From: Mariniflexile litorale
GTDB taxonomy: Bacteria; Bacteroidota; Bacteroidia; Flavobacteriales; Flavobacteriaceae
Direction of reading: 5' to 3'
Length of the DNA: 64,000 nt
Assembly (NCBI RefSeq): GCF_031128465.2
Contig: NZ_CP155618.1
Span: 2,055,501-2,119,500, forward strand
How positions within the stretch are numbered: position 1 is the stretch's first letter; every line of letters begins with the position of its first letter. This document shows positions 1-64,000 of this stretch, piece after piece. Both the position numbers and the translations under genes were made by a program. The notes beneath the pieces were generated by a model. That model ran no database searches. It saw only the letters and a list, made by a program, of their open reading frames with translations, and was not told the DNA's origin.

Positions 1-260
1 TCGCACATAGCACGAGAGATAGCTAAACGAACAGCTTCTGCTTGACCAGTAATACCGCCACCTAATACACTTACTTTAATATCAAAGTTACCTTCGTTAT
101 TAGTCAAAGCTAATGGTTGGTTTACTTTGTATTGTAAAGTAGTTGTAGTAAAGTAAGCGTTTAATTCTTTTTTGTTTACTGTGATGTTTCCTTTTCCTGG
201 AGAAACATATACACGAGCAACTGCCGTTTTTCTACGACCAATTTTGTGAATTACTTCCAT
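1..260 (-). CDS. rpsI: 30S ribosomal protein S9, partial (3' end beyond window)
   Basis: The visible 86 codons begin MEVIHKIGRRKTAVARVYVS and continue with the S9 core (GKGNITVN near residue 26, then the LGGGITGQAEAVRLAISRA stretch). This is the conserved tRNA-contacting small-subunit protein S9. The start ATG (258-260) shares bases with the rplM stop in a TAATG arrangement, so translation is probably coupled to L13. The rplM-rpsI pair is a near-universal bacterial operon. Only the N-terminal two thirds lie in the window, so the C-terminal tail cannot be assessed. Confidence 0.97.
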   Translation of the reverse strand, partial: MEVIHKIGRRKTAVARVYVSPGKGNITVNKKELNAYFTTTTLQYKVNQPLALTNNEGNFDIKVSVLGGGITGQAEAVRLAISRAMC

Positions 261-715
261 TACTTGAATTCGGTTAAGTTAATTGTTTTTGGTTTTTGTG
301 CAGCATGTGTATGCGCTGTACCAACAACAACATTTAAATTACGGAATAAATCTGCACCTAATTTGTTTTTAGGTAACATTCCTTTTACTGATTTTTCTAC
401 TACTCTTGCAGGATCTTTTCCAAACAATTCTGTAGCAGTTAAACTTCTTTGACCACCTGGATAACCTGTGTGACGAATGTACGTTTTATCGTTCCATTTG
501 TTTCCAGTTAAGTTGATTTTTTCAGAGTTGATAACAATTACGTTATCACCACAATCAACGTGTGGTGTGAAGCTAGGTTTATGTTTGCCTCTTAAAAGTT
601 TTGCAACTTTTGAAGCTAAACGACCCAAAGATTGACCTTCAGCGTCAACTAAAACCCACTGCTTATCCGCAGTAGCTTTGTTCGCTGAAATGGTTTTGTA
701 GCTTAATGTGTCCAC
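260..715 (-). CDS. rplM: 50S ribosomal protein L13
   Basis: This 151-residue protein matches L13 over its whole length: WVLVDAEGQSLGRLASKVA near residue 20, the RGKHKPSFTPHVDCGD block near 43, and KWNDKTYIRHTGYPGG near 73. L13 is an early-assembling large-subunit protein. It is the first gene of the rplM-rpsI operon, directly followed by rpsI through a TAATG overlap. A consensus Bacteroidota promoter lies about 50 bases upstream. The start at 715 fits the family length, with a short N-terminal extension (MDTLSYKTISANKATADKQ) usual for Flavobacteriia. Confidence 0.98.
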   Translation of the reverse strand: MDTLSYKTISANKATADKQWVLVDAEGQSLGRLASKVAKLLRGKHKPSFTPHVDCGDNVIVINSEKINLTGNKWNDKTYIRHTGYPGGQRSLTATELFGKDPARVVEKSVKGMLPKNKLGADLFRNLNVVVGTAHTHAAQKPKTINLTEFK

Positions 716-762
716 GTTATTAATTATTTTTTATTAAACATTCCTCTCTCAAAAAGAGTTTG

Positions 763-793
763 CAAATGTACGATAATCTGTTTGATTACCAAA
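763..793 (-). promoter_or_regulatory. Promoter of rplM-rpsI
   Basis: Read on the minus strand, TTTG (790-793) is followed after 19 bases by TACATTTG (763-770). This is an exact match to the Bacteroidota primary-sigma consensus TTTG-N19-TAnnTTTG. It lies about 50 bases upstream of the rplM start with nothing else to serve. Confidence 0.8.
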
Positions 794-1068
794 TAGTAAA
801 CAGGAAATTTTATTTATGAAGTATTGTATTGAAAATTAGAGTTCTCAATATTTCTGGTTAAACATTAAAAAGAAGTTATAAATTCAATTATAAGAGGCTT
901 GATTTTCCGTAATCTAAAACTTTATTATACGAGTAATTAAGTCGGTTGTAAGAGTATTATTTAATGGGAACAGCACAGAGCCTTTCTCTTGTTTAAAAAC
1001 ACTTAATTTTTTAGCACAAACTCCATGGCCAAGTAGGTGTGGCATAAAATCCAATCTGCTTTTTATAA

Positions 1069-1132
1069 TCTGCGAAATCAGTGGGATAATTAAAGATAGT
1101 GAATTGTGAAATTATCCCACTGATTTCACAGA
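1069..1132. repeat. Imperfect 23-bp inverted repeat (REP-like palindrome)
   Basis: The left arm (1069-1091, core GAAATCAGTGGGATAATT) and right arm (1110-1132) are reverse complements at 22 of 23 positions, separated by about 18 bases. Weaker complementarity continues outwards for another 10-15 bases with a gap. There is no T-tract after the stem and no gene ends nearby, so it is not an ordinary terminator. The arms resemble a phrase ('aatctgtgaaatcagtggga') that I recall as recurrent between genes in Bacteroidota. That recollection is not checked here. Confidence 0.65.
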
Positions 1133-1256
1133 TTTATGCAGAATAAAAACAAATGTTTGTTTTTTCTTGACAGCATAAAAAAGTCACCATAGAACAACTA
1201 TTTATGGATTTATGATATTTTAAGGATAATCAAATTTTAAAATTAAAAAAAGCTAT

Positions 1257-2069
1257 ATGTTTGTTGGTATGAGAACAAAAAGATTAGCTATTGTAGGCTG
1301 CGGAAAACTCGCAAACATTGTTGTAGAAGCATTCATTAAAGGGTTGTTGCCCGATTACAAACTTATAGGAACTTTTTCAAGGACGTTTAGTAAGGCAGAA
1401 GGCATTGCAAAGCATATTCAAGATTTAGAAACAAGTTATAAGTGTATACTATGTCATTCTATTGAAGAATTGCTTGATCTTAAACCTGACTATATCGTTG
1501 AAACAGCATCGCCAACAGCTTTAAGAGAACTAGCATTGCCTGCATTAATAAACGGATCTTCCATAATAACACTGTCTATGGGAGCATTTGCTGATGTCGA
1601 TTTTTATGAAAATGTTAAAAAAACAGCTTTGAAATATGGTACGCGTGTACATCTTGCATCAGGAGCCATTGGTGGTTTTGATGTTTTGAGAACGGTCTCT
1701 TTAATGGAAGCATGTCTTGTGACTTTTGAAACTAAAAAAGGGCCAAATTCCTTAAGAAACACAAATGTTTATAATGAAACATTACAAACTGAAGAACGCA
1801 GGGTTTTTGAAGGTGATGCCATTGAGGCTATCACACTTTTTCCAACACAGGTAAATGTTGCTGTAGCGGCCTCTTTAGCTTCAACAGGTCCTAAAAACAT
1901 GAAAGTGTCTATAGACTCAATTGCAGGTTATGTTGGTGATGATCATCGTATTGAAATAAAAAGCGAGCAAGTTCATGCTATTATTGATGTATATAGCAAA
2001 ACAGCACAAATTGCTGGTTGGAGTGTGGTTAATACCTTACGGAATATTACATCTCCTATTGCTTTTTAA
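1257..2069 (+). CDS. L-aspartate dehydrogenase-like protein (NadX/DUF108 family)
   Basis: This 270-residue protein has an N-terminal Rossmann fold (AIVGCGKLANIVVEAF, glycines at 14 and 16). Its C-terminal half is of aspartate dehydrogenase type: NVAVAASLAS near residue 200 and DDHRIEI near 230, the latter carrying the family's conserved His. Such enzymes oxidise L-aspartate to iminoaspartate/oxaloacetate with NAD(P), either feeding NAD synthesis or deaminating aspartate. Neighbours do not reveal the role. It is convergent with a dehydrogenase whose 3' end overlaps it by 14 bases. An alternative start is Met5 (1269), which would place the Rossmann strand closer to the N terminus; the upstream RBS is weak for both. 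The family is fairly secure; the exact substrate is inferred. Confidence 0.72.
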   Translation: MFVGMRTKRLAIVGCGKLANIVVEAFIKGLLPDYKLIGTFSRTFSKAEGIAKHIQDLETSYKCILCHSIEELLDLKPDYIVETASPTALRELALPALINGSSIITLSMGAFADVDFYENVKKTALKYGTRVHLASGAIGGFDVLRTVSLMEACLVTFETKKGPNSLRNTNVYNETLQTEERRVFEGDAIEAITLFPTQVNVAVAASLASTGPKNMKVSIDSIAGYVGDDHRIEIKSEQVHAIIDVYSKTAQIAGWSVVNTLRNITSPIAF

Positions 2070-2967
2070 AATAATTTGTAATATTCGCTAAAACTTTTTC
2101 GCTTAAGCGCACAAACGCTTGACTTGTTCTACCTGTAGATGTGTTCATACAAACAACATTAGGATAGGCTAAAAACTCTTCGCCACCTAAAGCAATTGCA
2201 GTATCACAATACACACGATTATCACCTGCTAACCATTTTATAAAAGGCTTGGTATCCCAAGCAGGAGATAATCCAGTATTAAATAATATTTTGCGATTAC
2301 CCAAATGTTCAAATTCAGTGTCGTGTATTAAAACCGTATTTTTGTTTAAACATGTTATAATTACTTCATTTTCTGAAAGTAATTCTTTTAAAGGTAAAAA
2401 ACGATAGCCCTTTTCTTCGGCTTCAGGTTTTATGCTCCTAGAGAAATAAGATATTTCAGCACCAAAAAAGTGAAGTGCATCAGCAATCATACCGCCCGAT
2501 TTGCCTAAACCTACAATACCTGCTTTAATACCTGTAATTTCACGTGGTATGTGGCTCCATGGCTCTCTTGGAGTGCCATCTGGATTGTTTCCAAAACCAT
2601 GTAAACAACTCACTAATTCGCTAATAACGTATTCTACAACACCCTCGTCACCATAGTCACGGACTCCCGTTACTATAATACCACGTGAATTTGCGTAATG
2701 AATATCTACATTAGCGCTTTCTGGCGTGTATAGTGAACAGCACATACCAATATATTTTATGTTTGGACATTGTTCCATAGCTTCACGACCCAAAGTGGTT
2801 GTGTAGCTTAACAATACGGCATCAGCATTGCCAATACGTTTTACAATTTCATCAACACTAGAAGGCCTGTCGTTATGCATTGTTAAGTTTTTAGCAAACG
2901 ATTCCAATTCTTTTTCGGCAGAAGGAATTAAATTCAAGGGCTCAATCGCTACTAGTTTTTCAAACAT
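2056..2967 (-). CDS. D-isomer-specific 2-hydroxyacid dehydrogenase family protein, atypical active site
   Basis: This 303-residue protein has the layout of NAD-dependent 2-hydroxyacid dehydrogenases: a substrate-binding half, then a Rossmann domain with GIVGLGKSGGMIADAL near residue 150, then return to the first half. The usual catalytic signatures are altered. The 'N.aRG..vD' segment is FNTGLSPAWD, so the substrate-binding Arg is not visible. The 'NV..TPHi' segment reads YPNVVCMNTSTGRT, so the catalytic His is absent. NADH binding may persist while chemistry differs. The gene overlaps the aspartate dehydrogenase-like gene tail-to-tail by 14 bases. Product and substrate are unknown; the family assignment is good. 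Confidence 0.75.
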   Translation of the reverse strand: MFEKLVAIEPLNLIPSAEKELESFAKNLTMHNDRPSSVDEIVKRIGNADAVLLSYTTTLGREAMEQCPNIKYIGMCCSLYTPESANVDIHYANSRGIIVTGVRDYGDEGVVEYVISELVSCLHGFGNNPDGTPREPWSHIPREITGIKAGIVGLGKSGGMIADALHFFGAEISYFSRSIKPEAEEKGYRFLPLKELLSENEVIITCLNKNTVLIHDTEFEHLGNRKILFNTGLSPAWDTKPFIKWLAGDNRVYCDTAIALGGEEFLAYPNVVCMNTSTGRTSQAFVRLSEKVLANITNYFKKQ

Positions 2968-3075
2968 GGTTTTTCTATTACAAATTGATATGGCTAAAGT
3001 ACTTGATGGATTACTGTTAATAGTTGTCCTGTATTGTGAAGCTTCTAGATTTTTAACAATGTTTATCTTCTATTT

Positions 3076-5919
3076 TTAATGCGCCTCTAACCAATCATGT
3101 CCAACACCCAACTCAACATCTAAAGGCACTTCTAATTTATAAGCATTTTCCATTTCAGTTTTTACAAGGGTTTTGATGGCTTCCAATTCTGGTTTGTAAA
3201 CATCAAAAACCAACTCATCATGTACTTGCAAAAGCATTTTGGTTTTAAAGTTTCCCGTAGAAAGTTTCTTGAAAATATTAATCATTGCTAATTTAATAAT
3301 ATCTGCTGCACTTCCTTGTATGGGGGCGTTTACAGCATTACGTTCAGCAGCGCCACGCACTACGGCGTTTCTGGAATTGATGTCGTTTAAATAGCGACGT
3401 CTTCCCAAAACGGTTTGAACATAACCATTTTCGCGTGCAAAATCTATTTGTTCACTTATATAGTTTCTAAGTTTCGGGTAGGTTGCGTAATAAGTGTCTA
3501 TCAATTCTTTGGATTCGCTTCTGCTTAAATCGGTTTGATTACTTAAACCAAAAGCCGAAACACCATAAATAATACCAAAATTCACGGTTTTAGCATTACT
3601 ACGTTGTTCTCTAGTAACCTCTTCCAGAGGCACATTGAATACTTTAGAAGCAGTACTGGCATGAATATCTTCCCCATTTTTAAACGCATTTATCATGGTT
3701 TCTTCATTACTTAAAGCAGCAATAATACGAAGTTCAATTTGAGAATAATCGGCAGCTAACAACATGTAATCTTCGCTTCGCGGAATAAATGCTTTCCGCA
3801 CTTGACGTCCACGTTCTGTACGAATAGGAATGTTCTGTAAATTTGGGTTGTTACTACTTAAGCGCCCAGTAGCAGCTACGGTTTGCATATAATCGGTATG
3901 TATACGGCCTGTTGAAGGTTCTACTTGATTTGGTAGTGCATCCACATAAGTGCTTTTTAATTTTGCTAAACCTCTATAGTCTAATATATGCTGAATAATA
4001 TCGTGGTCTTTTGCCAAGTAACTTAAAATATCTTCGCCAGTGGCGTATTGTCCCGTTTTTGTTTTCTTTGGTTTATCAACGAGTTTTAGTTTGTCAAATA
4101 AAATATCACCCAATTGTTTTGGTGATGCGATGTTGAATTCCTCACCAGCTTCAGCATAAATTTTTGTTTCTAAAGATTTTATGTCGCTATTTAGTTGTTC
4201 CGATAGAGAATTTAAAAAAGTTTCATTCAAATTAATACCTTCCAATTCCATAGCTGCAAGAACACGCAGTAATGGTACTTCAATATCATCAAATAGTTTT
4301 TGTGTATTAGCAGCTCCCAATTCTTTTTCAAAATGCTCTTTAAGTTGAAGTGTAATGTCAGCATCTTCAACCGCATATTCTGTTTGTTTATCCAATGCAA
4401 CATCGCGCATTGAAAGTTGATTTTTGCCTTTTTTACCTATCAATTCTTCAATAGAAATAGGCGTGTAGTTCAAATAAGTTTCAGCCAATATATCCATATT
4501 ATGACGCATATCGGGATTGATTAAATAATGTGCCAACATGGTGTCGAACAATTTGCCTTTAACTTCAACCTTATATTTAGCTAAAACTTTGATATCGTAT
4601 TTTAAATTCTGACCAATTTTTTCAATGGTTTCGCTTTCAAAAAAAGGGCGTAGTAGTTCGATAAGCTCTTGAGCTTCGTTTTTGTCTTCAGGGAATGGTA
4701 AATAAAAGCCTTTACCAACTTCCCAAGAAAAAGCAATACCTACCAATTCCGCTGTTATAGGATTTAACCCCGTAGTTTCAGTATCAAAACAAACACTATT
4801 TTGTGCCATTAAGTTTTTAATGAAAAGTTTTGTTGCCATACCCGAAGCTACACTTTGGTAAAAATGTGAACTCGTTTCTGTGGTGTTTCTGGTAAATTCT
4901 GAAACGGTTTCGGTTTCTTTTGAAGTAGAAATATCGCCACCAAACAATGAAAACTGTCCAGCACCTGCTGAAGCTGTTTCTTTTGGAGTTGATTTTATTT
5001 CCGTTTTATTGGATGTCGTTTCAGTTGAAGTGGCTTCTAGAGCAAACGTTTTTTCAAAATTTGAAAGCAATTGTCTGAATTCTAGCTCTTGAAAAATTTC
5101 GGTAACTTTTGGAATATCAGGTTGGTCTAATTCAAAATCTTTAGCATTAAAAGTAACTGGAACATCCAACATAATGGTTGCCAGTTTTTTGGAAAGCATT
5201 CCTAATTCTTTGCTTGCTTCAATTTTCTCTTTCATTTTACCTTTCAGCTCATGTGTGTTAGCTAAAAGGTTTTCCATGCTTCCATATTGGGCTAATAATT
5301 TCTTAGCCGTTTTTTCTCCGACTCCTGGAAGTCCAGGAATATTATCACTAGCATCGCCCATCATTCCTAAAAAGTCAATAACTTGCATGGGGTCTGTGAC
5401 CTCAAATTTTTTCTGAACTTCAGGAATGCCCCAAGTTTCGTAACCACCACCAAAAACGGGTCGGTACATAAAAATATTTTCGGTAACCAACTGTGCAAAA
5501 TCTTTATCGGGCGTTACCATATAGGTTTTGTATCCTTCTTTTTCTGCCTGTCTGGATAGGGTGCCAATAACATCATCAGCTTCGTAACCTTCCTTTACCA
5601 TGATAGGAATATGCATGGCTTTAAGAATTTCGCAAATATGCGGAATGGCTGTTTTGATGCCTTCAGGTGTTTCGTCTCTATTCGCTTTGTAGGCCTCATA
5701 CATTTCCACGCGGTCGGCACTTCCACCTTTATCAAAACAAACCGCCAAATGGTCGGGACGTTCACGCTTGATAACATCCAATAATGAGTTCATAAAACCC
5801 ATGATAGCAGAAGTATCTTCGCCTTTAGAATTGATTCGTGGGTTTTTTATAAAGGCATAATAACCACGAAAAATAAGAGCGTAAGCATCAACTAAAAAAA
5901 GGCGTTTTTGGTCGGACAT
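3076..5919 (-). CDS. polA: DNA polymerase I
   Basis: This 947-residue protein has all three PolA domains. The 5'-nuclease domain (1-290) has KDF-type metal motifs and GDASDNIPGLPGVGEKTA near 180. The 3'-5' exonuclease (about 360-550) keeps its acidic residues in FDTETTGL, NLKYDIKVL and YAVEDADITL, so proofreading looks intact. The polymerase domain carries motif A (AADYSQIELRI), motif B (RSNAKTVNFGIIYG) and motif C (LQVHDELVF). It acts in Okazaki-fragment processing and repair. A low-complexity Thr/Ser/Glu linker (about 295-345) joins the nuclease and exonuclease domains. It is a single gene, divergent from the metallophosphoesterase. Confidence 0.97.
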   Translation of the reverse strand: MSDQKRLFLVDAYALIFRGYYAFIKNPRINSKGEDTSAIMGFMNSLLDVIKRERPDHLAVCFDKGGSADRVEMYEAYKANRDETPEGIKTAIPHICEILKAMHIPIMVKEGYEADDVIGTLSRQAEKEGYKTYMVTPDKDFAQLVTENIFMYRPVFGGGYETWGIPEVQKKFEVTDPMQVIDFLGMMGDASDNIPGLPGVGEKTAKKLLAQYGSMENLLANTHELKGKMKEKIEASKELGMLSKKLATIMLDVPVTFNAKDFELDQPDIPKVTEIFQELEFRQLLSNFEKTFALEATSTETTSNKTEIKSTPKETASAGAGQFSLFGGDISTSKETETVSEFTRNTTETSSHFYQSVASGMATKLFIKNLMAQNSVCFDTETTGLNPITAELVGIAFSWEVGKGFYLPFPEDKNEAQELIELLRPFFESETIEKIGQNLKYDIKVLAKYKVEVKGKLFDTMLAHYLINPDMRHNMDILAETYLNYTPISIEELIGKKGKNQLSMRDVALDKQTEYAVEDADITLQLKEHFEKELGAANTQKLFDDIEVPLLRVLAAMELEGINLNETFLNSLSEQLNSDIKSLETKIYAEAGEEFNIASPKQLGDILFDKLKLVDKPKKTKTGQYATGEDILSYLAKDHDIIQHILDYRGLAKLKSTYVDALPNQVEPSTGRIHTDYMQTVAATGRLSSNNPNLQNIPIRTERGRQVRKAFIPRSEDYMLLAADYSQIELRIIAALSNEETMINAFKNGEDIHASTASKVFNVPLEEVTREQRSNAKTVNFGIIYGVSAFGLSNQTDLSRSESKELIDTYYATYPKLRNYISEQIDFARENGYVQTVLGRRRYLNDINSRNAVVRGAAERNAVNAPIQGSAADIIKLAMINIFKKLSTGNFKTKMLLQVHDELVFDVYKPELEAIKTLVKTEMENAYKLEVPLDVELGVGHDWLEAH

Positions 5920-6103
5920 GAAGTTTGTTTTTATGAAAACTCAAAACTACGAAAAGTATTTTTGATTTATGGTTTGGGAGATTATGATTGATGAATTAAA
6001 AAACAAAAATATTGAATTTTGAGTGTATTCAATTAAACGTTTAACAGTTTCCTAAGAAAATCAGAATACGAAATGAGTAACTTTACAAATTAATTTAATA
6101 TTT

Positions 6104-7339
6104 ATGCTTCGCTGGATTATTCTCCTCATTATTTATGTTATTCTCGATTTATATGCATTTCAAGCATTTAAAACCGTCTCAAAAAATAACTGGTTTCACC
6201 TATCGTATTGGCTTATCTCTATATTAGTTGTTGGAAATTTTATTTTTAATTACTATGGTTTTAATAGAAGGGATGGTTTTTCTCATGCTCACGCATATGC
6301 ATTCGGGTTTTTTATAGCTATTTTAATTCCTAAAATGATTCTTTTTATAGGTATGTTTACTGAAGATGTTTTTAGAGTGCCACAAGCTATTTATCGTTAT
6401 TTTACGGAAGGAGATGTTGCTAAAGGAAACTATTTTGCATCGCGCAGGCAGTTTATTAGTAAAATGGCTTTAGGTATTGCTGCGATTCCACTGGCCTCTA
6501 TAATTTACGGTATTTATAAAGGCAAGTATAATTTTAAAGTTTTAAAATATACCTTAACTTTTGAAGATTTGCCTTCAGCCTTTGATGGGTATAAAATAAC
6601 TCAGTTAAGCGATATCCATTCGGGGAGTTTTGATGATATTGAAAAAGTTAAATATGCTGTTGGTTTAGTTAATGAACAGCAAAGTGATGTAATCGTTTTT
6701 ACGGGCGATATGGTAAATAATAAAGCTGAAGAAATGCTTCCTTATCTAGATGTTTTTAATAAATTAGAAGCTAAAGACGGCAAGTTTTCTATTTTAGGAA
6801 ACCATGATTATGGCGATTATGCTGCTTGGGATTCCGAAACAGCTAAGCATCAAAACCTAGAAGATTTAAAAACCATTCAAAAGCAAATTGGTTTTGATTT
6901 ATTATTAAACGAAAGTCGTTTCTTAGAAAAAAATGGAGAGCGTATTGCTCTGGTTGGTGTAGAAAATTGGGGAACTGGTGGGTTTAAACAAGCAGGAGAT
7001 CTAAAGAAAGCTTCCCAAAACATACAAGCGAACGATTTCAAAGTTTTAATGAGTCACGATCCAACACATTGGGAAAAGAAAGTGATCCAAGATGAGTATC
7101 ATTATCATTTAACATTAAGCGGGCATACACACGGGATGCAGTTTGGAATTGAAATACCCGGTTGGTTTAAGTGGAGTCCTGCAAAGTGGCGCTATAAATA
7201 TTGGGCTGGAATTTATAAAGAAATGGGTCAGTATATTAATGTAAATAGAGGGTTTGGGTATTTAGCATTTCCAGGGCGTGTTGGGATATGGCCAGAAATT
7301 ACAGTTATTGAGCTTAAAAAAGGAATAAGCAATACTTAA
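6104..7339 (+). CDS. Membrane-anchored metallophosphoesterase (YkuE/YaeI-like)
   Basis: This 411-residue protein has about four hydrophobic segments in the first 140 residues, followed by a calcineurin-like phosphoesterase domain. Metal-binding motifs occur in the canonical order: SDIHSG near residue 169, GDMVNN near 200, GNHDYG near 232, SHDP near 310 and GHTHGMQFG near 340. YkuE/YaeI relatives hydrolyse phosphate esters at the membrane; the substrate here is unknown. An Arg-Arg motif (ASRRQFISKM) precedes the last hydrophobic segment, so a Tat-like signal is conceivable. It is divergent from polA and stands alone. Confidence 0.85.
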   Translation: MLRWIILLIIYVILDLYAFQAFKTVSKNNWFHLSYWLISILVVGNFIFNYYGFNRRDGFSHAHAYAFGFFIAILIPKMILFIGMFTEDVFRVPQAIYRYFTEGDVAKGNYFASRRQFISKMALGIAAIPLASIIYGIYKGKYNFKVLKYTLTFEDLPSAFDGYKITQLSDIHSGSFDDIEKVKYAVGLVNEQQSDVIVFTGDMVNNKAEEMLPYLDVFNKLEAKDGKFSILGNHDYGDYAAWDSETAKHQNLEDLKTIQKQIGFDLLLNESRFLEKNGERIALVGVENWGTGGFKQAGDLKKASQNIQANDFKVLMSHDPTHWEKKVIQDEYHYHLTLSGHTHGMQFGIEIPGWFKWSPAKWRYKYWAGIYKEMGQYINVNRGFGYLAFPGRVGIWPEITVIELKKGISNT

Positions 7340-7398
7340 TGTTTTGTATAAAATAGTTGCTTAAAATTTATAATAATTCATTATAAACAGCGTGTTTA

Positions 7399-7428
7399 TT
7401 GATATTTTCGAAAAATTGCGTAGGTTTG
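7399..7428 (+). promoter_or_regulatory. Promoter of the thioredoxin-fold gene
   Basis: TTG (7399-7401) is followed by 19 bases and TAGGTTTG (7421-7428), matching the Bacteroidota consensus. A second -7-like TACATTTG follows at 7435-7442 but has no matching -33. Confidence 0.65.
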
Positions 7429-7460
7429 TATAAGTACATTTGACTAATAAACAATAGAGT

Positions 7461-7757
7461 ATGTCAAAATTTGGGGAACTAATTGATGTAGAAATTCCTG
7501 TATTGTTAGAATTTTTTACAGATTGGAATGATCAATCTACAACAATGCATGCCGTTTTAAGAGATGTGGCCGCTGCACTTGGAGATAAGGCTAAAGTGAT
7601 TAAAATTGATGTTGAAAAAAACGAAGAACTCGCTGATGCACTACGTGTAAAAGCCCTTCCAACATTAATTATATATAAAGATGGTAAAATGAAGTGGCGT
7701 CAAAGTGGAGAGCAAGATGCTAATACACTTATTGGTATCATTCAAAAATACGTTTAA
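7461..7757 (+). CDS. Thioredoxin-fold protein lacking the CXXC active site
   Basis: This 98-residue protein is the length of a thioredoxin and aligns along the fold: PVLLEFFTDW, then VIKIDVEKNEELADALRV, then the cis-proline loop ALPTLIIYKDG (Pro67), then a C-terminal helix. Where thioredoxin has WCGPC this protein has WNDQS, so both redox cysteines (expected at 23 and 26) are replaced and no cysteine remains. It cannot act as a disulfide reductase in the usual way; a binding or chaperone-like role is more likely. It is monocistronic behind its own promoter. The fold is secure and the function unknown. A canonical trxA lies elsewhere in the window. Confidence 0.8.
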   Translation: MSKFGELIDVEIPVLLEFFTDWNDQSTTMHAVLRDVAAALGDKAKVIKIDVEKNEELADALRVKALPTLIIYKDGKMKWRQSGEQDANTLIGIIQKYV

Positions 7758-7789
7758 ACTTCAGTAAAGGAAGTAATCATTTATATTTT

Positions 7790-7870
7790 GGGCGTTCCCA
7801 AAGGTCGGGCTATACGCTACAAGTCCTCGCTCGTACCTCGCTGTGGGCTTTCCACTTCTATCCCTAACGC
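7790..7870. repeat. GC-rich intergenic repeat-like element (81 bp)
   Basis: The segment begins GGGCGTTCCCAAAGG and ends CTATCCCTAACGC. It is clearly richer in G+C than the AT-rich surroundings and has no open reading frame of note. Its ends form a short inverted pair (GCGTT/AACGC). It strongly resembles an intergenic phrase I recall from many Flavobacteriia genomes (GGGCTATACGC ... CCACTTCTATCCCTAACGC). It separates two convergent genes. Confidence 0.55.
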
Positions 7871-7929
7871 AAAAGCAAATTACTATTAAAAAACTTGGAA
7901 CGTTTAGCTTAACTCATAAATATTACAAC

Positions 7930-8574
7930 TCAAAATATAGATTTAAACTTGAAACCTCGCTCACTATAATATTCTAACACTTTAGGCAATGCAAATTGCA
8001 TGTTTTTTGAAGCTTTTACGCTATCATGAAATACTATAATACTGCCATTCGTTGCTTTTGAAGTAACATTTTTTAAGCAGTTTTCTGGAGTTACATTTTT
8101 TTCCCAATCAAAAGAAAGAACATCCCACATAATAATTTTATAACCCAGTTCTAAAAGTCCTTTACCCTGCTTGGGTGTAATTTGGCCGTATGGGGGTCTA
8201 AAAAGTTTTTCGCCACTCTCTATTTTTAACTCATAATTCATAACTTTATTTGCTATAGCAATATTATCCAAATAATTCTTAGATGTTGTTTTCCAGCCTT
8301 TAATATGATTATGCGTGTGGTTACCAATGGCATGTTCATTCGCTAAAATATTTTGGAAAATTTCAGGGTGTTTTTCAATATTGTTTCCAATGCAAAAAAA
8401 AGTAGCTTTGGCATTGAATTTTTTTAAAGTAGTGAGTGTCCAATTGGTAATTTCGGGTGTGGGCCCATCATCAAAAGTAAGATATAAAACTTTCTCATTA
8501 GTTGCGATGTCCCAAACATAGTTTGGGAACATCTTTTTTATAACTAATGGTGATTTTATTGGCGTTAAGGCCAT
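7930..8574 (-). CDS. Polysaccharide deacetylase (NodB-type, carbohydrate esterase 4 family)
   Basis: This 214-residue protein has the complete NodB motif set: TFDDGPTPEIT near residue 33 (catalytic base and metal Asp), a metal-binding HTHNH near 92, RPPYGQ near 130, WDVLSFDW near 147, and IIVFHDS near 178 (catalytic His). The family removes N-acetyl groups from peptidoglycan or exported glycans. No signal peptide or membrane segment is visible, which is unusual for an envelope deacetylase. It starts only 3 bases after the stop of the upstream GT117-type gene, so the two are probably co-transcribed and may act on the same glycan. Confidence 0.88.
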   Translation of the reverse strand: MALTPIKSPLVIKKMFPNYVWDIATNEKVLYLTFDDGPTPEITNWTLTTLKKFNAKATFFCIGNNIEKHPEIFQNILANEHAIGNHTHNHIKGWKTTSKNYLDNIAIANKVMNYELKIESGEKLFRPPYGQITPKQGKGLLELGYKIIMWDVLSFDWEKNVTPENCLKNVTSKATNGSIIVFHDSVKASKNMQFALPKVLEYYSERGFKFKSIF

Positions 8575-8577
8575 GGT

Positions 8578-11500
8578 TTACTCGGTGGTTAAATCAATAC
8601 CACTATCGCTAGTAGGTAAATCTATTTCTGTTGTTGGAGTAGCATCTCGTTCTTGAGATTGGCCACCGTAAAAGTGTTTAAATAGCATTAAATAGTCATT
8701 AAAAATATCACCTTCCGATTCTGCAAAGTCAACGTCATATTTCACTAAAACGTTTATTAAACCTTTATAGCGTTCAATATCAGTGTAGATATCTTCGAAT
8801 AATCGTTCTTGATTAGCCGTTTTTAATGTGCTATAATAGGTTAGATTTTCTTGGTATTTATTAGCAACCTCTTTAAATAATTTTTGCGCTTTTTCTTTAT
8901 TACCTACTTCATAGTAAGCGCTAATATAAGGCTCTAAAAGGGTGTAGTATCCAAAATATTCAACAGGCATGTTTGTCATGGCAATGTCTGCAATTTCCTC
9001 AGCTTTATCTAGTTTTTTTTCAGTAAGTAATTGTTCAATTAATCGAGCTAAATTACCTCTGTAAGAAATAGAATTTTTACGTGTTTCTGGGTCGTGATAA
9101 ATATCAGGGCTGCCACTATTTCCCCAATCCCATTTTTTAACTTTTTTGTACATGAGGTCACTATCTACACGTCCCATATCAAAAGGATTTGCTCTGTCAA
9201 TAGATGTTTTTATAGGCACTAATTTATAACACATCCCATCTAATTGTAAGTAGTCTTTCATCCAGATATAATCATCGTCGCCAAAGCTACCGCCAGTAAA
9301 ATAAATAGGACGTTTCCAGTCGTTATTGGCAACAATATCAAGCATCAATAACCTGTTTTTGTATAGAGCACCTCCACTTATTTTTATATCAATATGAGGC
9401 ACCATTTTATCGGCGTCCTTAGAGCTAACAATACCCGATTTTAAAGCGTTTTCTTTGTTTACAGGAATTCTTAAAAACTCGGTTGGTAAATAGCTAGCTG
9501 TTAAATCTTGCTGTCTAACTTGTGTAAGATCTACGCCTTTTTGTTCTAAAATGTATTTATACTTGGTTTTAGGATTATTACTAGCAATAAAATCTAAAAA
9601 TTGTTTTATTTGTAAAGTATCTTTTACAACAGGTTCTATAATGATATAGTCATTAGTACCATACTTATACAAATCGTGTGTTAGTTGTGATGGTATTGGG
9701 TCGCTTTCATACGCTTTACGCTTCATTTGGTCTATATACCAATCGGTTTGAAATAAACTAGTATTTACCACGCGAACATCGGTTCTATAGCCTTCAATTT
9801 CTTGAGCATACCATAGCGCAAACGTATCATTATCACCAATAGTAAATAAAATACCGTTTTCATCGCACGAATCTAAATACATTTTAGCCATAGACCTGGC
9901 CGTGTATTTGTCTGAACGATCATGATCATCCCAGTTATTAGCTGCTAAAATACCAGGAACTAATATTAAACAGATTATGGATAATACGGGTGCTAAAATT
10001 TTTGGAGACATGTATTTTTTTAAAGTATCAAATAATGCATATACCCCAAAACCAATCCAGATGGCAAAAACATAAAATGAGCCTACTAACGAGTAATCGC
10101 GTTCACGTGGTTCAAATGGGCGCACGTTTGTATATACTTGTATGGCAATTCCTGTGAAAAGGAAAAACACTAATAAAATCCAAAAAACATTTTTATTACT
10201 ATTGAATAAAAAGAAGAAACCTAGCAATCCTAAAATTAATGGTAACAGATAATAAGTGTTTCTTCCTTTGTTGTTTTTTACATCGCTAGGTAAATTGTCT
10301 TGAGATAGGCCTAAAAGTGCTTCATCTAGTGGTTTTATCCCGGTTATCCAATTTCCGTGATTATCATATTTTCCTTGAATATCATCTTGTCTTCCTGAAA
10401 AATTCCACATAAAGTAACGCCAATACATATAGCCTAACTGGTATTCAAACATGTATTTAACATTACTAGCTAGAGAGGGTTTTTCAATATCAATGTAATT
10501 TTTAAAACGTTTTAAGAAGTTGTTGTAATCTTCATAATCTACAGAACCTTTGGCAACTTCACTTTTGAAATTAGTAATGGTGGTTCGTAATTCGTTCTCC
10601 ATTTGGTATTCTGGCTTTAGTTTGAAATCTAGAAAGCCAGAAAACATCATGTAATTTTCGGCATGTTCAGCACTCCACATACGTGGAAGAATGGATGCCT
10701 GTTTATGGTTATAGTTTTGTTTTGCGTTTTTATAATTGTTTACAACCACATATTCCCCTTTAGCTTCATCTTTTTCGTATTTAGGTTTGTCGTCTATATA
10801 GGGGTTGTTTTCATCTAAATAAGCATACTGGTCGGTGAACTGAGGTCCGTAAAATAAGTGCGTTTCAGGATACTGCTCTAAATTATAATAGGCTAATAAT
10901 TCTCTAGCGCTTGATGGGTTGTTTTCGTTCACAACCACATTGGCATTAGCACGTATAGGAAGCATTAGCCATGTTGAAAACCCAATTATAATAAAGGTAA
11001 CGCATAAGATGCCCGTGTTAATATGTACCATACCTTTTTTACGGGTATAATTTAAGCTATAATAAATAACAGCTATTAAAAGAATGGCAGCAATAATAGA
11101 TCCTGAATTGAAAGGAAGACCAATAGAATTGACAAAGAAAATCTCGAAAACACTAAATATTTTAAGAATATTAGGTGCCAATAATTTAAATATGAATAAT
11201 AATATAGCTACAGAAACTACATTAGCAACAATAAAGTTCTTAACAGTAATGGTTTTGTAGTTCTTAAAGTAATATATAAGTCCAATAGCAGGAATTGTTA
11301 ATAATCCCATAAAGTGAACACCAAAAGAAAGTCCAATAATAAAAGCAATTAAAATAAGCCAACGGTTACCGCGGGGTTTGTGCATGTCTTGTTCCCAACG
11401 TAATCCAAGCCAAAACATAACTGCCATAATTAATGTGGCCATGGCGTATACTTCAGTTTCTACAGCATTAAACCAAAACGAATCGGTAAATGTAAAAGCC

Positions 11501-11889
11501 AAACTACCAACAACACCACTCCCTAAAATAGCAATTGCTTTATCTTTAGTGATGTCATTTTTGTGACCAACCAATTTTTTTAAAAGAAGTGTAATAGTCC
11601 AAAACATAAACAGGATAGTAAATGCACTAGACACAGCACTCATCATATTCATCATAAAACCAACTTGTGAAGGTTCTAAAGCAAACATAGAGAAAAATGC
11701 ACCAAGCATTTGAAAAAGAGGGGCTCCAGGTGGGTGTCCTACTTGTAATTTAGCCGAAGTTAAAATGTATTCTCCAGCATCCCAGAAACTTACAGTAGGT
11801 TCTACTGTTAAGCCATATGTAAAAAGAGCTATTAAAAAAGTAAACCATCCTAAAATGGTATTCCATTTTTTAAAATTAAAATTGGTCAT
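8578..11889 (-). CDS. DUF2723 / GT117-type multi-spanning membrane protein with C-terminal TPR-like region
   Basis: This 1,103-residue protein has the DUF2723 signature at its N terminus (EPTVSFWDAGEYI ... QVGHPPGAPLFQML). About a dozen hydrophobic segments follow to residue 660, then a soluble domain with NDTFALWYAQEI, and a helical C-terminal part that looks TPR-like (residues about 960-1080). The family is classed with GT-C fold glycosyltransferases (GT117) and is common in Bacteroidota. A role in glycosylating envelope proteins or lipids is inferred from that class. The downstream deacetylase gene follows after 3 bases. The start at 11889 gives the expected MTNFNFKKWNTI N terminus before the first membrane helix. 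Confidence 0.82.
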   Translation of the reverse strand: MTNFNFKKWNTILGWFTFLIALFTYGLTVEPTVSFWDAGEYILTSAKLQVGHPPGAPLFQMLGAFFSMFALEPSQVGFMMNMMSAVSSAFTILFMFWTITLLLKKLVGHKNDITKDKAIAILGSGVVGSLAFTFTDSFWFNAVETEVYAMATLIMAVMFWLGLRWEQDMHKPRGNRWLILIAFIIGLSFGVHFMGLLTIPAIGLIYYFKNYKTITVKNFIVANVVSVAILLFIFKLLAPNILKIFSVFEIFFVNSIGLPFNSGSIIAAILLIAVIYYSLNYTRKKGMVHINTGILCVTFIIIGFSTWLMLPIRANANVVVNENNPSSARELLAYYNLEQYPETHLFYGPQFTDQYAYLDENNPYIDDKPKYEKDEAKGEYVVVNNYKNAKQNYNHKQASILPRMWSAEHAENYMMFSGFLDFKLKPEYQMENELRTTITNFKSEVAKGSVDYEDYNNFLKRFKNYIDIEKPSLASNVKYMFEYQLGYMYWRYFMWNFSGRQDDIQGKYDNHGNWITGIKPLDEALLGLSQDNLPSDVKNNKGRNTYYLLPLILGLLGFFFLFNSNKNVFWILLVFFLFTGIAIQVYTNVRPFEPRERDYSLVGSFYVFAIWIGFGVYALFDTLKKYMSPKILAPVLSIICLILVPGILAANNWDDHDRSDKYTARSMAKMYLDSCDENGILFTIGDNDTFALWYAQEIEGYRTDVRVVNTSLFQTDWYIDQMKRKAYESDPIPSQLTHDLYKYGTNDYIIIEPVVKDTLQIKQFLDFIASNNPKTKYKYILEQKGVDLTQVRQQDLTASYLPTEFLRIPVNKENALKSGIVSSKDADKMVPHIDIKISGGALYKNRLLMLDIVANNDWKRPIYFTGGSFGDDDYIWMKDYLQLDGMCYKLVPIKTSIDRANPFDMGRVDSDLMYKKVKKWDWGNSGSPDIYHDPETRKNSISYRGNLARLIEQLLTEKKLDKAEEIADIAMTNMPVEYFGYYTLLEPYISAYYEVGNKEKAQKLFKEVANKYQENLTYYSTLKTANQERLFEDIYTDIERYKGLINVLVKYDVDFAESEGDIFNDYLMLFKHFYGGQSQERDATPTTEIDLPTSDSGIDLTTE

Positions 11890-12083
11890 ATTATGAAATT
11901 GTAGTTAGCAATTAATCGAAATAATTAAGTATCTGTATTTTAAACCCCAAATTTTCAGTTCTTAACTTAGAACTTTAAACCTTAGAACGTTCAAAATCTA
12001 TGGCGAATTTAATAATAAATATGGTATTTAGTGTGTTTTTAAGTAAACGTTAAGGATTGATTATTATTTTTTTTTAAAAATGC

Positions 12084-12113
12084 TTGCGCAGATAAAATTT
12101 TATATTAAATTTG
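12084..12113 (+). promoter_or_regulatory. Promoter of tRNA-Gln
   Basis: TTG (12084-12086) is followed by 19 bases and TAAATTTG (12106-12113), a consensus Bacteroidota promoter 17 bases before the tRNA 5' end. Confidence 0.75.
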
Positions 12114-12130
12114 CAGCCTCAATTGCACAT

Positions 12131-12203
12131 TGGCCTATGGTGTAACTGGCAACACGTTGGTTTTTGGTACCAAAGAGTCTAGGTTCGAGCCCTAGTAGGC
12201 CAA
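12131..12203 (+). tRNA. tRNA-Gln (anticodon UUG)
   Basis: The sequence folds as a cloverleaf. The acceptor stem TGGCCTA pairs with TAGGCCA (12196-12202), with discriminator A at 12203. The anticodon stem TTGGT/ACCAA encloses the loop TTTTGGT, giving anticodon TTG. The T arm is CTAGG-TTCGAGC-CCTAG. The CCA end is not encoded. A consensus promoter precedes it and an intrinsic terminator follows at once. Confidence 0.97.
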
Positions 12204-12204
12204 C

Positions 12205-12238
12205 AAAAAGTCTTTCAGTAAAACTGAAAGACTTTTTT
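12205..12238. terminator. Bidirectional intrinsic terminator after tRNA-Gln
   Basis: The perfect stem AGTCTTTCAG/CTGAAAGACT (12209-12218 / 12224-12233) is flanked by A-tract and T-tract on opposite sides. It can terminate the tRNA on the plus strand and the universal stress gene, whose stop is at 12259, on the minus strand. Confidence 0.85.
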
Positions 12239-12258
12239 GTTTTTTACCGTTTAAGAAG

Positions 12259-13083
12259 TTAGATCTTAAATGTAATTACAGGCCTTTTTGCATGGTTTAC
12301 CAAATCTTCACTAATGCTTCCGTTGAAGAAATGAGAAATACCTCGTCTGCCATGAGTACTCATGCCAATAAAATCGGCATTAATAGATTGCGAAAAATTC
12401 ATAATGCCCGTTTCAACAGTAACATCATTAAAAATGTTAATTGAATAATTTGGCATTTTAACATCTTTTATAAAATTCTGTATTCTACTGTGCGCATCGT
12501 TAGATGTAATAAAGTGGTTAGGTGTATTCACCATGAGTAAGTGTGTTTTAGAACCTAAAATGTTAGCAAATTCAATGGCTTTTTCAAAAGAAATTTTGCT
12601 TTCTTCGTTAAAATCAGAAGCAAAAACAAAGTCTTTTGTTTGGAATGATTGGTGTTCTTTTTTTACGACCAGAACGGGGGTTGCGGAAGTGCGGACTACT
12701 TTTTCGGTATTACTTCCAATAAGCATTTCTTTTAGACCACTTGCACCGTTAGAGCCCATTACAACTAAATCAATTTGCTGTTTTTTGCAAACCTGAAAAA
12801 CACCTTTAAATATTTCATGAAACTCTACATGTTCATGTATTACTAAGTCTTTTAAATAGTCTTTTGTTTTTAATTCCTCAAACCGCTTATGCGCCAGTTT
12901 CATAAAAAACATCGCTTCAGGTAAGTCATTATATGTGCTTAAAGCATCTACAGTGTGTAGTGGTACTTCAAGAATATGTAATAAATAAATTTCACAATCA
13001 TGTTTTTTAGCTAATTGCGCTGCTACCTTTAAGGCATTTTCAGCTTGGGTAGAAAAGTCGGTGGGGACAAGTATTTTTTTCAT
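12259..13083 (-). CDS. Universal stress protein, two tandem UspA domains
   Basis: This 274-residue protein consists of two UspA folds. Domain 1 (1-140) opens with MKKILVPTDFSTQAENAL and ends with an ATP-binding G-2x-G-9x-G-S/T type loop, MGSNGASGLKEMLIGSNTEKV. Domain 2 (150-274) has the related GMSTHGRRGISHFFNGSISEDL. Usp proteins bind ATP or dimerise and contribute to stress survival; the specific role here is unknown. It is a single gene ending against the tRNA-Gln terminator. A weak promoter match lies upstream on the minus strand (TTG at 13134-13136, 20-base spacer, TAAATTTA at 13106-13113). Confidence 0.9.
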   Translation of the reverse strand: MKKILVPTDFSTQAENALKVAAQLAKKHDCEIYLLHILEVPLHTVDALSTYNDLPEAMFFMKLAHKRFEELKTKDYLKDLVIHEHVEFHEIFKGVFQVCKKQQIDLVVMGSNGASGLKEMLIGSNTEKVVRTSATPVLVVKKEHQSFQTKDFVFASDFNEESKISFEKAIEFANILGSKTHLLMVNTPNHFITSNDAHSRIQNFIKDVKMPNYSINIFNDVTVETGIMNFSQSINADFIGMSTHGRRGISHFFNGSISEDLVNHAKRPVITFKI

Positions 13084-13124
13084 AATTTTATAAGTAAGAT
13101 GTATCTAAATTTATGAAATATTCC

Positions 13125-13154
13125 TTTAAAAATCAATAAAATATTATATATTTG
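13125..13154 (+). promoter_or_regulatory. Promoter of rimP-nusA-infB
   Basis: TTTA (13125-13128) is followed by 18 bases and TATATTTG (13147-13154), an exact -7 element with a near-consensus -33. A start a few bases downstream would give a transcribed leader of about 55 bases that contains the hairpin at 13180-13206. Confidence 0.65.
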
Positions 13155-13179
13155 CACCGTTGAAAGGCTAAAACTAAAG

Positions 13180-13206
13180 AAAGAGGGGACGGAAAGTCCC
13201 CTCTTT
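13180..13206 (+). promoter_or_regulatory. Leader hairpin upstream of rimP
   Basis: A perfect 11-bp stem (AAAGAGGGGAC / GTCCCCTCTTT) with a GGAAA loop lies between the promoter and the rimP start, ending 11 bases before the ATG. It is followed by only a short U tract (TTTTC). It could act as an attenuator, a translational operator covering the start region, or an mRNA-stabilising 5' structure. The sequence does not decide between these. Confidence 0.6.
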
Positions 13207-13217
13207 TCATAAAAAAA

Positions 13218-13679
13218 ATGTTTAAAAATACCGTTAAAAATTTACTAGATACTGCGTTAACAGAACGGCCAGACTTGTTTTTAATTGATTTTTCAATTCA
13301 AGGAGATAATCACATTAATATTGTAGTTGATGGTGATAATGGTGTATTAGTTGAAGATTGTATGTTTATTAGCAGAGCTATCGAACATAATCTAGATAGA
13401 GAAGAACACGATTTTTCTTTAGAGGTGATGTCAGCAGGAGCTACGGCACCTTTAATAAATAAAAGACAGTATAGTAAAAATTTGAAAAGAGAGCTAACGG
13501 TAAGAACGGTTTCAGAAAAGTTTGAAGGCGTACTTGCAAAAGCAACCGACACAAATATTACATTAGAGTGGAAAGTTAGAGAGCCAAAGCCTGTAGGTAA
13601 AGGTAAAGTAACTGTAAAAAAGCAAGCGGATATCGCTTACGAAGATATTGTAGAAGCAAAAGTTATGATTAAATTTTAA
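13218..13679 (+). CDS. rimP: Ribosome maturation factor RimP
   Basis: This 153-residue protein is RimP: an N-terminal alpha/beta domain with HINIVVDGDNGVLVEDCMFISRAIE near residue 30, then the DFSLEVMSAGATAPL strand, and a C-terminal SH3-like barrel (RELTVRT to the end). RimP binds S12 and assists 30S maturation. It is the first gene of the classical rimP-nusA-infB operon, 13 bases before nusA. No Shine-Dalgarno is evident; an A-rich stretch precedes the ATG, as is common in Bacteroidota. Confidence 0.95.
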   Translation: MFKNTVKNLLDTALTERPDLFLIDFSIQGDNHINIVVDGDNGVLVEDCMFISRAIEHNLDREEHDFSLEVMSAGATAPLINKRQYSKNLKRELTVRTVSEKFEGVLAKATDTNITLEWKVREPKPVGKGKVTVKKQADIAYEDIVEAKVMIKF

Positions 13680-13692
13680 TTCAATAAGAGTT

Positions 13693-14925
13693 ATGGAGAA
13701 TATCGCGTTAATAGAATCTTTTTCAGAATTCAAAGACGATAAGCTAATTGACAGGGTAACGTTAATGGCGATTTTAGAGGATGTATTTAGAAGTGCGCTA
13801 AAAAAGAAATATGGTGACGATGATAATTTCGATATTATTGTAAACCCTGATAAAGGTGATTTAGAAATTTGGAGAAATAGAGTGGTTGTTGCAGATGGTG
13901 AAGTTGAAGAGCCTAATCAAGAAGTTTCATTATCTGAAGCGCGTAAAATCGAGCCAGATTTTGAAGTAGGAGAAGAAGTTTCGGAAGAAGTTAAGCTTAT
14001 TCATTTAGGAAGACGTGCTATTTTAGCATTAAGACAAAATCTAATTTCTAAAATTCATGAGCATGATAACACCATCGTTTTTAAACAGTTTAAAGATTTA
14101 ATCGGTGAAATTTATACAGCAGAAGTACATCATATTCGTCATAGAGCAGTTATTTTATTAGATGATGAAGGTAATGAAATTGTGCTTCCAAAAGAAAAAC
14201 AAATCCCTTCGGATTTCTTTAGAAAAGGTGATAATGTAAGAGGTGTTGTTGATAGTGTAGAGCTAAAAGGGGCTAAACCAACCATTATTATGTCTAGAAC
14301 CTCTCCTGCATTCTTAGAAAAACTTTTTGAACAAGAAATACCAGAGGTTTTTGATGGTTTAATCACTATTAAAAATGTCGTTAGAATACCTGGAGAAAAA
14401 GCGAAAGTAGCGGTAGATTCGTATGATGATAGAATTGATCCTGTTGGAGCCTGTGTGGGTATGAAAGGTTCTAGAATTCATGGTATTGTACGTGAATTAG
14501 GTAATGAAAATATTGATGTAATTAATTATACAAATAATTTACAATTATATATTACAAGAGCGTTAAGCCCAGCAAGAGTAACTTCAGTAAAAATTAATGA
14601 AGAAACGAAACGTGCTGAGGTTATTTTGAAACCAGAAGAAGTAAGTAAAGCTATCGGTAGAGGTGGTCATAACATTCGTTTGGCAGGTCAATTAACGGGC
14701 TATGAAATAGATGTGTTTAGAGAAGGTGCTGAAGAAGATGTAGAGTTAAGAGAATTCTCTGACGAAATAGAAGGTTGGGTTATTGAAGAGTTTAGTAAAG
14801 CTGGATTAGATACTGCAAAAAGTATTTTAGAGCAAGATGTAAACGATTTAGTAAAAAGAACCGACTTAGAAGAAGAAACAATTAAAGACGTTATTAGAAT
14901 TCTTAGAGAAGAATTTGAAGAATAA
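13693..14925 (+). CDS. nusA: Transcription termination/antitermination factor NusA
   Basis: This 410-residue protein has the NusA order: an N-terminal RNA-polymerase-binding domain (1-125), an S1 domain (about 130-200, GEIYTAEVHHIRHRAVILL), then two KH domains with GACVGMKGSRIHGIVRELG near 255 and SKAIGRGGHNIRLAGQLTG near 320. It lacks the acidic C-terminal repeats of E. coli NusA, which is normal outside gammaproteobacteria. It modulates pausing, termination and transcription-translation coupling. It lies between rimP and infB with short gaps (13 and 29 bases). Confidence 0.96.
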   Translation: MENIALIESFSEFKDDKLIDRVTLMAILEDVFRSALKKKYGDDDNFDIIVNPDKGDLEIWRNRVVVADGEVEEPNQEVSLSEARKIEPDFEVGEEVSEEVKLIHLGRRAILALRQNLISKIHEHDNTIVFKQFKDLIGEIYTAEVHHIRHRAVILLDDEGNEIVLPKEKQIPSDFFRKGDNVRGVVDSVELKGAKPTIIMSRTSPAFLEKLFEQEIPEVFDGLITIKNVVRIPGEKAKVAVDSYDDRIDPVGACVGMKGSRIHGIVRELGNENIDVINYTNNLQLYITRALSPARVTSVKINEETKRAEVILKPEEVSKAIGRGGHNIRLAGQLTGYEIDVFREGAEEDVELREFSDEIEGWVIEEFSKAGLDTAKSILEQDVNDLVKRTDLEEETIKDVIRILREEFEE

Positions 14926-14954
14926 CATATATTTGAGTATTTTAAAGGCAATTT

Positions 14955-17768
14955 ATGGCTGACACAATTAGATTAAATAAAGTATTACGTGAACTCAATA
15001 TTTCTATTGACCGCGCAGTTGATTTTTTGGAATCAAAAGGGGTTGATATTGAAAAGAGTCCGAATACTAAAATATCAGAAGAGGTACACGTAATTCTTTC
15101 AAACGAATTTCAAACAGATGCTAATAAAAAAGTAGCATCCAAAGAAGTTGGTGAAGCAAAATTAAAAGAGAAAGAAGTGTTGCGTGAGCAACGCGAACGT
15201 GAACTTGTAGAAAAACAAAAGGAGGCAGCCAGAAAAGAAGAAATTATTAAAGCTTCTAAACCAATTTCAGGACCAAAGCAGGTTGGAAAAATTGATTTAG
15301 AGCCTAATAAGAAGTCTGAGGAAACTCCTGTTGTAGCAAAGCAAGAAGAAAAAAAGGTTGAGGTCTCTAAAGATAAAGTAGAAGAAAAGGTTGTTGAAAA
15401 AGAGCCTATTAAGGAGGAAGAGTTAAAACCTCAAGTTATTGATGAGGTGAAGAAGGAGGTTAAGACTGAAACTTCAAAACCCAAACAAGAACAAGCACCG
15501 GAACCTGAAAAACCGGTTGAAGTTAAAAAGGATACGATACTTAACTCGGAGGGTGAAGTAGTCCCCGATGAAAAGGTTACAACCAAATATCAAAAACTTA
15601 CTGGGCCTAAAATAGCGGGCGATAAAATTGACTTATCTCAGTTTAATAAGCCTAAGAAAAAGAAGGAAGATAAAAAAACCGACGCAAAACCTGGTGATGC
15701 AGGAGCTTTAGCTAATAAGAAAAAACGTAGACGTATTAGTAAAGTTGGAGGTCCACAGCAAAGTGGTGACAACAGAGGTGGCGGCGCTCCTAATAGACCT
15801 GGTAATGATCGTTTTAAGGGGAAACCTGGGCAAGCAAGACGTCCTATTGTTAAAGAAGATCCTAGTGATGAGGATGTTAAGAAACAAGTACGTGAAACTT
15901 TAGAGAAACTTCAAGGTAAGTCTTCTAAAGGTAAAGGTGCTAAATATAGACGAGATAAAAGAGATCAGCATAGAGACCAAACTGAAAGAAATTTAGAGCA
16001 AGAAGCAGCAGAAAGTAAAATTCTTAAAGTTACTGAATTTGTAACGGCTAGTGAAGTTGCAACGATGATGGATGTACAAGTTACTCAAATTATTTCGGCG
16101 TGTATGTCGCTTGGTATGATGGTAACCATGAATCAGCGTTTAGATGCTGAAACCTTATCTATTGTTGCTGAAGAATTTGGATACGAAGTAGAATTCGTTA
16201 CTGCCGATATTGAAGAGTCTATAGAAGTTATTGAAGATAAAGAAGAAGATTTAATACCAAGAGCTCCCATTGTAACTGTAATGGGTCACGTAGATCATGG
16301 TAAAACATCGCTTTTAGATTATATTCGTAAAGAAAATGTAATAGCGGGAGAATCTGGTGGTATTACACAACATATTGGAGCCTACGGAGTGGAATTAGAG
16401 AGTGGCCAAAAAATAGCATTCCTAGATACCCCGGGTCACGAAGCCTTTACAGCTATGCGTGCTCGTGGAGCTCAAGTAACCGATATAGCCATTATTGTAG
16501 CAGCTGCAGATGATGATATCATGCCACAAACAAAAGAGGCTATTGCACACGCACAAGCTGCAGGAGTTCCTATTGTTTTTGCCATTAACAAAATTGATAA
16601 ACCAGCTGCCAATCCTGAAAAAATTAAGGAAGGATTAGCACAAATGAATTTATTAGTTGAAGATTGGGGAGGTAAAATTCAATCACATGATATTTCTGCA
16701 AAAGTTGGTACAGGCGTAAAAGAACTATTAGAAAAAGTATTGCTGGAAGCCGAATTATTAGAGTTAAAAGCAAATCCAAATAAACGAGCATTAGGTACTG
16801 TTGTTGAAGCGTTTTTAGATAAAGGGCGTGGATACATTTCAACTATTTTGGTACAGGCAGGAACTCTTAAAGTAGGAGATTATGTATTGGCTGGTAAAAA
16901 TAGTGGTAAGGTTAAAGCGATGCACGATGAACGTGGTAATAATGTTGTTGCAGCAGGTCCATCAACCCCAGTATCCATATTAGGTTTAGATGGTGCACCA
17001 CAAGCGGGTGATAAATTTAATGTATTTGAAGACGAGCGTGAAGCCAAACAAATTGCTTCAAAACGTGCACAATTACAACGCGAACAATCTGTTAGAACAC
17101 AACGTCATATTACTTTAGATGAAATTGGTCGTCGAATTGCACTTGGTGATTTCCAAGAGTTGAATATCATACTTAAAGGTGATGTGGATGGTTCTGTGGA
17201 AGCATTAACGGATTCGTTCCAAAAACTATCAACTGAAGAAATTCAAGTGAATATTCTGCATAAAGGGGTTGGAGCTATTACAGAAAGTGATGTGTTATTA
17301 GCATCTGCTTCCGACGCCATAATAATAGGCTTTAATGTGCGTCCAGTTGGAAATGCTAGAATGATTGCTGATAAAGAAGAAATTGATATTAGAACATACT
17401 CTATTATATACGATGCCATCAACGATCTTAAAGATGCGATGGAAGGTATGTTATCTCCAGAATTTAAAGAAGAGATAACGGGTACTGCAGAGATTAGGGA
17501 AATATTTAAAGTTACAAAAATTGGTAGTATTGCTGGTTGTATGGTAACAAATGGAAAAATTCTTAGAAGCTCTGGCGTTCGTTTAATTAGAGATGGTGTT
17601 GTTGTCTATACAGGCGAATTAGCATCCTTAAAACGCTTTAAAGACGATGCTAAAGAAGTAACCAAAGGTTTTGATTGTGGTATGCAAATTAAAAACTACA
17701 ACGATATTCAAGAAGGCGATATTATTGAGGCTTTCCACGAAGTTGAGGTTAAGAAGAAACTTAAATAA
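14955..17768 (+). CDS. infB: Translation initiation factor IF-2
   Basis: This 937-residue protein has a long charged, Lys/Glu-rich N-terminal region (about 60-340, with a Gly/Arg-rich patch near 280). The IF2 N domain follows (around 355-415), then the GTPase domain: P-loop GHVDHGKTSLLDYI near 443, DTPGHEAF near 490 and NKIDKP near 545. The beta-barrel and C-terminal initiator-tRNA-binding domains complete it. It delivers fMet-tRNA to the 30S subunit. It ends the rimP-nusA-infB operon at an intrinsic terminator about 25 bases downstream. Confidence 0.97.
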   Translation: MADTIRLNKVLRELNISIDRAVDFLESKGVDIEKSPNTKISEEVHVILSNEFQTDANKKVASKEVGEAKLKEKEVLREQRERELVEKQKEAARKEEIIKASKPISGPKQVGKIDLEPNKKSEETPVVAKQEEKKVEVSKDKVEEKVVEKEPIKEEELKPQVIDEVKKEVKTETSKPKQEQAPEPEKPVEVKKDTILNSEGEVVPDEKVTTKYQKLTGPKIAGDKIDLSQFNKPKKKKEDKKTDAKPGDAGALANKKKRRRISKVGGPQQSGDNRGGGAPNRPGNDRFKGKPGQARRPIVKEDPSDEDVKKQVRETLEKLQGKSSKGKGAKYRRDKRDQHRDQTERNLEQEAAESKILKVTEFVTASEVATMMDVQVTQIISACMSLGMMVTMNQRLDAETLSIVAEEFGYEVEFVTADIEESIEVIEDKEEDLIPRAPIVTVMGHVDHGKTSLLDYIRKENVIAGESGGITQHIGAYGVELESGQKIAFLDTPGHEAFTAMRARGAQVTDIAIIVAAADDDIMPQTKEAIAHAQAAGVPIVFAINKIDKPAANPEKIKEGLAQMNLLVEDWGGKIQSHDISAKVGTGVKELLEKVLLEAELLELKANPNKRALGTVVEAFLDKGRGYISTILVQAGTLKVGDYVLAGKNSGKVKAMHDERGNNVVAAGPSTPVSILGLDGAPQAGDKFNVFEDEREAKQIASKRAQLQREQSVRTQRHITLDEIGRRIALGDFQELNIILKGDVDGSVEALTDSFQKLSTEEIQVNILHKGVGAITESDVLLASASDAIIIGFNVRPVGNARMIADKEEIDIRTYSIIYDAINDLKDAMEGMLSPEFKEEITGTAEIREIFKVTKIGSIAGCMVTNGKILRSSGVRLIRDGVVVYTGELASLKRFKDDAKEVTKGFDCGMQIKNYNDIQEGDIIEAFHEVEVKKKLK

Positions 17769-17792
17769 TTATCATTAAATGTATAAAAAATT

Positions 17793-17819
17793 AAAGCGAC
17801 CAATTGGTCGCTTTTTTTT
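17793..17819 (+). terminator. Intrinsic terminator of rimP-nusA-infB
   Basis: The perfect palindromic stem AAAGCGACCAATTGGTCGCTTT (17793-17814) is followed by a continuous T-run to 17819. The loop is minimal because the stem is a full palindrome. Confidence 0.85.
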
Positions 17820-18250
17820 ATGGAGTTAATTTATTTCTAGCTTTAAAACATGAAAGCCAGATTTTAGTAATTTATAATTAGAAGCTGGATATTTATAAGT
17901 GATGGTGAATGGGTGCTTTCAATGGTTAAAATATTACTTTGTTTTTATCAGTTATAAATTCAGGGCTGATGGCTGAACATTTATAGGTTACCAAATAATA
18001 GAGAAAAGTAATAAATATCTAATTACCATATTTTGTGTTTTACTATATAATTTGTTTTTCAAGGTGTTTATGTGCCACAAAAATAATTTTATTTCAATAC
18101 GTTTTAAGACGCTATTATCTTCTATTTATGCTCTAAATTTTACAAAAATTTATCCTATGTCCAATATGCTTGGAACTTGTATTTTGATCTATTTTATCGA
18201 CAAAAAGTAATATTTTATCGACAAAAAGCAAAATTATAATGATTTTTATG
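17820..18250. other. Long AT-rich non-coding stretch upstream of the lipoprotein triplet
   Basis: I find no gene of credible length or RNA gene here. The only clear structure is the 21-bp tandem direct repeat at 18191-18232. Its size suggests an extended regulatory region for the following lipoprotein genes. Confidence 0.5.
18191..18232 (+). repeat. Two tandem 21-bp direct repeats upstream of the lipoprotein promoter
   Basis: ATTTTATCGACAAAAAG followed by 4 bases occurs twice in succession (18191-18211, 18212-18232); the first 17 bases are identical. The 21-bp period is two helical turns. The pair lies about 20-60 bases upstream of the -33 element at 18251, a typical position for activator sites. 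Proteins such as LytTR-type response regulators bind direct repeats at this spacing; that link is inference. Confidence 0.6.
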
Positions 18251-18280
18251 TTGATACTTCTAAATGAAAACATATATTCG
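18251..18280 (+). promoter_or_regulatory. Promoter of the collagen-like lipoprotein genes
   Basis: TTG (18251-18253) is followed by 19 bases and TATATTCG (18273-18280), one base from TAnnTTTG. The lipoprotein start codon lies 30 bases further on. Confidence 0.6.
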
Positions 18281-18310
18281 CCTCAATATTAACTTAAACC
18301 AAATTTAATT

Positions 18311-18997
18311 ATGAAAAAAAATTATTTAAAAATTATTAGTAAAACTATTTTAATCACTTGTTTAGGAGTTTTTCTTATTAGTTGTGAAGGTGAAGATGGA
18401 ATTAATGGAGAAAATGGAATTAATGGAGAGCAAGGAATAGATGGAGAAAATGGAATTAATGGAGAGAATGGTGTTGGCTTTGATGAGTTAGTAAAGTACG
18501 GCTCTATAACAATAAATGTAGCAGGAACAAGACCTGATGATGTAGCTTTTACGCAGGAGCATGAATTTAGGTTTATACCCAACTATAGTGGTTCAAACGA
18601 TGTTTCTTTTGAAGATTCGGATATTGAATTCGATGTCACACGATTTATTAATACTCCTGATGCTGATAGTAATAATTCTATTTATGCTTATTTAGGAGTT
18701 GAGGATGCAGGATTAGAAACTCAAAGCTTTTATTTTGAAATCGAATTTAATGGTTTTTCAATAGTTTCAGATGATTTAAAATATTTTCAATTGTGGGGGT
18801 ATTATTCATCGGAAAACTCTGATGTAACTAATTTTAGCATCACAAACTATAGCTTTAATGATACTACTAATAATCTAACCTACTCTTTTACCATGGATAT
18901 TGAAGAAGATGTGGCTACAGGTAACGATTTAACAGTGTCTGGTACTGTTAATGTAATCGTTTTGGAGCGTCTACAAAGCGGTCCTATTCTTTTATAG
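18311..18997 (+). CDS. Collagen-like repeat lipoprotein, copy 1
   Basis: This 228-residue protein has a lipoprotein signal peptide (MKKNYLKIISKTILITCLG, lipobox LISC, Cys25). About ten Gly-X-Y triplets follow (GED GIN GEN GIN GEQ GID and so on, to about residue 55), then a beta-rich domain of about 170 residues without a recognisable family. Gly-X-Y runs without Pro can still form bacterial triple-helical stalks, so a trimeric surface stalk with a C-terminal head is a reasonable inference. The acidic residues after the Cys (EGED) would suit surface export in Bacteroidota. It is the first of three tandem paralogues and lies nearest the promoter and direct repeats. Its function is not recognised. 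Confidence 0.8.
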   Translation: MKKNYLKIISKTILITCLGVFLISCEGEDGINGENGINGEQGIDGENGINGENGVGFDELVKYGSITINVAGTRPDDVAFTQEHEFRFIPNYSGSNDVSFEDSDIEFDVTRFINTPDADSNNSIYAYLGVEDAGLETQSFYFEIEFNGFSIVSDDLKYFQLWGYYSSENSDVTNFSITNYSFNDTTNNLTYSFTMDIEEDVATGNDLTVSGTVNVIVLERLQSGPILL

Positions 18998-19059
18998 ATA
19001 ATATGCATTTATATTTTATCTAACCCAAAAAGATAAATAATATTAAACCAAATTTAATT

Positions 19060-19743
19060 ATGAAAAAAAATTATTTAAAAATTATTAGTAAAACTATTTT
19101 AGTCAGTTGTTTAGGAGTTTTTCTTATTAGTTGTGAAGGTGAAGATGGAATTAATGGAGAGAATGGAATTAATGGAGAGCAGGGAATAGATGGAGAAAAT
19201 GGAATTAATGGAGAGAATGGCGTTGGCTTTAATGAATTAGCAAAATACGGCTCTGTAACAGTAAATGTAGCAGGAACAAGGTCTGATGATGTTGCTTTTA
19301 CGCAGGAGCACGAATTCAGGTTTATAAATAATGACAATGATGAAAATGATGTTTATTTTGGAAATTCGGATATTTATTTTGAAATAGGACGATTTTTTAA
19401 TACTCCTGATGCAGACTATAATAATTCTATATTAACTCAATTAGAAGTTAAGGATGCAGGGTTAGAAACTCAAAGCTTTTCTTTTGCAATCGAATTATGG
19501 GGTTTTTCAGTAGTTTCAGAAGATTTAAAATATTTTATATTCGACGACGAAAACAGCATATATACATCTGATGACCCTGGAGTAACGAATTTTAGTATCA
19601 CAAACTATAGCTTTAATGATACTACTAATAGAATAACTTACTCTTTTACCATGGATATTGAAGAAGATAATACTACAGGTAATAGTTTAACAGTTTCTGG
19701 TACTGTTAATGCAATCGTTTTAGAGAACATTCAAGATAAATAA
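19060..19743 (+). CDS. Collagen-like repeat lipoprotein, copy 2
   Basis: This 227-residue paralogue of the preceding gene follows after 62 bases. Signal peptide, lipobox (LISC) and Gly-X-Y stalk are almost identical to copy 1, including the non-coding bases just before the ATG. The C-terminal 45 residues (TNFSITNYSFNDTTN then YSFTMDIEED) are also conserved. The central head (about residues 88-170) diverges, with different acidic and aromatic residues. This conserved-ends, variable-middle pattern suggests duplication followed by diversification or gene conversion. No separate strong promoter is visible, so it probably shares transcription with copy 1. Function unknown. Confidence 0.8.
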   Translation: MKKNYLKIISKTILVSCLGVFLISCEGEDGINGENGINGEQGIDGENGINGENGVGFNELAKYGSVTVNVAGTRSDDVAFTQEHEFRFINNDNDENDVYFGNSDIYFEIGRFFNTPDADYNNSILTQLEVKDAGLETQSFSFAIELWGFSVVSEDLKYFIFDDENSIYTSDDPGVTNFSITNYSFNDTTNRITYSFTMDIEEDNTTGNSLTVSGTVNAIVLENIQDK

Positions 19744-19834
19744 CGGTTCTATTTATTAATATAATATGTAATATATATTCAAATTTTTGTCTAGTCCCAA
19801 AAAAGCGATATATTTTATAAACTTAACTTAAATT

Positions 19835-20506
19835 ATGAAAAAAAATTATTTAAAAATTATTAGCAAAACTATTTTAATTGCTTGTTTAGGGCTTTTTCTT
19901 ACTAGTTGTGAAGATGGTGCAGATGGAATTAATGGAGAGAATGGAATTAATGGAGAGCCTGGGATTAATGGAGAGAATGGAGAAAATGGTTTGGGCTTTG
20001 ATGATTTAGTAAATTACGGTTCTGTAACAGTAAATGTAGCAGGAACCAGGTTTGATGATGTTCCTTTTACACAGGAGCGAGAATTTAGGTTTTTACCTAG
20101 TGATTATGGTGGAAACGATGTCTATTTTGATGACTCGGATATTGTATTTGGGGTGGCAAGATTTTTTAATAGTTTTGATGCAGGACATTCTAATTCTATT
20201 TATGCTCAATTAGAAGTTCAGGATGCAGGATTAGAAACTCAAAGTTTTCATTTTCAAATCAGTTTTGCGGGTTTTTCAGTAGTTTCAGAAGATTTAAAGT
20301 ATTTTGAATTCTACGATTATTATAGTTCAAATAACTCTGATGTTAGTAATTTTAGTATTACAAACTATAGCTTTAATGATACTACTAATAGAATAACTTA
20401 CTCTTTTACCATGGATATTGAAGAAGATAATACTACAGGTAATCCTTTAACAATTTCTGGTACTGTTGATGCAATCGTTTTGGAAAACCTTGAAAATAGA
20501 ACATAA
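19835..20506 (+). CDS. Collagen-like repeat lipoprotein, copy 3
   Basis: This 223-residue third paralogue follows copy 2 after 91 bases. The signal peptide ends in LTSC with the mature protein starting CEDGADG. The Gly-X-Y stalk is slightly altered (GINGEPGINGENGENG, with one Pro in the Y position). The variable middle differs from both other copies, while the C terminus (SITNYSFNDTTNRITYSFTM) matches copy 2 most closely. The 3' flanks of copies 2 and 3 share a phrase (TTCAAATTTTTGTCTAGT), so the duplicated unit included downstream DNA. An intrinsic terminator about 100 bases downstream closes the cluster. Function unknown. Confidence 0.8.
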   Translation: MKKNYLKIISKTILIACLGLFLTSCEDGADGINGENGINGEPGINGENGENGLGFDDLVNYGSVTVNVAGTRFDDVPFTQEREFRFLPSDYGGNDVYFDDSDIVFGVARFFNSFDAGHSNSIYAQLEVQDAGLETQSFHFQISFAGFSVVSEDLKYFEFYDYYSSNNSDVSNFSITNYSFNDTTNRITYSFTMDIEEDNTTGNPLTISGTVDAIVLENLENRT

Positions 20507-20606
20507 CTAAGGGTTCTATTGATTCATATAATATGTGTATGTATTCAAATTTTTGTCTAGTTCAAAATAAGCAACACCTATTATAAAAGAATTAAATGTT
20601 TAAATT

Positions 20607-20644
20607 AAAGCTGAACAAGATAGCGCCTTGTTCAGCTTTTTTTA
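20607..20644 (+). terminator. Intrinsic terminator after the lipoprotein cluster
   Basis: The perfect 13-bp stem AAAGCTGAACAAG / CTTGTTCAGCTTT (20607-20619 / 20627-20639) has a 7-base loop and is followed by a T-run. Confidence 0.85.
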
Positions 20645-20926
20645 TATTTCCTATTGTGCAATATTAATATATGATTTATAGTTTTGGGTAGAGAACTTTA
20701 AGTGAGTGCTTATAAAAATCCCATTTGTATGTTTTTGGAAAAAATTTACTATTTTCAATTCTTACACAATTTTTGGATTACAGTCTATATAAGTAAAACA
20801 ATTGGCACTAAAAATCAAATATGTAAAGCATGTTCGTTTATTGACAATAGAAATTCTATTAATTTTTATTCTAAACAATCAGCTTAATAATATAGTTTGT
20901 GTAATGGAACTTAGCTTTTTTGGAAC
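20645..20926. other. AT-rich spacer between the lipoprotein terminator and the SPOR gene
   Basis: The spacer contains only a short GTG-initiated frame (20702-20887) with no recognisable protein features, which I do not accept as a gene. I see no RNA gene or clear control element. Confidence 0.5.
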
Positions 20927-21331
20927 TTAATTTTTTTTATTTATTGGTTTAAAAATAAAGGCAGATGGAAACTTATTTTTTATTTTATTCAAAGCCCTAT
21001 CTGCTTCTAACCGTGTTCTGAAATTTCCAACCCAAACCTTAAAGTTTGGTGGTTCGTAAATATCAGTAGAATTCCAATCGGAAAAAGAGTTGTTAAATTC
21101 TCTTATAGCCGAATTGGCTCCAGATCTGTTTCCGTTATATATTTGGATTTTATACCTATCGGCATCAGGCTCGTTTTTATTCATTTCTTTTTTAACCTCT
21201 AGCAAAGTGGCTATTTTTTTATCTTGATTTACAACAACACTTCCTTGTTGTGCAAAACAATAGTTTGATGCAGTAATAAAAGCTAAAATACCTAAAGCGC
21301 TAATTTTTAAATTCAATGATTTCATTTTCAA
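20927..21331 (-). CDS. Secreted SPOR-domain protein
   Basis: This 134-residue protein has an N-terminal signal peptide (hydrophobic KISALGILAFITA, likely cleavage after CFA). A C-terminal SPOR-type fold occupies about residues 58-130: YKIQIYNGNRSGANSAIREFN, then FKVWVGNFRTRLEADRALNKIKNKFPSAFIF, the characteristic strand-helix repeat with 'VGNF..R..A'. SPOR domains bind denuded peptidoglycan glycan, often at division sites, so a periplasmic wall-associated role is likely. It is divergent from the actA respiratory operon and convergent with the lipoprotein cluster. Confidence 0.82.
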   Translation of the reverse strand: MKMKSLNLKISALGILAFITASNYCFAQQGSVVVNQDKKIATLLEVKKEMNKNEPDADRYKIQIYNGNRSGANSAIREFNNSFSDWNSTDIYEPPNFKVWVGNFRTRLEADRALNKIKNKFPSAFIFKPINKKN

Positions 21332-21425
21332 ATATATTTATACAAATGTATACGTTATAAACTTAATTTAAGTTGTTTTTATTATTTAGAATCCCTCTAA
21401 ATTATCAATTAACAGTTCCCTAACA

Positions 21426-21456
21426 TTTCTCAAATCGACTTTAAGTATTACTTTTG
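21426..21456 (+). promoter_or_regulatory. Promoter of the act-cox operon
   Basis: TTTC (21426-21429) is followed by 19 bases and TACTTTTG (21449-21456): an exact -7 element and a one-mismatch -33, at the correct spacing, 39 bases before actA. Confidence 0.7.
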
Positions 21457-21494
21457 CGAGAGATTTTTTTAACTGTATTTTTTTCAATTGTTAA

Positions 21495-22832
21495 ATGAAA
21501 AAATCATACCAAAGTTTAGAAGTTAATTTGACCAACAATATGAGAAAGGTGATTCACCGTAAATTAAGCGTAAACATTCTTCGTGTAAGCTTAATTTTAT
21601 TATTAGCGTTTACAACCTCGCTTTCTGCTCAAGGAGATCCAGCAAAAGGGAAATCATTATTTAATGCCAATTGTGCAGCATGTCATCAATTAGATAAGAA
21701 AATGACAGGACCTGCTTTGCGTAATGTAGAAGCACGCTTAGCAGATGCTGAAGGTTTGGATAAAGAATGGATTTATAATTGGATTCATAATAGTTCTGGA
21801 GTGATTAAGTCTGGTGATGCTTACGGAAACAAAGTGTATAATGAGTATGGAGGTGCTGCTATGACAGCGTTTCCACAATTATCAAATGAAGATATTGATA
21901 ACATTCTTGCGTATACTGCAGAGGTGAAAGCCGAAGCACCAGTTGGAGCAACAAGAGCTGCTAGTGCATCAAATGCTAACGCACCAACAGATGGTATTTC
22001 AAATGAAATAATCTTAGGGGCTTTAGCTATTTTATTTATATTATTGGGGACAGGTTTGTATTTGGTAAACAAAACATTGCGCCGTTTTGCATCGGCTCAA
22101 AATGTTGAAGTTCCCGAATCAACAAAAAGAACACCCCTTTGGCAAGCTTTTGTAAAAAACCAATTTTTAATGTTGGTTGTGGCCATATTCTTTTTATTGT
22201 CTAGTGCCTATTTTGTGTATGGTTATTTAATGCAAGTAGGTATAGATCAAGGGTATCAACCAGTTCAGCCTATTCATTTTTCGCATAAAATTCATGCTGG
22301 TGATAATGGTATTGATTGTAAATACTGTCACTCTTCTGCGAGAACAAGTAAGACCTCAGGAATCCCTTCATTAAATGTTTGTATGAACTGTCATAAATCA
22401 ATTTATGAATACAATGGAGAAACAACGCCAGAACATTCAAAAGAGTTCTATGATAGAGAAATTAAAAAGTTATATAAAGCGGCAGGATGGGATGATGCTG
22501 AGCAAAAATATACTGGTAATTCACAGCCTGTAAAATGGGTTCGTATTCATAATTTACCCGATTTCGTTTATTTTAACCATTCACAGCACGTTACAGTGGC
22601 GGGGGTTGAATGTCAAACATGTCATGGTCCTATCGAAGAAATGGAAGTGGTTTCTCAACATGCACCATTAACAATGGGTTGGTGTATTGAATGTCACAGA
22701 ACTACCGATGTTAACGTAAAAGATAATGCTTATTATACTAAAATTCATGAAGAATTATCTAAAAAGTATGGTGTAGATAAGTTAACGGCGGCTCAAATGG
22801 GTGGCTTAGAATGTGGAAAATGCCACTATTAA
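21495..22832 (+). CDS. actA: Alternative complex III subunit ActA, multihaem cytochrome c with extra N-terminal cytochrome domain
   Basis: This 445-residue protein has six CXXCH haem sites. One is in an N-terminal class-I cytochrome domain (CAACH near 60, followed by TGPAL and a later axial Met candidate). Five are in the C-terminal ActA domain (near 275, 296, 372, 397 and 440). Two membrane segments (about 172-195 and 220-243) separate the parts. It passes electrons from the quinol-oxidising core to the terminal oxidase or soluble cytochrome. The first gene of actABCDEF-coxBA. The annotated start (21495) precedes the signal peptide by 15 residues; Met16 (21540, MRKVIHRKLSVNILRV) gives a cleaner signal peptide and is a strong alternative. 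Confidence 0.92.
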   Translation: MKKSYQSLEVNLTNNMRKVIHRKLSVNILRVSLILLLAFTTSLSAQGDPAKGKSLFNANCAACHQLDKKMTGPALRNVEARLADAEGLDKEWIYNWIHNSSGVIKSGDAYGNKVYNEYGGAAMTAFPQLSNEDIDNILAYTAEVKAEAPVGATRAASASNANAPTDGISNEIILGALAILFILLGTGLYLVNKTLRRFASAQNVEVPESTKRTPLWQAFVKNQFLMLVVAIFFLLSSAYFVYGYLMQVGIDQGYQPVQPIHFSHKIHAGDNGIDCKYCHSSARTSKTSGIPSLNVCMNCHKSIYEYNGETTPEHSKEFYDREIKKLYKAAGWDDAEQKYTGNSQPVKWVRIHNLPDFVYFNHSQHVTVAGVECQTCHGPIEEMEVVSQHAPLTMGWCIECHRTTDVNVKDNAYYTKIHEELSKKYGVDKLTAAQMGGLECGKCHY

Positions 22833-22865
22833 TAAATTTAATAAGAAGTAATTCAATTATATAAT

Positions 22866-25800
22866 ATGTCATCAAACAAGAAATACTGGAAAAGTGTTGA
22901 AGAGCTAAACGAGAATAGTTCTATTGTTGAGACGCTAAAACAAAACGAGTTTGTAGATCAAATTCCAACTGATGAATTTTTAGGTAATAAAGATACATTG
23001 GAGGCAACCTCTACAACACGTCGCGATTTCTTAAAATATGTAGGTTTTAGTACCGCTGCTGCGTCTTTAGCTGCATGTGAAGGACCTGTTGTTAAATCTA
23101 TTCCATATGTAGTACAACCTCAAGAAATTATTCCTGGTGTTGCTAACTATTATGCAACAACTATTGCAGATGGATTTGATTTTGCTAGTGTTTTAGTTAA
23201 AACGCGTGAAGGTCGTCCAATTAAAATTGAAAATAATGCTTTAGCGGCTACTAATGGTAGTGCTAATGCTAGAGTAAATGCTTCAGTTTTAGGGTTGTAT
23301 GATAGTTTAAGAGTGCAAAGTCCTAAAAAAGGGGATGCCTCTATTTCTTGGAGTACTTTTGATAAGGAAACCAATCAAAAATTAACCGATTTAAAAGTAG
23401 CTGGTAAAGAAATTGTGTTATTAACACAAACTTTTGCGAGTCCTTCTACAGGAAAGTTAATTTCAGAATTTAAAGAAAAATATGGTAATGTTCGTCATGT
23501 AGTATACGATGCTATTTCAGAATCGACTGCATTAGATGCTTACCAAGCAAAATACGGAGAGCGTGCTTTAGCTAATTACGATTTTTCTAAAGCTATGACG
23601 ATTGTTTCTGTTGGTGCCGATTTCTTAGGTGATTGGCAAGGAGGAGGTTTTGATTCAGGATACTCGAAAAATAGAATTCCACAAAACGGTAAAATGTCGC
23701 GCCATATTCAGTTTGAGTCTAATATGTCTTTAACGGGAGCAAATGCAGATAAACGAGTGCCATTAACACCAAGCGAGCAAAAAGTAGCCTTAGCTAAATT
23801 ATATAGTTATGTTGTTGGAGGTTCTGTTTCAGGAAGCTTGCCGGCACATGTACAAGAAGCTGTTAAAAAGGCAGCAGAGCAATTAAAAAAAGCAGGTAGT
23901 GAAGCTGTTGTAATAACAGGAATTCAAGACATAAATGCACAAACTGTTGCTTTAGAAATAAATGAGTTTTTAAAAAGTAAAGCGTTTGATGCCAAAACAC
24001 CTGTAAAAACAAGACAAGGTAGTGATAAAGCTGTTTTAAATTTAGTTGCCGATATGAAGGCAGGTAAAGTGGGCGCTATTATTATGAGTGGTGTAAATCC
24101 ATTATACACATTACCTAATGCTTCTGATTTTGCGGAAGGATTAAAGAAAACAGAATTATCGATAGCGTTCTCAATGAAAGTTGATGAAACGTCTTCAAAA
24201 ACACAATATATTGCTGCTGCACCTCATTATTTAGAAGCTTGGGGTGATGTTGAAATTAAAAAAGGACATTACGCTTTAACACAACCAGCTATTCGTCCGC
24301 TATTCAATACCAGACAATTTCAAGAGGCTTTGTTAAAATGGACAGGAAATGATGTTTCTTACCATGATTATATTAAAGAGGCTTGGGGTTCAACTATATT
24401 AGGAGGTAGCTCGTTTAACCAAGCATTACATGATGGTTTTTATGTGGGTGAAATAGCAACAGTTACTGAAGAGGTAGGCAAAGATTCTGACTTATTTGGA
24501 GTTGAAGCAGAAATACCTTCAGGAAATACGGCTAGCGCTTTAGCTGCTTCGGCAAAAAAATCTGGTTTAGAATTATCATTATATACCAAAGTGGGTATGG
24601 GTGACGGGCAACAAGCCAATAACCCATGGTTACAAGAATTTCCAGATCCAATTACAAGAGCCTCTTGGGATAACTATTTAACTATTTCTAAAGCTGATGC
24701 TGATGCATTAGGTTTAATAAATAAGCATGTTGCAAATGGCGCATTAAATGGTAGTTATGCTAAAGTGACTGTAAATGGTAAGTCTATTACGGCTCCTGTT
24801 ATGATTCAGCCAGGACAAGCAAAAGGTTCAGTTGGTTTATCTTTCGGTTATGGTAGAACTGCAGGTTTAAAAGAAGAAATGCAAACAGGTGTAAATGCTT
24901 ATGCTTTATACCAAAACTTTAATACAGCACAAAACGTTACTATTGAAGCAGTTTCAGGAGAACATGAATTTGCATCAGTACAGTTACATAATACCTTGAT
25001 GGGTCGTGGAGACATCATTAAAGAAACTTCTTTAGAGATTTTCAATACTAAAGATAAAAAACACTGGAATGCTATTCCGATGGTATCTTTAAATCATAAA
25101 GAAACTCCAGTGACTTCACCAGACGTCGATTTATGGGATGAATTTGATCGTTCTATTGGGCATCACTTCAACTTATCAATCGATTTAAATGCGTGTACAG
25201 GTTGTGGCTCATGTGTTATAGCATGTCATGCTGAAAATAATGTACCTGTTGTTGGTAAAACTGAAGTACGTCGTAGCCGTGATATGCACTGGTTACGTAT
25301 TGATAGATATTACTCATCTGAGGAATCTTTTGAAGGTGATAATGAGAAAAAGGATAATATTTCTGGTTTAGGAAGTTCTTTAAGCGAATTTGGTGAAATG
25401 GAGCATGCATCTGTAAACCCACAAGTAGCTTTCCAACCAGTAATGTGTCAACACTGTAATCATGCACCTTGTGAAACTGTTTGTCCTGTGGCAGCAACAT
25501 CACACGGTCGTCAAGGTCAAAACCAAATGGCATACAACCGTTGTGTAGGTACAAGATATTGTGCTAACAACTGTCCTTATAAAGTACGTCGTTTCAACTG
25601 GTTCTTATACAATGGTAATGATGAATTCGATTATCATATGAATGATGATTTAGGTCGTATGGTATTGAATCCAGATGTGGTGGTTCGTTCTCGTGGTGTT
25701 ATGGAAAAATGTTCTATGTGTATTCAGAAAACACAAAAAACCATTCTTGATGCAAAACGTGATGGACGTGAAATTAAAGATGGTGAATTCCAAACCGCAT

Positions 25801-25970
25801 GTTCTGCAGCTTGTAGTAGTGGTGCTATGGTATTTGGAGACATTAACGATAAAGAAAGTCAAGTTGCAAAACTTAAAGAAGATAATCGTATGTATCACTT
25901 GTTAGAGAGCGTAGGGACAAAACCAAACGTGATGTATCAAACAAAAGTGAGAAATACAACGGAAGCATAA
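22866..25970 (+). CDS. actB: Alternative complex III subunit ActB, molybdopterin-oxidoreductase-like iron-sulfur protein
   Basis: This 1,034-residue protein has a Tat-type signal (TTRRDFLKYVGFSTAAA near residue 50) ending in a lipobox (LAAC), so it is exported folded and probably lipid-anchored. The middle part (80-740) resembles molybdopterin oxidoreductases. In ACIII this domain carries no Mo cofactor; that is established for the family. The C-terminal part is a ferredoxin-like domain with four cysteine clusters: CTGCGSCVIAC near 777, CQHCNHAPCETVCPV near 860, CVGTRYCANNCPY near 893, and CSMCIQKTQ followed by CSAACSSGA. These form the iron-sulfur wire. It lies 33 bases after actA. Confidence 0.95.
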   Translation: MSSNKKYWKSVEELNENSSIVETLKQNEFVDQIPTDEFLGNKDTLEATSTTRRDFLKYVGFSTAAASLAACEGPVVKSIPYVVQPQEIIPGVANYYATTIADGFDFASVLVKTREGRPIKIENNALAATNGSANARVNASVLGLYDSLRVQSPKKGDASISWSTFDKETNQKLTDLKVAGKEIVLLTQTFASPSTGKLISEFKEKYGNVRHVVYDAISESTALDAYQAKYGERALANYDFSKAMTIVSVGADFLGDWQGGGFDSGYSKNRIPQNGKMSRHIQFESNMSLTGANADKRVPLTPSEQKVALAKLYSYVVGGSVSGSLPAHVQEAVKKAAEQLKKAGSEAVVITGIQDINAQTVALEINEFLKSKAFDAKTPVKTRQGSDKAVLNLVADMKAGKVGAIIMSGVNPLYTLPNASDFAEGLKKTELSIAFSMKVDETSSKTQYIAAAPHYLEAWGDVEIKKGHYALTQPAIRPLFNTRQFQEALLKWTGNDVSYHDYIKEAWGSTILGGSSFNQALHDGFYVGEIATVTEEVGKDSDLFGVEAEIPSGNTASALAASAKKSGLELSLYTKVGMGDGQQANNPWLQEFPDPITRASWDNYLTISKADADALGLINKHVANGALNGSYAKVTVNGKSITAPVMIQPGQAKGSVGLSFGYGRTAGLKEEMQTGVNAYALYQNFNTAQNVTIEAVSGEHEFASVQLHNTLMGRGDIIKETSLEIFNTKDKKHWNAIPMVSLNHKETPVTSPDVDLWDEFDRSIGHHFNLSIDLNACTGCGSCVIACHAENNVPVVGKTEVRRSRDMHWLRIDRYYSSEESFEGDNEKKDNISGLGSSLSEFGEMEHASVNPQVAFQPVMCQHCNHAPCETVCPVAATSHGRQGQNQMAYNRCVGTRYCANNCPYKVRRFNWFLYNGNDEFDYHMNDDLGRMVLNPDVVVRSRGVMEKCSMCIQKTQKTILDAKRDGREIKDGEFQTACSAACSSGAMVFGDINDKESQVAKLKEDNRMYHLLESVGTKPNVMYQTKVRNTTEA

Positions 25971-25998
25971 ATCTAATTAAAGAATCAATTATATAATT

Positions 25999-27456
25999 AT
26001 GGCGTCTCATTACGAAGCACCTATTAGAAGACCCTTAGTTACAGGCGAAAAATCATACCACGACGTTACTGTGGATGTGGCAAGACCTGTTGAAGGCAAA
26101 GCAAATAAACAATGGTGGATAGTATTCTCTATAGCACTAGCTGCGTTCCTTTGGGGAATAGGGTGTATAATTTATACGATATCGACAGGTATTGGAACTT
26201 GGGGTTTGAATAAAACCGTTGGTTGGGCTTGGGATATTACTAACTTCGTTTGGTGGGTTGGTATTGGTCATGCAGGAACACTTATTTCTGCAGTACTTTT
26301 ACTGTTCCGTCAAAAATGGAGAATGGCCATTAACCGCTCAGCAGAGGCGATGACTATTTTCTCTGTAGTGCAAGCAGGTTTGTTCCCAATTATTCATATG
26401 GGTCGTCCTTGGTTAGCTTATTGGGTGTTACCAATACCCAATCAATTTGGGTCGTTATGGGTAAACTTTAACTCTCCATTACTTTGGGATGTATTTGCGA
26501 TTTCAACCTATTTGTCTGTATCATTAGTTTTCTGGTGGACAGGTTTATTGCCCGATTTCGCTATGTTACGTGATAGAGCCATCAAACCTTTTCAAAAGAA
26601 AATATATTCTCTATTGAGTTTTGGTTGGTCTGGAAGAGCAAAAGATTGGCAACGTTTTGAAGAAGTGTCTTTGGTTCTTGCTGGTTTAGCAACACCCCTT
26701 GTACTATCTGTACACACTATTGTATCTTTTGACTTTGCAACTTCGGTTATTCCTGGTTGGCATACCACTATATTCCCTCCATATTTTGTTGCTGGGGCGG
26801 TATTCTCGGGATTTGCCATGGTAAATACACTTCTTATTATTATGAGAAAAGTATGTAACCTAGAAGATTATATCACCGTTCAACATATCGAATTAATGAA
26901 CATTGTAATCATGATTACAGGTTCTATTGTAGGTGTGGCTTATATTACAGAATTGTTTATTGCCTGGTATTCTGGTGTAGAATATGAACAATATGCATTC
27001 TTAAATAGAGCAACTGGACCTTACTGGTGGGCGTATTGGGCGATGATGTCTTGTAACGTATTCTCTCCACAATTTATGTGGTTTAAAAAACTAAGAACGA
27101 GTATCATGTTCTCATTCTTTATATCAATTGTGGTAAATATAGGTATGTGGTTTGAACGTTTTGTAATTATCGTAACCTCATTGCATAGAGATTATTTACC
27201 GTCTTCATGGACGATGTTCTCTCCTACATTTGTAGATATAGGTATTTTTATTGGTACTATTGGATTCTTCTTTGTATTATTCTTATTATATTCTAGAACA
27301 TTCCCTGTAATTGCACAGGCTGAGGTGAAAACTATTTTAAAATCATCAGGAGAACGTTATAAAAACATTAGAGAAAGAGGTGATAGTTTAGTAGGAACAG
27401 GAGCAGATGCAAGAACCTCTGGTGATAAAGTAATTAACAACAAAAACGAAGCGTAG
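25999..27456 (+). CDS. actC: Alternative complex III subunit ActC, NrfD-like quinol-interacting membrane subunit
   Basis: This 485-residue polytopic protein of the NrfD/PsrC family has about ten transmembrane helices, beginning with a segment near residue 35 (QWWIVFSIALAAFLWGIG). Family features include WWVGIGHAGTLISA near 90 and FPIIHMGRPWLAYW near 130, in the likely quinol-site region. The cytoplasmic C-terminal tail is charged. In ACIII, ActC and ActF form the membrane core, oxidising menaquinol. It lies 28 bases after actB and 3 bases before actD. Confidence 0.95.
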   Translation: MASHYEAPIRRPLVTGEKSYHDVTVDVARPVEGKANKQWWIVFSIALAAFLWGIGCIIYTISTGIGTWGLNKTVGWAWDITNFVWWVGIGHAGTLISAVLLLFRQKWRMAINRSAEAMTIFSVVQAGLFPIIHMGRPWLAYWVLPIPNQFGSLWVNFNSPLLWDVFAISTYLSVSLVFWWTGLLPDFAMLRDRAIKPFQKKIYSLLSFGWSGRAKDWQRFEEVSLVLAGLATPLVLSVHTIVSFDFATSVIPGWHTTIFPPYFVAGAVFSGFAMVNTLLIIMRKVCNLEDYITVQHIELMNIVIMITGSIVGVAYITELFIAWYSGVEYEQYAFLNRATGPYWWAYWAMMSCNVFSPQFMWFKKLRTSIMFSFFISIVVNIGMWFERFVIIVTSLHRDYLPSSWTMFSPTFVDIGIFIGTIGFFFVLFLLYSRTFPVIAQAEVKTILKSSGERYKNIRERGDSLVGTGADARTSGDKVINNKNEA

Positions 27457-27459
27457 GCA

Positions 27460-27990
27460 ATGGAAGCATCTAAAGTAATTCACGCTATTTATACAGATGA
27501 TGATGTATTAATGTCTGCTGTTAAAAAGGTTAAAGCAGAGAGATATCACATTGAAGAAATATATACACCATTTCCAGTTCACGGACTAGACAAAGCCATG
27601 GGATTGGAGCCAACACGTATTGCTATCGCAGCATTTATATATGGCTTAATAGGTTTAACGGTTGCAACTGTTATGATGAATTTCATAATGATTGAAGATT
27701 GGCCTCAAGATATTGGTGGAAAACCAAGTTTTAGCTATATCGAAAATATGCCAGCATTCGTGCCAATCATGTTTGAGTTAACGGTGTTTTTTGCAGCGCA
27801 CTTAATGGTAATTACATTTTATTTAAGAAGTAGAATGTGGCCGTTTAAAAAAGCAGAAAATCCAGATCCAAGAACTACCGATGACCATTTTTTAATGGAA
27901 ATAGCAGTAAATGGAAACGAAAATGAACTTGAAAGTTTGCTTAAAGAAACTGGAGCAGTTGAGATTAATTTAATTGATAAAGCGCATTAA
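27460..27990 (+). CDS. actD: Alternative complex III subunit ActD (DUF3341)
   Basis: This 176-residue protein starts with a small soluble domain (IHAIYTDDDVLMSAVKKVKAERYHIEEIYTPFPVHGLDKAMGL) and has two membrane helices, near residues 57-78 and 100-125. This is the DUF3341 layout of ActD, a structural subunit of alternative complex III. The tight spacing (3 bases from actC, 5 bases to actE) indicates one transcript. Confidence 0.93.
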   Translation: MEASKVIHAIYTDDDVLMSAVKKVKAERYHIEEIYTPFPVHGLDKAMGLEPTRIAIAAFIYGLIGLTVATVMMNFIMIEDWPQDIGGKPSFSYIENMPAFVPIMFELTVFFAAHLMVITFYLRSRMWPFKKAENPDPRTTDDHFLMEIAVNGNENELESLLKETGAVEINLIDKAH

Positions 27991-27995
27991 TAAAG

Positions 27996-28547
27996 ATGAA
28001 AAGCTTAATTAAAATATTAGTATTAGCAGTTATTTTAGTTGCTGTGTCATGTAAAAAGGATACAACACCAAACTACCAGTTCATGCCTAACATGTATGAA
28101 TCTGCTGGGTATGAAACCTATGGAGAAGCTGCATTTAAAAATGGAGTTGAAGCACAATTACCTGCTGAAGGATCTATCGCTAGAGGTTTTGTGCCTTTTG
28201 ATATTGAAAATTCTACAGAAGGTTATATGTTAGCGAAAGAAACCTTGAAAAATCCTTTAGATTCTACTAAGGTAGATTTAGAAAGAGGAAAAGCATTATA
28301 TGATATTTATTGTGGTATTTGCCATGGTAATAAAGGTGATGGACAAGGTAACTTAGTAAAACGAGAAAAGATTCTTGGTATTCCTAGTTATGATGACGCA
28401 GGTAGAGCTATAAGCGAAGGAAGTATTTACCATACTATTTATTATGGAAAAAATGCGATGGGCTCATATGCTAATCAACTAAAAGAAGAAGAACGTTGGC
28501 AAGTAGTTTCGTATGTACTGGAATTAAAGGCTAATTTAGAAAAGTAA
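27996..28547 (+). CDS. actE: Alternative complex III subunit ActE, monohaem cytochrome c lipoprotein
   Basis: This 183-residue protein has a lipoprotein signal (LVAVSCKKD, Cys19). It carries one class-I cytochrome c domain with CGICHGNKGDGQGN near residue 105 and a likely axial Met in the YGKNAMGSYANQL segment near 150. It is the lipid-anchored electron carrier of ACIII, relaying electrons on the periplasmic side. It lies between actD and actF. Confidence 0.94.
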   Translation: MKSLIKILVLAVILVAVSCKKDTTPNYQFMPNMYESAGYETYGEAAFKNGVEAQLPAEGSIARGFVPFDIENSTEGYMLAKETLKNPLDSTKVDLERGKALYDIYCGICHGNKGDGQGNLVKREKILGIPSYDDAGRAISEGSIYHTIYYGKNAMGSYANQLKEEERWQVVSYVLELKANLEK

Positions 28548-28569
28548 GATAGACAAGATTATTATAGAT

Positions 28570-29895
28570 ATGTATACATTTTCAAATAAATTAAAGACAT
28601 TTTCTTTCATACTAATGATTTTAGGAGCATTAGGTGTTGGATATGGTTTTATGACATCTCATAAATCTTTTGAAGAAGTTGAAACCTTACTTGCAGAAGA
28701 ATCTCACCACGGTGGTGGTCATGCAGCAGAGGCGTCAAGTCATGGTGCACATGGAGAAGAAGCACATGCCCAAGTAGATGAACACAAAGAGCATATTGAA
28801 CATGTTCAGCATCAAATAGCAAATAGACCTTGGTCTGCACTGTATGTAGCTGCATTTTTCTTTATGATGATTGCATTAGGTGTTTTAGCTTTTTATGCCA
28901 TTCAAATTGCATCTCAAGCAGGCTGGTCTCCAGTATTGTTTAGAGTAATGGAAGGGATTACAGCGTATGTATTACCAGGCGCTTTAATAGTTTTAGCTAT
29001 TGCTGTAGCATCTGGTACTTTAGGTCACTATAATTTATTTATATGGATGGATCCTGAAGTAGTAGCTCATGATAAATTAATCGAAGGTAAATCGGGATGG
29101 TTAAACATAGGATGGTTTGCAGTTAGAGGTTTGATATTTATTGCAGGTTGGAGTTTATACCGTCATTTTGCTCGTAAATTCTCTATTGCTCAAGATACGG
29201 CCGAAGATAAAAGCAATTTTAAAAAATCATTTAGAATTGCAGCAGGATTCTTAGTATTCTTCATTTATACAGAATCTATAATGTCTTGGGATTGGATTAT
29301 GAGCGTAGACCCACATTGGTTCTCAACTTTATTTGGTTGGTATGTCTTCGCTAGTATGTTTGTAAGTGGTATAACTGTTATTGCATTAATAACTATCTAT
29401 TTAAAATCTAGAAACTTTTTGCCATTTGTTAATGAAAACCATTTACATGATGTTGCTAAATTCATGTTCGCTTTCAGTATTTTCTGGACGTACTTATGGT
29501 TCTCACAATTCATGCTTATATGGTATTCAAACATTCCAGAAGAGGTAACTTATTTTATAACCCGTTTTGGCGATTATCAGTTACCATTCTTAGGTATGGT
29601 AGTTATGAACTTTGTTTTTCCAATTTTGATGTTGATGAATGCCGATTATAAACGAATCCCTTGGTTTGTTGTTATGGCAGGACTGGTTATTTTATTTGGA
29701 CATTACATAGATATATTTGTTATGATTATGCCAGCAACCGTAGGAGACCGTTGGTTTATAGGTATTCCAGAAATAAGTTCTATATTGCTTTTCGCAGGAT
29801 TATTCATACTTGTAGTATTTACAGCTTTAACGAAAGCACCGTTACTTGTAAAGGGCTATCCTTTTAGAAAAGAAAGTGAAGATTTTCATTATTAA
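28570..29895 (+). CDS. actF: Alternative complex III subunit ActF, second NrfD-like membrane subunit
   Basis: This 441-residue protein has one N-terminal membrane helix (SFILMILGALGVGYGFM), a strikingly His-rich soluble loop (about residues 45-82, ten His in HHGGGH ... AHGEEAH ... HKEHIEHVQH), and then about nine further helices of the ActC/ActF type. Together with ActC it forms the membrane core of the complex. The loop probably faces the periplasm and might bind metal. It lies 22 bases after actE and 29 bases before coxB. Confidence 0.94.
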   Translation: MYTFSNKLKTFSFILMILGALGVGYGFMTSHKSFEEVETLLAEESHHGGGHAAEASSHGAHGEEAHAQVDEHKEHIEHVQHQIANRPWSALYVAAFFFMMIALGVLAFYAIQIASQAGWSPVLFRVMEGITAYVLPGALIVLAIAVASGTLGHYNLFIWMDPEVVAHDKLIEGKSGWLNIGWFAVRGLIFIAGWSLYRHFARKFSIAQDTAEDKSNFKKSFRIAAGFLVFFIYTESIMSWDWIMSVDPHWFSTLFGWYVFASMFVSGITVIALITIYLKSRNFLPFVNENHLHDVAKFMFAFSIFWTYLWFSQFMLIWYSNIPEEVTYFITRFGDYQLPFLGMVVMNFVFPILMLMNADYKRIPWFVVMAGLVILFGHYIDIFVMIMPATVGDRWFIGIPEISSILLFAGLFILVVFTALTKAPLLVKGYPFRKESEDFHY

Positions 29896-29924
29896 TTAGA
29901 TATAAATAAAGACGAACGACAACA

Positions 29925-30992
29925 ATGACTGCTTTATTAACAATTATAATTTTAGTATTTATTTTAGTTGCCATATGGCAAATGGTAAAGATTTTCGATT
30001 TGGCGCAAGCTAAAAACGATAATTCACAAGTTGCCACCGACAAGGATAATAGAATAAATGGGTATTTAATGATGGGGTTTTTAGCCTTCATTTATATCAT
30101 TACCATCGTATGTTTTGCTAAATGGGGTGATTTACCATTAATGTCAAACTCTGCATCAGAGCATGGGCCTATTATTGATAACTTAATGATTATTTCAATG
30201 GTTATCATCTTTTTTGTGCAAACCATTACACAATTTTTATTACACTATTTTGCTTTTAAATACAAAGGTGAAAAAGGCAAAAAAGCTTTGTTTTTTGCTG
30301 ATAATAATAAATTAGAAGCTATCTGGACCATTATTCCAGTGATTGTTTTGGCAGGTTTGATTATCTACGGATTAAATACTTGGATTAACATTATGGGGGT
30401 AGACGAAAGTGACGATCCATTAGTTGTAGAATTATATGCACAACAATTTAACTGGAAAGCGAGATATGCTGGTTCGGATAATACCTTAGGTAAAGCCAAT
30501 GTGCGTTTAATTGATATGGATAGAGCTAACATTTTAGGTTTAGATGAAGCTGACCCAAATGCTCAAGATGATGTAATCACTACCGAATTGCATTTACCAG
30601 TTGGTAAACCTGTATTATTCAAAATGCGTTCACAAGATGTATTGCATTCTGCATATATGCCACACTTTAGAGCACAGATGAACTGTGTACCTGGAATGAT
30701 AACGCAGTTCGGATTTACACCTACAGTAACTACGGCTAATATGAGAAAAACACCAGAGATGGTTGAAAAAGTTGCAAATATTAATAAAATCAGAGTTGAT
30801 AAAAGTCAAAAAATCATAGCTAAAGGCGGAGAGGCTTTAGATAGATACGAATTTGACTACTTGCTATTATGTAATAAAATATGCGGTAAGTCTCATTACA
30901 ATATGCAAATGAAAATTGTAGTTGAAACTCAAGAAGAATATGATGCTTGGATGAAAGAGCAAAAAGAATTCAAAAACTCTCTAGTTAATTAA
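29925..30992 (+). CDS. coxB: Cytochrome c oxidase subunit II
   Basis: This 355-residue protein has three N-terminal hydrophobic segments (1-20, about 45-66, about 82-104), one more than the usual two, then another near 135-150. The CuA domain includes HSAYMPHFRAQMNCVPGM near 243 and the ligand set CNKICGKSHYNM near 320 (two Cys, His, Met). It accepts electrons and passes them to subunit I. Its position directly after actF fits an ACIII-oxidase supercomplex. No fused cytochrome c domain is present. Confidence 0.95.
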   Translation: MTALLTIIILVFILVAIWQMVKIFDLAQAKNDNSQVATDKDNRINGYLMMGFLAFIYIITIVCFAKWGDLPLMSNSASEHGPIIDNLMIISMVIIFFVQTITQFLLHYFAFKYKGEKGKKALFFADNNKLEAIWTIIPVIVLAGLIIYGLNTWINIMGVDESDDPLVVELYAQQFNWKARYAGSDNTLGKANVRLIDMDRANILGLDEADPNAQDDVITTELHLPVGKPVLFKMRSQDVLHSAYMPHFRAQMNCVPGMITQFGFTPTVTTANMRKTPEMVEKVANINKIRVDKSQKIIAKGGEALDRYEFDYLLLCNKICGKSHYNMQMKIVVETQEEYDAWMKEQKEFKNSLVN

Positions 30993-31021
30993 TTTAAAAA
31001 AGATAAATACGCTATAAGATT

Positions 31022-32812
31022 ATGTCAGCACACGAAGATACTCACGCTCATGACGACCACGGACATCATCATAAAGAAACTTTTGTAACTAAATACATAT
31101 TTAGTCAAGATCACAAAATGATAGCTAAACAGTACCTAATTACAGGTACTATTATGGGTGTTATAGGTGTTTTAATGTCTATGATGTTCCGTATGCAAAT
31201 TGCATGGCCAGAGGAACCTAATGTTTTGTTTGAAGCATTATTAGGCAAATGGGCACCCGATGGTGTTATGGATGCCGATATTTATCTAGCTTTAGTAACT
31301 ATACACGGTACCATCATGGTATTCTTTGTACTAACGGCTGGGTTAAGTGGAACATTTAGTAACTTGTTAATTCCATTACAAATTGGAGCACGTGATATGG
31401 CTTCAGGTTTTTTGAATATGATTTCTTATTGGTTATTCTTTCTTTCTAGTATAATCATGGTCTTATCATTATTTGTAGAAGCGGGACCTGCAGCAGCTGG
31501 ATGGACTATCTATCCTCCATTAAGTGCCTTACCAATGGCGCAAGGTGGTTCGGGTATGGGTATGACACTTTGGTTAGTTTCTATGGCAATTTTTATAGCT
31601 TCATCTTTAATGGGGTCTCTTAACTATGTGGTTACAGTTATTAACTTGCGCACAAAAGGGATGTCTATGACAAGATTACCTTTAACAATTTGGGCATTTT
31701 TCATTACTGCAGTTATTGGTATTATATCATTTCCAGTATTATTATCTGCTGCGTTGTTATTAATAATGGATAGAAGTTTTGGAACATCATTCTTCTTGTC
31801 AGATATATTCATTCAAGGAGAAGTATTACACTATCAAGGAGGCTCACCTGTATTGTTTGAGCACTTGTTTTGGTTCTTAGGACACCCAGAGGTTTATATT
31901 GTTATTTTACCAGCTATGGGATTAGTCTCAGAAATTATGGCATCAAACTCGCGTAAACCTATTTTTGGTTATCGTGCAATGATTGCCTCTATTTTAGCGA
32001 TTGCATTTTTATCAACCATAGTTTGGGGTCACCATATGTTTATTTCGGGGATGAATCCATTCTTGGGATCTGTGTTTACATTTACAACCTTATTAATTGC
32101 AATTCCATCAGCTGTAAAAGCATTCAACTGGATTACAACGTTATGGAAAGGTAATTTACAAATGAATCCTGCCATGTTATTCTCTATTGGATTTGTATCA
32201 ACATTCATAACTGGAGGTTTAACAGGTATTATTCTTGGTGATAGTGCTTTAGATATTAATGTACACGATACGTATTTTGTGGTAGCTCACTTCCACTTAG
32301 TAATGGGGATATCTGCGCTTTATGGTATGTTCGCAGGGATTTATCATTGGTATCCAAAAATGTTTGGCCGTATGTTAAACAAAAACTTAGGGTATATTCA
32401 CTTCTGGATTACAGCGATTTGTGCTTACGGTGTATTTTTTCCAATGCACTTTATAGGTATGGCAGGTTTACCACGTCGTTATTATACAAATACTAATTTT
32501 CCATTATTCGACGATTTAGCAAACGTAAATGTTATTATTACCATTTTCGCTTTAGTTGGAGGTGTGGTTCAAATTGTATACTTATATAATTTCTTCAGTA
32601 GTATTTTCTTTGGAAAGAAAGCAACTCAAAACCCTTGGCGTTCTACTACTTTAGAATGGACGACACCAGTAGAGCATATACATGGAAACTGGCCAGGAGA
32701 TATACCACACGTATACCGCTGGGCTTACGATTACAGCAAACCGGGACATGACGTAGATTTTGTGCCTCAGAATATTCCATTAAAAGAAGGAGAAGAAGAG
32801 CTTCAGCATTAA
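31022..32812 (+). CDS. coxA: Cytochrome c oxidase subunit I (A-type haem-copper oxidase)
   Basis: This 596-residue protein has twelve or more membrane helices with all haem-copper ligands: HGTIMVFFVL (low-spin haem), FLGHPEVYIVILPAMG (CuB His plus the cross-linked Tyr, typical of A-type enzymes), WGHHMF (two CuB His) and HDTYFVVAHFHLV (haem ligands). The first 17 residues contain seven His (HEDTHAHDDHGHHH). It reduces O2 to water and pumps protons. It is the last gene of the act-cox unit, with the terminator about 50 bases downstream. Subunit III is not adjacent. Confidence 0.97.
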   Translation: MSAHEDTHAHDDHGHHHKETFVTKYIFSQDHKMIAKQYLITGTIMGVIGVLMSMMFRMQIAWPEEPNVLFEALLGKWAPDGVMDADIYLALVTIHGTIMVFFVLTAGLSGTFSNLLIPLQIGARDMASGFLNMISYWLFFLSSIIMVLSLFVEAGPAAAGWTIYPPLSALPMAQGGSGMGMTLWLVSMAIFIASSLMGSLNYVVTVINLRTKGMSMTRLPLTIWAFFITAVIGIISFPVLLSAALLLIMDRSFGTSFFLSDIFIQGEVLHYQGGSPVLFEHLFWFLGHPEVYIVILPAMGLVSEIMASNSRKPIFGYRAMIASILAIAFLSTIVWGHHMFISGMNPFLGSVFTFTTLLIAIPSAVKAFNWITTLWKGNLQMNPAMLFSIGFVSTFITGGLTGIILGDSALDINVHDTYFVVAHFHLVMGISALYGMFAGIYHWYPKMFGRMLNKNLGYIHFWITAICAYGVFFPMHFIGMAGLPRRYYTNTNFPLFDDLANVNVIITIFALVGGVVQIVYLYNFFSSIFFGKKATQNPWRSTTLEWTTPVEHIHGNWPGDIPHVYRWAYDYSKPGHDVDFVPQNIPLKEGEEELQH

Positions 32813-32860
32813 AAGAAGTTAATGCGAAAGCAAGAACCTCATTGTCGAGAGATGAGATAT

Positions 32861-32902
32861 AAACAAAAAGCCTTTCTTTTAATACAGAAAGGCTTTTTGT
32901 TT
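32861..32902 (+). terminator. Intrinsic terminator of the act-cox operon
   Basis: A perfect 17-bp stem (32861-32877 / 32886-32902, core AAAAAGCCTTTCT) with an 8-base loop contains its own A and T tracts, so it could terminate in either direction. Confidence 0.88.
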
Positions 32903-32995
32903 ATATTTGCTTTTATTGTCATTCCTATGTAAACAGGAACCGGCTTTTTATAAGTGTTTAAATTTAAACTAAATATCACTTAGAGTATCACTGAA

Positions 32996-33052
32996 ATGGA
33001 AAATAGACCTTCATTGGAAGTCCAAAGTGAAGCTTTAAAGAAAGCTATCTAA
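32996..33052 (+). CDS. Possible 18-residue leader ORF upstream of ruvB
   Basis: An ATG at 32996 opens an 18-codon frame ([18 protein letters not shown]) that stops one base before the ruvB ATG (TAA-T-ATG). The spacing would allow translational coupling. The peptide matches no family that I recognise. It may equally be a chance frame or the stub of a lost gene. Confidence 0.25.
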
Positions 33053-33053
33053 T

Positions 33054-34076
33054 ATGAACGAAAACCTAGATCCAACAAACGAAAATTTTTCTCCAGAAGA
33101 ATTAGACGTTGAAAAAAAGTTAAGACCCTTATCTTTTGACGATTTCACAGGTCAAGACCAAGTGTTGGAGAATCTTCAAATATTTGTTCAAGCAGCCAAT
33201 TTACGTAATGAAGCCCTAGATCATACATTATTTCATGGGCCTCCAGGACTTGGTAAAACAACGCTTGCACATATTTTAGCAAGTGAACTAAATGTAGGTA
33301 TTAAAATAACATCGGGTCCAGTATTAGATAAACCAGGTGATTTAGCTGGGCTACTTACCAATCTGGAAGAACGGGATGTCTTGTTTATTGATGAAATCCA
33401 TAGATTAAGTCCCATAGTTGAAGAATATTTGTATTCAGCTATGGAGGATTTTAGGATTGATATTATGATTGAATCGGGTCCGAATGCACGCTCTGTTCAA
33501 ATAAACTTAAATCCATTTACATTAGTTGGTGCCACTACGCGTTCAGGGTTATTAACCGCACCCATGCGTGCTCGTTTTGGTATTCAAAGTAGATTACAAT
33601 ATTATAATACAGAATTACTAACCACTATCGTTCAACGTAGTTCATCCATATTAAATGTTGCCATTACGATGGAGGCAGCTATCGAAATCGCAGGTAGAAG
33701 CAGAGGCACACCACGTATAGCTAATGCTTTATTACGTCGTGTTCGAGATTTTGCCCAAATAAAAGGAAATGGGAGCATCGATATTAAGATAGCCAAATAT
33801 GCCTTAGAAGCATTAAATGTAGATGCTTTTGGTTTAGATGAAATGGATAACAAAATTTTAACCACTATAATTGATAAATTCAAAGGGGGCCCAGTGGGAA
33901 TTTCTACATTGGCAACAGCCGTTAGTGAGAGTGCTGAAACTATTGAAGAAGTTTACGAACCCTTTTTAATACAGCAAGGTTTTATTATGCGTACTCCACG
34001 TGGACGTGAGGTTACAGAGTTAGCTTATAAACATTTAGGAAAAATAAAAGGAACTATACAAGGTGGATTGTTTTGA
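33054..34076 (+). CDS. ruvB: Holliday junction branch migration ATPase RuvB
   Basis: This 340-residue protein has the RuvB layout: [20 protein letters not shown] at the N terminus, Walker [12 protein letters not shown] near residue 63, Walker B LFIDEIHR near 113, the arginine-finger region [18 protein letters not shown] near 165, and a winged-helix C terminus ending [17 protein letters not shown]. With RuvA, encoded about 5 kb downstream here rather than adjacent, it drives branch migration. The downstream queG start overlaps its stop by 4 bases. Confidence 0.97.
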
Positions 34077-34996
34077 TTAACAATAAATCGAAATACACCG
34101 AACTTATTAAAACCGAAGCCAAACGCCTCGGTTTTTTGTCTTGTGGTATTAGTAAAGCACAATTTTTAGAAGAAGAAGCCCCAAGATTAGAGAAATGGTT
34201 AAACAACAATATGCATGGGCAAATGCAGTACATGGAAAACCATTTTGATAAACGTTTAGATCCGACGAAACTGGTTGAAGATTCAAAATCTGTTATATCT
34301 TTATTATTAAATTATTACCCAGAAGAAGCACAATCAGAAAACAGCTTCAAACTATCAAAGTACGCTTACGGAACAGATTATCATTTTGTTATAAAGGATA
34401 AATTAAAATCGCTTTTACATTTTATTCAAGATGAAATTGGTGAAGTTCACGGACGTGCATTTGTTGATTCTGCTCCTGTTTTAGATAAGGCTTGGGCAGC
34501 AAAATCGGGTTTGGGTTGGATTGGGAAACACAGTAATTTATTAACCCAACAAGTAGGGTCGTTTTATTTTATAGCAGAATTGATTGTTGATTTAGAGTTG
34601 GAATACGATACCATAGCAACCGACCATTGTGGTACCTGTACAAAATGCATCGATGCATGTCCAACACAAGCCATTACTGAACCTTATGTGGTAGACGGTA
34701 GTAAGTGTATTTCGTATTTCACTATCGAACTAAAAGAAAACATCCCTACAGAATTTAAAGGAAAGTTTGATGATTGGATGTTTGGTTGCGATATATGTCA
34801 AGATGTATGTCCTTGGAATCGATTTTCAAAAGCACATAGTGAGCCACTTTTTAACCCACACCCTGAATTACTTTCCATGACTAAAAAAGATTGGGAAGAA
34901 ATTACCGAAGATGTTTTTAGAAAAATTTTCAAAGATTCAGCAGTAAAGCGTACAAAATTTCTTGGTTTAAAACGAAATATTGAATTTATAAAATAG
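34073..34996 (+). CDS. queG: Epoxyqueuosine reductase QueG
   Basis: This 307-residue protein contains the QueG core: [24 protein letters not shown] near residue 130 (catalytic Asp, cobalamin-site residues) and two [4Fe-4S] motifs, [13 protein letters not shown] near 188 and [11 protein letters not shown] near 240. It performs the last step of queuosine synthesis in tRNA. The start is TTG within a TTGA overlap with the ruvB stop. No in-frame ATG occurs before residue 44, which would delete conserved sequence, so TTG with translational coupling is the best call. The usual C-terminal HEAT-like tail is short or absent, as in many shorter QueG proteins. Confidence 0.92.
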
Positions 34997-35349
34997 AGAG
35001 GTAATTAATCTTAAGATTAAATCATTATACACTTTTATTCATCACCATACAATGTGAATTCGCATAATTCTGATTATTTATCAGAATCATATCAATACCC
35101 AATTAATACCTAAAATTTAGCTTTCAATAGTTATAATGAACCTGTTCAATATTTAAGTGACTTCCATTTATGCAGCTTTTAGTGGTATGGTTTTTGGAGT
35201 TATACTAAAACAAGATTAATCAAAATTAAAAGCCCTAAGAAAACGGAGCTTAAATATTAAAAAAAACCTATTATTTCTATAATCAGTCATAAAAAATCGA
35301 GAAATGAGACCTGTTTAATTTAATTTGTTACAATCCAAAAACAAACTTT
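34997..35349. other. 353-bp intergenic region with two palindromes
   Basis: No gene is visible. A perfect 16-bp palindrome, TTAATCTTAAGATTAA, lies at 35005-35020 just after queG. An inverted repeat ATTCTGAT-N5-ATCAGAAT lies at 35067-35087. Neither has a T-run of terminator type. No consensus promoter for the kinase gene could be placed with confidence. Confidence 0.5.
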
Positions 35350-36552
35350 ATGATAGCCCCCAATGAGCCATATAACGAAACAGAAAGGATTACAAATTTA
35401 CTTTCCTATTCTATATTAGATACACTACCTGAAGCAGATTATGATAATTTAACTACCATAGCAGCACAAATATGCGGTACTCCCATTTCACTTATTAGTA
35501 TTATTGACGATAAACGCCAATGGTTTAAATCCCATCATGGAATAGATGCTACCGAGACACCAAAAGAATATGCATTTTGTGCACATGCTATTAATGAACC
35601 AAATGAAGTATTTATTGTTCAGGATTCTAGGATTGATAATCGTTTTCACGACAATCCATTCGTGATAGGCGATCCTCTAGCTGTTTTTTATGCAGGTGTT
35701 CCATTGGTAACTAAAGAAGGATATTCGTTAGGAACATTGTGTGTTATCGATCATAAACCTAATATGTTAAGTCAAAGCCAGATTAGTTCGTTAAGAGCGC
35801 TTTCAAATCAAGTGATGAATTTGCTTGAGTTACGTAAAAACAAATTTTTATTAGAGCAAACTCTAAAGCAACTTGAAGAAAAAAATGAAGAATTAGAACG
35901 ATTTGCCTTTGTTGCTGCTCACGACCTTAAAACACCTTTAATAAATATAACTAGTTTGGCTCAATTATTTTTAGAAGAATATGAGGTGAATGTTGATAAA
36001 GATGGTGTGGAAATGCTAAAACTAATAATTAGCTCATCGGATAGTCTTGCTAGTTTAATAGAAGGGTTGTTACAGTACAGTCAATGTGAGAGTATTTTAA
36101 AAGAAAAAAAATCCAATATTGATTTGTTAAGTTTAAAAAATGAGATAAACGGATTATTCAGTTTTGAATACAATTTCAATATGATTTTGAAATCATCATT
36201 AACAACTATTGCAGTAAATAAAACAGTCATCAGTCAAATTTTAATTAATTTGTTTACTAATGCCATTAAATATAGCGACAAAGAACTTGTTAAAATTGAA
36301 TTAGGTGTATCTGAGTCAGATTCTTATTATGAATTTTATGTAAAGGATAACGGTCCCGGAATAGCAGCAAAACACCAAGAAATAATATTTAAAATATTTG
36401 AAAAGATTAGAGTAACAGACAAGTTTGGACAGTCTGGTAATGGAATTGGTTTGGCGACAGTAAAAAAATTAGTTGGCAAATTGGGAGGCACAATTAAGTT
36501 AGAATCAGAGCTAGGTAAAGGTGCTAAATTTGTTTTTACACTTGAAAAATAA
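35350..36552 (+). CDS. Soluble GAF-domain sensor histidine kinase
   Basis: This 400-residue protein has an N-terminal GAF domain (about 18-160, PISLISIIDDKRQWFKSHHG to PLVTKEGYSLGTLCVID) and a short coiled-coil linker (about 160-185). HisKA follows with the phospho-acceptor His at 191 (AFVAAHDLKTPLINI). HATPase_c has an N box (NLFTNAIKYSD), a G1 box (DNGPGIA) and a G2 box (GNGIGLATVKKLVGKLGG). There are no membrane helices, so the signal is cytoplasmic. No response regulator is adjacent, making it an orphan kinase. The ligand of the GAF domain is unknown. Confidence 0.9.
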   Translation: MIAPNEPYNETERITNLLSYSILDTLPEADYDNLTTIAAQICGTPISLISIIDDKRQWFKSHHGIDATETPKEYAFCAHAINEPNEVFIVQDSRIDNRFHDNPFVIGDPLAVFYAGVPLVTKEGYSLGTLCVIDHKPNMLSQSQISSLRALSNQVMNLLELRKNKFLLEQTLKQLEEKNEELERFAFVAAHDLKTPLINITSLAQLFLEEYEVNVDKDGVEMLKLIISSSDSLASLIEGLLQYSQCESILKEKKSNIDLLSLKNEINGLFSFEYNFNMILKSSLTTIAVNKTVISQILINLFTNAIKYSDKELVKIELGVSESDSYYEFYVKDNGPGIAAKHQEIIFKIFEKIRVTDKFGQSGNGIGLATVKKLVGKLGGTIKLESELGKGAKFVFTLEK

Positions 36553-36708
36553 TAATGATCTTATCATATATTAATAAAGCTTCCATAGTATATTTAATTA
36601 GACAACATGAATTTTTTTAGAGGAGAGAGTGTTAATATAAGATTTTTAGTTTCCTTAAAAAGAACAACAGTTTTCATAAAAAGATTAAGCTTTAAAAAAT
36701 TGGATTGT

Positions 36709-36716
36709 TATCTTTG
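36709..36716 (+). promoter_or_regulatory. Candidate -7 element of the malic enzyme gene
   Basis: TATCTTTG matches TAnnTTTG exactly, 26 bases before the start codon. No good -33 is found at 19-20 bases upstream, so this is only a partial promoter match. Confidence 0.4.
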
Positions 36717-36741
36717 TTCGATTAGTTAACTAATTATCCTT

Positions 36742-39057
36742 ATGAGCGAAGACAATAAACGTAGAGAAGATAGTATGCGCAAAGAAGCACTTTTATACCA
36801 TGCTAAACCTACGCCAGGTAAAATTAAAGTGGTTCCCACAAAAAAATATTCAACCCAACGGGATTTAGCATTAGCTTATTCACCAGGAGTAGCCGCACCA
36901 TGTTTAGAAATTGAAAAAGATAAAAACAACGCATATAAATATACAGCCAAAGGTAATTTGGTTGCGGTGATATCAAACGGTACTGCAGTTTTAGGTTTAG
37001 GAAATATTGGTCCGGAAGCTTCAAAACCTGTAATGGAAGGCAAGGGCTTGTTATTTAAAATTTTTGCAGATATTGATGTGTTTGATATCGAGGTTGATAC
37101 TGAAAATGTTGAAGAATTCATTGCAACCGTAAAAAATATAGCGCCAACTTTTGGTGGTATTAATTTAGAAGATATTAAAGCACCTGAAGCCTTTGAAATA
37201 GAAAGACGCTTAAAGGAAGAACTAGATATTCCTGTAATGCACGACGATCAGCATGGTACAGCTATTATATCGGCAGCAGCTTTAATTAATGCCGTTGAAA
37301 TTTCAAATAAAAAATTAGATGAAGTTCAGATTGTAATAAGTGGCGCTGGAGCAGCAGCTATTTCTTGTTCGCGTTTATATCAAGCATGTGGTGCTAAACG
37401 CGAAAATATGGTCATGCTCGATAGTAAAGGTGTTATTAGAAACGATCGAGAAAATTTAACTTCTGAAAAAGCCGAATATGCTACCCACAGAAAAATAAAT
37501 ACGCTTGATGAAGCTATGGTAGATGCCGATGTATTTATTGGGTTATCTCAGCCAAATATTGTGTCTCCAGAGATGTTATTGTCGATGGCTAAAAACCCGA
37601 TTGTGTTTGCTATGGCAAATCCTGATCCAGAAATAAAATACGATATTGCTGTAGCAACTCGTAAAGATATTATTATGGCAACGGGAAGAAGCGACCATCC
37701 TAACCAAGTAAATAATGTCCTTGGTTTTCCATTTATATTTCGTGGCGCCTTAGATGTGCGGGCTACCAAAATTAATGAGGAAATGAAAATGGCAGCTGTG
37801 CATGCGTTGGCTAGATTAGCTAAAGAATCGGTGCCAGAACAAGTTAATATTGCTTACGGCGAAACCAGATTAACATTTGGTAAAGAATACATTATTCCAA
37901 AACCTTTCGATCCGCGTTTAATTGCAGAAGTGCCACCAGCTGTAGCTAAAGCAGCTATGGATAGCGGTGTTGCCCAAGAACCAATTTTAGATTGGGAAAA
38001 ATATAAAGATGAATTAAGAGAACGTTTAGGAAACGATAATAAACTTATTAGATTACTATTTAACCGTGCCAAACTAGATCCTAAACGTGTTGTTTTTGCT
38101 GAAGCAGATCAACTTGCTGTTATAAAAGCAGCTCAAATAGTTTATGAAGAAGGCATTGCGATTCCTATTTTGTTAGGTAGAGAGGAAACTATTAAAGAGT
38201 TGATGGCAGAAATTGAATTTGATGCCAATGTACTCATAATCGACCCTAAATCCGAAGAAGAAAACGATCGTAAAAATAAGTATGCGAAGGTGTATTGGGA
38301 GCAGCGTAAACGACGTGGTGTTACCTATTATTCGTCACAAAGGTTAATGCGAGAGCGTAATTATTTTGCGGCCATGATGGTGAATGAAGGTGATGCTGAC
38401 GCCTTGATTTCTGGGTATTCTAGAAATTATCCTTCTGTAGTAAAACCGATGCTAGAGCTAATTGGTATGGCAAAAGGAACGTCGCGAGTGGCAACTACCA
38501 ATGTGATGATGACAAAGCGTGGGCCCATATTTTTAAGTGATACGTCTATAAATATAAATCCAAATTCTAGAGAATTAACTAAGATTGCACAAATGACCGC
38601 GCAAGTGGTTAAAATGTTTGGAATGGATCCTGTTATGGCAATGATTTCATATTCAAACTTTGGGTCTTCTTCAAACGAAAATGCAACAAAAGTGCGTGAT
38701 GCCGTTGCGCATTTGCACCGTTATCATCCAGATATGGTTATAGATGGCGAGTTACAAACAGATTTTGCTTTAAATGCTGAAATGCTTCAAGAAAAATTTC
38801 CGTTTTCAAAACTGGTGGGTAAAAAAGTAAATACTTTAATATTTCCAAATTTAGACTCGGCAAATATCACTTATAAATTATTGAAAGAGTTAAACGAGGC
38901 GGTTTCTATTGGTCCCATCATGATGGGGATGAGCAAACCAGTGCACATTCTTCAACTAGGTGCCAATGTAGACGAAATTGTAAATATGACAGCTATTGCC
39001 GTAATTGATGCTCAACAAAAGGAAAAGTTAGAACTGGAAAACGAAAATTCTAAGTAA
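36742..39057 (+). CDS. maeB: NADP-dependent malic enzyme with phosphotransacetylase-like C-terminal domain
   Basis: This 771-residue protein is of MaeB type. The N-terminal malic enzyme part (1-430) has YSPGVAAPC near 50, MHDDQHGTA near 167 and the nucleotide fold VISGAGAAAISCSRL near 198. The C-terminal phosphotransacetylase-like domain (about 440-760) includes VVFAEAD and TSININPNSRELTKIA. It decarboxylates malate to pyruvate, producing NADPH; the C-terminal domain is regulatory in characterised homologues. It is probably a stand-alone gene. Confidence 0.94.
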   Translation: MSEDNKRREDSMRKEALLYHAKPTPGKIKVVPTKKYSTQRDLALAYSPGVAAPCLEIEKDKNNAYKYTAKGNLVAVISNGTAVLGLGNIGPEASKPVMEGKGLLFKIFADIDVFDIEVDTENVEEFIATVKNIAPTFGGINLEDIKAPEAFEIERRLKEELDIPVMHDDQHGTAIISAAALINAVEISNKKLDEVQIVISGAGAAAISCSRLYQACGAKRENMVMLDSKGVIRNDRENLTSEKAEYATHRKINTLDEAMVDADVFIGLSQPNIVSPEMLLSMAKNPIVFAMANPDPEIKYDIAVATRKDIIMATGRSDHPNQVNNVLGFPFIFRGALDVRATKINEEMKMAAVHALARLAKESVPEQVNIAYGETRLTFGKEYIIPKPFDPRLIAEVPPAVAKAAMDSGVAQEPILDWEKYKDELRERLGNDNKLIRLLFNRAKLDPKRVVFAEADQLAVIKAAQIVYEEGIAIPILLGREETIKELMAEIEFDANVLIIDPKSEEENDRKNKYAKVYWEQRKRRGVTYYSSQRLMRERNYFAAMMVNEGDADALISGYSRNYPSVVKPMLELIGMAKGTSRVATTNVMMTKRGPIFLSDTSININPNSRELTKIAQMTAQVVKMFGMDPVMAMISYSNFGSSSNENATKVRDAVAHLHRYHPDMVIDGELQTDFALNAEMLQEKFPFSKLVGKKVNTLIFPNLDSANITYKLLKELNEAVSIGPIMMGMSKPVHILQLGANVDEIVNMTAIAVIDAQQKEKLELENENSK

Positions 39058-39108
39058 ATCTGTTGAAGATAAATTTATTACATTTGGTTGATTAACGAAT
39101 TGCTATAA

Positions 39109-39690
39109 ATGATTACACATATTCAAGGAAAACTTGTAGAGAAAAACCCAACTGATGTTGTTATTGATTGTAATGGTGTCGGTTACTTGTTAAATATTTC
39201 ATTACATACCTATTCTCAAATTCCAGAAGGAGAGCATTTAAAACTATTTACGCATCTTCAAGTTAAAGAAGATTCGCATACGCTTTATGGTTTTTCATCA
39301 TTGGCAGAGCGTGAAATTTTTAGGTTATTAATTTCAGTTAGTGGCATTGGAGCAAGTATTGCACGTACCATGCTATCTTCATTAACACCAAAACAAGTTA
39401 TAGAGGGTATCGCTAGTAACGATATCGCTTTAATTCAAAGTATAAAAGGAATAGGTGCCAAAACAGCGCAACGCGTTATTATAGATCTTAAAGATAAAGT
39501 CTTAAAGATTTATGATATTGATGAAGTTTCTGTTTCTAAAGGCAATACCAATAAAGATGAAGCGTTATCTGCTTTAGAAGTGCTTGGTTTTGTGAGAAAA
39601 CAAGCAGAGCGTGTAGTGGAAAAAATTATCATGGTACACCCAGATGCCAATGTAGAAACCATTATCAAACAAGCTTTAAAAAATTTATAA
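39109..39690 (+). CDS. ruvA: Holliday junction DNA-binding protein RuvA
   Basis: This 193-residue protein has an OB-fold N terminus (MITHIQGKLVEKNPTDVVIDCNGVGY) and helix-hairpin-helix motifs near residues 72-85 (LLISVSGIGASIARTML) and 107-125 (LIQSIKGIGAKTAQRVIIDLKDK). The C-terminal RuvB-binding domain (DEALSALEVLGFVRKQAE) completes it. It targets RuvB to Holliday junctions. It is followed after 6 bases by sprA, an arrangement common in Flavobacteriia. Confidence 0.96.
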   Translation: MITHIQGKLVEKNPTDVVIDCNGVGYLLNISLHTYSQIPEGEHLKLFTHLQVKEDSHTLYGFSSLAEREIFRLLISVSGIGASIARTMLSSLTPKQVIEGIASNDIALIQSIKGIGAKTAQRVIIDLKDKVLKIYDIDEVSVSKGNTNKDEALSALEVLGFVRKQAERVVEKIIMVHPDANVETIIKQALKNL

Positions 39691-39696
39691 TAGATT

Positions 39697-42600
39697 TTGA
39701 ATATAACCAACCTAAATTTTTATAAATCCTTTAAAAAAGGCTATGCTTTAGTTGTTGTCTTTTTGTTTTCTGCAATTGCGTGGGCACAACAACCCACTGT
39801 TCAAGATTCGGTTAAAACAGGATTTAATTTAGGTAGTATAAAAACACCAAACCCCAATAGCATTGAGTCCAAATACACATATGATGCTTTAACAAACCGT
39901 TATATTTATACTGAAAAAGTAGGTAGTTTTAATATTAATTACCCCATTATTTTAACACCTAAAGAATATTATGCACTAGTAGCTAAAGAAAGTGCAAAAG
40001 AATATTATAAGGAAAAAATAAGTGCTTTTGATGGCAAAAAGAATGGTGCTGATGATGCTCAAAAAAATCTATTACCCGAGTTTTATGTGAAATCAGATTT
40101 TTTTGAATCTATTTTTGGAAGTAATACCATTGAAATTGTTCCGCAAGGTTCGGTAGAAATGGATTTGGGGATGCTTTTTTCAAAACAAGATAATCCGTCA
40201 TTTTCACCTAAAAACAGAAGCAATTTTACGTTTGATTTCGATCAACGCATTAGTTTAAGTTTATTAGGTAAAGTAGGTACACGACTGCAAGTAACGGCTA
40301 ATTATGATACCCAATCTACTTTCGATTTTCAAAATCTTATCAAATTAGAATATACACCAACCGAAGATGACATCATTCAAAAAATAGAAGTTGGTAATGT
40401 AAGCATGCCTTTAAATAGTTCGTTAATTACCGGCGCACAAAGTTTGTTTGGTGTCAAGGCCCAATTGCAGTTTGGTAAAACTACGTTTACAGGGGTGTTT
40501 TCTGAACAGAAATCGCAAGCCAATACCGTAGTCGCTCAAGGAGGTGGTACTTTAGAAGAATTTGAACTTTTTATTAGAGATTACGACGAAAATCGACATT
40601 TTTTTTTAGCGCAATATTTTAGGGATACCTACAGTAAATCCTTATCGACTTATCCGTATATAAACAATGGTGGTTTACAAATAACAAGACTTGAAGTTTG
40701 GGTAACGAACAGAAGTAATAAAATAGACAATGTTAGAAATGTGGTGGCATTGCAAGATATAGGTGAATCCGACCCTAATAAAGTAGGTTCTGCAGTAACT
40801 ATCACTGCGACGCCAACAGCATATCCAAACAACAAAAATAATGCGTTCGATCCAACAAGCATTGGTGACGCTGGCTCTCAACTTACTTCAGCTATTAGAG
40901 ATGTAGCTACTGTGCAATCTGGAATAACCGTACCAAATGTTCGCGAAGGATTTGATTATGCTAAGTTAGAAAATGCCAGAAAGTTAATTAATGGTCAAGA
41001 ATTTATTTTAAATACCCAATTAGGTTATATTTCGTTAAACCAACGGTTGAATAATGATGAAGTATTAGCCGTAGCATTTCAATATACCTTGGGAGAGAAA
41101 GTGTACCAAGTAGGTGAGTTTGCCAACGATGGGGTTGATGCTACCAATGTAACAACCAATAATTCTGGGCAAGTAACAAATGTGGTTAATAGCAATTTAA
41201 TACTTAAGTTATTAAAAAGTACTATAACCAATGTGAACCAGCCTGTTTGGAATTTGATGATGAAAAACATTTACGACACAGGGGCCTACAATTTAAGTTC
41301 AGAGGATTTTAAATTGAATATTTTTTACAACGAAGCATCGCCTTTAAACTATATTTCTCCTGTTGGTACGACGCCATTTCCACCAGAAGGAACCAATGAA
41401 GATCCTTTACAACAAACACCTTTATTAAGAGTTTTTAGTTTAGATAAATTAAATTACAACAACGATCCGCAATCAAAAGGAGACGGTTTTTTCGATTTCG
41501 TTGAAGGGATTACCGTATTGTCGCAAACCGGAAAAATTATTTTTCCAAGTGCAGAGCCCTTTGGTGAATATCTCTTTAACAAATTAGCGCTTGGCGGAAG
41601 TGAAGATTATGATAATAATGCAACATACAACGAAAATCAAGCAAAGTATGTATATGATGTGTTATATAAAGAAACTAAAACCAGAGCCTTAGAAGCAGTT
41701 GAAAAAAATAAATTCAAATTAAAAGGACGCTATAAATCTAATGGAGGCGATGGTATTCCTATAGGTTCCTTTAATGTACCTAGAGGCTCGGTGCGTGTTA
41801 CTGCGGGTGGCCGTGTGTTGGTAGAAGGAATCGATTATACAGTTAACTATACACAAGGGCGCGTCCAAATTTTGGATGAAGCTTTAAAAGCATCGAATAC
41901 ACCTATTGAAGTTTCGACTGAAAATAATGCGGTGTTTGGACAACAAACCAAACGATTCACAGGTATTAATGTAGAACATAAATTTAATGAAAATTTTGTG
42001 TTGGGAGGAACGCTTTTAAACTTAAACGAGCGCCCAATAACTCAAAAAGCAAATTACGGTACAGAACCAATTAATAATACCATTTTTGGGTTAAACGGAA
42101 ATTATTCAACCAAAGTGCCATTTTTAACCCGATTAGCAAATACCTTACCAAATATTGATACCGATGTAGAATCGAATTTGTCTGTACGTGGTGAGTTTGC
42201 TTATTTAGCACCAGGATCTCCAAAAGGCACCAATTTAAAAGGTGAAGCCACCTCATATGTTGATGATTTTGAAGGAACCCAAAATTCTATCGATTTAAAA
42301 TCGCAACAGTCTTGGTTTTTATCAAGTAGACCCTTAGAATTGACAGGGTCGCCAGGGGACGATAACAATGGTATCCAAAACGGTTATGGAAGAGCTCTAT
42401 TAAACTGGTATAGTATCGATCCTATTTTTTACACGAGTCAAAAGCCAAATGGTATTTCAGATAACGATTTGTCTAGTTTATACACAAGTCGTGTTTTTAT
42501 AAAGGAATTGTTCCCAGATAGAGATTTAGTACAAGGGCAAAATACAATTTTAAACACCTTAGATTTGGCCTACTATCCAACAGAAAGAGGGCCTTATAAT

Positions 42601-45600
42601 TTTGACCCAGCAACAACTAACGATGTTATTAATAATCCTTCAGCTTCATGGGCAGGTATTACACGTCAACTAACTTCTACTGATTTTGAACAACAAAACG
42701 TGGAGTATATCGAGTTTTGGTTGCAGGATCCATTTCAAGAAAACCCATCAAATTCGGGCGGGAAGTTAGTATTCAATCTCGGAAATATTTCAGAAGATAT
42801 TATTAAAGATGGTAGAAAAATGTACGAGAACGGATTGCCAAAAGATGGAAACATCGATTTACTTCCCGTGACTGCTTGGGGAACTGTAATTCCTCAAAAT
42901 CAATCTTTAGTATATGCATTCGATACTACAGGTCAAGAGCGAACCAATCAAGATGTGGGTTACGATGGGTATGATGATGCAGAAGAAATATTAAAATTTG
43001 GCGCCAGTTTTGGTAGTGACCCAGCAAAAGATAATTACACCTATTTTTTAAATGCCGATGGAAATATTTTCGATCGTTATAAAAAGTACAATGGAGTTGA
43101 AGGTAATACACCAGACACCTTTTCGGATACTGATAGAGGTGCGAATACACAACCCGATGTAGAAGATATCAATCGTGATAATACCATGAACACGATTGAT
43201 AGTTATTACGAATACGAGCTTCCAATTACCAGACAAAATTTACCAACCTCAAAATCTGATTACGAGAATCTTCCAGCCAACAATCCTTTAAAAGAATACA
43301 TAGTTGATTTTAAATCTCAAAAAAGAACGTTACCTAATGGAAATACACCCGATGTGAGATGGTATTTGTTTCGAATTCCAGTAGAAGGGAGTCTTGCAAA
43401 ACCAGTTGGAGGTATTACCGATTTAAGATCGGTGCGTTTTACACGTTTATTTCTTAAAGAATTTACAGAACCAACCGTTTTTCGTTTTGGAACTTTAGAT
43501 TTGGTTCGTAGTGAATGGAGACGCTATACACAAACCTTACAAGTTGATAAAGATAACCCCGCCGATGACAATACAGACTTTTCAGTAGGTGTTATTGGTA
43601 CATTAGAAAACGAAGGTAGTTATGATAGACCGCCAGGAATAGAACCTGAAGAGTTGTATAACAATAATACCGTAGTTGAACAAAATGAACAATCGTTACT
43701 TGTTAATGTATGTAATTTAGAATCGCAAGACTCTAGAGGTGTTTATAAAAACATCGATTTAGATATGCGCCAATACAAACGCATGCGTATGTTTATGCAC
43801 CTTGAAGAAGATGGTACAGGCATTCCAAATAATAATACGGTGGTTGGTTTTGTGCGTATGGGTAACGACCTTACAGAAAATTATTATCAAATAGAAATTC
43901 CATTAAAAGTTTCTGAATCGACATCAAGAACAGGACTTTGGCCAGAAGAAAATGAAATTAATTTACCAATAGGTGTTTTAGGAAAAATTAAGGCCTTGGA
44001 AATAGCGAATCCAACGTTGCCCACAGAACCTCAAAAGTTTTATAATGTAATTGATGGAAAATTAGTAGATACACCGGTTTCAGAATTTTCAACATATACT
44101 ATAGGTCAACATCGAGTGACTATAAAGGGAAATCCTAATTTCGGTGATATTAGAACATTGATGGTTGGTATAAAAAATGGTATTGAAAATGGTTTAAATG
44201 ATGCGCCTCCACCAGCATCACCTATATGCGCTGAGGTTTGGTTTAATGAATTAAGGCTATCGGATATGGATAACGAAGGTGGTTGGGCAGCAGTATTAAG
44301 TCTAGATACTAACATTGCCGACTTTATGAATATTAGCGCTACAGGTAGACAAAGCACTTCTGGCTTTGGTAGTCTTGAGCAAGGACCAAGTCAGCGTAGT
44401 TTAGAAGATGTAAAGCAATATGATTTAGTGACCAATATTAATGCTGGGCAGTTACTGCCAAAAAAATGGGGTATTCAAGTGCCGTTTAATTATGGACAAA
44501 GTGAAGAACTTATCACACCCAAATATGATGCGTATTATGAAGATTTAACTTTACAATCTAGATTAGATGCCGCTGAAACAACTGCTGAAAGAAATTTAAT
44601 AAAAGAACAATCGGAAGATTATACTAAGCGTCAAAGTATCAATTTTATAGGTGTTAGAAAAAGCAGAACCACCGAAGAAAAACCACGTTTTTATGATGTT
44701 GAAAATTTGACTCTTAATTATTCATACAACAAAGTAGAACACCGAGATTTTGAAATTGAAGATGCTGTAAACAAAACAGTACGTGCAGGAGCTAATTACG
44801 CTTTTAACTTTAACCCTGTAAAAATTGAACCTTTTAAAAAGAACGATTCTTTGTTTACTGGTAAATACTGGAAACTTTTAAAAGATTTTAATGTTAATTT
44901 ATTACCATCAAGTTTCGCTATAAACTCTGATATCAACAGACAATTTAACAGGCAGAAATTTAGAGATGTAGATCTTGCTAACGGCAACATTGGTATTGAA
45001 GAATTATTTAGAAGAAACTATACATTCGATTTTCAATACACCATCAATTACAACTTAACCGAAGCCTTAAGTTTTAATTTCACAGCGGCAAATAATAATA
45101 TAGTTCGTAATTATTTTATAGACAATGATTTAATTAGAGGAGAGCATGATGAAACACTTGATGTTTGGGATGGTTTTTTCGATTTTGGAGACCCTAATAG
45201 GCAATCACAAGACTTAGGCATTACTTATCAAGTGCCTATTAATAAAATCCCCACATTTAGTTTTGTAAATGCAACTTACCAATATAGTGGTAACTTCCAG
45301 TGGCAACGAGGCTCAGATTTATATGGTAATTTAGAACTTGTTACCACCGATGAAAACGGTATTGAAACTACAGCTAATTACGATTTAGGCAACACCATTC
45401 AAAATGCCAATACCCACAATATCAATACAACTTTAGATATGAATAGGTTGTATAAATATATAGGTTTGGTAAAAAAACCAATTTCTCGAGTAAGAGCTAG
45501 AACAACTACTAGTGGGCCTCCGAGACCAAACCAGAATAAAACAAATCAGCCAAAAATTAAAGATCAATCGGTTACCAAGTTGCTTAATGCAGGCGTTGAT

Positions 45601-46965
45601 ATTTTAACGAGTATTAAAAGAATTCAGTTTAATTATTCTGAAAACAATGGTATATTTTTACCAGGATATTTACAAACTCCAGGTTTTGTTGGAACTTTAA
45701 AACCTACAACAGGTTTTACCTTTGGTAGCCAAAGCGATATTAGAGATCTCGCAGCAAGACGTGGATGGTTAACATTATTTCCAGAGTTCAATCAGCAATA
45801 TACAACAACGAATTCAAAACAATTGGATGTATCGGCTAGTTTAGAGCCTGTAAAAGACTTAAAAATTGATATTGTTGGGAATAGAACTTATTATCAAAAT
45901 TATACCGAAAACTTTAGAGTCAATGATAACGCAGGTCAATATGAATACGAATCTTTAACCCCAAACACCTTTGGTAATTTTAATATTTCAACAGTTTTAA
46001 TTAAAACTGCGTTTAGTACAAGTGATGAAACAAACTCGGAAGCTTTTAACGATTTTAGAGCTAACAGACTTATAATTGCACAGCGATTGGCTAAGGAAAA
46101 AGGTGCTGATGTAAATGATGTGGACGCTGAAGGTTATCCTAAAGGCTTTGGTAAAAATAATCAAGCCGTATTATTACCAGCCTTTTTAGCGGCTTATACC
46201 GGGCAAGATGCCAGTAAGGTGAAAACCTCGGCGTTTAGAGATGTACCTATCCCCAATTGGGATTTAAAATACACAGGCTTTATGAAATATGCTTGGTTTA
46301 AAAAGAATTTCAAACGTTTCTCGTTAACTCATGGATACCGTTCAACTTATACCATCAATCAGTTTCAAACAAATTTAGACTATGAACAGCCTAATTTTAA
46401 TATAGATTATGATGATATACCATCAGATAATAATGTTTTAAATCAATCTGGAAATTACAAAAACCCAACACTGTATAGTAATATCAACTTAACAGAAATG
46501 TTTAGTCCGTTAATTAGAATAGATTTCGAAATGCAAAATTCGGTTAAAATATTAACAGAAATTAAAAAGGACCGTTTGTTGTCATTAAGTTTTGATAATA
46601 ATTTAATGACCGAAGTACAAGGAATGGAATATGTATTGGGGCTAGGATATAGAATTAAAGATTTACGTATTAATTCTAATTTGGCAGGTCCAAGCAAGCG
46701 TATTGTAAGTGATTTAAATATGAAAGCCGATATATCTATTAGAGATAATAAAACCATTATTAGGTATTTGGATTTAGAAAATAACCAAGTAACATCAGGT
46801 CAAACTATTTGGGGCTTAAAATATTCGGCCGATTATGCATTTAGTAAAAATCTAACAGGTATCTTTTATTTTGATTATACATTCTCAGAATATGCCATTT
46901 CAACCGCATTTCCACAAACAACCATTAGATCTGGTTTTACCATCAGGTATAATTTTGGGAATTAA
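39697..46965 (+). CDS. sprA: SprA, outer-membrane translocon of the type IX secretion system
   Basis: This 2,422-residue protein has the length of flavobacterial SprA/Sov, with a signal peptide (YALVVVFLFSAIAWAQQ) and long Asn/Thr-rich beta-strand sequence up to the C-terminal RSGFTIRYNFGN. SprA forms the very large beta-barrel through which T9SS cargo, including gliding adhesins, crosses the outer membrane. No in-frame ATG precedes the signal peptide; the best start is TTG at 39697, 6 bases after ruvA, implying coupling. gcvH follows. The assignment rests on size, composition, signal peptide and the ruvA-sprA-gcvH context. Confidence 0.9.
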   Translation: MNITNLNFYKSFKKGYALVVVFLFSAIAWAQQPTVQDSVKTGFNLGSIKTPNPNSIESKYTYDALTNRYIYTEKVGSFNINYPIILTPKEYYALVAKESAKEYYKEKISAFDGKKNGADDAQKNLLPEFYVKSDFFESIFGSNTIEIVPQGSVEMDLGMLFSKQDNPSFSPKNRSNFTFDFDQRISLSLLGKVGTRLQVTANYDTQSTFDFQNLIKLEYTPTEDDIIQKIEVGNVSMPLNSSLITGAQSLFGVKAQLQFGKTTFTGVFSEQKSQANTVVAQGGGTLEEFELFIRDYDENRHFFLAQYFRDTYSKSLSTYPYINNGGLQITRLEVWVTNRSNKIDNVRNVVALQDIGESDPNKVGSAVTITATPTAYPNNKNNAFDPTSIGDAGSQLTSAIRDVATVQSGITVPNVREGFDYAKLENARKLINGQEFILNTQLGYISLNQRLNNDEVLAVAFQYTLGEKVYQVGEFANDGVDATNVTTNNSGQVTNVVNSNLILKLLKSTITNVNQPVWNLMMKNIYDTGAYNLSSEDFKLNIFYNEASPLNYISPVGTTPFPPEGTNEDPLQQTPLLRVFSLDKLNYNNDPQSKGDGFFDFVEGITVLSQTGKIIFPSAEPFGEYLFNKLALGGSEDYDNNATYNENQAKYVYDVLYKETKTRALEAVEKNKFKLKGRYKSNGGDGIPIGSFNVPRGSVRVTAGGRVLVEGIDYTVNYTQGRVQILDEALKASNTPIEVSTENNAVFGQQTKRFTGINVEHKFNENFVLGGTLLNLNERPITQKANYGTEPINNTIFGLNGNYSTKVPFLTRLANTLPNIDTDVESNLSVRGEFAYLAPGSPKGTNLKGEATSYVDDFEGTQNSIDLKSQQSWFLSSRPLELTGSPGDDNNGIQNGYGRALLNWYSIDPIFYTSQKPNGISDNDLSSLYTSRVFIKELFPDRDLVQGQNTILNTLDLAYYPTERGPYNFDPATTNDVINNPSASWAGITRQLTSTDFEQQNVEYIEFWLQDPFQENPSNSGGKLVFNLGNISEDIIKDGRKMYENGLPKDGNIDLLPVTAWGTVIPQNQSLVYAFDTTGQERTNQDVGYDGYDDAEEILKFGASFGSDPAKDNYTYFLNADGNIFDRYKKYNGVEGNTPDTFSDTDRGANTQPDVEDINRDNTMNTIDSYYEYELPITRQNLPTSKSDYENLPANNPLKEYIVDFKSQKRTLPNGNTPDVRWYLFRIPVEGSLAKPVGGITDLRSVRFTRLFLKEFTEPTVFRFGTLDLVRSEWRRYTQTLQVDKDNPADDNTDFSVGVIGTLENEGSYDRPPGIEPEELYNNNTVVEQNEQSLLVNVCNLESQDSRGVYKNIDLDMRQYKRMRMFMHLEEDGTGIPNNNTVVGFVRMGNDLTENYYQIEIPLKVSESTSRTGLWPEENEINLPIGVLGKIKALEIANPTLPTEPQKFYNVIDGKLVDTPVSEFSTYTIGQHRVTIKGNPNFGDIRTLMVGIKNGIENGLNDAPPPASPICAEVWFNELRLSDMDNEGGWAAVLSLDTNIADFMNISATGRQSTSGFGSLEQGPSQRSLEDVKQYDLVTNINAGQLLPKKWGIQVPFNYGQSEELITPKYDAYYEDLTLQSRLDAAETTAERNLIKEQSEDYTKRQSINFIGVRKSRTTEEKPRFYDVENLTLNYSYNKVEHRDFEIEDAVNKTVRAGANYAFNFNPVKIEPFKKNDSLFTGKYWKLLKDFNVNLLPSSFAINSDINRQFNRQKFRDVDLANGNIGIEELFRRNYTFDFQYTINYNLTEALSFNFTAANNNIVRNYFIDNDLIRGEHDETLDVWDGFFDFGDPNRQSQDLGITYQVPINKIPTFSFVNATYQYSGNFQWQRGSDLYGNLELVTTDENGIETTANYDLGNTIQNANTHNINTTLDMNRLYKYIGLVKKPISRVRARTTTSGPPRPNQNKTNQPKIKDQSVTKLLNAGVDILTSIKRIQFNYSENNGIFLPGYLQTPGFVGTLKPTTGFTFGSQSDIRDLAARRGWLTLFPEFNQQYTTTNSKQLDVSASLEPVKDLKIDIVGNRTYYQNYTENFRVNDNAGQYEYESLTPNTFGNFNISTVLIKTAFSTSDETNSEAFNDFRANRLIIAQRLAKEKGADVNDVDAEGYPKGFGKNNQAVLLPAFLAAYTGQDASKVKTSAFRDVPIPNWDLKYTGFMKYAWFKKNFKRFSLTHGYRSTYTINQFQTNLDYEQPNFNIDYDDIPSDNNVLNQSGNYKNPTLYSNINLTEMFSPLIRIDFEMQNSVKILTEIKKDRLLSLSFDNNLMTEVQGMEYVLGLGYRIKDLRINSNLAGPSKRIVSDLNMKADISIRDNKTIIRYLDLENNQVTSGQTIWGLKYSADYAFSKNLTGIFYFDYTFSEYAISTAFPQTTIRSGFTIRYNFGN

Positions 46966-47033
46966 AATAATAATCTATTTGAATTTAAAGTTTGAATAAA
47001 TACATTTGTCAAGTACTAACTTAAAATAATAAA

Positions 47034-47414
47034 ATGAATATTCCATCAGAATTAAAATATACAAAAGACCACGAGTGGGTAAGTATTGAAGGAGATATAG
47101 CAACTATTGGTATTACCGATTTTGCACAAAGTGAATTAGGTGATATTGTGTATGTTGAAGTTGAAACAGTTGATGAAACTTTAGAAGCCGAAGAAATTTT
47201 TGGAACGGTTGAAGCTGTAAAAACAGTATCCGATTTATTTTTGCCATTAACAGGGGAAATTATTGAGTTCAACACTGCTTTAGAAGACGAACCTGAAAAA
47301 GTAAATACAGACCCTTATGGAGATGGTTGGATGATAAAACTTAAATGTACAGACCTATCGCAAGTAGAAAATCTAATGTCTGCCGATGCTTATAAAACAC
47401 TTATAGGTGCTTAA
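47034..47414 (+). CDS. gcvH: Glycine cleavage system H protein
   Basis: This 126-residue protein has the lipoyl-domain signature [21 protein letters not shown] near residue 58, whose Lys carries lipoate. The N-terminal [36 protein letters not shown] is diagnostic. It shuttles the aminomethyl group between P and T proteins. It follows sprA by 69 bases; its stop overlaps the next gene's GTG start by 8 bases. Confidence 0.97.
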
Positions 47415-47781
47415 AAAGCTTTTACCTTTAGTAAGTATAGTTTATACAGTAGTATTAGCTACTATCTGTCTAATCAAAATAAAAAAAATCCCAAATCTTG
47501 GGGTGTCTTTTGGCGATAAAATATTTCATTTTTTAGCATATACAGTCTTAGCTTTTTTATGGTATAATACTTTTTTTAATACATTTAGGCTTGAAAGAAG
47601 GAAGGCATTATTGTATGCTGCGCTTTTTTCAATAGTATTTGGTATAGTTATTGAGGTACTACAGGGAGTGCTCACAACCTCACGATCATCTGATGTATAT
47701 GATGTTATGGCAAATACAATGGGCGTGTTTCTTACTGTAATAATTGTATTCATTAAAAATTTGATTACTATTAAAAAATAA
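47407..47781 (+). CDS. VanZ-like membrane protein
   Basis: This 124-residue protein has four hydrophobic segments (about 5-23, 40-57, 68-86 and 98-116) and VanZ-family features: [18 protein letters not shown] near 36, [10 protein letters not shown] near 78 and [14 protein letters not shown] near 92. VanZ relatives are small integral membrane proteins; the cellular role in Bacteroidota is unclear. The likely start is GTG at 47407, overlapping the end of gcvH by 8 bases, so its translation is probably coupled to gcvH. Confidence 0.8.
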
Positions 47782-47844
47782 TAAACACTTGCTTATTTGA
47801 TAAATAAATAGTTATTTTAGCAATCTTGAAAAACAATTTAAATT

Positions 47845-48567
47845 ATGGAACCTAAAAAAAATCCTAAAGCAAATGTTGGACGTAACAGTTCACTTTATTT
47901 CGCCATTGGTTTAGCGCTAATGTTATTTTTAACAAATTTCGCTATCAATTTCAAAACATATGATAAATCCAATGTCGATATAGGTACGGTACAGATGGAT
48001 GAAGAATTAGAAGAAGAAATTCCATTAACACAACAATTACAAACACCACCACCACCACCACCACCACCAGCAGCTCCAGAAATCATTGAGATTGTAGAAG
48101 ATGAGATAGAAGTGGTAGAAACAGTTATAGAATCTACGGAATCTAATCAAGAACAAAAAATTGTAAAAGTAGAAGCAGTAAAAGTAGCTCCTGCTATCGA
48201 GGAAGATGTTGAGGTTCCTTTTGCAGTTATTGAAAACGTTCCAGTATTTCCAGGTTGTGAAGGTGGAGATAATACAGCTAAGAGAGACTGTATGTCTAAA
48301 AAAATACAAGATTTTGTAAACAAAAAGTTTAATGTTGATTTAGCTAGTGAACTAGGTTTATCAGGCAGACAACGTATTAATGTTATCTTTAAAATAGATA
48401 AAACAGGAAATGTTGTAGGTATTCGCGCAAGAGCACCACACCCAGGGTTAGAAAAAGAAGCATCTCGCGTTATTGGGTTACTTCCCAAAATGCAACCAGG
48501 TAAACAACGTGGTAAACCAGTAACAGTACCTTATTCATTACCAATCGTTTTTCAAGTACAAGATTAA
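47845..48567 (+). CDS. TonB-family energy transducer, copy 1
   Basis: This 240-residue protein has an N-terminal inner-membrane anchor (about 17-35, SLYFAIGLALMLFLTNFAI) and a Pro-rich periplasmic segment with eight consecutive prolines near 68. The C-terminal domain runs from VFPGCEGGDNTAKRDC near 130 to RINVIFKIDKTGNVVGIRA and the end VPYSLPIVFQVQD. This is the flavobacterial TonB type that transmits proton-motive force to outer-membrane receptors. It has a close paralogue next door. No ExbB/ExbD genes are adjacent. It ends at an intrinsic terminator. Confidence 0.9.
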   Translation: MEPKKNPKANVGRNSSLYFAIGLALMLFLTNFAINFKTYDKSNVDIGTVQMDEELEEEIPLTQQLQTPPPPPPPPAAPEIIEIVEDEIEVVETVIESTESNQEQKIVKVEAVKVAPAIEEDVEVPFAVIENVPVFPGCEGGDNTAKRDCMSKKIQDFVNKKFNVDLASELGLSGRQRINVIFKIDKTGNVVGIRARAPHPGLEKEASRVIGLLPKMQPGKQRGKPVTVPYSLPIVFQVQD

Positions 48568-48605
48568 TTTTTCTTAGTACTAAAGAGAAGGAGTTTTAAA
48601 ATATA

Positions 48606-48643
48606 AAATCCCGTTACAAAACTTGTAACGGGATTTCTTTTTT
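48606..48643 (+). terminator. Intrinsic terminator after the first TonB gene
   Basis: The perfect 14-bp stem AAATCCCGTTACAA / TTGTAACGGGATTT (48606-48619 / 48623-48636) has a 3-base loop and is followed by a T-rich run. Confidence 0.85.
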
Positions 48644-48695
48644 GGTATACTTATTGAGACTTTATCATAATATTAACATTTAAACTATAATTATT

Positions 48696-49481
48696 ATGAG
48701 TAATCCAAAAAAAACACACGAATCCATTCGGCAAAATGGACAAATCGTGAAAAAGTCACAAAAGCAGGATGTAAATTTACGAAAAAACTCGAGCCTTTAT
48801 TTCCAAATTGGCTTAATTGTTTGTTTACTCGCAGCCTATGGGTTGTTAGAGATGAAGTTTGAAACAACTATCCCAAAGGTTGTGGATGTTTATTTGCCAG
48901 ATGAAAGCTTTATGGTAGATGCTGTGGTTTTTAAACCTGAAGTAGCAATGAAGGAAGAGCCAGTTAAACATGAAACTAGCGATCCAATACAGGAATTCGT
49001 GGAAGTTCCAAATACAGCTCCAGATATTTTTATTGATACACCAGATAAACCAACACCGTCAATAGCACAAACTTTTAATCCAGGTATTATTACTCTAGTT
49101 AAAAAACCAGTCGATCCTGAGAATGTGCGTTTTGAGGCAATAGAAAATGTGCCAATTTACCCAGGCTGTGAAAACAAAAAAACAAACGACGAAAAGCGTA
49201 AATGCATGTCCGATAAAATAACACAACTCATTCAAAAAAAGTTCAATACCAATTTGAGTAGTGAATTAGGTTTATCTGGTAAACAAGTGATTCGCACGCA
49301 ATTTAAAATTGATAAAACAGGACGTGTTAATGATATCCAAGTTAGAGGGACTCATTCTCAATTAGAAAAAGAAGCAGAACGTGTTATTAATATTATTCCA
49401 GAAATGACACCCGGTAAACAACGCGATAAAAATGTAGGTGTTATTTATACATTGCCCATCATATTTCAAGTACAAGATTAA
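48696..49481 (+). CDS. TonB-family energy transducer, copy 2
   Basis: This 261-residue paralogue of the preceding gene shares the anchor segment (NSSLYFQIGLIVCLLAAYGLLEM near 31), a periplasmic linker without a poly-Pro run, the motif NVPIYPGCENKKTNDEKRKC near 150, and a C-terminal domain ending YTLPIIFQVQD. The C-terminal domain and the FPGCE-type motif are highly similar to copy 1, while the linkers differ. This suggests duplication with distinct receptor partners. It is a separate transcription unit bounded by terminators on both sides. Confidence 0.88.
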   Translation: MSNPKKTHESIRQNGQIVKKSQKQDVNLRKNSSLYFQIGLIVCLLAAYGLLEMKFETTIPKVVDVYLPDESFMVDAVVFKPEVAMKEEPVKHETSDPIQEFVEVPNTAPDIFIDTPDKPTPSIAQTFNPGIITLVKKPVDPENVRFEAIENVPIYPGCENKKTNDEKRKCMSDKITQLIQKKFNTNLSSELGLSGKQVIRTQFKIDKTGRVNDIQVRGTHSQLEKEAERVINIIPEMTPGKQRDKNVGVIYTLPIIFQVQD

Positions 49482-49503
49482 TTTTGTTAAAATTCAAACA
49501 AGA

Positions 49504-49539
49504 AAAAGCCGTTATCTATCACTTGATAACGGCTTTTTT
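49504..49539 (+). terminator. Intrinsic terminator after the second TonB gene
   Basis: The stem AAAAGCCGTTATC / GATAACGGCTTTT (49504-49516 / 49525-49537) runs into a T-run that overlaps the palindrome at 49535-49558. Confidence 0.82.
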
Positions 49540-49558
49540 AATAATCGATTATTAAAAA
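49535..49558. repeat. 24-bp perfect palindrome upstream of the RemB-like gene
   Basis: TTTTTAATAATCGATTATTAAAAA is its own reverse complement over all 24 bases with a central CG. It overlaps the T-run of the preceding terminator and lies immediately before a -7-like TATCTTTC (49564-49571). It might be an operator or just a terminator by-product; AT-rich palindromes need caution. Confidence 0.5.
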
Positions 49559-49598
49559 TATAGTATCTTTCGATCCTAAATCCAAGTTTAAAAAAACT

Positions 49599-51698
49599 AT
49601 GAAGCAATTCGTTGTTCTATTCCTCCTTTTTACAAGCCTTACGATGTATTCTCAAAACAGGGCTCATAATGAAAAACCTCCTGTATTCCCAAGTTGCGAT
49701 AGCTTAACAATAGATGTGTTGCAGCATTGTTTTGATACGAATATTTATACAAATATTTACAACACTTTTAAGGAGCCTGAAAAAGTCTCTAGAGAAGATT
49801 ATAAAGGCGAAGTAATAGTGCTTTTTGAGGTGGATACGACAGGGCAATTTAAAGTATTATATGTAGAGGCTATGTATGATGAGTTGAAAGCAGAAGTGAA
49901 ACGCGTGTTTTCACTATTTCCAAAAGTGACACCAGCAACATACAATGGGAGAAAAACCTATAAGCAATACACCATCCCGATACGCATACCTTTAGTTAAT
50001 CAAACAACCATAACTCCAGATGCAGCTAAAAAAAATGAGTTGTCTAAAATAGAGCAACAGGCCAAGGCAGAATTTGATAGTGTGAATACTGTTTTGAAAG
50101 TGTTTGAAGATAAAGCGTATGCTAGCCAACTAAACATTCCATTTACACATAGTGATTACGCTAGGTTTGATAGGCAAATGAATATGGTTGGAACTAACAG
50201 CCATACCGCATCAAAACCATTTATTTATGAAGACGTATCGAAATATTATGACTTTAAAGTAGAAAAAGATAAATTGCTAAAAGAAGTCGATACTTGGGCA
50301 GGAAGAAAGCTTTGGAATGAACATTTGGTGCAATTGCAAGGAATCGATTATTGGTTTACCGTAGATCCAATTTTAGATTTAGAAACAGGAACGGATGTTA
50401 ACGCCGATTTTAATACAACGTATAATAATACCCGCGGGTTTTTGGTGCAAGGTGGTTTGGGAAGCAAGTTAAGTTTTTATGCGTCGGTTTTTGAAAGCCA
50501 AGGACGATTTGCTCAATATGTAAATGAATATGCGGAAAGTTTAAAAGCCTTTGGTCCAGACCCTGCAATTATTCCTGGACGCGGTATAGCAAAGCGTTTT
50601 AAAGCCGATTCTTACGACTATCCTGTGGCTGAGGCTTATTTATCGTATAAACCTGCTAAATTTATAAATATACAATTCGGACATGGTAAAAATTTTATAG
50701 GAGATGGGTATCGGTCGTTACTGTTGAGTGATGTTGCCAGTCCGCATCCTTTTTTAAAATTAAACACCTCCTTTTGGAAAATAAAGTATACGAATACGTG
50801 GATGTGGTTAAAAGATGTACGTCCTGAAGTTGAGAATGATAAAGCATTTTTAAGCAAATACATCGCTAATCACTACTTAAGTTGGAACGTTTCTAAGAAA
50901 TTAAACATCGGTTTGTTCGAATCGGTATTGTGGACTAATAGTAATGATAGGGGTTTTGATGTGAATTATTTAAATCCAATTATATTTTACAGAGCCATTG
51001 AATTTGAGACAGGTCAAGGTGCTGGAAATGCACTATTGGGAGCTTCAGCAAAATATAAATGGAATGACAATGTAAATTTATATAGCCAGTTTATTTTAGA
51101 TGAATTTTCATTGAGTGACATAAAGGGGGGAGAGAAAAGTTGGAAAAATAAATACGGTTATCAATTAGGTGTTAAATATTATAACGCCTTTAAAGTTGAT
51201 AATTTGTTGTTGCAGTTTGAATATAATCGTGTTAGGCCATACACCTATTCACATAATACTATTGTGCTTAATTATGGGCATAATAACCAATCGATGGCGC
51301 ACCTGTGGGGTGCCAACTTTAGTGAAGCTATTTTAATTGGACGTTACCATTACAAACGTTGGTTCGCAGATGCAAAACTTATTTTTGGTGTACGTGGATT
51401 GGATTTTAACGATGGCACAGATAATTTTAGTTATGGAGGTGATGTTTATAGAGATTATAACGACCGCCCTTATGATATAGGCGTTACGGTTGGTCAAGGG
51501 ATTAAAACCAAAATTTTTAATGGTAATTTACAAGCAGGTTATTTAATTAATCCAGCTACAAATCTTAAAATATTTACCGATATAACTGTTAGGAATTTTA
51601 ATCCTGAAGCAGAAACTACGAGTGCATTTAAAAACAATACCGTTTGGTTTAACTTTGGAATTAGAACCGATTTGTTTAATTGGTATTTTGACTATTAG
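49599..51698 (+). CDS. RemB-like outer-membrane beta-barrel protein with N-terminal TonB-like domain
   Basis: This 699-residue protein has a signal peptide (FVVLFLLFTSLTMYSQ). The next 110 residues repeat the pattern of the neighbouring TonB C-terminal domains: PPVFPSCDSLTIDVLQHC, then VIVLFEVDTTGQFKVLYVEA and YTIPIRIPL. From about 220 to the end the protein is beta-barrel-like, including INIQFGHGKNFIGDGYRSLLLSD and a C terminus ending in alternating aromatic residues (WFNFGIRTDLFNWYFDY). The layout fits the gliding-motility-associated RemB/Wzi-like family of Flavobacteriia, recalled rather than searched. A role in polysaccharide or adhesin surface display is inferred. Confidence 0.68.
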   Translation: MKQFVVLFLLFTSLTMYSQNRAHNEKPPVFPSCDSLTIDVLQHCFDTNIYTNIYNTFKEPEKVSREDYKGEVIVLFEVDTTGQFKVLYVEAMYDELKAEVKRVFSLFPKVTPATYNGRKTYKQYTIPIRIPLVNQTTITPDAAKKNELSKIEQQAKAEFDSVNTVLKVFEDKAYASQLNIPFTHSDYARFDRQMNMVGTNSHTASKPFIYEDVSKYYDFKVEKDKLLKEVDTWAGRKLWNEHLVQLQGIDYWFTVDPILDLETGTDVNADFNTTYNNTRGFLVQGGLGSKLSFYASVFESQGRFAQYVNEYAESLKAFGPDPAIIPGRGIAKRFKADSYDYPVAEAYLSYKPAKFINIQFGHGKNFIGDGYRSLLLSDVASPHPFLKLNTSFWKIKYTNTWMWLKDVRPEVENDKAFLSKYIANHYLSWNVSKKLNIGLFESVLWTNSNDRGFDVNYLNPIIFYRAIEFETGQGAGNALLGASAKYKWNDNVNLYSQFILDEFSLSDIKGGEKSWKNKYGYQLGVKYYNAFKVDNLLLQFEYNRVRPYTYSHNTIVLNYGHNNQSMAHLWGANFSEAILIGRYHYKRWFADAKLIFGVRGLDFNDGTDNFSYGGDVYRDYNDRPYDIGVTVGQGIKTKIFNGNLQAGYLINPATNLKIFTDITVRNFNPEAETTSAFKNNTVWFNFGIRTDLFNWYFDY

Positions 51699-51835
51699 AG
51701 TTTGCTATTTTTTTGATTTAGATGCGAGTTGCATAAGCCAGTGTAAGCACCTAAAACAAACCTATAATAGTGCAAAGCAATGTTAGTATAAAGAAAACAA
51801 ATTGTTACCTTGTAAACTTTAGAGAATTTTTTGAC

Positions 51836-51843
51836 TAATTTTG
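51836..51843 (+). promoter_or_regulatory. Candidate -7 element of trxA
   Basis: TAATTTTG matches TAnnTTTG exactly, 38 bases before the trxA start. The nearest TTG upstream is 23 bases away, longer than the usual 19, so the promoter is only partly supported. Confidence 0.45.
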
Positions 51844-51881
51844 CAGTATTAAAGTAAAATAAGAATTAAAATATAAATATT

Positions 51882-52199
51882 ATGGCATTAGAAATAACAG
51901 ATGCGACGTTTGAGGAAACAGTATTAAAAAGTACAAAACCGGTAATGGTTGATTTTTGGGCAGCTTGGTGTGGACCATGTAGAATGGTGGGACCAATTAT
52001 TGAACAAATAAGTGAAGAATACGAAGGAAAAGCAGTTGTTGGTAAAGTTGATGTAGATGCGAACCAAGAATTTGCTGCAAAATATGGCGTGCGTAACATA
52101 CCTACGGTTTTAGTTTTTCAAAACGGAGAAGTTGTTGGACGTCAAGTTGGTGTAGCGCCAAAAAACGCTTATACAGAGGCAATTGATGCGCTTTTGTAA
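51882..52199 (+). CDS. trxA: Thioredoxin
   Basis: This 105-residue protein is a canonical thioredoxin: VMVDFWAAWCGPCRMVGPIIEQI with the CGPC active site near residue 30, the VDVDANQEFAAKYGVRNIPTVLVF cis-Pro loop near 73, and a final GVAPKNAYTEAIDALL helix. It is a general cytoplasmic disulfide reductase and contrasts with the cysteine-less thioredoxin-fold protein at 7461-7757. It is monocistronic with its own terminator. Confidence 0.97.
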   Translation: MALEITDATFEETVLKSTKPVMVDFWAAWCGPCRMVGPIIEQISEEYEGKAVVGKVDVDANQEFAAKYGVRNIPTVLVFQNGEVVGRQVGVAPKNAYTEAIDALL

Positions 52200-52220
52200 T
52201 AGATATAGAAAAGAAAACTA

Positions 52221-52252
52221 AAAAGGTTTGCCATAATGGTAAACCTTTTTTT
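52221..52252 (+). terminator. Intrinsic terminator of trxA
   Basis: The 13-bp stem AAAAGGTTTGCCA / TGGTAAACCTTTT (one G-T wobble) at 52221-52233 / 52237-52249 is followed by a T-run. Confidence 0.82.
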
Positions 52253-52277
52253 ATTTTAGATAAAAATTAAATAAAAA

Positions 52278-52820
52278 ATGAGTGATAAAATAAAAGTTCA
52301 GGATGCTATTGATAGTAAATTAATAGAACAACGTAAAGTGTTTTTATGGGGGCAGGTTGATGATAAATCAGCAAAACATGTTATTGACCGGTTGATGTAT
52401 TTAGATGCTTTAGACAATAAGGATATACAGCTATACATAAATAGTCCTGGTGGTTATGTAACCTCTGGTTTTGCAATTTACGATTGTATTAAATCTTTGA
52501 AAAGTGAAGTTTCTACCATATGTACTGGTTTTGCTGCATCAATGGGTTCTATTATTCTTTCCGCAGGAACTAAAGGAAAACGTTTTATTCAACCACATGC
52601 ACGTGTCATGATTCACCAACCAAGTGGGGGAGCCAGTGGTCAAGCCAGTGATATAGAAATTACGGCACAGGAAATTATAAAAACAAAAGAATTAAGTGCG
52701 CACTTATTGGCTTCAAATTGCGGGCAAACCTTTGAAAAAATAATGAAAGATTTCAATCGAGACCATTGGATGGGAGCTGAGGAATCAGTTGAATACGGTA
52801 TTGTTGATGGGATTATTTAG
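52278..52820 (+). CDS. ClpP-family serine protease (likely a ClpP paralogue)
   Basis: This 180-residue protein has the full ClpP triad: Ser88 in GFAASMGSI, His113 in VMIHQPSGGASGQASDIEI and Asp162 in NRDHWMGAEE. Spacings between them are the same as in E. coli ClpP. The N terminus (SKLIEQRKVFLWGQVDDKSA) is shorter and differs from the usual 'RERIIFLG' form; the total length is about 20-30 residues short of typical flavobacterial housekeeping ClpP. No tig or clpX lies beside it. It is therefore probably a second ClpP rather than the main one, but the single-copy case cannot be excluded from this window. Confidence 0.85.
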   Translation: MSDKIKVQDAIDSKLIEQRKVFLWGQVDDKSAKHVIDRLMYLDALDNKDIQLYINSPGGYVTSGFAIYDCIKSLKSEVSTICTGFAASMGSIILSAGTKGKRFIQPHARVMIHQPSGGASGQASDIEITAQEIIKTKELSAHLLASNCGQTFEKIMKDFNRDHWMGAEESVEYGIVDGII

Positions 52821-52951
52821 AGACTCTAACTCTGAAGGCAATACCACTATTGTTAAAATTGAATTCAGATGGTGATTTTTAAATAAAATTCAAAACAGTA
52901 AAATTTTTCCATAGAAGTAATTCTTCCCTTTAGGAAAGACTAGTGGAGCTT

Positions 52952-53881
52952 ATGAATATACAAAACGAACTAAATAAAGCCGAGGGTTTTAAAAATCTCG
53001 AATTACTTGCAAAACAAGTGGTTGAGGGATTTATTGCAGGCATGCATAAAAGTCCGTTTCATGGGTTTTCAGCTGAATTTGCTGAACATAAAATATACAA
53101 TAATGGTGAAAGCACCCGCCATATAGATTGGAAATTATTTGCAAAAACAGAGAAGCTTTACACCAAGCGGTATGACGATGAAACCAATTTGCGTTGTCAT
53201 ATCATCATAGATAATAGTAGCTCGATGCATTACCCTGAAATGCGCTCTTTTTCTATTGAAAACCTTAATAAGATAGCATTTTCTGTTTTAGCATCAGCGT
53301 CTTTAATGCAAATTTTAAAAAAACAAAGAGATACTGTTGGTTTAAGTATTTATAGTGATGCATATGATTATCATGCACCAGAAAAAGGAAGTGAACGTCA
53401 CCATCAAATGTTATTAAGTCATTTAAGTGATACTGTTGTTTCGAAACCAAAAAACAGACAAACGGAAACATATAGGTATTTGCATGAAATAGCAGAGAAA
53501 ATTCATAAACGCTCGATGATTTTTTTGTTTACTGATATGTTTCAAACAAGTGAAAATGAAACTAAGTTGTTTGAAGCGTTACGTCATTTAAAATATAATA
53601 AGCATGAAGTGGTTTTATTTCATGTGTTTGATAAAGATAAAGAATTGCAATTTAACTTCGATAATAAGCCCAAACGCTTTATTGATGTTGAAACAGGCCA
53701 GTTTATCAATTTATATGCAGATAGTGTCAAAGAAAATTATAATGATGCTGTAAGGGGGTATTTTGCTGCATTAAAGCTTAAATGCTTGCAATACAAGATT
53801 AAATATGTAGAGGCAGATGTAAATAAAAATTTCAATAACATCTTGACAACCTATATGGTAGAGCGAAAAAAGTTTGTTTAA
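52952..53881 (+). CDS. DUF58 domain protein (VWA-like, MoxR-associated type)
   Basis: This protein of about 309 residues has the DUF58 signature: HKSPFHGFSAEFAEHKIYNNGESTRHIDWKLFAKTEKLYTKRYDDETN near residue 30-75, then a VWA-like fold with IIDNSSSMHYP (MIDAS-type DxSxS). Relatives work with MoxR AAA ATPases in complex assembly; no MoxR is in view. A GTG start three codons upstream (52943) is possible, but ATG 52952 has a purine-rich GTGGAG just before it and gives the commoner N terminus MNIQNELNK. It precedes tRNA-Asp. Confidence 0.85.
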   Translation: MNIQNELNKAEGFKNLELLAKQVVEGFIAGMHKSPFHGFSAEFAEHKIYNNGESTRHIDWKLFAKTEKLYTKRYDDETNLRCHIIIDNSSSMHYPEMRSFSIENLNKIAFSVLASASLMQILKKQRDTVGLSIYSDAYDYHAPEKGSERHHQMLLSHLSDTVVSKPKNRQTETYRYLHEIAEKIHKRSMIFLFTDMFQTSENETKLFEALRHLKYNKHEVVLFHVFDKDKELQFNFDNKPKRFIDVETGQFINLYADSVKENYNDAVRGYFAALKLKCLQYKIKYVEADVNKNFNNILTTYMVERKKFV

Positions 53882-53913
53882 AAAAAATGTTTTAAAAAAA
53901 ACTCAAAAAAAGA

Positions 53914-53944
53914 TTTGAGATATTAAAAAAGGCGTGTATATTTG
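53914..53944 (+). promoter_or_regulatory. Promoter of tRNA-Asp
   Basis: TTTG (53914-53917) is followed by 19 bases and TATATTTG (53937-53944), a perfect Bacteroidota consensus promoter 18 bases before the tRNA. Confidence 0.85.
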
Positions 53945-53962
53945 CAACCGCAATAAAGCAAC

Positions 53963-54036
53963 GGTCTGGTAGTTCAGTTGGTTAGAATGTCGCCCTGTCA
54001 CGGCGAAGGTCGCGGGTTCGAGTCCCGTCCAGACCG
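53963..54036 (+). tRNA. tRNA-Asp (anticodon GUC)
   Basis: The acceptor GGTCTGG pairs with CCAGACC (54029-54035), with discriminator G at 54036. The anticodon stem TCGCC/GGCGA encloses CTGTCAC, giving GTC. The T arm is GCGGG-TTCGAGT-CCCGT. CCA is not encoded. The tRNA borders the mobile-element patch that follows, but no duplicate of its 3' end was seen in the window, so there is no sign of an att site. Confidence 0.97.
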
Positions 54037-54048
54037 CGAAAATTGCTA

Positions 54049-54077
54049 AAAAGCTCTAAGAGATTAGGGCTTTTTTT
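54049..54077 (+). terminator. Intrinsic terminator of tRNA-Asp
   Basis: The stem AAAAGCTCT / AGGGCTTTT (54049-54057 / 54066-54074, one wobble pair) is followed by a T-run. Confidence 0.75.
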
Positions 54078-54242
54078 GGCAATAAGAAGTTGTGTTGTTA
54101 GTGAGCACCTTGTGTTTGCTAAAGGTTTAAGTAGTTAAACCAATGAGAAGCTTTCCTTTTTTCTTTACGGAAAATCGGGATGCTTTTTTGTTTTAAGTAA
54201 TTTCTCATCTAAATACATTGTAGGACTTTTTCATTGTTTATA
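54078..54242. other. Non-coding spacer between the tRNA-Asp terminator and the mobile patch
   Basis: This short AT-rich spacer has no gene. A short partly complementary stretch near 54145-54190 (AAGCTTTCC ... GGAAAATCGGGATGCTT, T-run) could be a weak second terminator. Confidence 0.35.
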
Positions 54243-54277
54243 ATTAACATGATGGAAAAGGATGGGCACTATTATGG
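54243..54277 (+). repeat. 35-bp direct repeat, left copy
   Basis: ATTAACATGATGGAAAAGG to CACTATTATGG, identical to 56473-56507 except for one base (G versus A at position 24). It lies at the outer left border of the mobile patch and supplies the target site of the IS. Confidence 0.75.
54269..54276. repeat. 8-bp target-site duplication, left
   Basis: CTATTATG lies next to the first left inverted repeat and is identical to 56216-56223 next to the right inverted repeat. Confidence 0.8.
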
Positions 54278-54802
54278 GATCAAGGCTAAAAGTTGTGTTT
54301 AAGCAAAAATAGTGGTTAATCTAAAAAGGAAAAATTCTATATTTTTGACACCTCTAAACTGGGCTCTAAAGGCTTTTATCTTTGCGTTAAAAGATTCAGC
54401 AGAAGCATTTGTACTTCGATTGATGAAATAGTTAAGTATAGATCTATAGTTTAGGGTTATCGTATTTGCTATTGTATTGAATGCTCTAAATCCAGATTGT
54501 TCAACATCTTTATACCAATGCGCTAGCTTTGTGTATGCAGTTTCTACTGATTTTGCTGTATTGAAAATATTTCTAAGGCCTTGAACTAGGTTAAATGCTA
54601 GTTGGATATCAGGATATTGATCGAAGAGTATTTTGCTTCTCTGGTATTGATTTTCCGTCCAATTAGAGGGTGCTTTGTAGAGTAAATACCTGCTTCTTGC
54701 TAAGAGTTGTTTTCTGGTATCTCCATTATCAAAGACCTCTTGTTTATAGGTCTTGTGATTTGCTCTGGCAAGTTTTATGTTTTCGTTTTCTAGATCTATG
54801 GC
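54277..54802. repeat. 526-bp direct tandem duplication, first copy
   Basis: The sequence is identical, as far as I can read, to 54803-55328 (offset exactly 526). It contains the IS left inverted repeat and the 3' part of the transposase gene, and breaks at CTATGGC where the complete IS begins. Confidence 0.9.
54299..54802 (-). pseudogene. Transposase C-terminal fragment in the duplicated IS end
   Basis: The fragment carries the same C-terminal coding sequence as the complete transposase (from about the DAIDLENENIKLARANHK region to FLFRLTTIFA), but it has no 5' part or start codon. The catalytic Asp residues are missing, so it cannot be active. Confidence 0.88.
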
Positions 54803-55328
54803 GGATCAAGGCTAAAAGTTGTGTTTAAGCAAAAATAGTGGTTAATCTAAAAAGGAAAAATTCTATATTTTTGACACCTCTAAACTGGGCTCTAAAGGCT
54901 TTTATCTTTGCGTTAAAAGATTCAGCAGAAGCATTTGTACTTCGATTGATGAAATAGTTAAGTATAGATCTATAGTTTAGGGTTATCGTATTTGCTATTG
55001 TATTGAATGCTCTAAATCCAGATTGTTCAACATCTTTATACCAATGCGCTAGCTTTGTGTATGCAGTTTCTACTGATTTTGCTGTATTGAAAATATTTCT
55101 AAGGCCTTGAACTAGGTTAAATGCTAGTTGGATATCAGGATATTGATCGAAGAGTATTTTGCTTCTCTGGTATTGATTTTCCGTCCAATTAGAGGGTGCT
55201 TTGTAGAGTAAATACCTGCTTCTTGCTAAGAGTTGTTTTCTGGTATCTCCATTATCAAAGACCTCTTGTTTATAGGTCTTGTGATTTGCTCTGGCAAGTT
55301 TTATGTTTTCGTTTTCTAGATCTATGGC
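54803..55328. repeat. 526-bp direct tandem duplication, second copy
   Basis: This is the left 526 bp of the complete IS, including its left inverted repeat (54803-54824) and the last 168 or so codons of the transposase. Confidence 0.9.
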
Positions 55329-55817
55329 GTCCCACCTATATTTGATTCTTATATCTTGTAGTGCTTCCAAGGCTAATTTCTGTACATGAAACCGATCAGT
55401 AACCTGTATGGCTTTTGGGAAACATTTTTTAGCGATAGTTTTCATTGAGTTAGCCATGTCTAGTGTAATCTCTTTAACCTTCGTTCTTTTCTTTGCTGAT
55501 AATTTAAGAAGCTGTTCTATAATAGGTTCTACTTTAGTGCCAGAAAAAATGGCAACGATACTTCCTTTTTTACCTTTGGCTTTTTTGTTGGTAATGATGG
55601 TGTAGAGTTCTCCCTTTGACAAAGCAGTCTCATCAATAGATAAATGGCTTCCTATATTTTCAGGAAAGATGAGATATTGTTTTGCATGTTTCTTCTGATT
55701 CCAGTCTTTAAAATCACTTAAATAATCTTTATACTGACGTTGTAGTTTTTTACCATCAACGCCATAAAAATGTCCTATGGTATGACAATCTGAAGCTCTA
55801 GTATTGATTAATTTCTT
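54825..55817 (-). CDS. ISAon1-like transposase, catalytic ORF (ISL3-type DDE)
   Basis: This open frame of about 330 codons extends upstream of the first ATG (55622) to 55817, through TRASDCHTIGHFYGVDGKKLQRQYK. DDE-type features are LDMANSMKTIAKKCFPKAIQVTDRFHV (two Asp) and a late Glu in STNASAESFNAKIKAFRAQFRGVKN, as in ISL3-like transposases. The frame lies +1 relative to the preceding N-terminal ORF and overlaps it. A T6A4 tract (55816-55825) lies at the junction, so fusion by frameshift or slippage is plausible; independent initiation at 55622 would omit conserved sequence. The gene stops exactly at the left inverted repeat. Confidence 0.82.
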   Translation of the reverse strand, partial: KKLINTRASDCHTIGHFYGVDGKKLQRQYKDYLSDFKDWNQKKHAKQYLIFPENIGSHLSIDETALSKGELYTIITNKKAKGKKGSIVAIFSGTKVEPIIEQLLKLSAKKRTKVKEITLDMANSMKTIAKKCFPKAIQVTDRFHVQKLALEALQDIRIKYRWDAIDLENENIKLARANHKTYKQEVFDNGDTRKQLLARSRYLLYKAPSNWTENQYQRSKILFDQYPDIQLAFNLVQGLRNIFNTAKSVETAYTKLAHWYKDVEQSGFRAFNTIANTITLNYRSILNYFINRSTNASAESFNAKIKAFRAQFRGVKNIEFFLFRLTTIFA

Positions 55818-56151
55818 TTAAAAAAGCAGCGAACTCTGATGTCATACGAGTTCCCTGTGCTACTAAGTTCCAATCTCTCTGCACGACTTGTTTGGTGGTC
55901 TTGTCTAACCATCTGCGACGCTTAACATGCAGGTAAACTGTATTGCCTCGTAAAGGAAAATCTTGGATGGTTACTTCTTTATGAAAACCATGCGCAATTA
56001 ATGTGCGTTTAGATTCTTCTTTAGGTGTTGCATTTTGTTCTTCAAAGTAAAGATGCATGACTTCGCCATTTTTAGTATGCTTTACAAGATCAAAATGGTT
56101 GATTAGAAATTCAGGTAAAATAAGTTTGAGTAGTTCTAGATAATGGTCCAA
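55798..56151 (-). CDS. ISAon1-like transposase N-terminal region protein
   Basis: This 117-residue protein (YLELLKLILPEFLINHFDLV ... GFHKEVTIQDFPLRG ... VYLHVKRRRWLDKTT) is the separate N-terminal, probably DNA-binding, region seen in ISAon1-type elements. Its start lies about 40 bases inside the right inverted repeat. Its 3' end overlaps the catalytic ORF in another frame. Confidence 0.8.
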   Translation of the reverse strand: MDHYLELLKLILPEFLINHFDLVKHTKNGEVMHLYFEEQNATPKEESKRTLIAHGFHKEVTIQDFPLRGNTVYLHVKRRRWLDKTTKQVVQRDWNLVAQGTRMTSEFAAFLKEINQY

Positions 56152-56215
56152 AATCTTTTTTTTGCAAAAATCCGAAAACTATAGGTAATTCACACACAAC
56201 TTTTGGTCATGATCC

Positions 56216-56223
56216 CTATTATG
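56216..56223. repeat. 8-bp target-site duplication, right
   Basis: CTATTATG is the partner of 54269-54276. It is followed immediately by GGCTCAAGAATAAAA, which looks like the inverted-repeat start of a related, older IS. Confidence 0.8.
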
Positions 56224-56477
56224 GGCTCAAGAATAAAAAACTTGGGGACAATTATATATATTTTTTAAATTTACAATCAAAAGAGCTTTTGCATTTAAAT
56301 TTAGCCCAATATTTACTACCCGAAGGAATCTTAGAATATTTTGATGTAGTTTCCAGTAAATCTGAATCTGATAAAATTCACTTTTACTTAGAAGAAAAAA
56401 ATATCCTACCTGTCGAATACGAACAGCTCCCTGCTAAATCTAAGGGATTCATACCTGAAATTACTGTAGAAGATTAA
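56224..56477 (+). pseudogene. Remnant of a second ISAon1-like element (N-terminal ORF fragment)
   Basis: The segment starts GGCTCAAGAATAAAAAACTT, resembling the inverted repeat of the intact IS. It then encodes ELLHLNLAQYLLPEGILEYFDVV ... KIHFYLEEKNILPVEYEQL ... GFIPEITVED. This matches the first 60 residues or so of the ISAon1 N-terminal protein (compare LLKLILPEFLINHFDLV and GFHKEVTIQD at 55798-56151). It then stops where the family continues FPLRG. The rest of this element is gone, so it is a truncated, older insertion. The apparent TTG start at 56289 is not meaningful. Confidence 0.72.
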
Positions 56478-56507
56478 CATGATGGAAAAGGATGGACACT
56501 ATTATGG
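56473..56507 (+). repeat. 35-bp direct repeat, right copy
   Basis: The partner of 54243-54277 with one mismatch. It follows directly on the break in the older IS remnant and marks the right border of the mobile patch. Confidence 0.75.
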
Positions 56508-56646
56508 TTTGACCTAAATTCAATCCTAATATTTGCAAGTTATTTTAGGTTCGTTAATTTATTTATTGGTGTTATTATTAAAAGAATGTTTTATAATAAT
56601 TTAAATATTTTTTATCACAATAAACTTAATAATTTTATTATTTTTG

Positions 56647-56660
56647 TGTAATCGATTACA
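56647..56660. promoter_or_regulatory. LacI-type operator palindrome of the hexuronate operon
   Basis: TGTAATCGATTACA is a perfect 14-bp palindrome with a central CG, the usual form of LacI-family operators. It sits just upstream of the operon's -33 region. No LacI gene is in the window, so the regulator is inferred to lie elsewhere. Confidence 0.6.
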
Positions 56661-56664
56661 GAAA

Positions 56665-56695
56665 TTTTCGTAAGTTCAATTTAATTTTAACTTTG
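56665..56695 (+). promoter_or_regulatory. Promoter of the hexuronate operon
   Basis: TAACTTTG (56688-56695) matches the -7 consensus exactly. The -33 region at 19 bases (56665-56668) is TTTT, one base from TTTG. It lies 57 bases before the start of the kduD-like pseudogene and would drive the genes beyond it. Confidence 0.6.
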
Positions 56696-56751
56696 CAACG
56701 GCACTAAATTTCTTGATGTTCTATAAGATTTAATATTTATTTGATCAATAC

Positions 56752-57094
56752 ATGAATTTATTTAATTTAAATAGAAAAGGAGTACTTGGAACTAGTGGTA
56801 TTCATAGTTTGAGTATAACCACAATAGAAGTATTTGCAAACGCAAGTGCTAAATATGGTATTTCTATAAATGGTATTGAGCCTAACTATCTCGAAATCAG
56901 TAAACAGGATTAATCACTGTAGATGGGCATTTATTTAAGGATTTATAATTAATAGAAGGTCAACCGCAAGATGGGGCTGAAAATTTAATAGGAGCAGCTA
57001 TTTTTTTAGCATGGAAGGCAAGTAATTTTAGTAACAGTCAAATATTTATGTTGATATTTGGTCTACGATAAGTAAACCTTCAAATGAAGATTAA
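56752..57094 (+). pseudogene. Decayed KduD-like short-chain dehydrogenase
   Basis: The segment begins MNLFNLNRKG and ends (after frameshifts) DIWSTISKPSNED and a stop 16 bases before uxaC. In between, recognisable SDR pieces remain: AKYGISINGIEPNYLE, then RRSTARW, then ENLIGAAIFLAWKASNF. These correspond to the 'YGI.VNAIAPGY', 'R.P.GRWG' and 'EDL.GAA.FLAS.AS.F' blocks of gluconate 5-dehydrogenase/KduD proteins. The family is about 260 residues long; here most of the Rossmann and catalytic Tyr-Lys region is deleted and at least two frameshifts are present. It is the first gene of the hexuronate operon, now inactive. Confidence 0.75.
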
Positions 57095-57109
57095 TATTTT
57101 ATATATAAA

Positions 57110-58510
57110 ATGAGCAAAAAATTTATTCACAACAATTTTTTATTAGAAAATAAATACGCTGAAGAATTATATCATAATTATTCAAAGAATCAGCCAATAA
57201 TAGATTATCATAATCACTTATCTCCACAACAAATAGCAGAGGATAAGACTTTTGAAAACATCACCAATGTTTGGATTAATGGTGATCATTACAAATGGCG
57301 TGCTATGCGTACATTAGGTATTAATGAAAAGTTTATTACAGGTGATGCTACCGATAAAGAGAAGTTTTTAAACTGGGCAAAAACAGTGCCTTATACCATG
57401 CGCAACCCTCTTTATCATTGGACGCATTTAGAACTTGCGAAATATTTTGGAATTACCGATTTATTAAGTGAGAAAACAGCTGAAAAAGTTTGGGAACAAA
57501 CTCAAGATCAATTAAATGCAGGAACACATAGTACACGACAATTATTGCAAAAAGTAAATGCAGAATTAGTTTGTACCACTGAAGATCCGATAGATAATTT
57601 GCAATACCATCAACAATTGGCAAAAAGCGATTTTAATGTAAAAGTTAGTACTGCTTTTAGGCCAGATAAAGCCATTTTAATTAATGCCGATGGGTACAAT
57701 ACTTATCTAGACTCCCTTGAGAAATCGGCGGGTGTTTCAATTAACTCTTACCAAGATTTATTAAGTGCTTTAAGAAAACGTATTGAGTTTTTCAACGCAA
57801 ACGGCTGTAAACTTTGTGATCACGGATTAGATCAAATTTATTTTGAGAACTATACGGAAAGTGACATAAAAGCGATTTTTGCTAAGAAAAGAGAAGGAAA
57901 GACGATTTCAAATGACGACGCTTTAAAATTCCAAAGTGCTGTGCTAGTGTTTTTATGTGAAACATATCATGAGTTTGGTTGGGTACAACAATTTCATTTA
58001 GGAGCTCTAAGAAATAACAATGCACGTATGCATCGTATTTTAGGTCCTGATACAGGTTGGGATTCTATTGGCGATTATCCACAAGCACAAAAATTATCAG
58101 CCTTTTTAAATGCTTTAGATAGTAAAGATAAATTAACGAAAACAATAATTTATAACCTTAATCCCGCCGATAATGAAGTGATGGCGACTATGATAGGTAA
58201 CTTTAATGATGGCAGTGTTAAAGGTAAAGTTCAGTTTGGTTCTGGATGGTGGTTTTTAGATCAAAAAGATGGAATGACAAAACAATTAAATGCGCTTTCA
58301 AATATGGGGTTAATTAGTTGTTTTATTGGAATGTTAACCGATTCAAGAAGTTTCTTATCATTTCCAAGACACGAATATTTTAGACGTATTTTGTGTAATC
58401 TATTAGGTGATGAAATAAAAAGAGGAGAATTACCAAATGATATGGAATGGATAGGTAAAATGGTTTCTGATATTAGTTACAACAATGCTAAAGAGTATTT
58501 CAAGTTTTAG
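57110..58510 (+). CDS. uxaC: Glucuronate (uronate) isomerase
   Basis: This 466-residue protein is UxaC over its length: PIIDYHNHLSPQQIAEDKTFENITNVWINGDHYKWRAMR near 30-70 (metal-binding HNH), YHWTHLELAKYFGI near 102, VCTTEDP near 160, QFHLGALRNNN near 295 and MLTDSRSFLSFPRHEYFRRIL near 410. It isomerises D-glucuronate to D-fructuronate and D-galacturonate to D-tagaturonate in the cytoplasm. It is now the first intact gene of the operon, 15 bases after the kduD-like remnant. Confidence 0.96.
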   Translation: MSKKFIHNNFLLENKYAEELYHNYSKNQPIIDYHNHLSPQQIAEDKTFENITNVWINGDHYKWRAMRTLGINEKFITGDATDKEKFLNWAKTVPYTMRNPLYHWTHLELAKYFGITDLLSEKTAEKVWEQTQDQLNAGTHSTRQLLQKVNAELVCTTEDPIDNLQYHQQLAKSDFNVKVSTAFRPDKAILINADGYNTYLDSLEKSAGVSINSYQDLLSALRKRIEFFNANGCKLCDHGLDQIYFENYTESDIKAIFAKKREGKTISNDDALKFQSAVLVFLCETYHEFGWVQQFHLGALRNNNARMHRILGPDTGWDSIGDYPQAQKLSAFLNALDSKDKLTKTIIYNLNPADNEVMATMIGNFNDGSVKGKVQFGSGWWFLDQKDGMTKQLNALSNMGLISCFIGMLTDSRSFLSFPRHEYFRRILCNLLGDEIKRGELPNDMEWIGKMVSDISYNNAKEYFKF

Positions 58511-58667
58511 TAAAAACTTGAAATTATGCTAAATAGTGTTGGTAATATATTAATAGCAGTTTTACAATAAATTAGAGTCTGTTTCTTGTATGTTTGTATT
58601 CCTGAAAAATTAAAGATTGCAAAAAAAAGATGTTCGTAATTAAGGGACATATAATATTAAAAATAAA

Positions 58668-59645
58668 ATGATACGAAACCTTAAAATTATATCGCTATTA
58701 CTAGTTGTTTTGTTGGTAGGATGTGGTGAATTGAGTAAAACAAAAACCATTAAAATAGCTCATGGTTTAGATGTTAATCACTCGGTACACAAAGCCATGG
58801 TTGAGTTGGGTAAAGATTTAGAAAAAAGATCTGGAGGAAAAATGAAACTCCAAATTTATCCAAGTCAACAATTAGGAAGTGAACGTGAATGTTTGGAACT
58901 TTTACAAATAGGAAGTTTAGACATGACCAAAGTTTCTGTAGGAGTTATGGAAAATTTTGCGCCAAAGATGAAAGTTTTTGGTATTCCTTTTTTGTTTCGT
59001 GATAGACAGCATTCCTTTAATGTATTAGATAGTCATGTAGGAAAAGAGATACTGGATGATGGTGAGCAGTATTGGTTAAAAGGATTAGCATATTATGACG
59101 CTGGTAGTAGAAGTTTCTATACTAAAGACAAGCCAATCAATACTCCAGAAGATTTAAAAGGTCTAAAAGTTAGAGTTATGGAAAGTGTTACCGCAATGGA
59201 TATGGTTAAAGCTTTAGGAGGTTCGGCCACCCCAATTTCTTGGGGAGAATTATATACTTCTTTACAACAAGGTGTTGTTGATGGAGCCGAAAATAATCCA
59301 CCAAGTTTTTATTTATCACGTCACTATGAAGTTTGTAAATATTACTCTTTAGATGAACATACTGTGTTGCCAGACGTTTTAGTTATTGGTACAGAAACAT
59401 GGAATAAACTAACTGAACAAGAACAAAACTGGTTGCAAGCATCTGTTGATAAATCTGTAATATATCAGCGTGAGTTATGGGCCGATGCAGAAGCAGAAGC
59501 TTTACGTGAAGTTGAAAAAGCTGGTGTAACAATTATTAGACCCGATAAAGCCTTGTTTCAGAGTAAAGTAAAAAGTATTTATGAAGGCTATAAAGATAAT
59601 CCTGTAATAAATAATTTAATGCACCAAATTATAGAAACAAAATAA
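58668..59645 (+). CDS. TRAP transporter substrate-binding protein (DctP family), predicted lipoprotein
   Basis: This 325-residue protein is a DctP-type TRAP solute receptor: IKIAHGLDVNHSVHKAMVELGKDLEKRSGGKMKLQIYPSQQLGSERECLELLQIGSLDM near 25-80, LKGLKVRVMES near 170 (with the carboxylate-binding Arg), and GVVDGAENNPPSFY near 205. It is preceded by a lipobox (LLVGCGE, Cys19), so it appears membrane-anchored rather than freely periplasmic. Context indicates a hexuronate ligand. TATGTTTG at 58589-58596 is a possible internal -7 element. dctQ follows after 12 bases. Confidence 0.92.
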   Translation: MIRNLKIISLLLVVLLVGCGELSKTKTIKIAHGLDVNHSVHKAMVELGKDLEKRSGGKMKLQIYPSQQLGSERECLELLQIGSLDMTKVSVGVMENFAPKMKVFGIPFLFRDRQHSFNVLDSHVGKEILDDGEQYWLKGLAYYDAGSRSFYTKDKPINTPEDLKGLKVRVMESVTAMDMVKALGGSATPISWGELYTSLQQGVVDGAENNPPSFYLSRHYEVCKYYSLDEHTVLPDVLVIGTETWNKLTEQEQNWLQASVDKSVIYQRELWADAEAEALREVEKAGVTIIRPDKALFQSKVKSIYEGYKDNPVINNLMHQIIETK

Positions 59646-59657
59646 AATAATAAACAC

Positions 59658-60116
59658 ATGACACTTCGAGAAAAAATTGATAAAGTTTTAGGGAATATAC
59701 TTGTTGTTATAATGGCTGTTATGGTTATAAACGTACTATGGCAGGTGTTTACACGATTTGTAGTAGGTACTCCAAGTTCATTCACTGATGAACTTGCAAG
59801 GTATTTAATGATTTGGATAGGTATTCTTGGAGCAGCATATGTGTCTGGTCGTAATATGCATGTAGCTATAGATGTTATACCTAGAAAAGTAAGTCCAGAA
59901 AATCAAAAAAAGTTAATGAGTGTCGTTTATGTAATAATCATATTGTTTTCTTTAACAGCATTGGTTATTGGTGGGTTTAGATTGGTATATATTAGTTATT
60001 TACTTGGTCAAAGTTCTCCTGCATTACAAATACCATTAGCATTCGTTTATATGGTAATTCCAATTAGTGGCATTTTAATAATTTATTACAAAATTTCAGA
60101 TCTCTTAAAAAAATAG
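59658..60116 (+). CDS. TRAP transporter small permease subunit (DctQ family)
   Basis: This 152-residue protein has four hydrophobic helices (about 13-33, 48-68, 88-110 and 125-145) and the DctQ core FTDELARYLMIWIGILGAAYVSGRNMHVAIDV near 40-75. It pairs with the large permease to couple uronate uptake to an ion gradient. Gaps to neighbours are 12 and 2 bases. Confidence 0.92.
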   Translation: MTLREKIDKVLGNILVVIMAVMVINVLWQVFTRFVVGTPSSFTDELARYLMIWIGILGAAYVSGRNMHVAIDVIPRKVSPENQKKLMSVVYVIIILFSLTALVIGGFRLVYISYLLGQSSPALQIPLAFVYMVIPISGILIIYYKISDLLKK

Positions 60117-60118
60117 TT

Positions 60119-61423
60119 ATGATGGAATATATACCAGTACTTGTACTAGTCTTTAGTTTTTTATTTCTTTTATCAATAGGAACACCAGTAGCATGGAGTA
60201 TTGCTATTTCTGCAATGTTAACCATGTTAGTAAGTATTTCTCCAATAGCTGCTTTTACTACAGTATCTCAACGAATGGGTACGGGTCTTGATAGTTTTGC
60301 ATTACTCGCCATACCCTTTTTCGTCCTCTCAGGACAATTAATGAATAAAGGAGGTATTGCGCATCGACTTATTGCCTTTGCAAAAACATTAGTGGGATCA
60401 TTACCAGGAGGCTTAGCACTTATAAATGTTGTTGGGGCTATGTTAATGGGGGCTATTGCTGGTTCGGCCATGGCGTCTGCATCAGCTATGGGTAGTATTT
60501 TAGGACCAGAAATGGAAAAAGAAGGTTATTCAAAAGAGTTTGGTGCTGCTGTAAATATTACATCTGCAACTACAGGGTTAATTATTCCACCTAGTAATGT
60601 ACTTATTGTATACTCTCTAGCAAGTGGAGGAGTTTCCATAGCAGCGTTGTTTTTAGCAGGTTATATTCCAGGTATTTTAACTGGTTTGTTTTTAATGATT
60701 GTTGCATCATTATGGGCAAAAAAGAAGAAATATAAATTAGGAGAGAGAAGTTCTTTAAAAGAAGTATTTAAAACTTTTGTAGCGGCTGTGCCAAGTTTAT
60801 TTCTGTTGGTGGTTGTTATTGGAGGTATTGTAACTGGAATTTTTACAGCTACAGAAGCTTCAGCCATTGCGGTTTTATATACGTTGGTTTTAGGTTTTGT
60901 ATATAAAGAAATATCGTTTAAATCCCTTCCTGAAATTTTGTTAGATTCTTCAGCAACAACAGCTATCGTTATGTTGTTAATTGGAGCATCTATGAGCATG
61001 TCTTGGGTAATGTCTTATGAGAATATCCCTCAAGATATCAGTTCTGCTTTATTAGGTATTAGTGATAACAAAGTCATCATATTATTAATCATCAACTTGT
61101 TATTGTTGTTTGTTGGTATTTTTATGGATATGACGCCTGCTGTATTAATTTTCACCCCCATATTTTTACCAGTAGTACAAAAACTAGGGATGGATCCTAT
61201 TCATTTCGGAATGATTATGGTGTTAAACTTATGTATTGGCTTATGTACACCCCCAGTAGGCTCGGTGTTATTTGTTGGTGTAGGAGTCGCTAATACAACC
61301 ATAGAAAAAGTAATTAAGCCATTAATGCCCTTATTTTTAGCCATGGTATTAGCACTATTATTGGTGACTTATATTCCTGAGTTAAGTTTATGGCTTCCTA
61401 GAGTGTTCGGATTATTAGATTAA
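60119..61423 (+). CDS. TRAP transporter large permease subunit (DctM family)
   Basis: This 434-residue polytopic protein has about twelve helices and the DctM signatures ALLAIPFFVLSGQLMNKGGIAHRL near 60, GAIAGSAMASASAMGSI near 115, ATTGLIIPPSNVLIVYS near 150 and LCIGLCTPPVGSVLFVGVGVANT near 375. It is the transport channel of the TRAP system. It starts 2 bases after dctQ, so translation is tightly coupled. Confidence 0.95.
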   Translation: MMEYIPVLVLVFSFLFLLSIGTPVAWSIAISAMLTMLVSISPIAAFTTVSQRMGTGLDSFALLAIPFFVLSGQLMNKGGIAHRLIAFAKTLVGSLPGGLALINVVGAMLMGAIAGSAMASASAMGSILGPEMEKEGYSKEFGAAVNITSATTGLIIPPSNVLIVYSLASGGVSIAALFLAGYIPGILTGLFLMIVASLWAKKKKYKLGERSSLKEVFKTFVAAVPSLFLLVVVIGGIVTGIFTATEASAIAVLYTLVLGFVYKEISFKSLPEILLDSSATTAIVMLLIGASMSMSWVMSYENIPQDISSALLGISDNKVIILLIINLLLLFVGIFMDMTPAVLIFTPIFLPVVQKLGMDPIHFGMIMVLNLCIGLCTPPVGSVLFVGVGVANTTIEKVIKPLMPLFLAMVLALLLVTYIPELSLWLPRVFGLLD

Positions 61424-61446
61424 AAAGTATTCAATTATAAATTATA

Positions 61447-62892
61447 ATGAAAAAATTAAATAGAAAAAATGTTGGATTGGAAGCTTTGCTTCCAATAAAA
61501 ATAGTGCAATTTGGAGAAGGTAATTTCTTAAGAGCCTTCATTGGTTATGCATTTCAAGAGTTAAATAAAGTTGCCGATTTCAATGCAGGAATCGCTGTAG
61601 TTCAACCAATTGATAGAGGTTTAGTAAAGATGCTAAACGATCAAGATGGTTTATATACACTTTTTATGAAAGGTGTTAGAAAAGGAGAAGAAATTCAAGA
61701 AGTTGAGTTAATTTCAAATATTGTTAAAGCAGTAGATCCTTATGCTAATTTCCAAGACTATTTAAGTTTAGCTAAAGAGGCATCGTTGGAATTTATTATT
61801 TCTAATACCACCGAAGCGGGTATTGCATATGTGAATTCAGATAGACCAGATATGCAACCACCGAGTTCATTTCCAGCAAAATTAACAGTGCTTTTACACG
61901 AACGTTTCAAGCATTTTAATGGTGATGCTTCTAAAGGTCTAACCATTATTCCTTGTGAACTTATCAATCACAATTCTGAAACTTTAAAAGAAATTATATT
62001 ACAGTATGTAATCGATTGGAATTTAGGAAATGATTTCAAAAATTGGTTGTTAGAAAGTAATTCTTTTCATAGTACTTTAGTAGATAGAATCGTACCAGGT
62101 TATCCAAAAGATGAAATTGAAGCTTATAATGCCCAATTAGATTATGAAGATAATTTAATAGTAGCCGCTGAAGTATTTTTGCTTTGGGTTATTGAAGGAG
62201 GCGATGCTTTAAAAGCAAAATTACCATTTAACAAAACAAATTTAGATGTTAAGATTGTTGATGATATGCAACCATACCGTACAAGAAAAGTGCGTATTCT
62301 AAATGGTGCACATACTGCCATGGTACCTTTTTCATTACTTTATGGAAACAAAACTGTAAAACAATCTGTAGATAATGAGTTTACAGGACCTTTTATAAAC
62401 AAAGCAGTATTTGATGAAATTAGCGATACTTTAGAAATGGATAGAGAGGAGTTAAATAGTTTCTCTGATGAGATTTTCGACCGTTTCAAAAATCCATTCA
62501 TTATCCATAATTTATCGAGCATAGCTTTAAATTCAATTTCTAAATTTACGGTGAGAGTGCTACCAAGTTTACTGGGATATGTGAAAATGCATCATAAGGT
62601 GCCAACCAACTTAACATTTGCGTTTGCTGCTCTCATACGTTTCTACAAAGGCACATGGAATGGAGAAACGTTACCAGTTCAAGATAGTGACGATATTGTT
62701 GCAACCTTTACTAAAATTTGGGAATCTAAAGATTATACTGAAGTTGCTAAAAACACATTAAGTATTAAAGATTATTGGGGTGAAGATTTAACGAAAATTG
62801 ATAATCTAACCGAAGCCGTTGCTTTAGCTTTAAAAGAAATTGATGCTAATGGCATTGAAGCAGGATTTGCTAATTATAGCAAAAAGTTTTAA
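61447..62892 (+). CDS. uxaB: Tagaturonate reductase (altronate oxidoreductase)
   Basis: This 481-residue protein of the mannitol dehydrogenase superfamily is of UxaB type: IKIVQFGEGNFLRAFIGYAFQEL near 17 (nucleotide fold), ISNTTEAGIAY near 118, IPCELINHNSETLKEI near 172, the catalytic Lys region RKVRILNGAHTAMVPFSLLYG near 280, and KFTVRVLPSLLGY near 360. It reduces D-tagaturonate to D-altronate with NADH. It lies between the TRAP genes and uxaA. A fructuronate reductase (uxuB) role is less likely because uxaA follows. Confidence 0.93.
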   Translation: MKKLNRKNVGLEALLPIKIVQFGEGNFLRAFIGYAFQELNKVADFNAGIAVVQPIDRGLVKMLNDQDGLYTLFMKGVRKGEEIQEVELISNIVKAVDPYANFQDYLSLAKEASLEFIISNTTEAGIAYVNSDRPDMQPPSSFPAKLTVLLHERFKHFNGDASKGLTIIPCELINHNSETLKEIILQYVIDWNLGNDFKNWLLESNSFHSTLVDRIVPGYPKDEIEAYNAQLDYEDNLIVAAEVFLLWVIEGGDALKAKLPFNKTNLDVKIVDDMQPYRTRKVRILNGAHTAMVPFSLLYGNKTVKQSVDNEFTGPFINKAVFDEISDTLEMDREELNSFSDEIFDRFKNPFIIHNLSSIALNSISKFTVRVLPSLLGYVKMHHKVPTNLTFAFAALIRFYKGTWNGETLPVQDSDDIVATFTKIWESKDYTEVAKNTLSIKDYWGEDLTKIDNLTEAVALALKEIDANGIEAGFANYSKKF

Positions 62893-62919
62893 AAACAGAA
62901 CTAATTATAAATTATTAGT

Positions 62920-64000
62920 ATGCAAAAGAAAATCATGAAAGTAAATGCATCAGATAATGTTGCAGTTGCTTTAGTAAATTTACAAGCAGGAGAAGTTATT
63001 TCCTTTGAAGGTGCAGATGTTAAAGTACTGTCATACACAAAATCGAAGCATAAAATAGCTTTAGAAAAATTTGAATCAGGCGATAGAATCATCATGTATG
63101 GTGTTCTTGTAGGTTCAGCCAATGGAGTTATTGAAAAAGGAGATGTTTTAACAACTGAAAATGTAAAACATCAAAGTGAAAAAGTATTTGGAAGAACAGA
63201 GTCGTTTAGCTGGACAGCTCCAAATGTTGATAAATGGAAAGATAAAACCTTTTTAGGTTATCATAGAGAAGACGGTCAAGTAGGTACAGAAAATGTGTGG
63301 TTGTTTTTCCCATTAGTATTCTGTGAAAATAGAAATATAGAAATTTTAAAAGAAGTTTTTGAAAAAGAACTTTTAAAAGAAAAAGAAACATCACACCAAT
63401 TATTACTTCGTTCATTAGTTAGCGGAGATATACAGGAAGCTGTAGTTGAAAAAGAATCTGAAAAAGTATTTAATAATATCGATGTAAAATTTATTACACA
63501 TCCAGGAGGTTGTGGAGCGATTAGACAAGATTCTGAAAGTTTGGCAAAATTATTAGCTGGTTATGTACACAATCCAAATGTTGCAGGTGTAACAGTTCTA
63601 AGTTTAGGGTGCCAAAACCTTCAAATAAGTGTTTTTAAAGATGCTTTGAATGCTATTAATCCAAATTTGAAAAAGCCAGTCCTTATTTTTGAACAACAAC
63701 AAATGGGAACCGTTAACGAGATGTTAACAGCAATAGTTAAAGAATCTTTCGCAGCAATTAAAGAAGCCAATAATGCTAAGCGTGAGCCAGCTCCTTTATC
63801 TAAACTGCGCGTAGGTTTAGAGTGTGGTGGTTCAGATGGATTCTCAGGGATATCAGCAAACCCAACTTTAGGTGCAGTATCCGATTTATTAGCAGCCCTT
63901 AACGGAACTGCAGTGTTAGCAGAATTCCCAGAATTATGCGGTGTAGAACAAGAGTTGGTAAACCGATGTGTTGACGACGAGGATGGTAAGAAGTTTTTAA
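62920..64000 (+). CDS. uxaA: Altronate dehydratase, partial (3' end beyond window)
   Basis: The visible 360 codons run from MQKKIMKVNASDNVAVALVNLQAGE. The N-terminal SAF-type part covers about 1-95. The dehydratase core follows: TFLGYHREDGQVGTENVWLF near 108, ITHPGGCGAIRQDSES near 190, VTVLSLGCQNLQ near 225, and LRVGLECGGSDGFSGISANPTLGAVSD near 303 (Cys residues for the iron-sulfur site). It dehydrates D-altronate to 2-keto-3-deoxygluconate. The fused two-domain form is normal. The C-terminal third is cut off. Confidence 0.95.
   Translation, partial: MQKKIMKVNASDNVAVALVNLQAGEVISFEGADVKVLSYTKSKHKIALEKFESGDRIIMYGVLVGSANGVIEKGDVLTTENVKHQSEKVFGRTESFSWTAPNVDKWKDKTFLGYHREDGQVGTENVWLFFPLVFCENRNIEILKEVFEKELLKEKETSHQLLLRSLVSGDIQEAVVEKESEKVFNNIDVKFITHPGGCGAIRQDSESLAKLLAGYVHNPNVAGVTVLSLGCQNLQISVFKDALNAINPNLKKPVLIFEQQQMGTVNEMLTAIVKESFAAIKEANNAKREPAPLSKLRVGLECGGSDGFSGISANPTLGAVSDLLAALNGTAVLAEFPELCGVEQELVNRCVDDEDGKKFL

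Follow-up and report, generated by a model that had tools for sequence, protein, structure and literature searches.

Collagen-like lipoprotein trios in Mariniflexile litorale and Aquimarina as a possible three-chain surface unit

Three tandem genes of Mariniflexile litorale encode lipoproteins with a collagen-like stalk and a head domain of an undescribed family, and relatives of these genes in Aquimarina form triplets that are inherited and duplicated as units. Both the head family and its triplet organisation are real. At the M. litorale locus, one operon would encode three paralogous lipoproteins of the outer membrane that are probably exposed at the surface, each chain with an acylated Cys, a short stalk of the collagen type and then an all-beta head. 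The working unit in this head family would be a set of three. Most likely, the Gly-X-Y tracts of the three unlike chains twist together as a single heterotrimeric stalk, and its three different heads, placed next to each other, would form a composite tip that binds another surface or a ligand, in adhesion or recognition. We hold this reading of the locus, as a co-expressed three-chain surface unit with most likely a heterotrimeric collagen-like stalk, tentatively and at a little short of an even chance. Surface exposure, which we infer from the lipid anchor and the acidic start of the mature chains, is a conditional element of it, as are the triple helix, the heterotrimer and ligand binding. 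The case for a heterotrimer is weakest for the M. litorale proteins themselves, which may share the architecture by analogy.

The trio of Mariniflexile litorale and its head domain

The window, meaning the whole 64,000-nucleotide stretch of DNA that was analysed, belongs to a complete chromosome of 4.5 Mb. It contains three tandem, same-strand genes for lipoproteins with Gly-X-Y stalks, as the first-pass annotation had described, and their open reading frames confirm this (copies 1 to 3, with products w1, w2 and w3; Table 1). The three proteins are 74-77% identical in pairwise comparison. Each begins with a signal peptide, which is followed by a lipobox Cys at position 25 (read from the sequence), acidic residues, an uninterrupted Gly-X-Y stalk and a head of about 170 aa. 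The residues from the Cys onward, CEGEDG or CEDGAD, are rich in acidic residues and match none of the validated export consensus sequences K-(D/E)2, SDDDD and SDDFE (PMC5080379). The stalks match the Pfam Collagen model (PF01391) with E-values of 3e-4 to 1.3e-3, under the gathering score. Elsewhere on the same chromosome, an open frame of 508 aa (G000:C1:4117955-4118092, locus L004) has the signal peptide and the collagen stalk alone in common with the trio.

Table 1. Features of the collagen-like lipoprotein locus (positions in the window)
Feature	Position	Strand	Remark
infB intrinsic terminator, left limit of unit	17793..17814	+	stem of 9 pairs, followed by a T run
Pair of adjoining 21-bp direct repeats before copy 1	18190..18231	.	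TATTTTATCGACAAAAAG(T/C)AA
Copy 1 (w1), collagen-like lipoprotein	18311..18997	+	228 aa
w1 Gly-X-Y stalk	18389..18478	+	10 triplets
w1 head domain	18482..18994	+	
Copy 2 (w2)	19060..19743	+	227 aa; probable mosaic, copy 1 (5') + copy 3 (3')
w2 Gly-X-Y stalk	19138..19227	+	10 triplets
w2 head domain	19231..19740	+	modelled all-beta
Copy 3 (w3)	19835..20506	+	223 aa
w3 Gly-X-Y stalk	19913..19996	+	9 triplets
w3 head domain	20000..20503	+	
Right limit of unit: intrinsic terminator downstream of copy 3	20607..20639	+	stem of 13 pairs, followed by a T run

Intrinsic terminators flank the trio, the one after infB being conserved also in congeners, and none was found between copies 1 to 3. Thus, the three genes are likely to be carried on a single transcript. 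The two 21-bp repeats, located 80 bp ahead of copy 1, are a candidate regulatory site, possibly an operator; the first-pass annotation had started the trio at 18191, which falls in these repeats and not in coding sequence. The neighbourhood between infB and the SPOR gene is conserved in all six genomes of the genus. However, the trio is present only in M. litorale, and the corresponding gap in the five congeners measures 65-858 bp and contains no remnants of it. The absence of the trio from a conserved neighbourhood indicates that it was gained in this lineage. A search with copy 2 for a phage or plasmid origin gave no tblastn match.

The ends of the three genes are more conserved than the middle, as had been noted before: dN is 0.08-0.12 in alignment columns 173-223 and 0.26-0.28 in columns 92-172. 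The DNA identity that reaches beyond the genes had been ascribed to recent duplication or active gene conversion. The overall dS of 0.27-0.37 makes the duplication no more than moderately recent. In a three-sequence mosaic test, copy 2 resembles copy 1 in its 5' part and copy 3 in its 3' part (p 0.0037 and 0.0047 by permutation, out of six tests). The flanks agree with this mosaic, since copies 1 and 2 share 17 bp before the ATG (TTAAACCAAATTTAATT) and copies 2 and 3 have about 60 bp in common downstream. The downstream identity had been reported correctly, and the identity before the start codon, claimed for all three genes, is not clear in copy 3. Some exchange between the copies is therefore likely. 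Gene conversion was also considered as the whole cause of the conserved ends and was rejected, because the ends do not have consistently lower dS. Synonymous divergence is fairly even along the genes (0.17-0.45 once the first 26 codons are set aside), so that the divergence in the middle of the head, where dN/dS is 0.58-0.92, is largely selective and not the outcome of very recent exchange.

The head gave nothing above threshold against Pfam, NCBIfam, PADLOC or PDB sequences. It is thus an undescribed domain with respect to these collections, in line with the earlier remark that it matches nothing recognised. Matches in PHROGs were considered as relatives of the head and rejected, since the stalk accounts for them. 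An AlphaFold2 model of the w2 head, built with seven sequences, is antiparallel and all-beta (pLDDT 86.4, pTM 0.84), and a second model, of a homologue at 38% identity, has the same strand order (pLDDT 81.1). Foldseek with the head model found no match in PDB or BFVD at E <= 0.001. In the VIA structure search, mycobacterial LpqH came first for both models (Z 7.9, rmsd 3.4, 109 residues; Z 8.4, rmsd 3.0, 106 residues), and the structural matches overall, with Z of 7.6-8.4, are about at the level of models without relatives. The predicted head thus has no structural relative clearly above noise, and a new fold is not claimed.

In the w2 model, variable outward faces fall on residues 104-113, 123-131 and 139-147 (model strands 47-56, 66-74 and 82-90). 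Of the outward positions on these strands and the short strands that follow them, 14/18 are variable, against 6/35 elsewhere, in a grouping made post hoc; a simple contrast of core and surface strand positions showed no significant difference (p 0.27). Such clustering of variable residues on the outside of the model would fit a putative binding face.

Aquimarina triplets are inherited and duplicated as units

Profile searches detected the head family in 3 of 397 genomes from a family sample and in 3 of 395 from a phylum sample. Four of 249 genomes of genus g128 have it, some with just 2-3 Gly-X-Y triplets. In genus g177, taken as Aquimarina, it occurs in 16 of 66 genomes, as singles or triplets. 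Single-copy members lie after polA or between hppA and ppa, and some are decayed. Broken or truncated members were seen at ppa, polA and another locus (L083:5367-6076, L089:5523-5777 and L090:5409-5777), which shows that single copies decay. In open-licence papers on collagen-like proteins in Aquimarina or on flavobacterial lipoproteins, the family is not described.

Six Aquimarina genomes (G774, G800, G780, G775, G785 and G810) carry a triplet, here called A-B-C, with one gene per clade per genome in fixed order. Across these genomes A, B and C are each a separate clade, and a tree in which A, B and C of one genome form a clade is rejected (AU p 0.0005). The three chains are far apart from each other, with a mutual identity of 46-49% in G774, and their orthologues are under purifying selection (dN/dS 0.11-0.32). 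On these phylogenetic grounds, the A-B-C triplet is orthologous in the six genomes and has not undergone concerted evolution.

Duplication of whole triplets is seen in G810, whose 19 copies comprise a 12-gene array of four triplets, another triplet, A-B-C and a fourth gene behind A-B-C (L120:7285-7950) that encodes a head without a Gly-X-Y stalk. The four triplets of the array are arranged head-to-tail, and genes in the same slot are related. Among the five triplets t1 to t5, t2 tends to pair with t3 and t4 with t5, whichever slot is compared. A clade by slot has support for one slot (96/91) and is not rejected for the other two (AU p 0.18 and 0.27). A clade confined to one triplet is rejected in the case of t1 (p 0.012) and of t4 (p 0.0105). 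The first two slots stand in swapped order between t1-t3 and t4-t5. No remnants with one or two members were seen among the five triplets. Gaps are 21-70 bp within triplets against 194, 265 and 282 bp between adjacent triplets, as expected for separate three-gene operons; no triplet was found to have the Bacteroidota -7 promoter motif TAnnTTTG ahead of its first gene. Thus, the triplet is the unit of both inheritance and duplication in Aquimarina.

The surroundings of these genes have further features. A regulator gene lies directly upstream of A-B-C in three Aquimarina genomes (L074:7695-8801, L078:5388-6491 and L080:8516-9622); its LytTR domain was tested in the L074 protein, with which the L078 and L080 regulators cluster. 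Both flanks of A-B-C in the same three loci hold a cassette of DUF5777, YceI and a small protein. Another such regulator, with a Cache sensor domain, is encoded divergently upstream of the 12-gene array of G810 (L119:2412-3527). Copies 1-2 and copies 3-5 of an uncultured Aquimarina sp. lie on either side of genes for a response regulator and for a reg_prop hybrid kinase (L007:6795-10374). The trio of G400 (p3-p5) has stalks like those of A-B-C and sits on long branches that leave it only loosely placed in the tree.

The trio of the window does not descend from A, B and C. The proteins w1 to w3 form a single clade (100/99) beside the ppa-linked Aquimarina genes (98/78), and therefore the three copies arose separately here, by independent triplication. 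The Aquimarina A-B-C triplet has one member from each of three groups, and w1 to w3 do not follow this rule. That the number three was reached twice independently supports a structural reason for it, but from only two cases.

One three-chain stalk or separate chains

The lengths of the stalks bear on how the chains are put together. From the Cys to the head, A, B and C measure 37, 36 and 36 residues in G774, G800, G780 and G810, against 28, 27 and 27 in G775 and G785. The difference of nine residues affects all three slots and maps to a block with Pro close to the N terminus. The stalks of single-copy Aquimarina members vary freely (30-42 residues when linked to polA, 33-45 when linked to ppa). 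The best account of a change by the same nine residues in three divergent chains is that their stalks run alongside one another. The change occurs in one pair of related species and may represent one episode. The stalks are short (8-14 triplets) and almost without proline, so that a stable triple helix is uncertain.

The genes may instead encode three independent homotrimeric adhesins. Duplication would then widen the range of ligands, and triplets would last since duplication acts on the operon as a whole; indeed, the co-duplication of triplets could be a by-product of operon duplication. The single-copy members at the polA and ppa loci must work alone, as homomers or monomers, and together with the short-stalked relatives they show that the head needs no partner. 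It also fits homotrimers that characterised bacterial collagens are of this kind (PMC8968730), and that the stalk of w3 is one triplet shorter than those of w1 and w2. However, stalk lengths shifted jointly in the three chains of G775 and G785 while single-copy stalks drift, and the five triplets of G810 left no one- or two-member remnant. Homotrimers are, on this evidence, rather unlikely.

If the Gly-X-Y tract were a mere flexible acidic spacer, the heads would be tethered, monomeric beta-barrels of a lipocalin-like or LpqH-like type, perhaps binding small hydrophobic molecules. The scarcity of prolines, the short tracts with interruptions and the relatives with 2-3 triplets would suit a spacer, and in the structure search both models scored best against LpqH, YceI, BcnB and barrels of the nitrobindin type. 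Yet these matches are close to the level of models without relatives, and the Gly register is kept at almost all triplets despite large sequence divergence, which makes a spacer distinctly improbable. Least probable of all is the interpretation in the first-pass annotation, that the proteins form an antigenic or recognition family and owe the variety of their heads to recombination between copies: the mosaic of copy 2, the raised dN/dS in the middle of the trio head and the variation on the outward face of neighbouring strands would agree with it, but the Aquimarina chains are old separate paralogues under purifying selection, without concerted evolution or exchange, and no further copies of the head that might act as silent cassettes exist on the M. 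litorale chromosome.

The observation of the trio in that annotation is thus confirmed and its interpretation partly supported. The triplet pattern of the Aquimarina relatives favours a three-chain unit over heads shuffled by recombination, and the number three is, in our view, the more informative feature. A broader claim would be that the family represents a natural bacterial heterotrimeric collagen, a three-chain receptor with triplet operons, a new head family and stalks matched between chains, independent of Pasteuria and reached separately in Aquimarina and M. litorale. We regard this broader claim as possible and, on balance, doubtful.

Comparison with known systems

The closest parallel in gene arrangement is found in the collagen-like proteins (PCLs) of Pasteuria ramosa, which are likewise encoded by three tandem, co-directional genes (McElroy et al. 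2011 via PMC13233619; PMC10329263) and are the only precedent for collagen-like triplets described in the open-licence literature searched. Three groups each contribute one member to a triplet there, in a specific order (PMC13233619), as in the Aquimarina triplets, and in both the groups are in fixed order and duplicated as units. The PCL triplets are tied there to the specificity of host attachment. The triplet organisation is described as apparently unique to P. ramosa and credited to host coevolution (PMC13233619), and the function of the triplets, and why only triplets track infectivity, are stated as unknown (PMC10329263). PCLs are Firmicute endospore proteins, whereas those described here are Bacteroidota lipoproteins, and the two are likened by gene arrangement and not by sequence; the head of the trio was found only in Flavobacteriaceae among the samples searched. 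Triplets in marine Bacteroidota are a second occurrence, which argues for a structural reason, namely heterotrimer assembly. If the heterotrimer is true, it would account for the occurrence of collagen-like genes in threes. The question is directly testable here, since the genes are short, six genomes have orthologous triplets, and a stalk change of nine residues has occurred naturally in all three chains.

Among proteins with three different chains, complement C1q (A, B and C chains; PMC5807628, PMC5153404) also combines a short collagen stalk with a globular head, takes its three chains from neighbouring genes and has chain-specific interruptions in the stalk. There is no homology, however: Pfam C1q had no match in the trio and 25 family members, and the present family consists of membrane lipoproteins with far shorter, proline-poor stalks, for which the heterotrimer is proposed. 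Mycobacterial LpqH is a lipoprotein like the trio but has no collagen stalk and only 5-18% identity, and its score close to noise makes the modelled likeness a lead only. Scl1/Scl2, Lcl and BclA resemble the trio in having a surface Gly-X-Y stalk and a non-collagenous globular domain (PMC8968730), and the trio matches NCBIfam bacterial collagen-like families weakly, through the stalk only. These proteins are anchored by LPXTG or in the exosporium, in contrast to the lipid anchor of the trio, are described as homotrimers (PMC8968730) and have heads unmatched to those of the trio. No earlier report of three different chains in one bacterial collagen-like stalk was found in open-licence papers.
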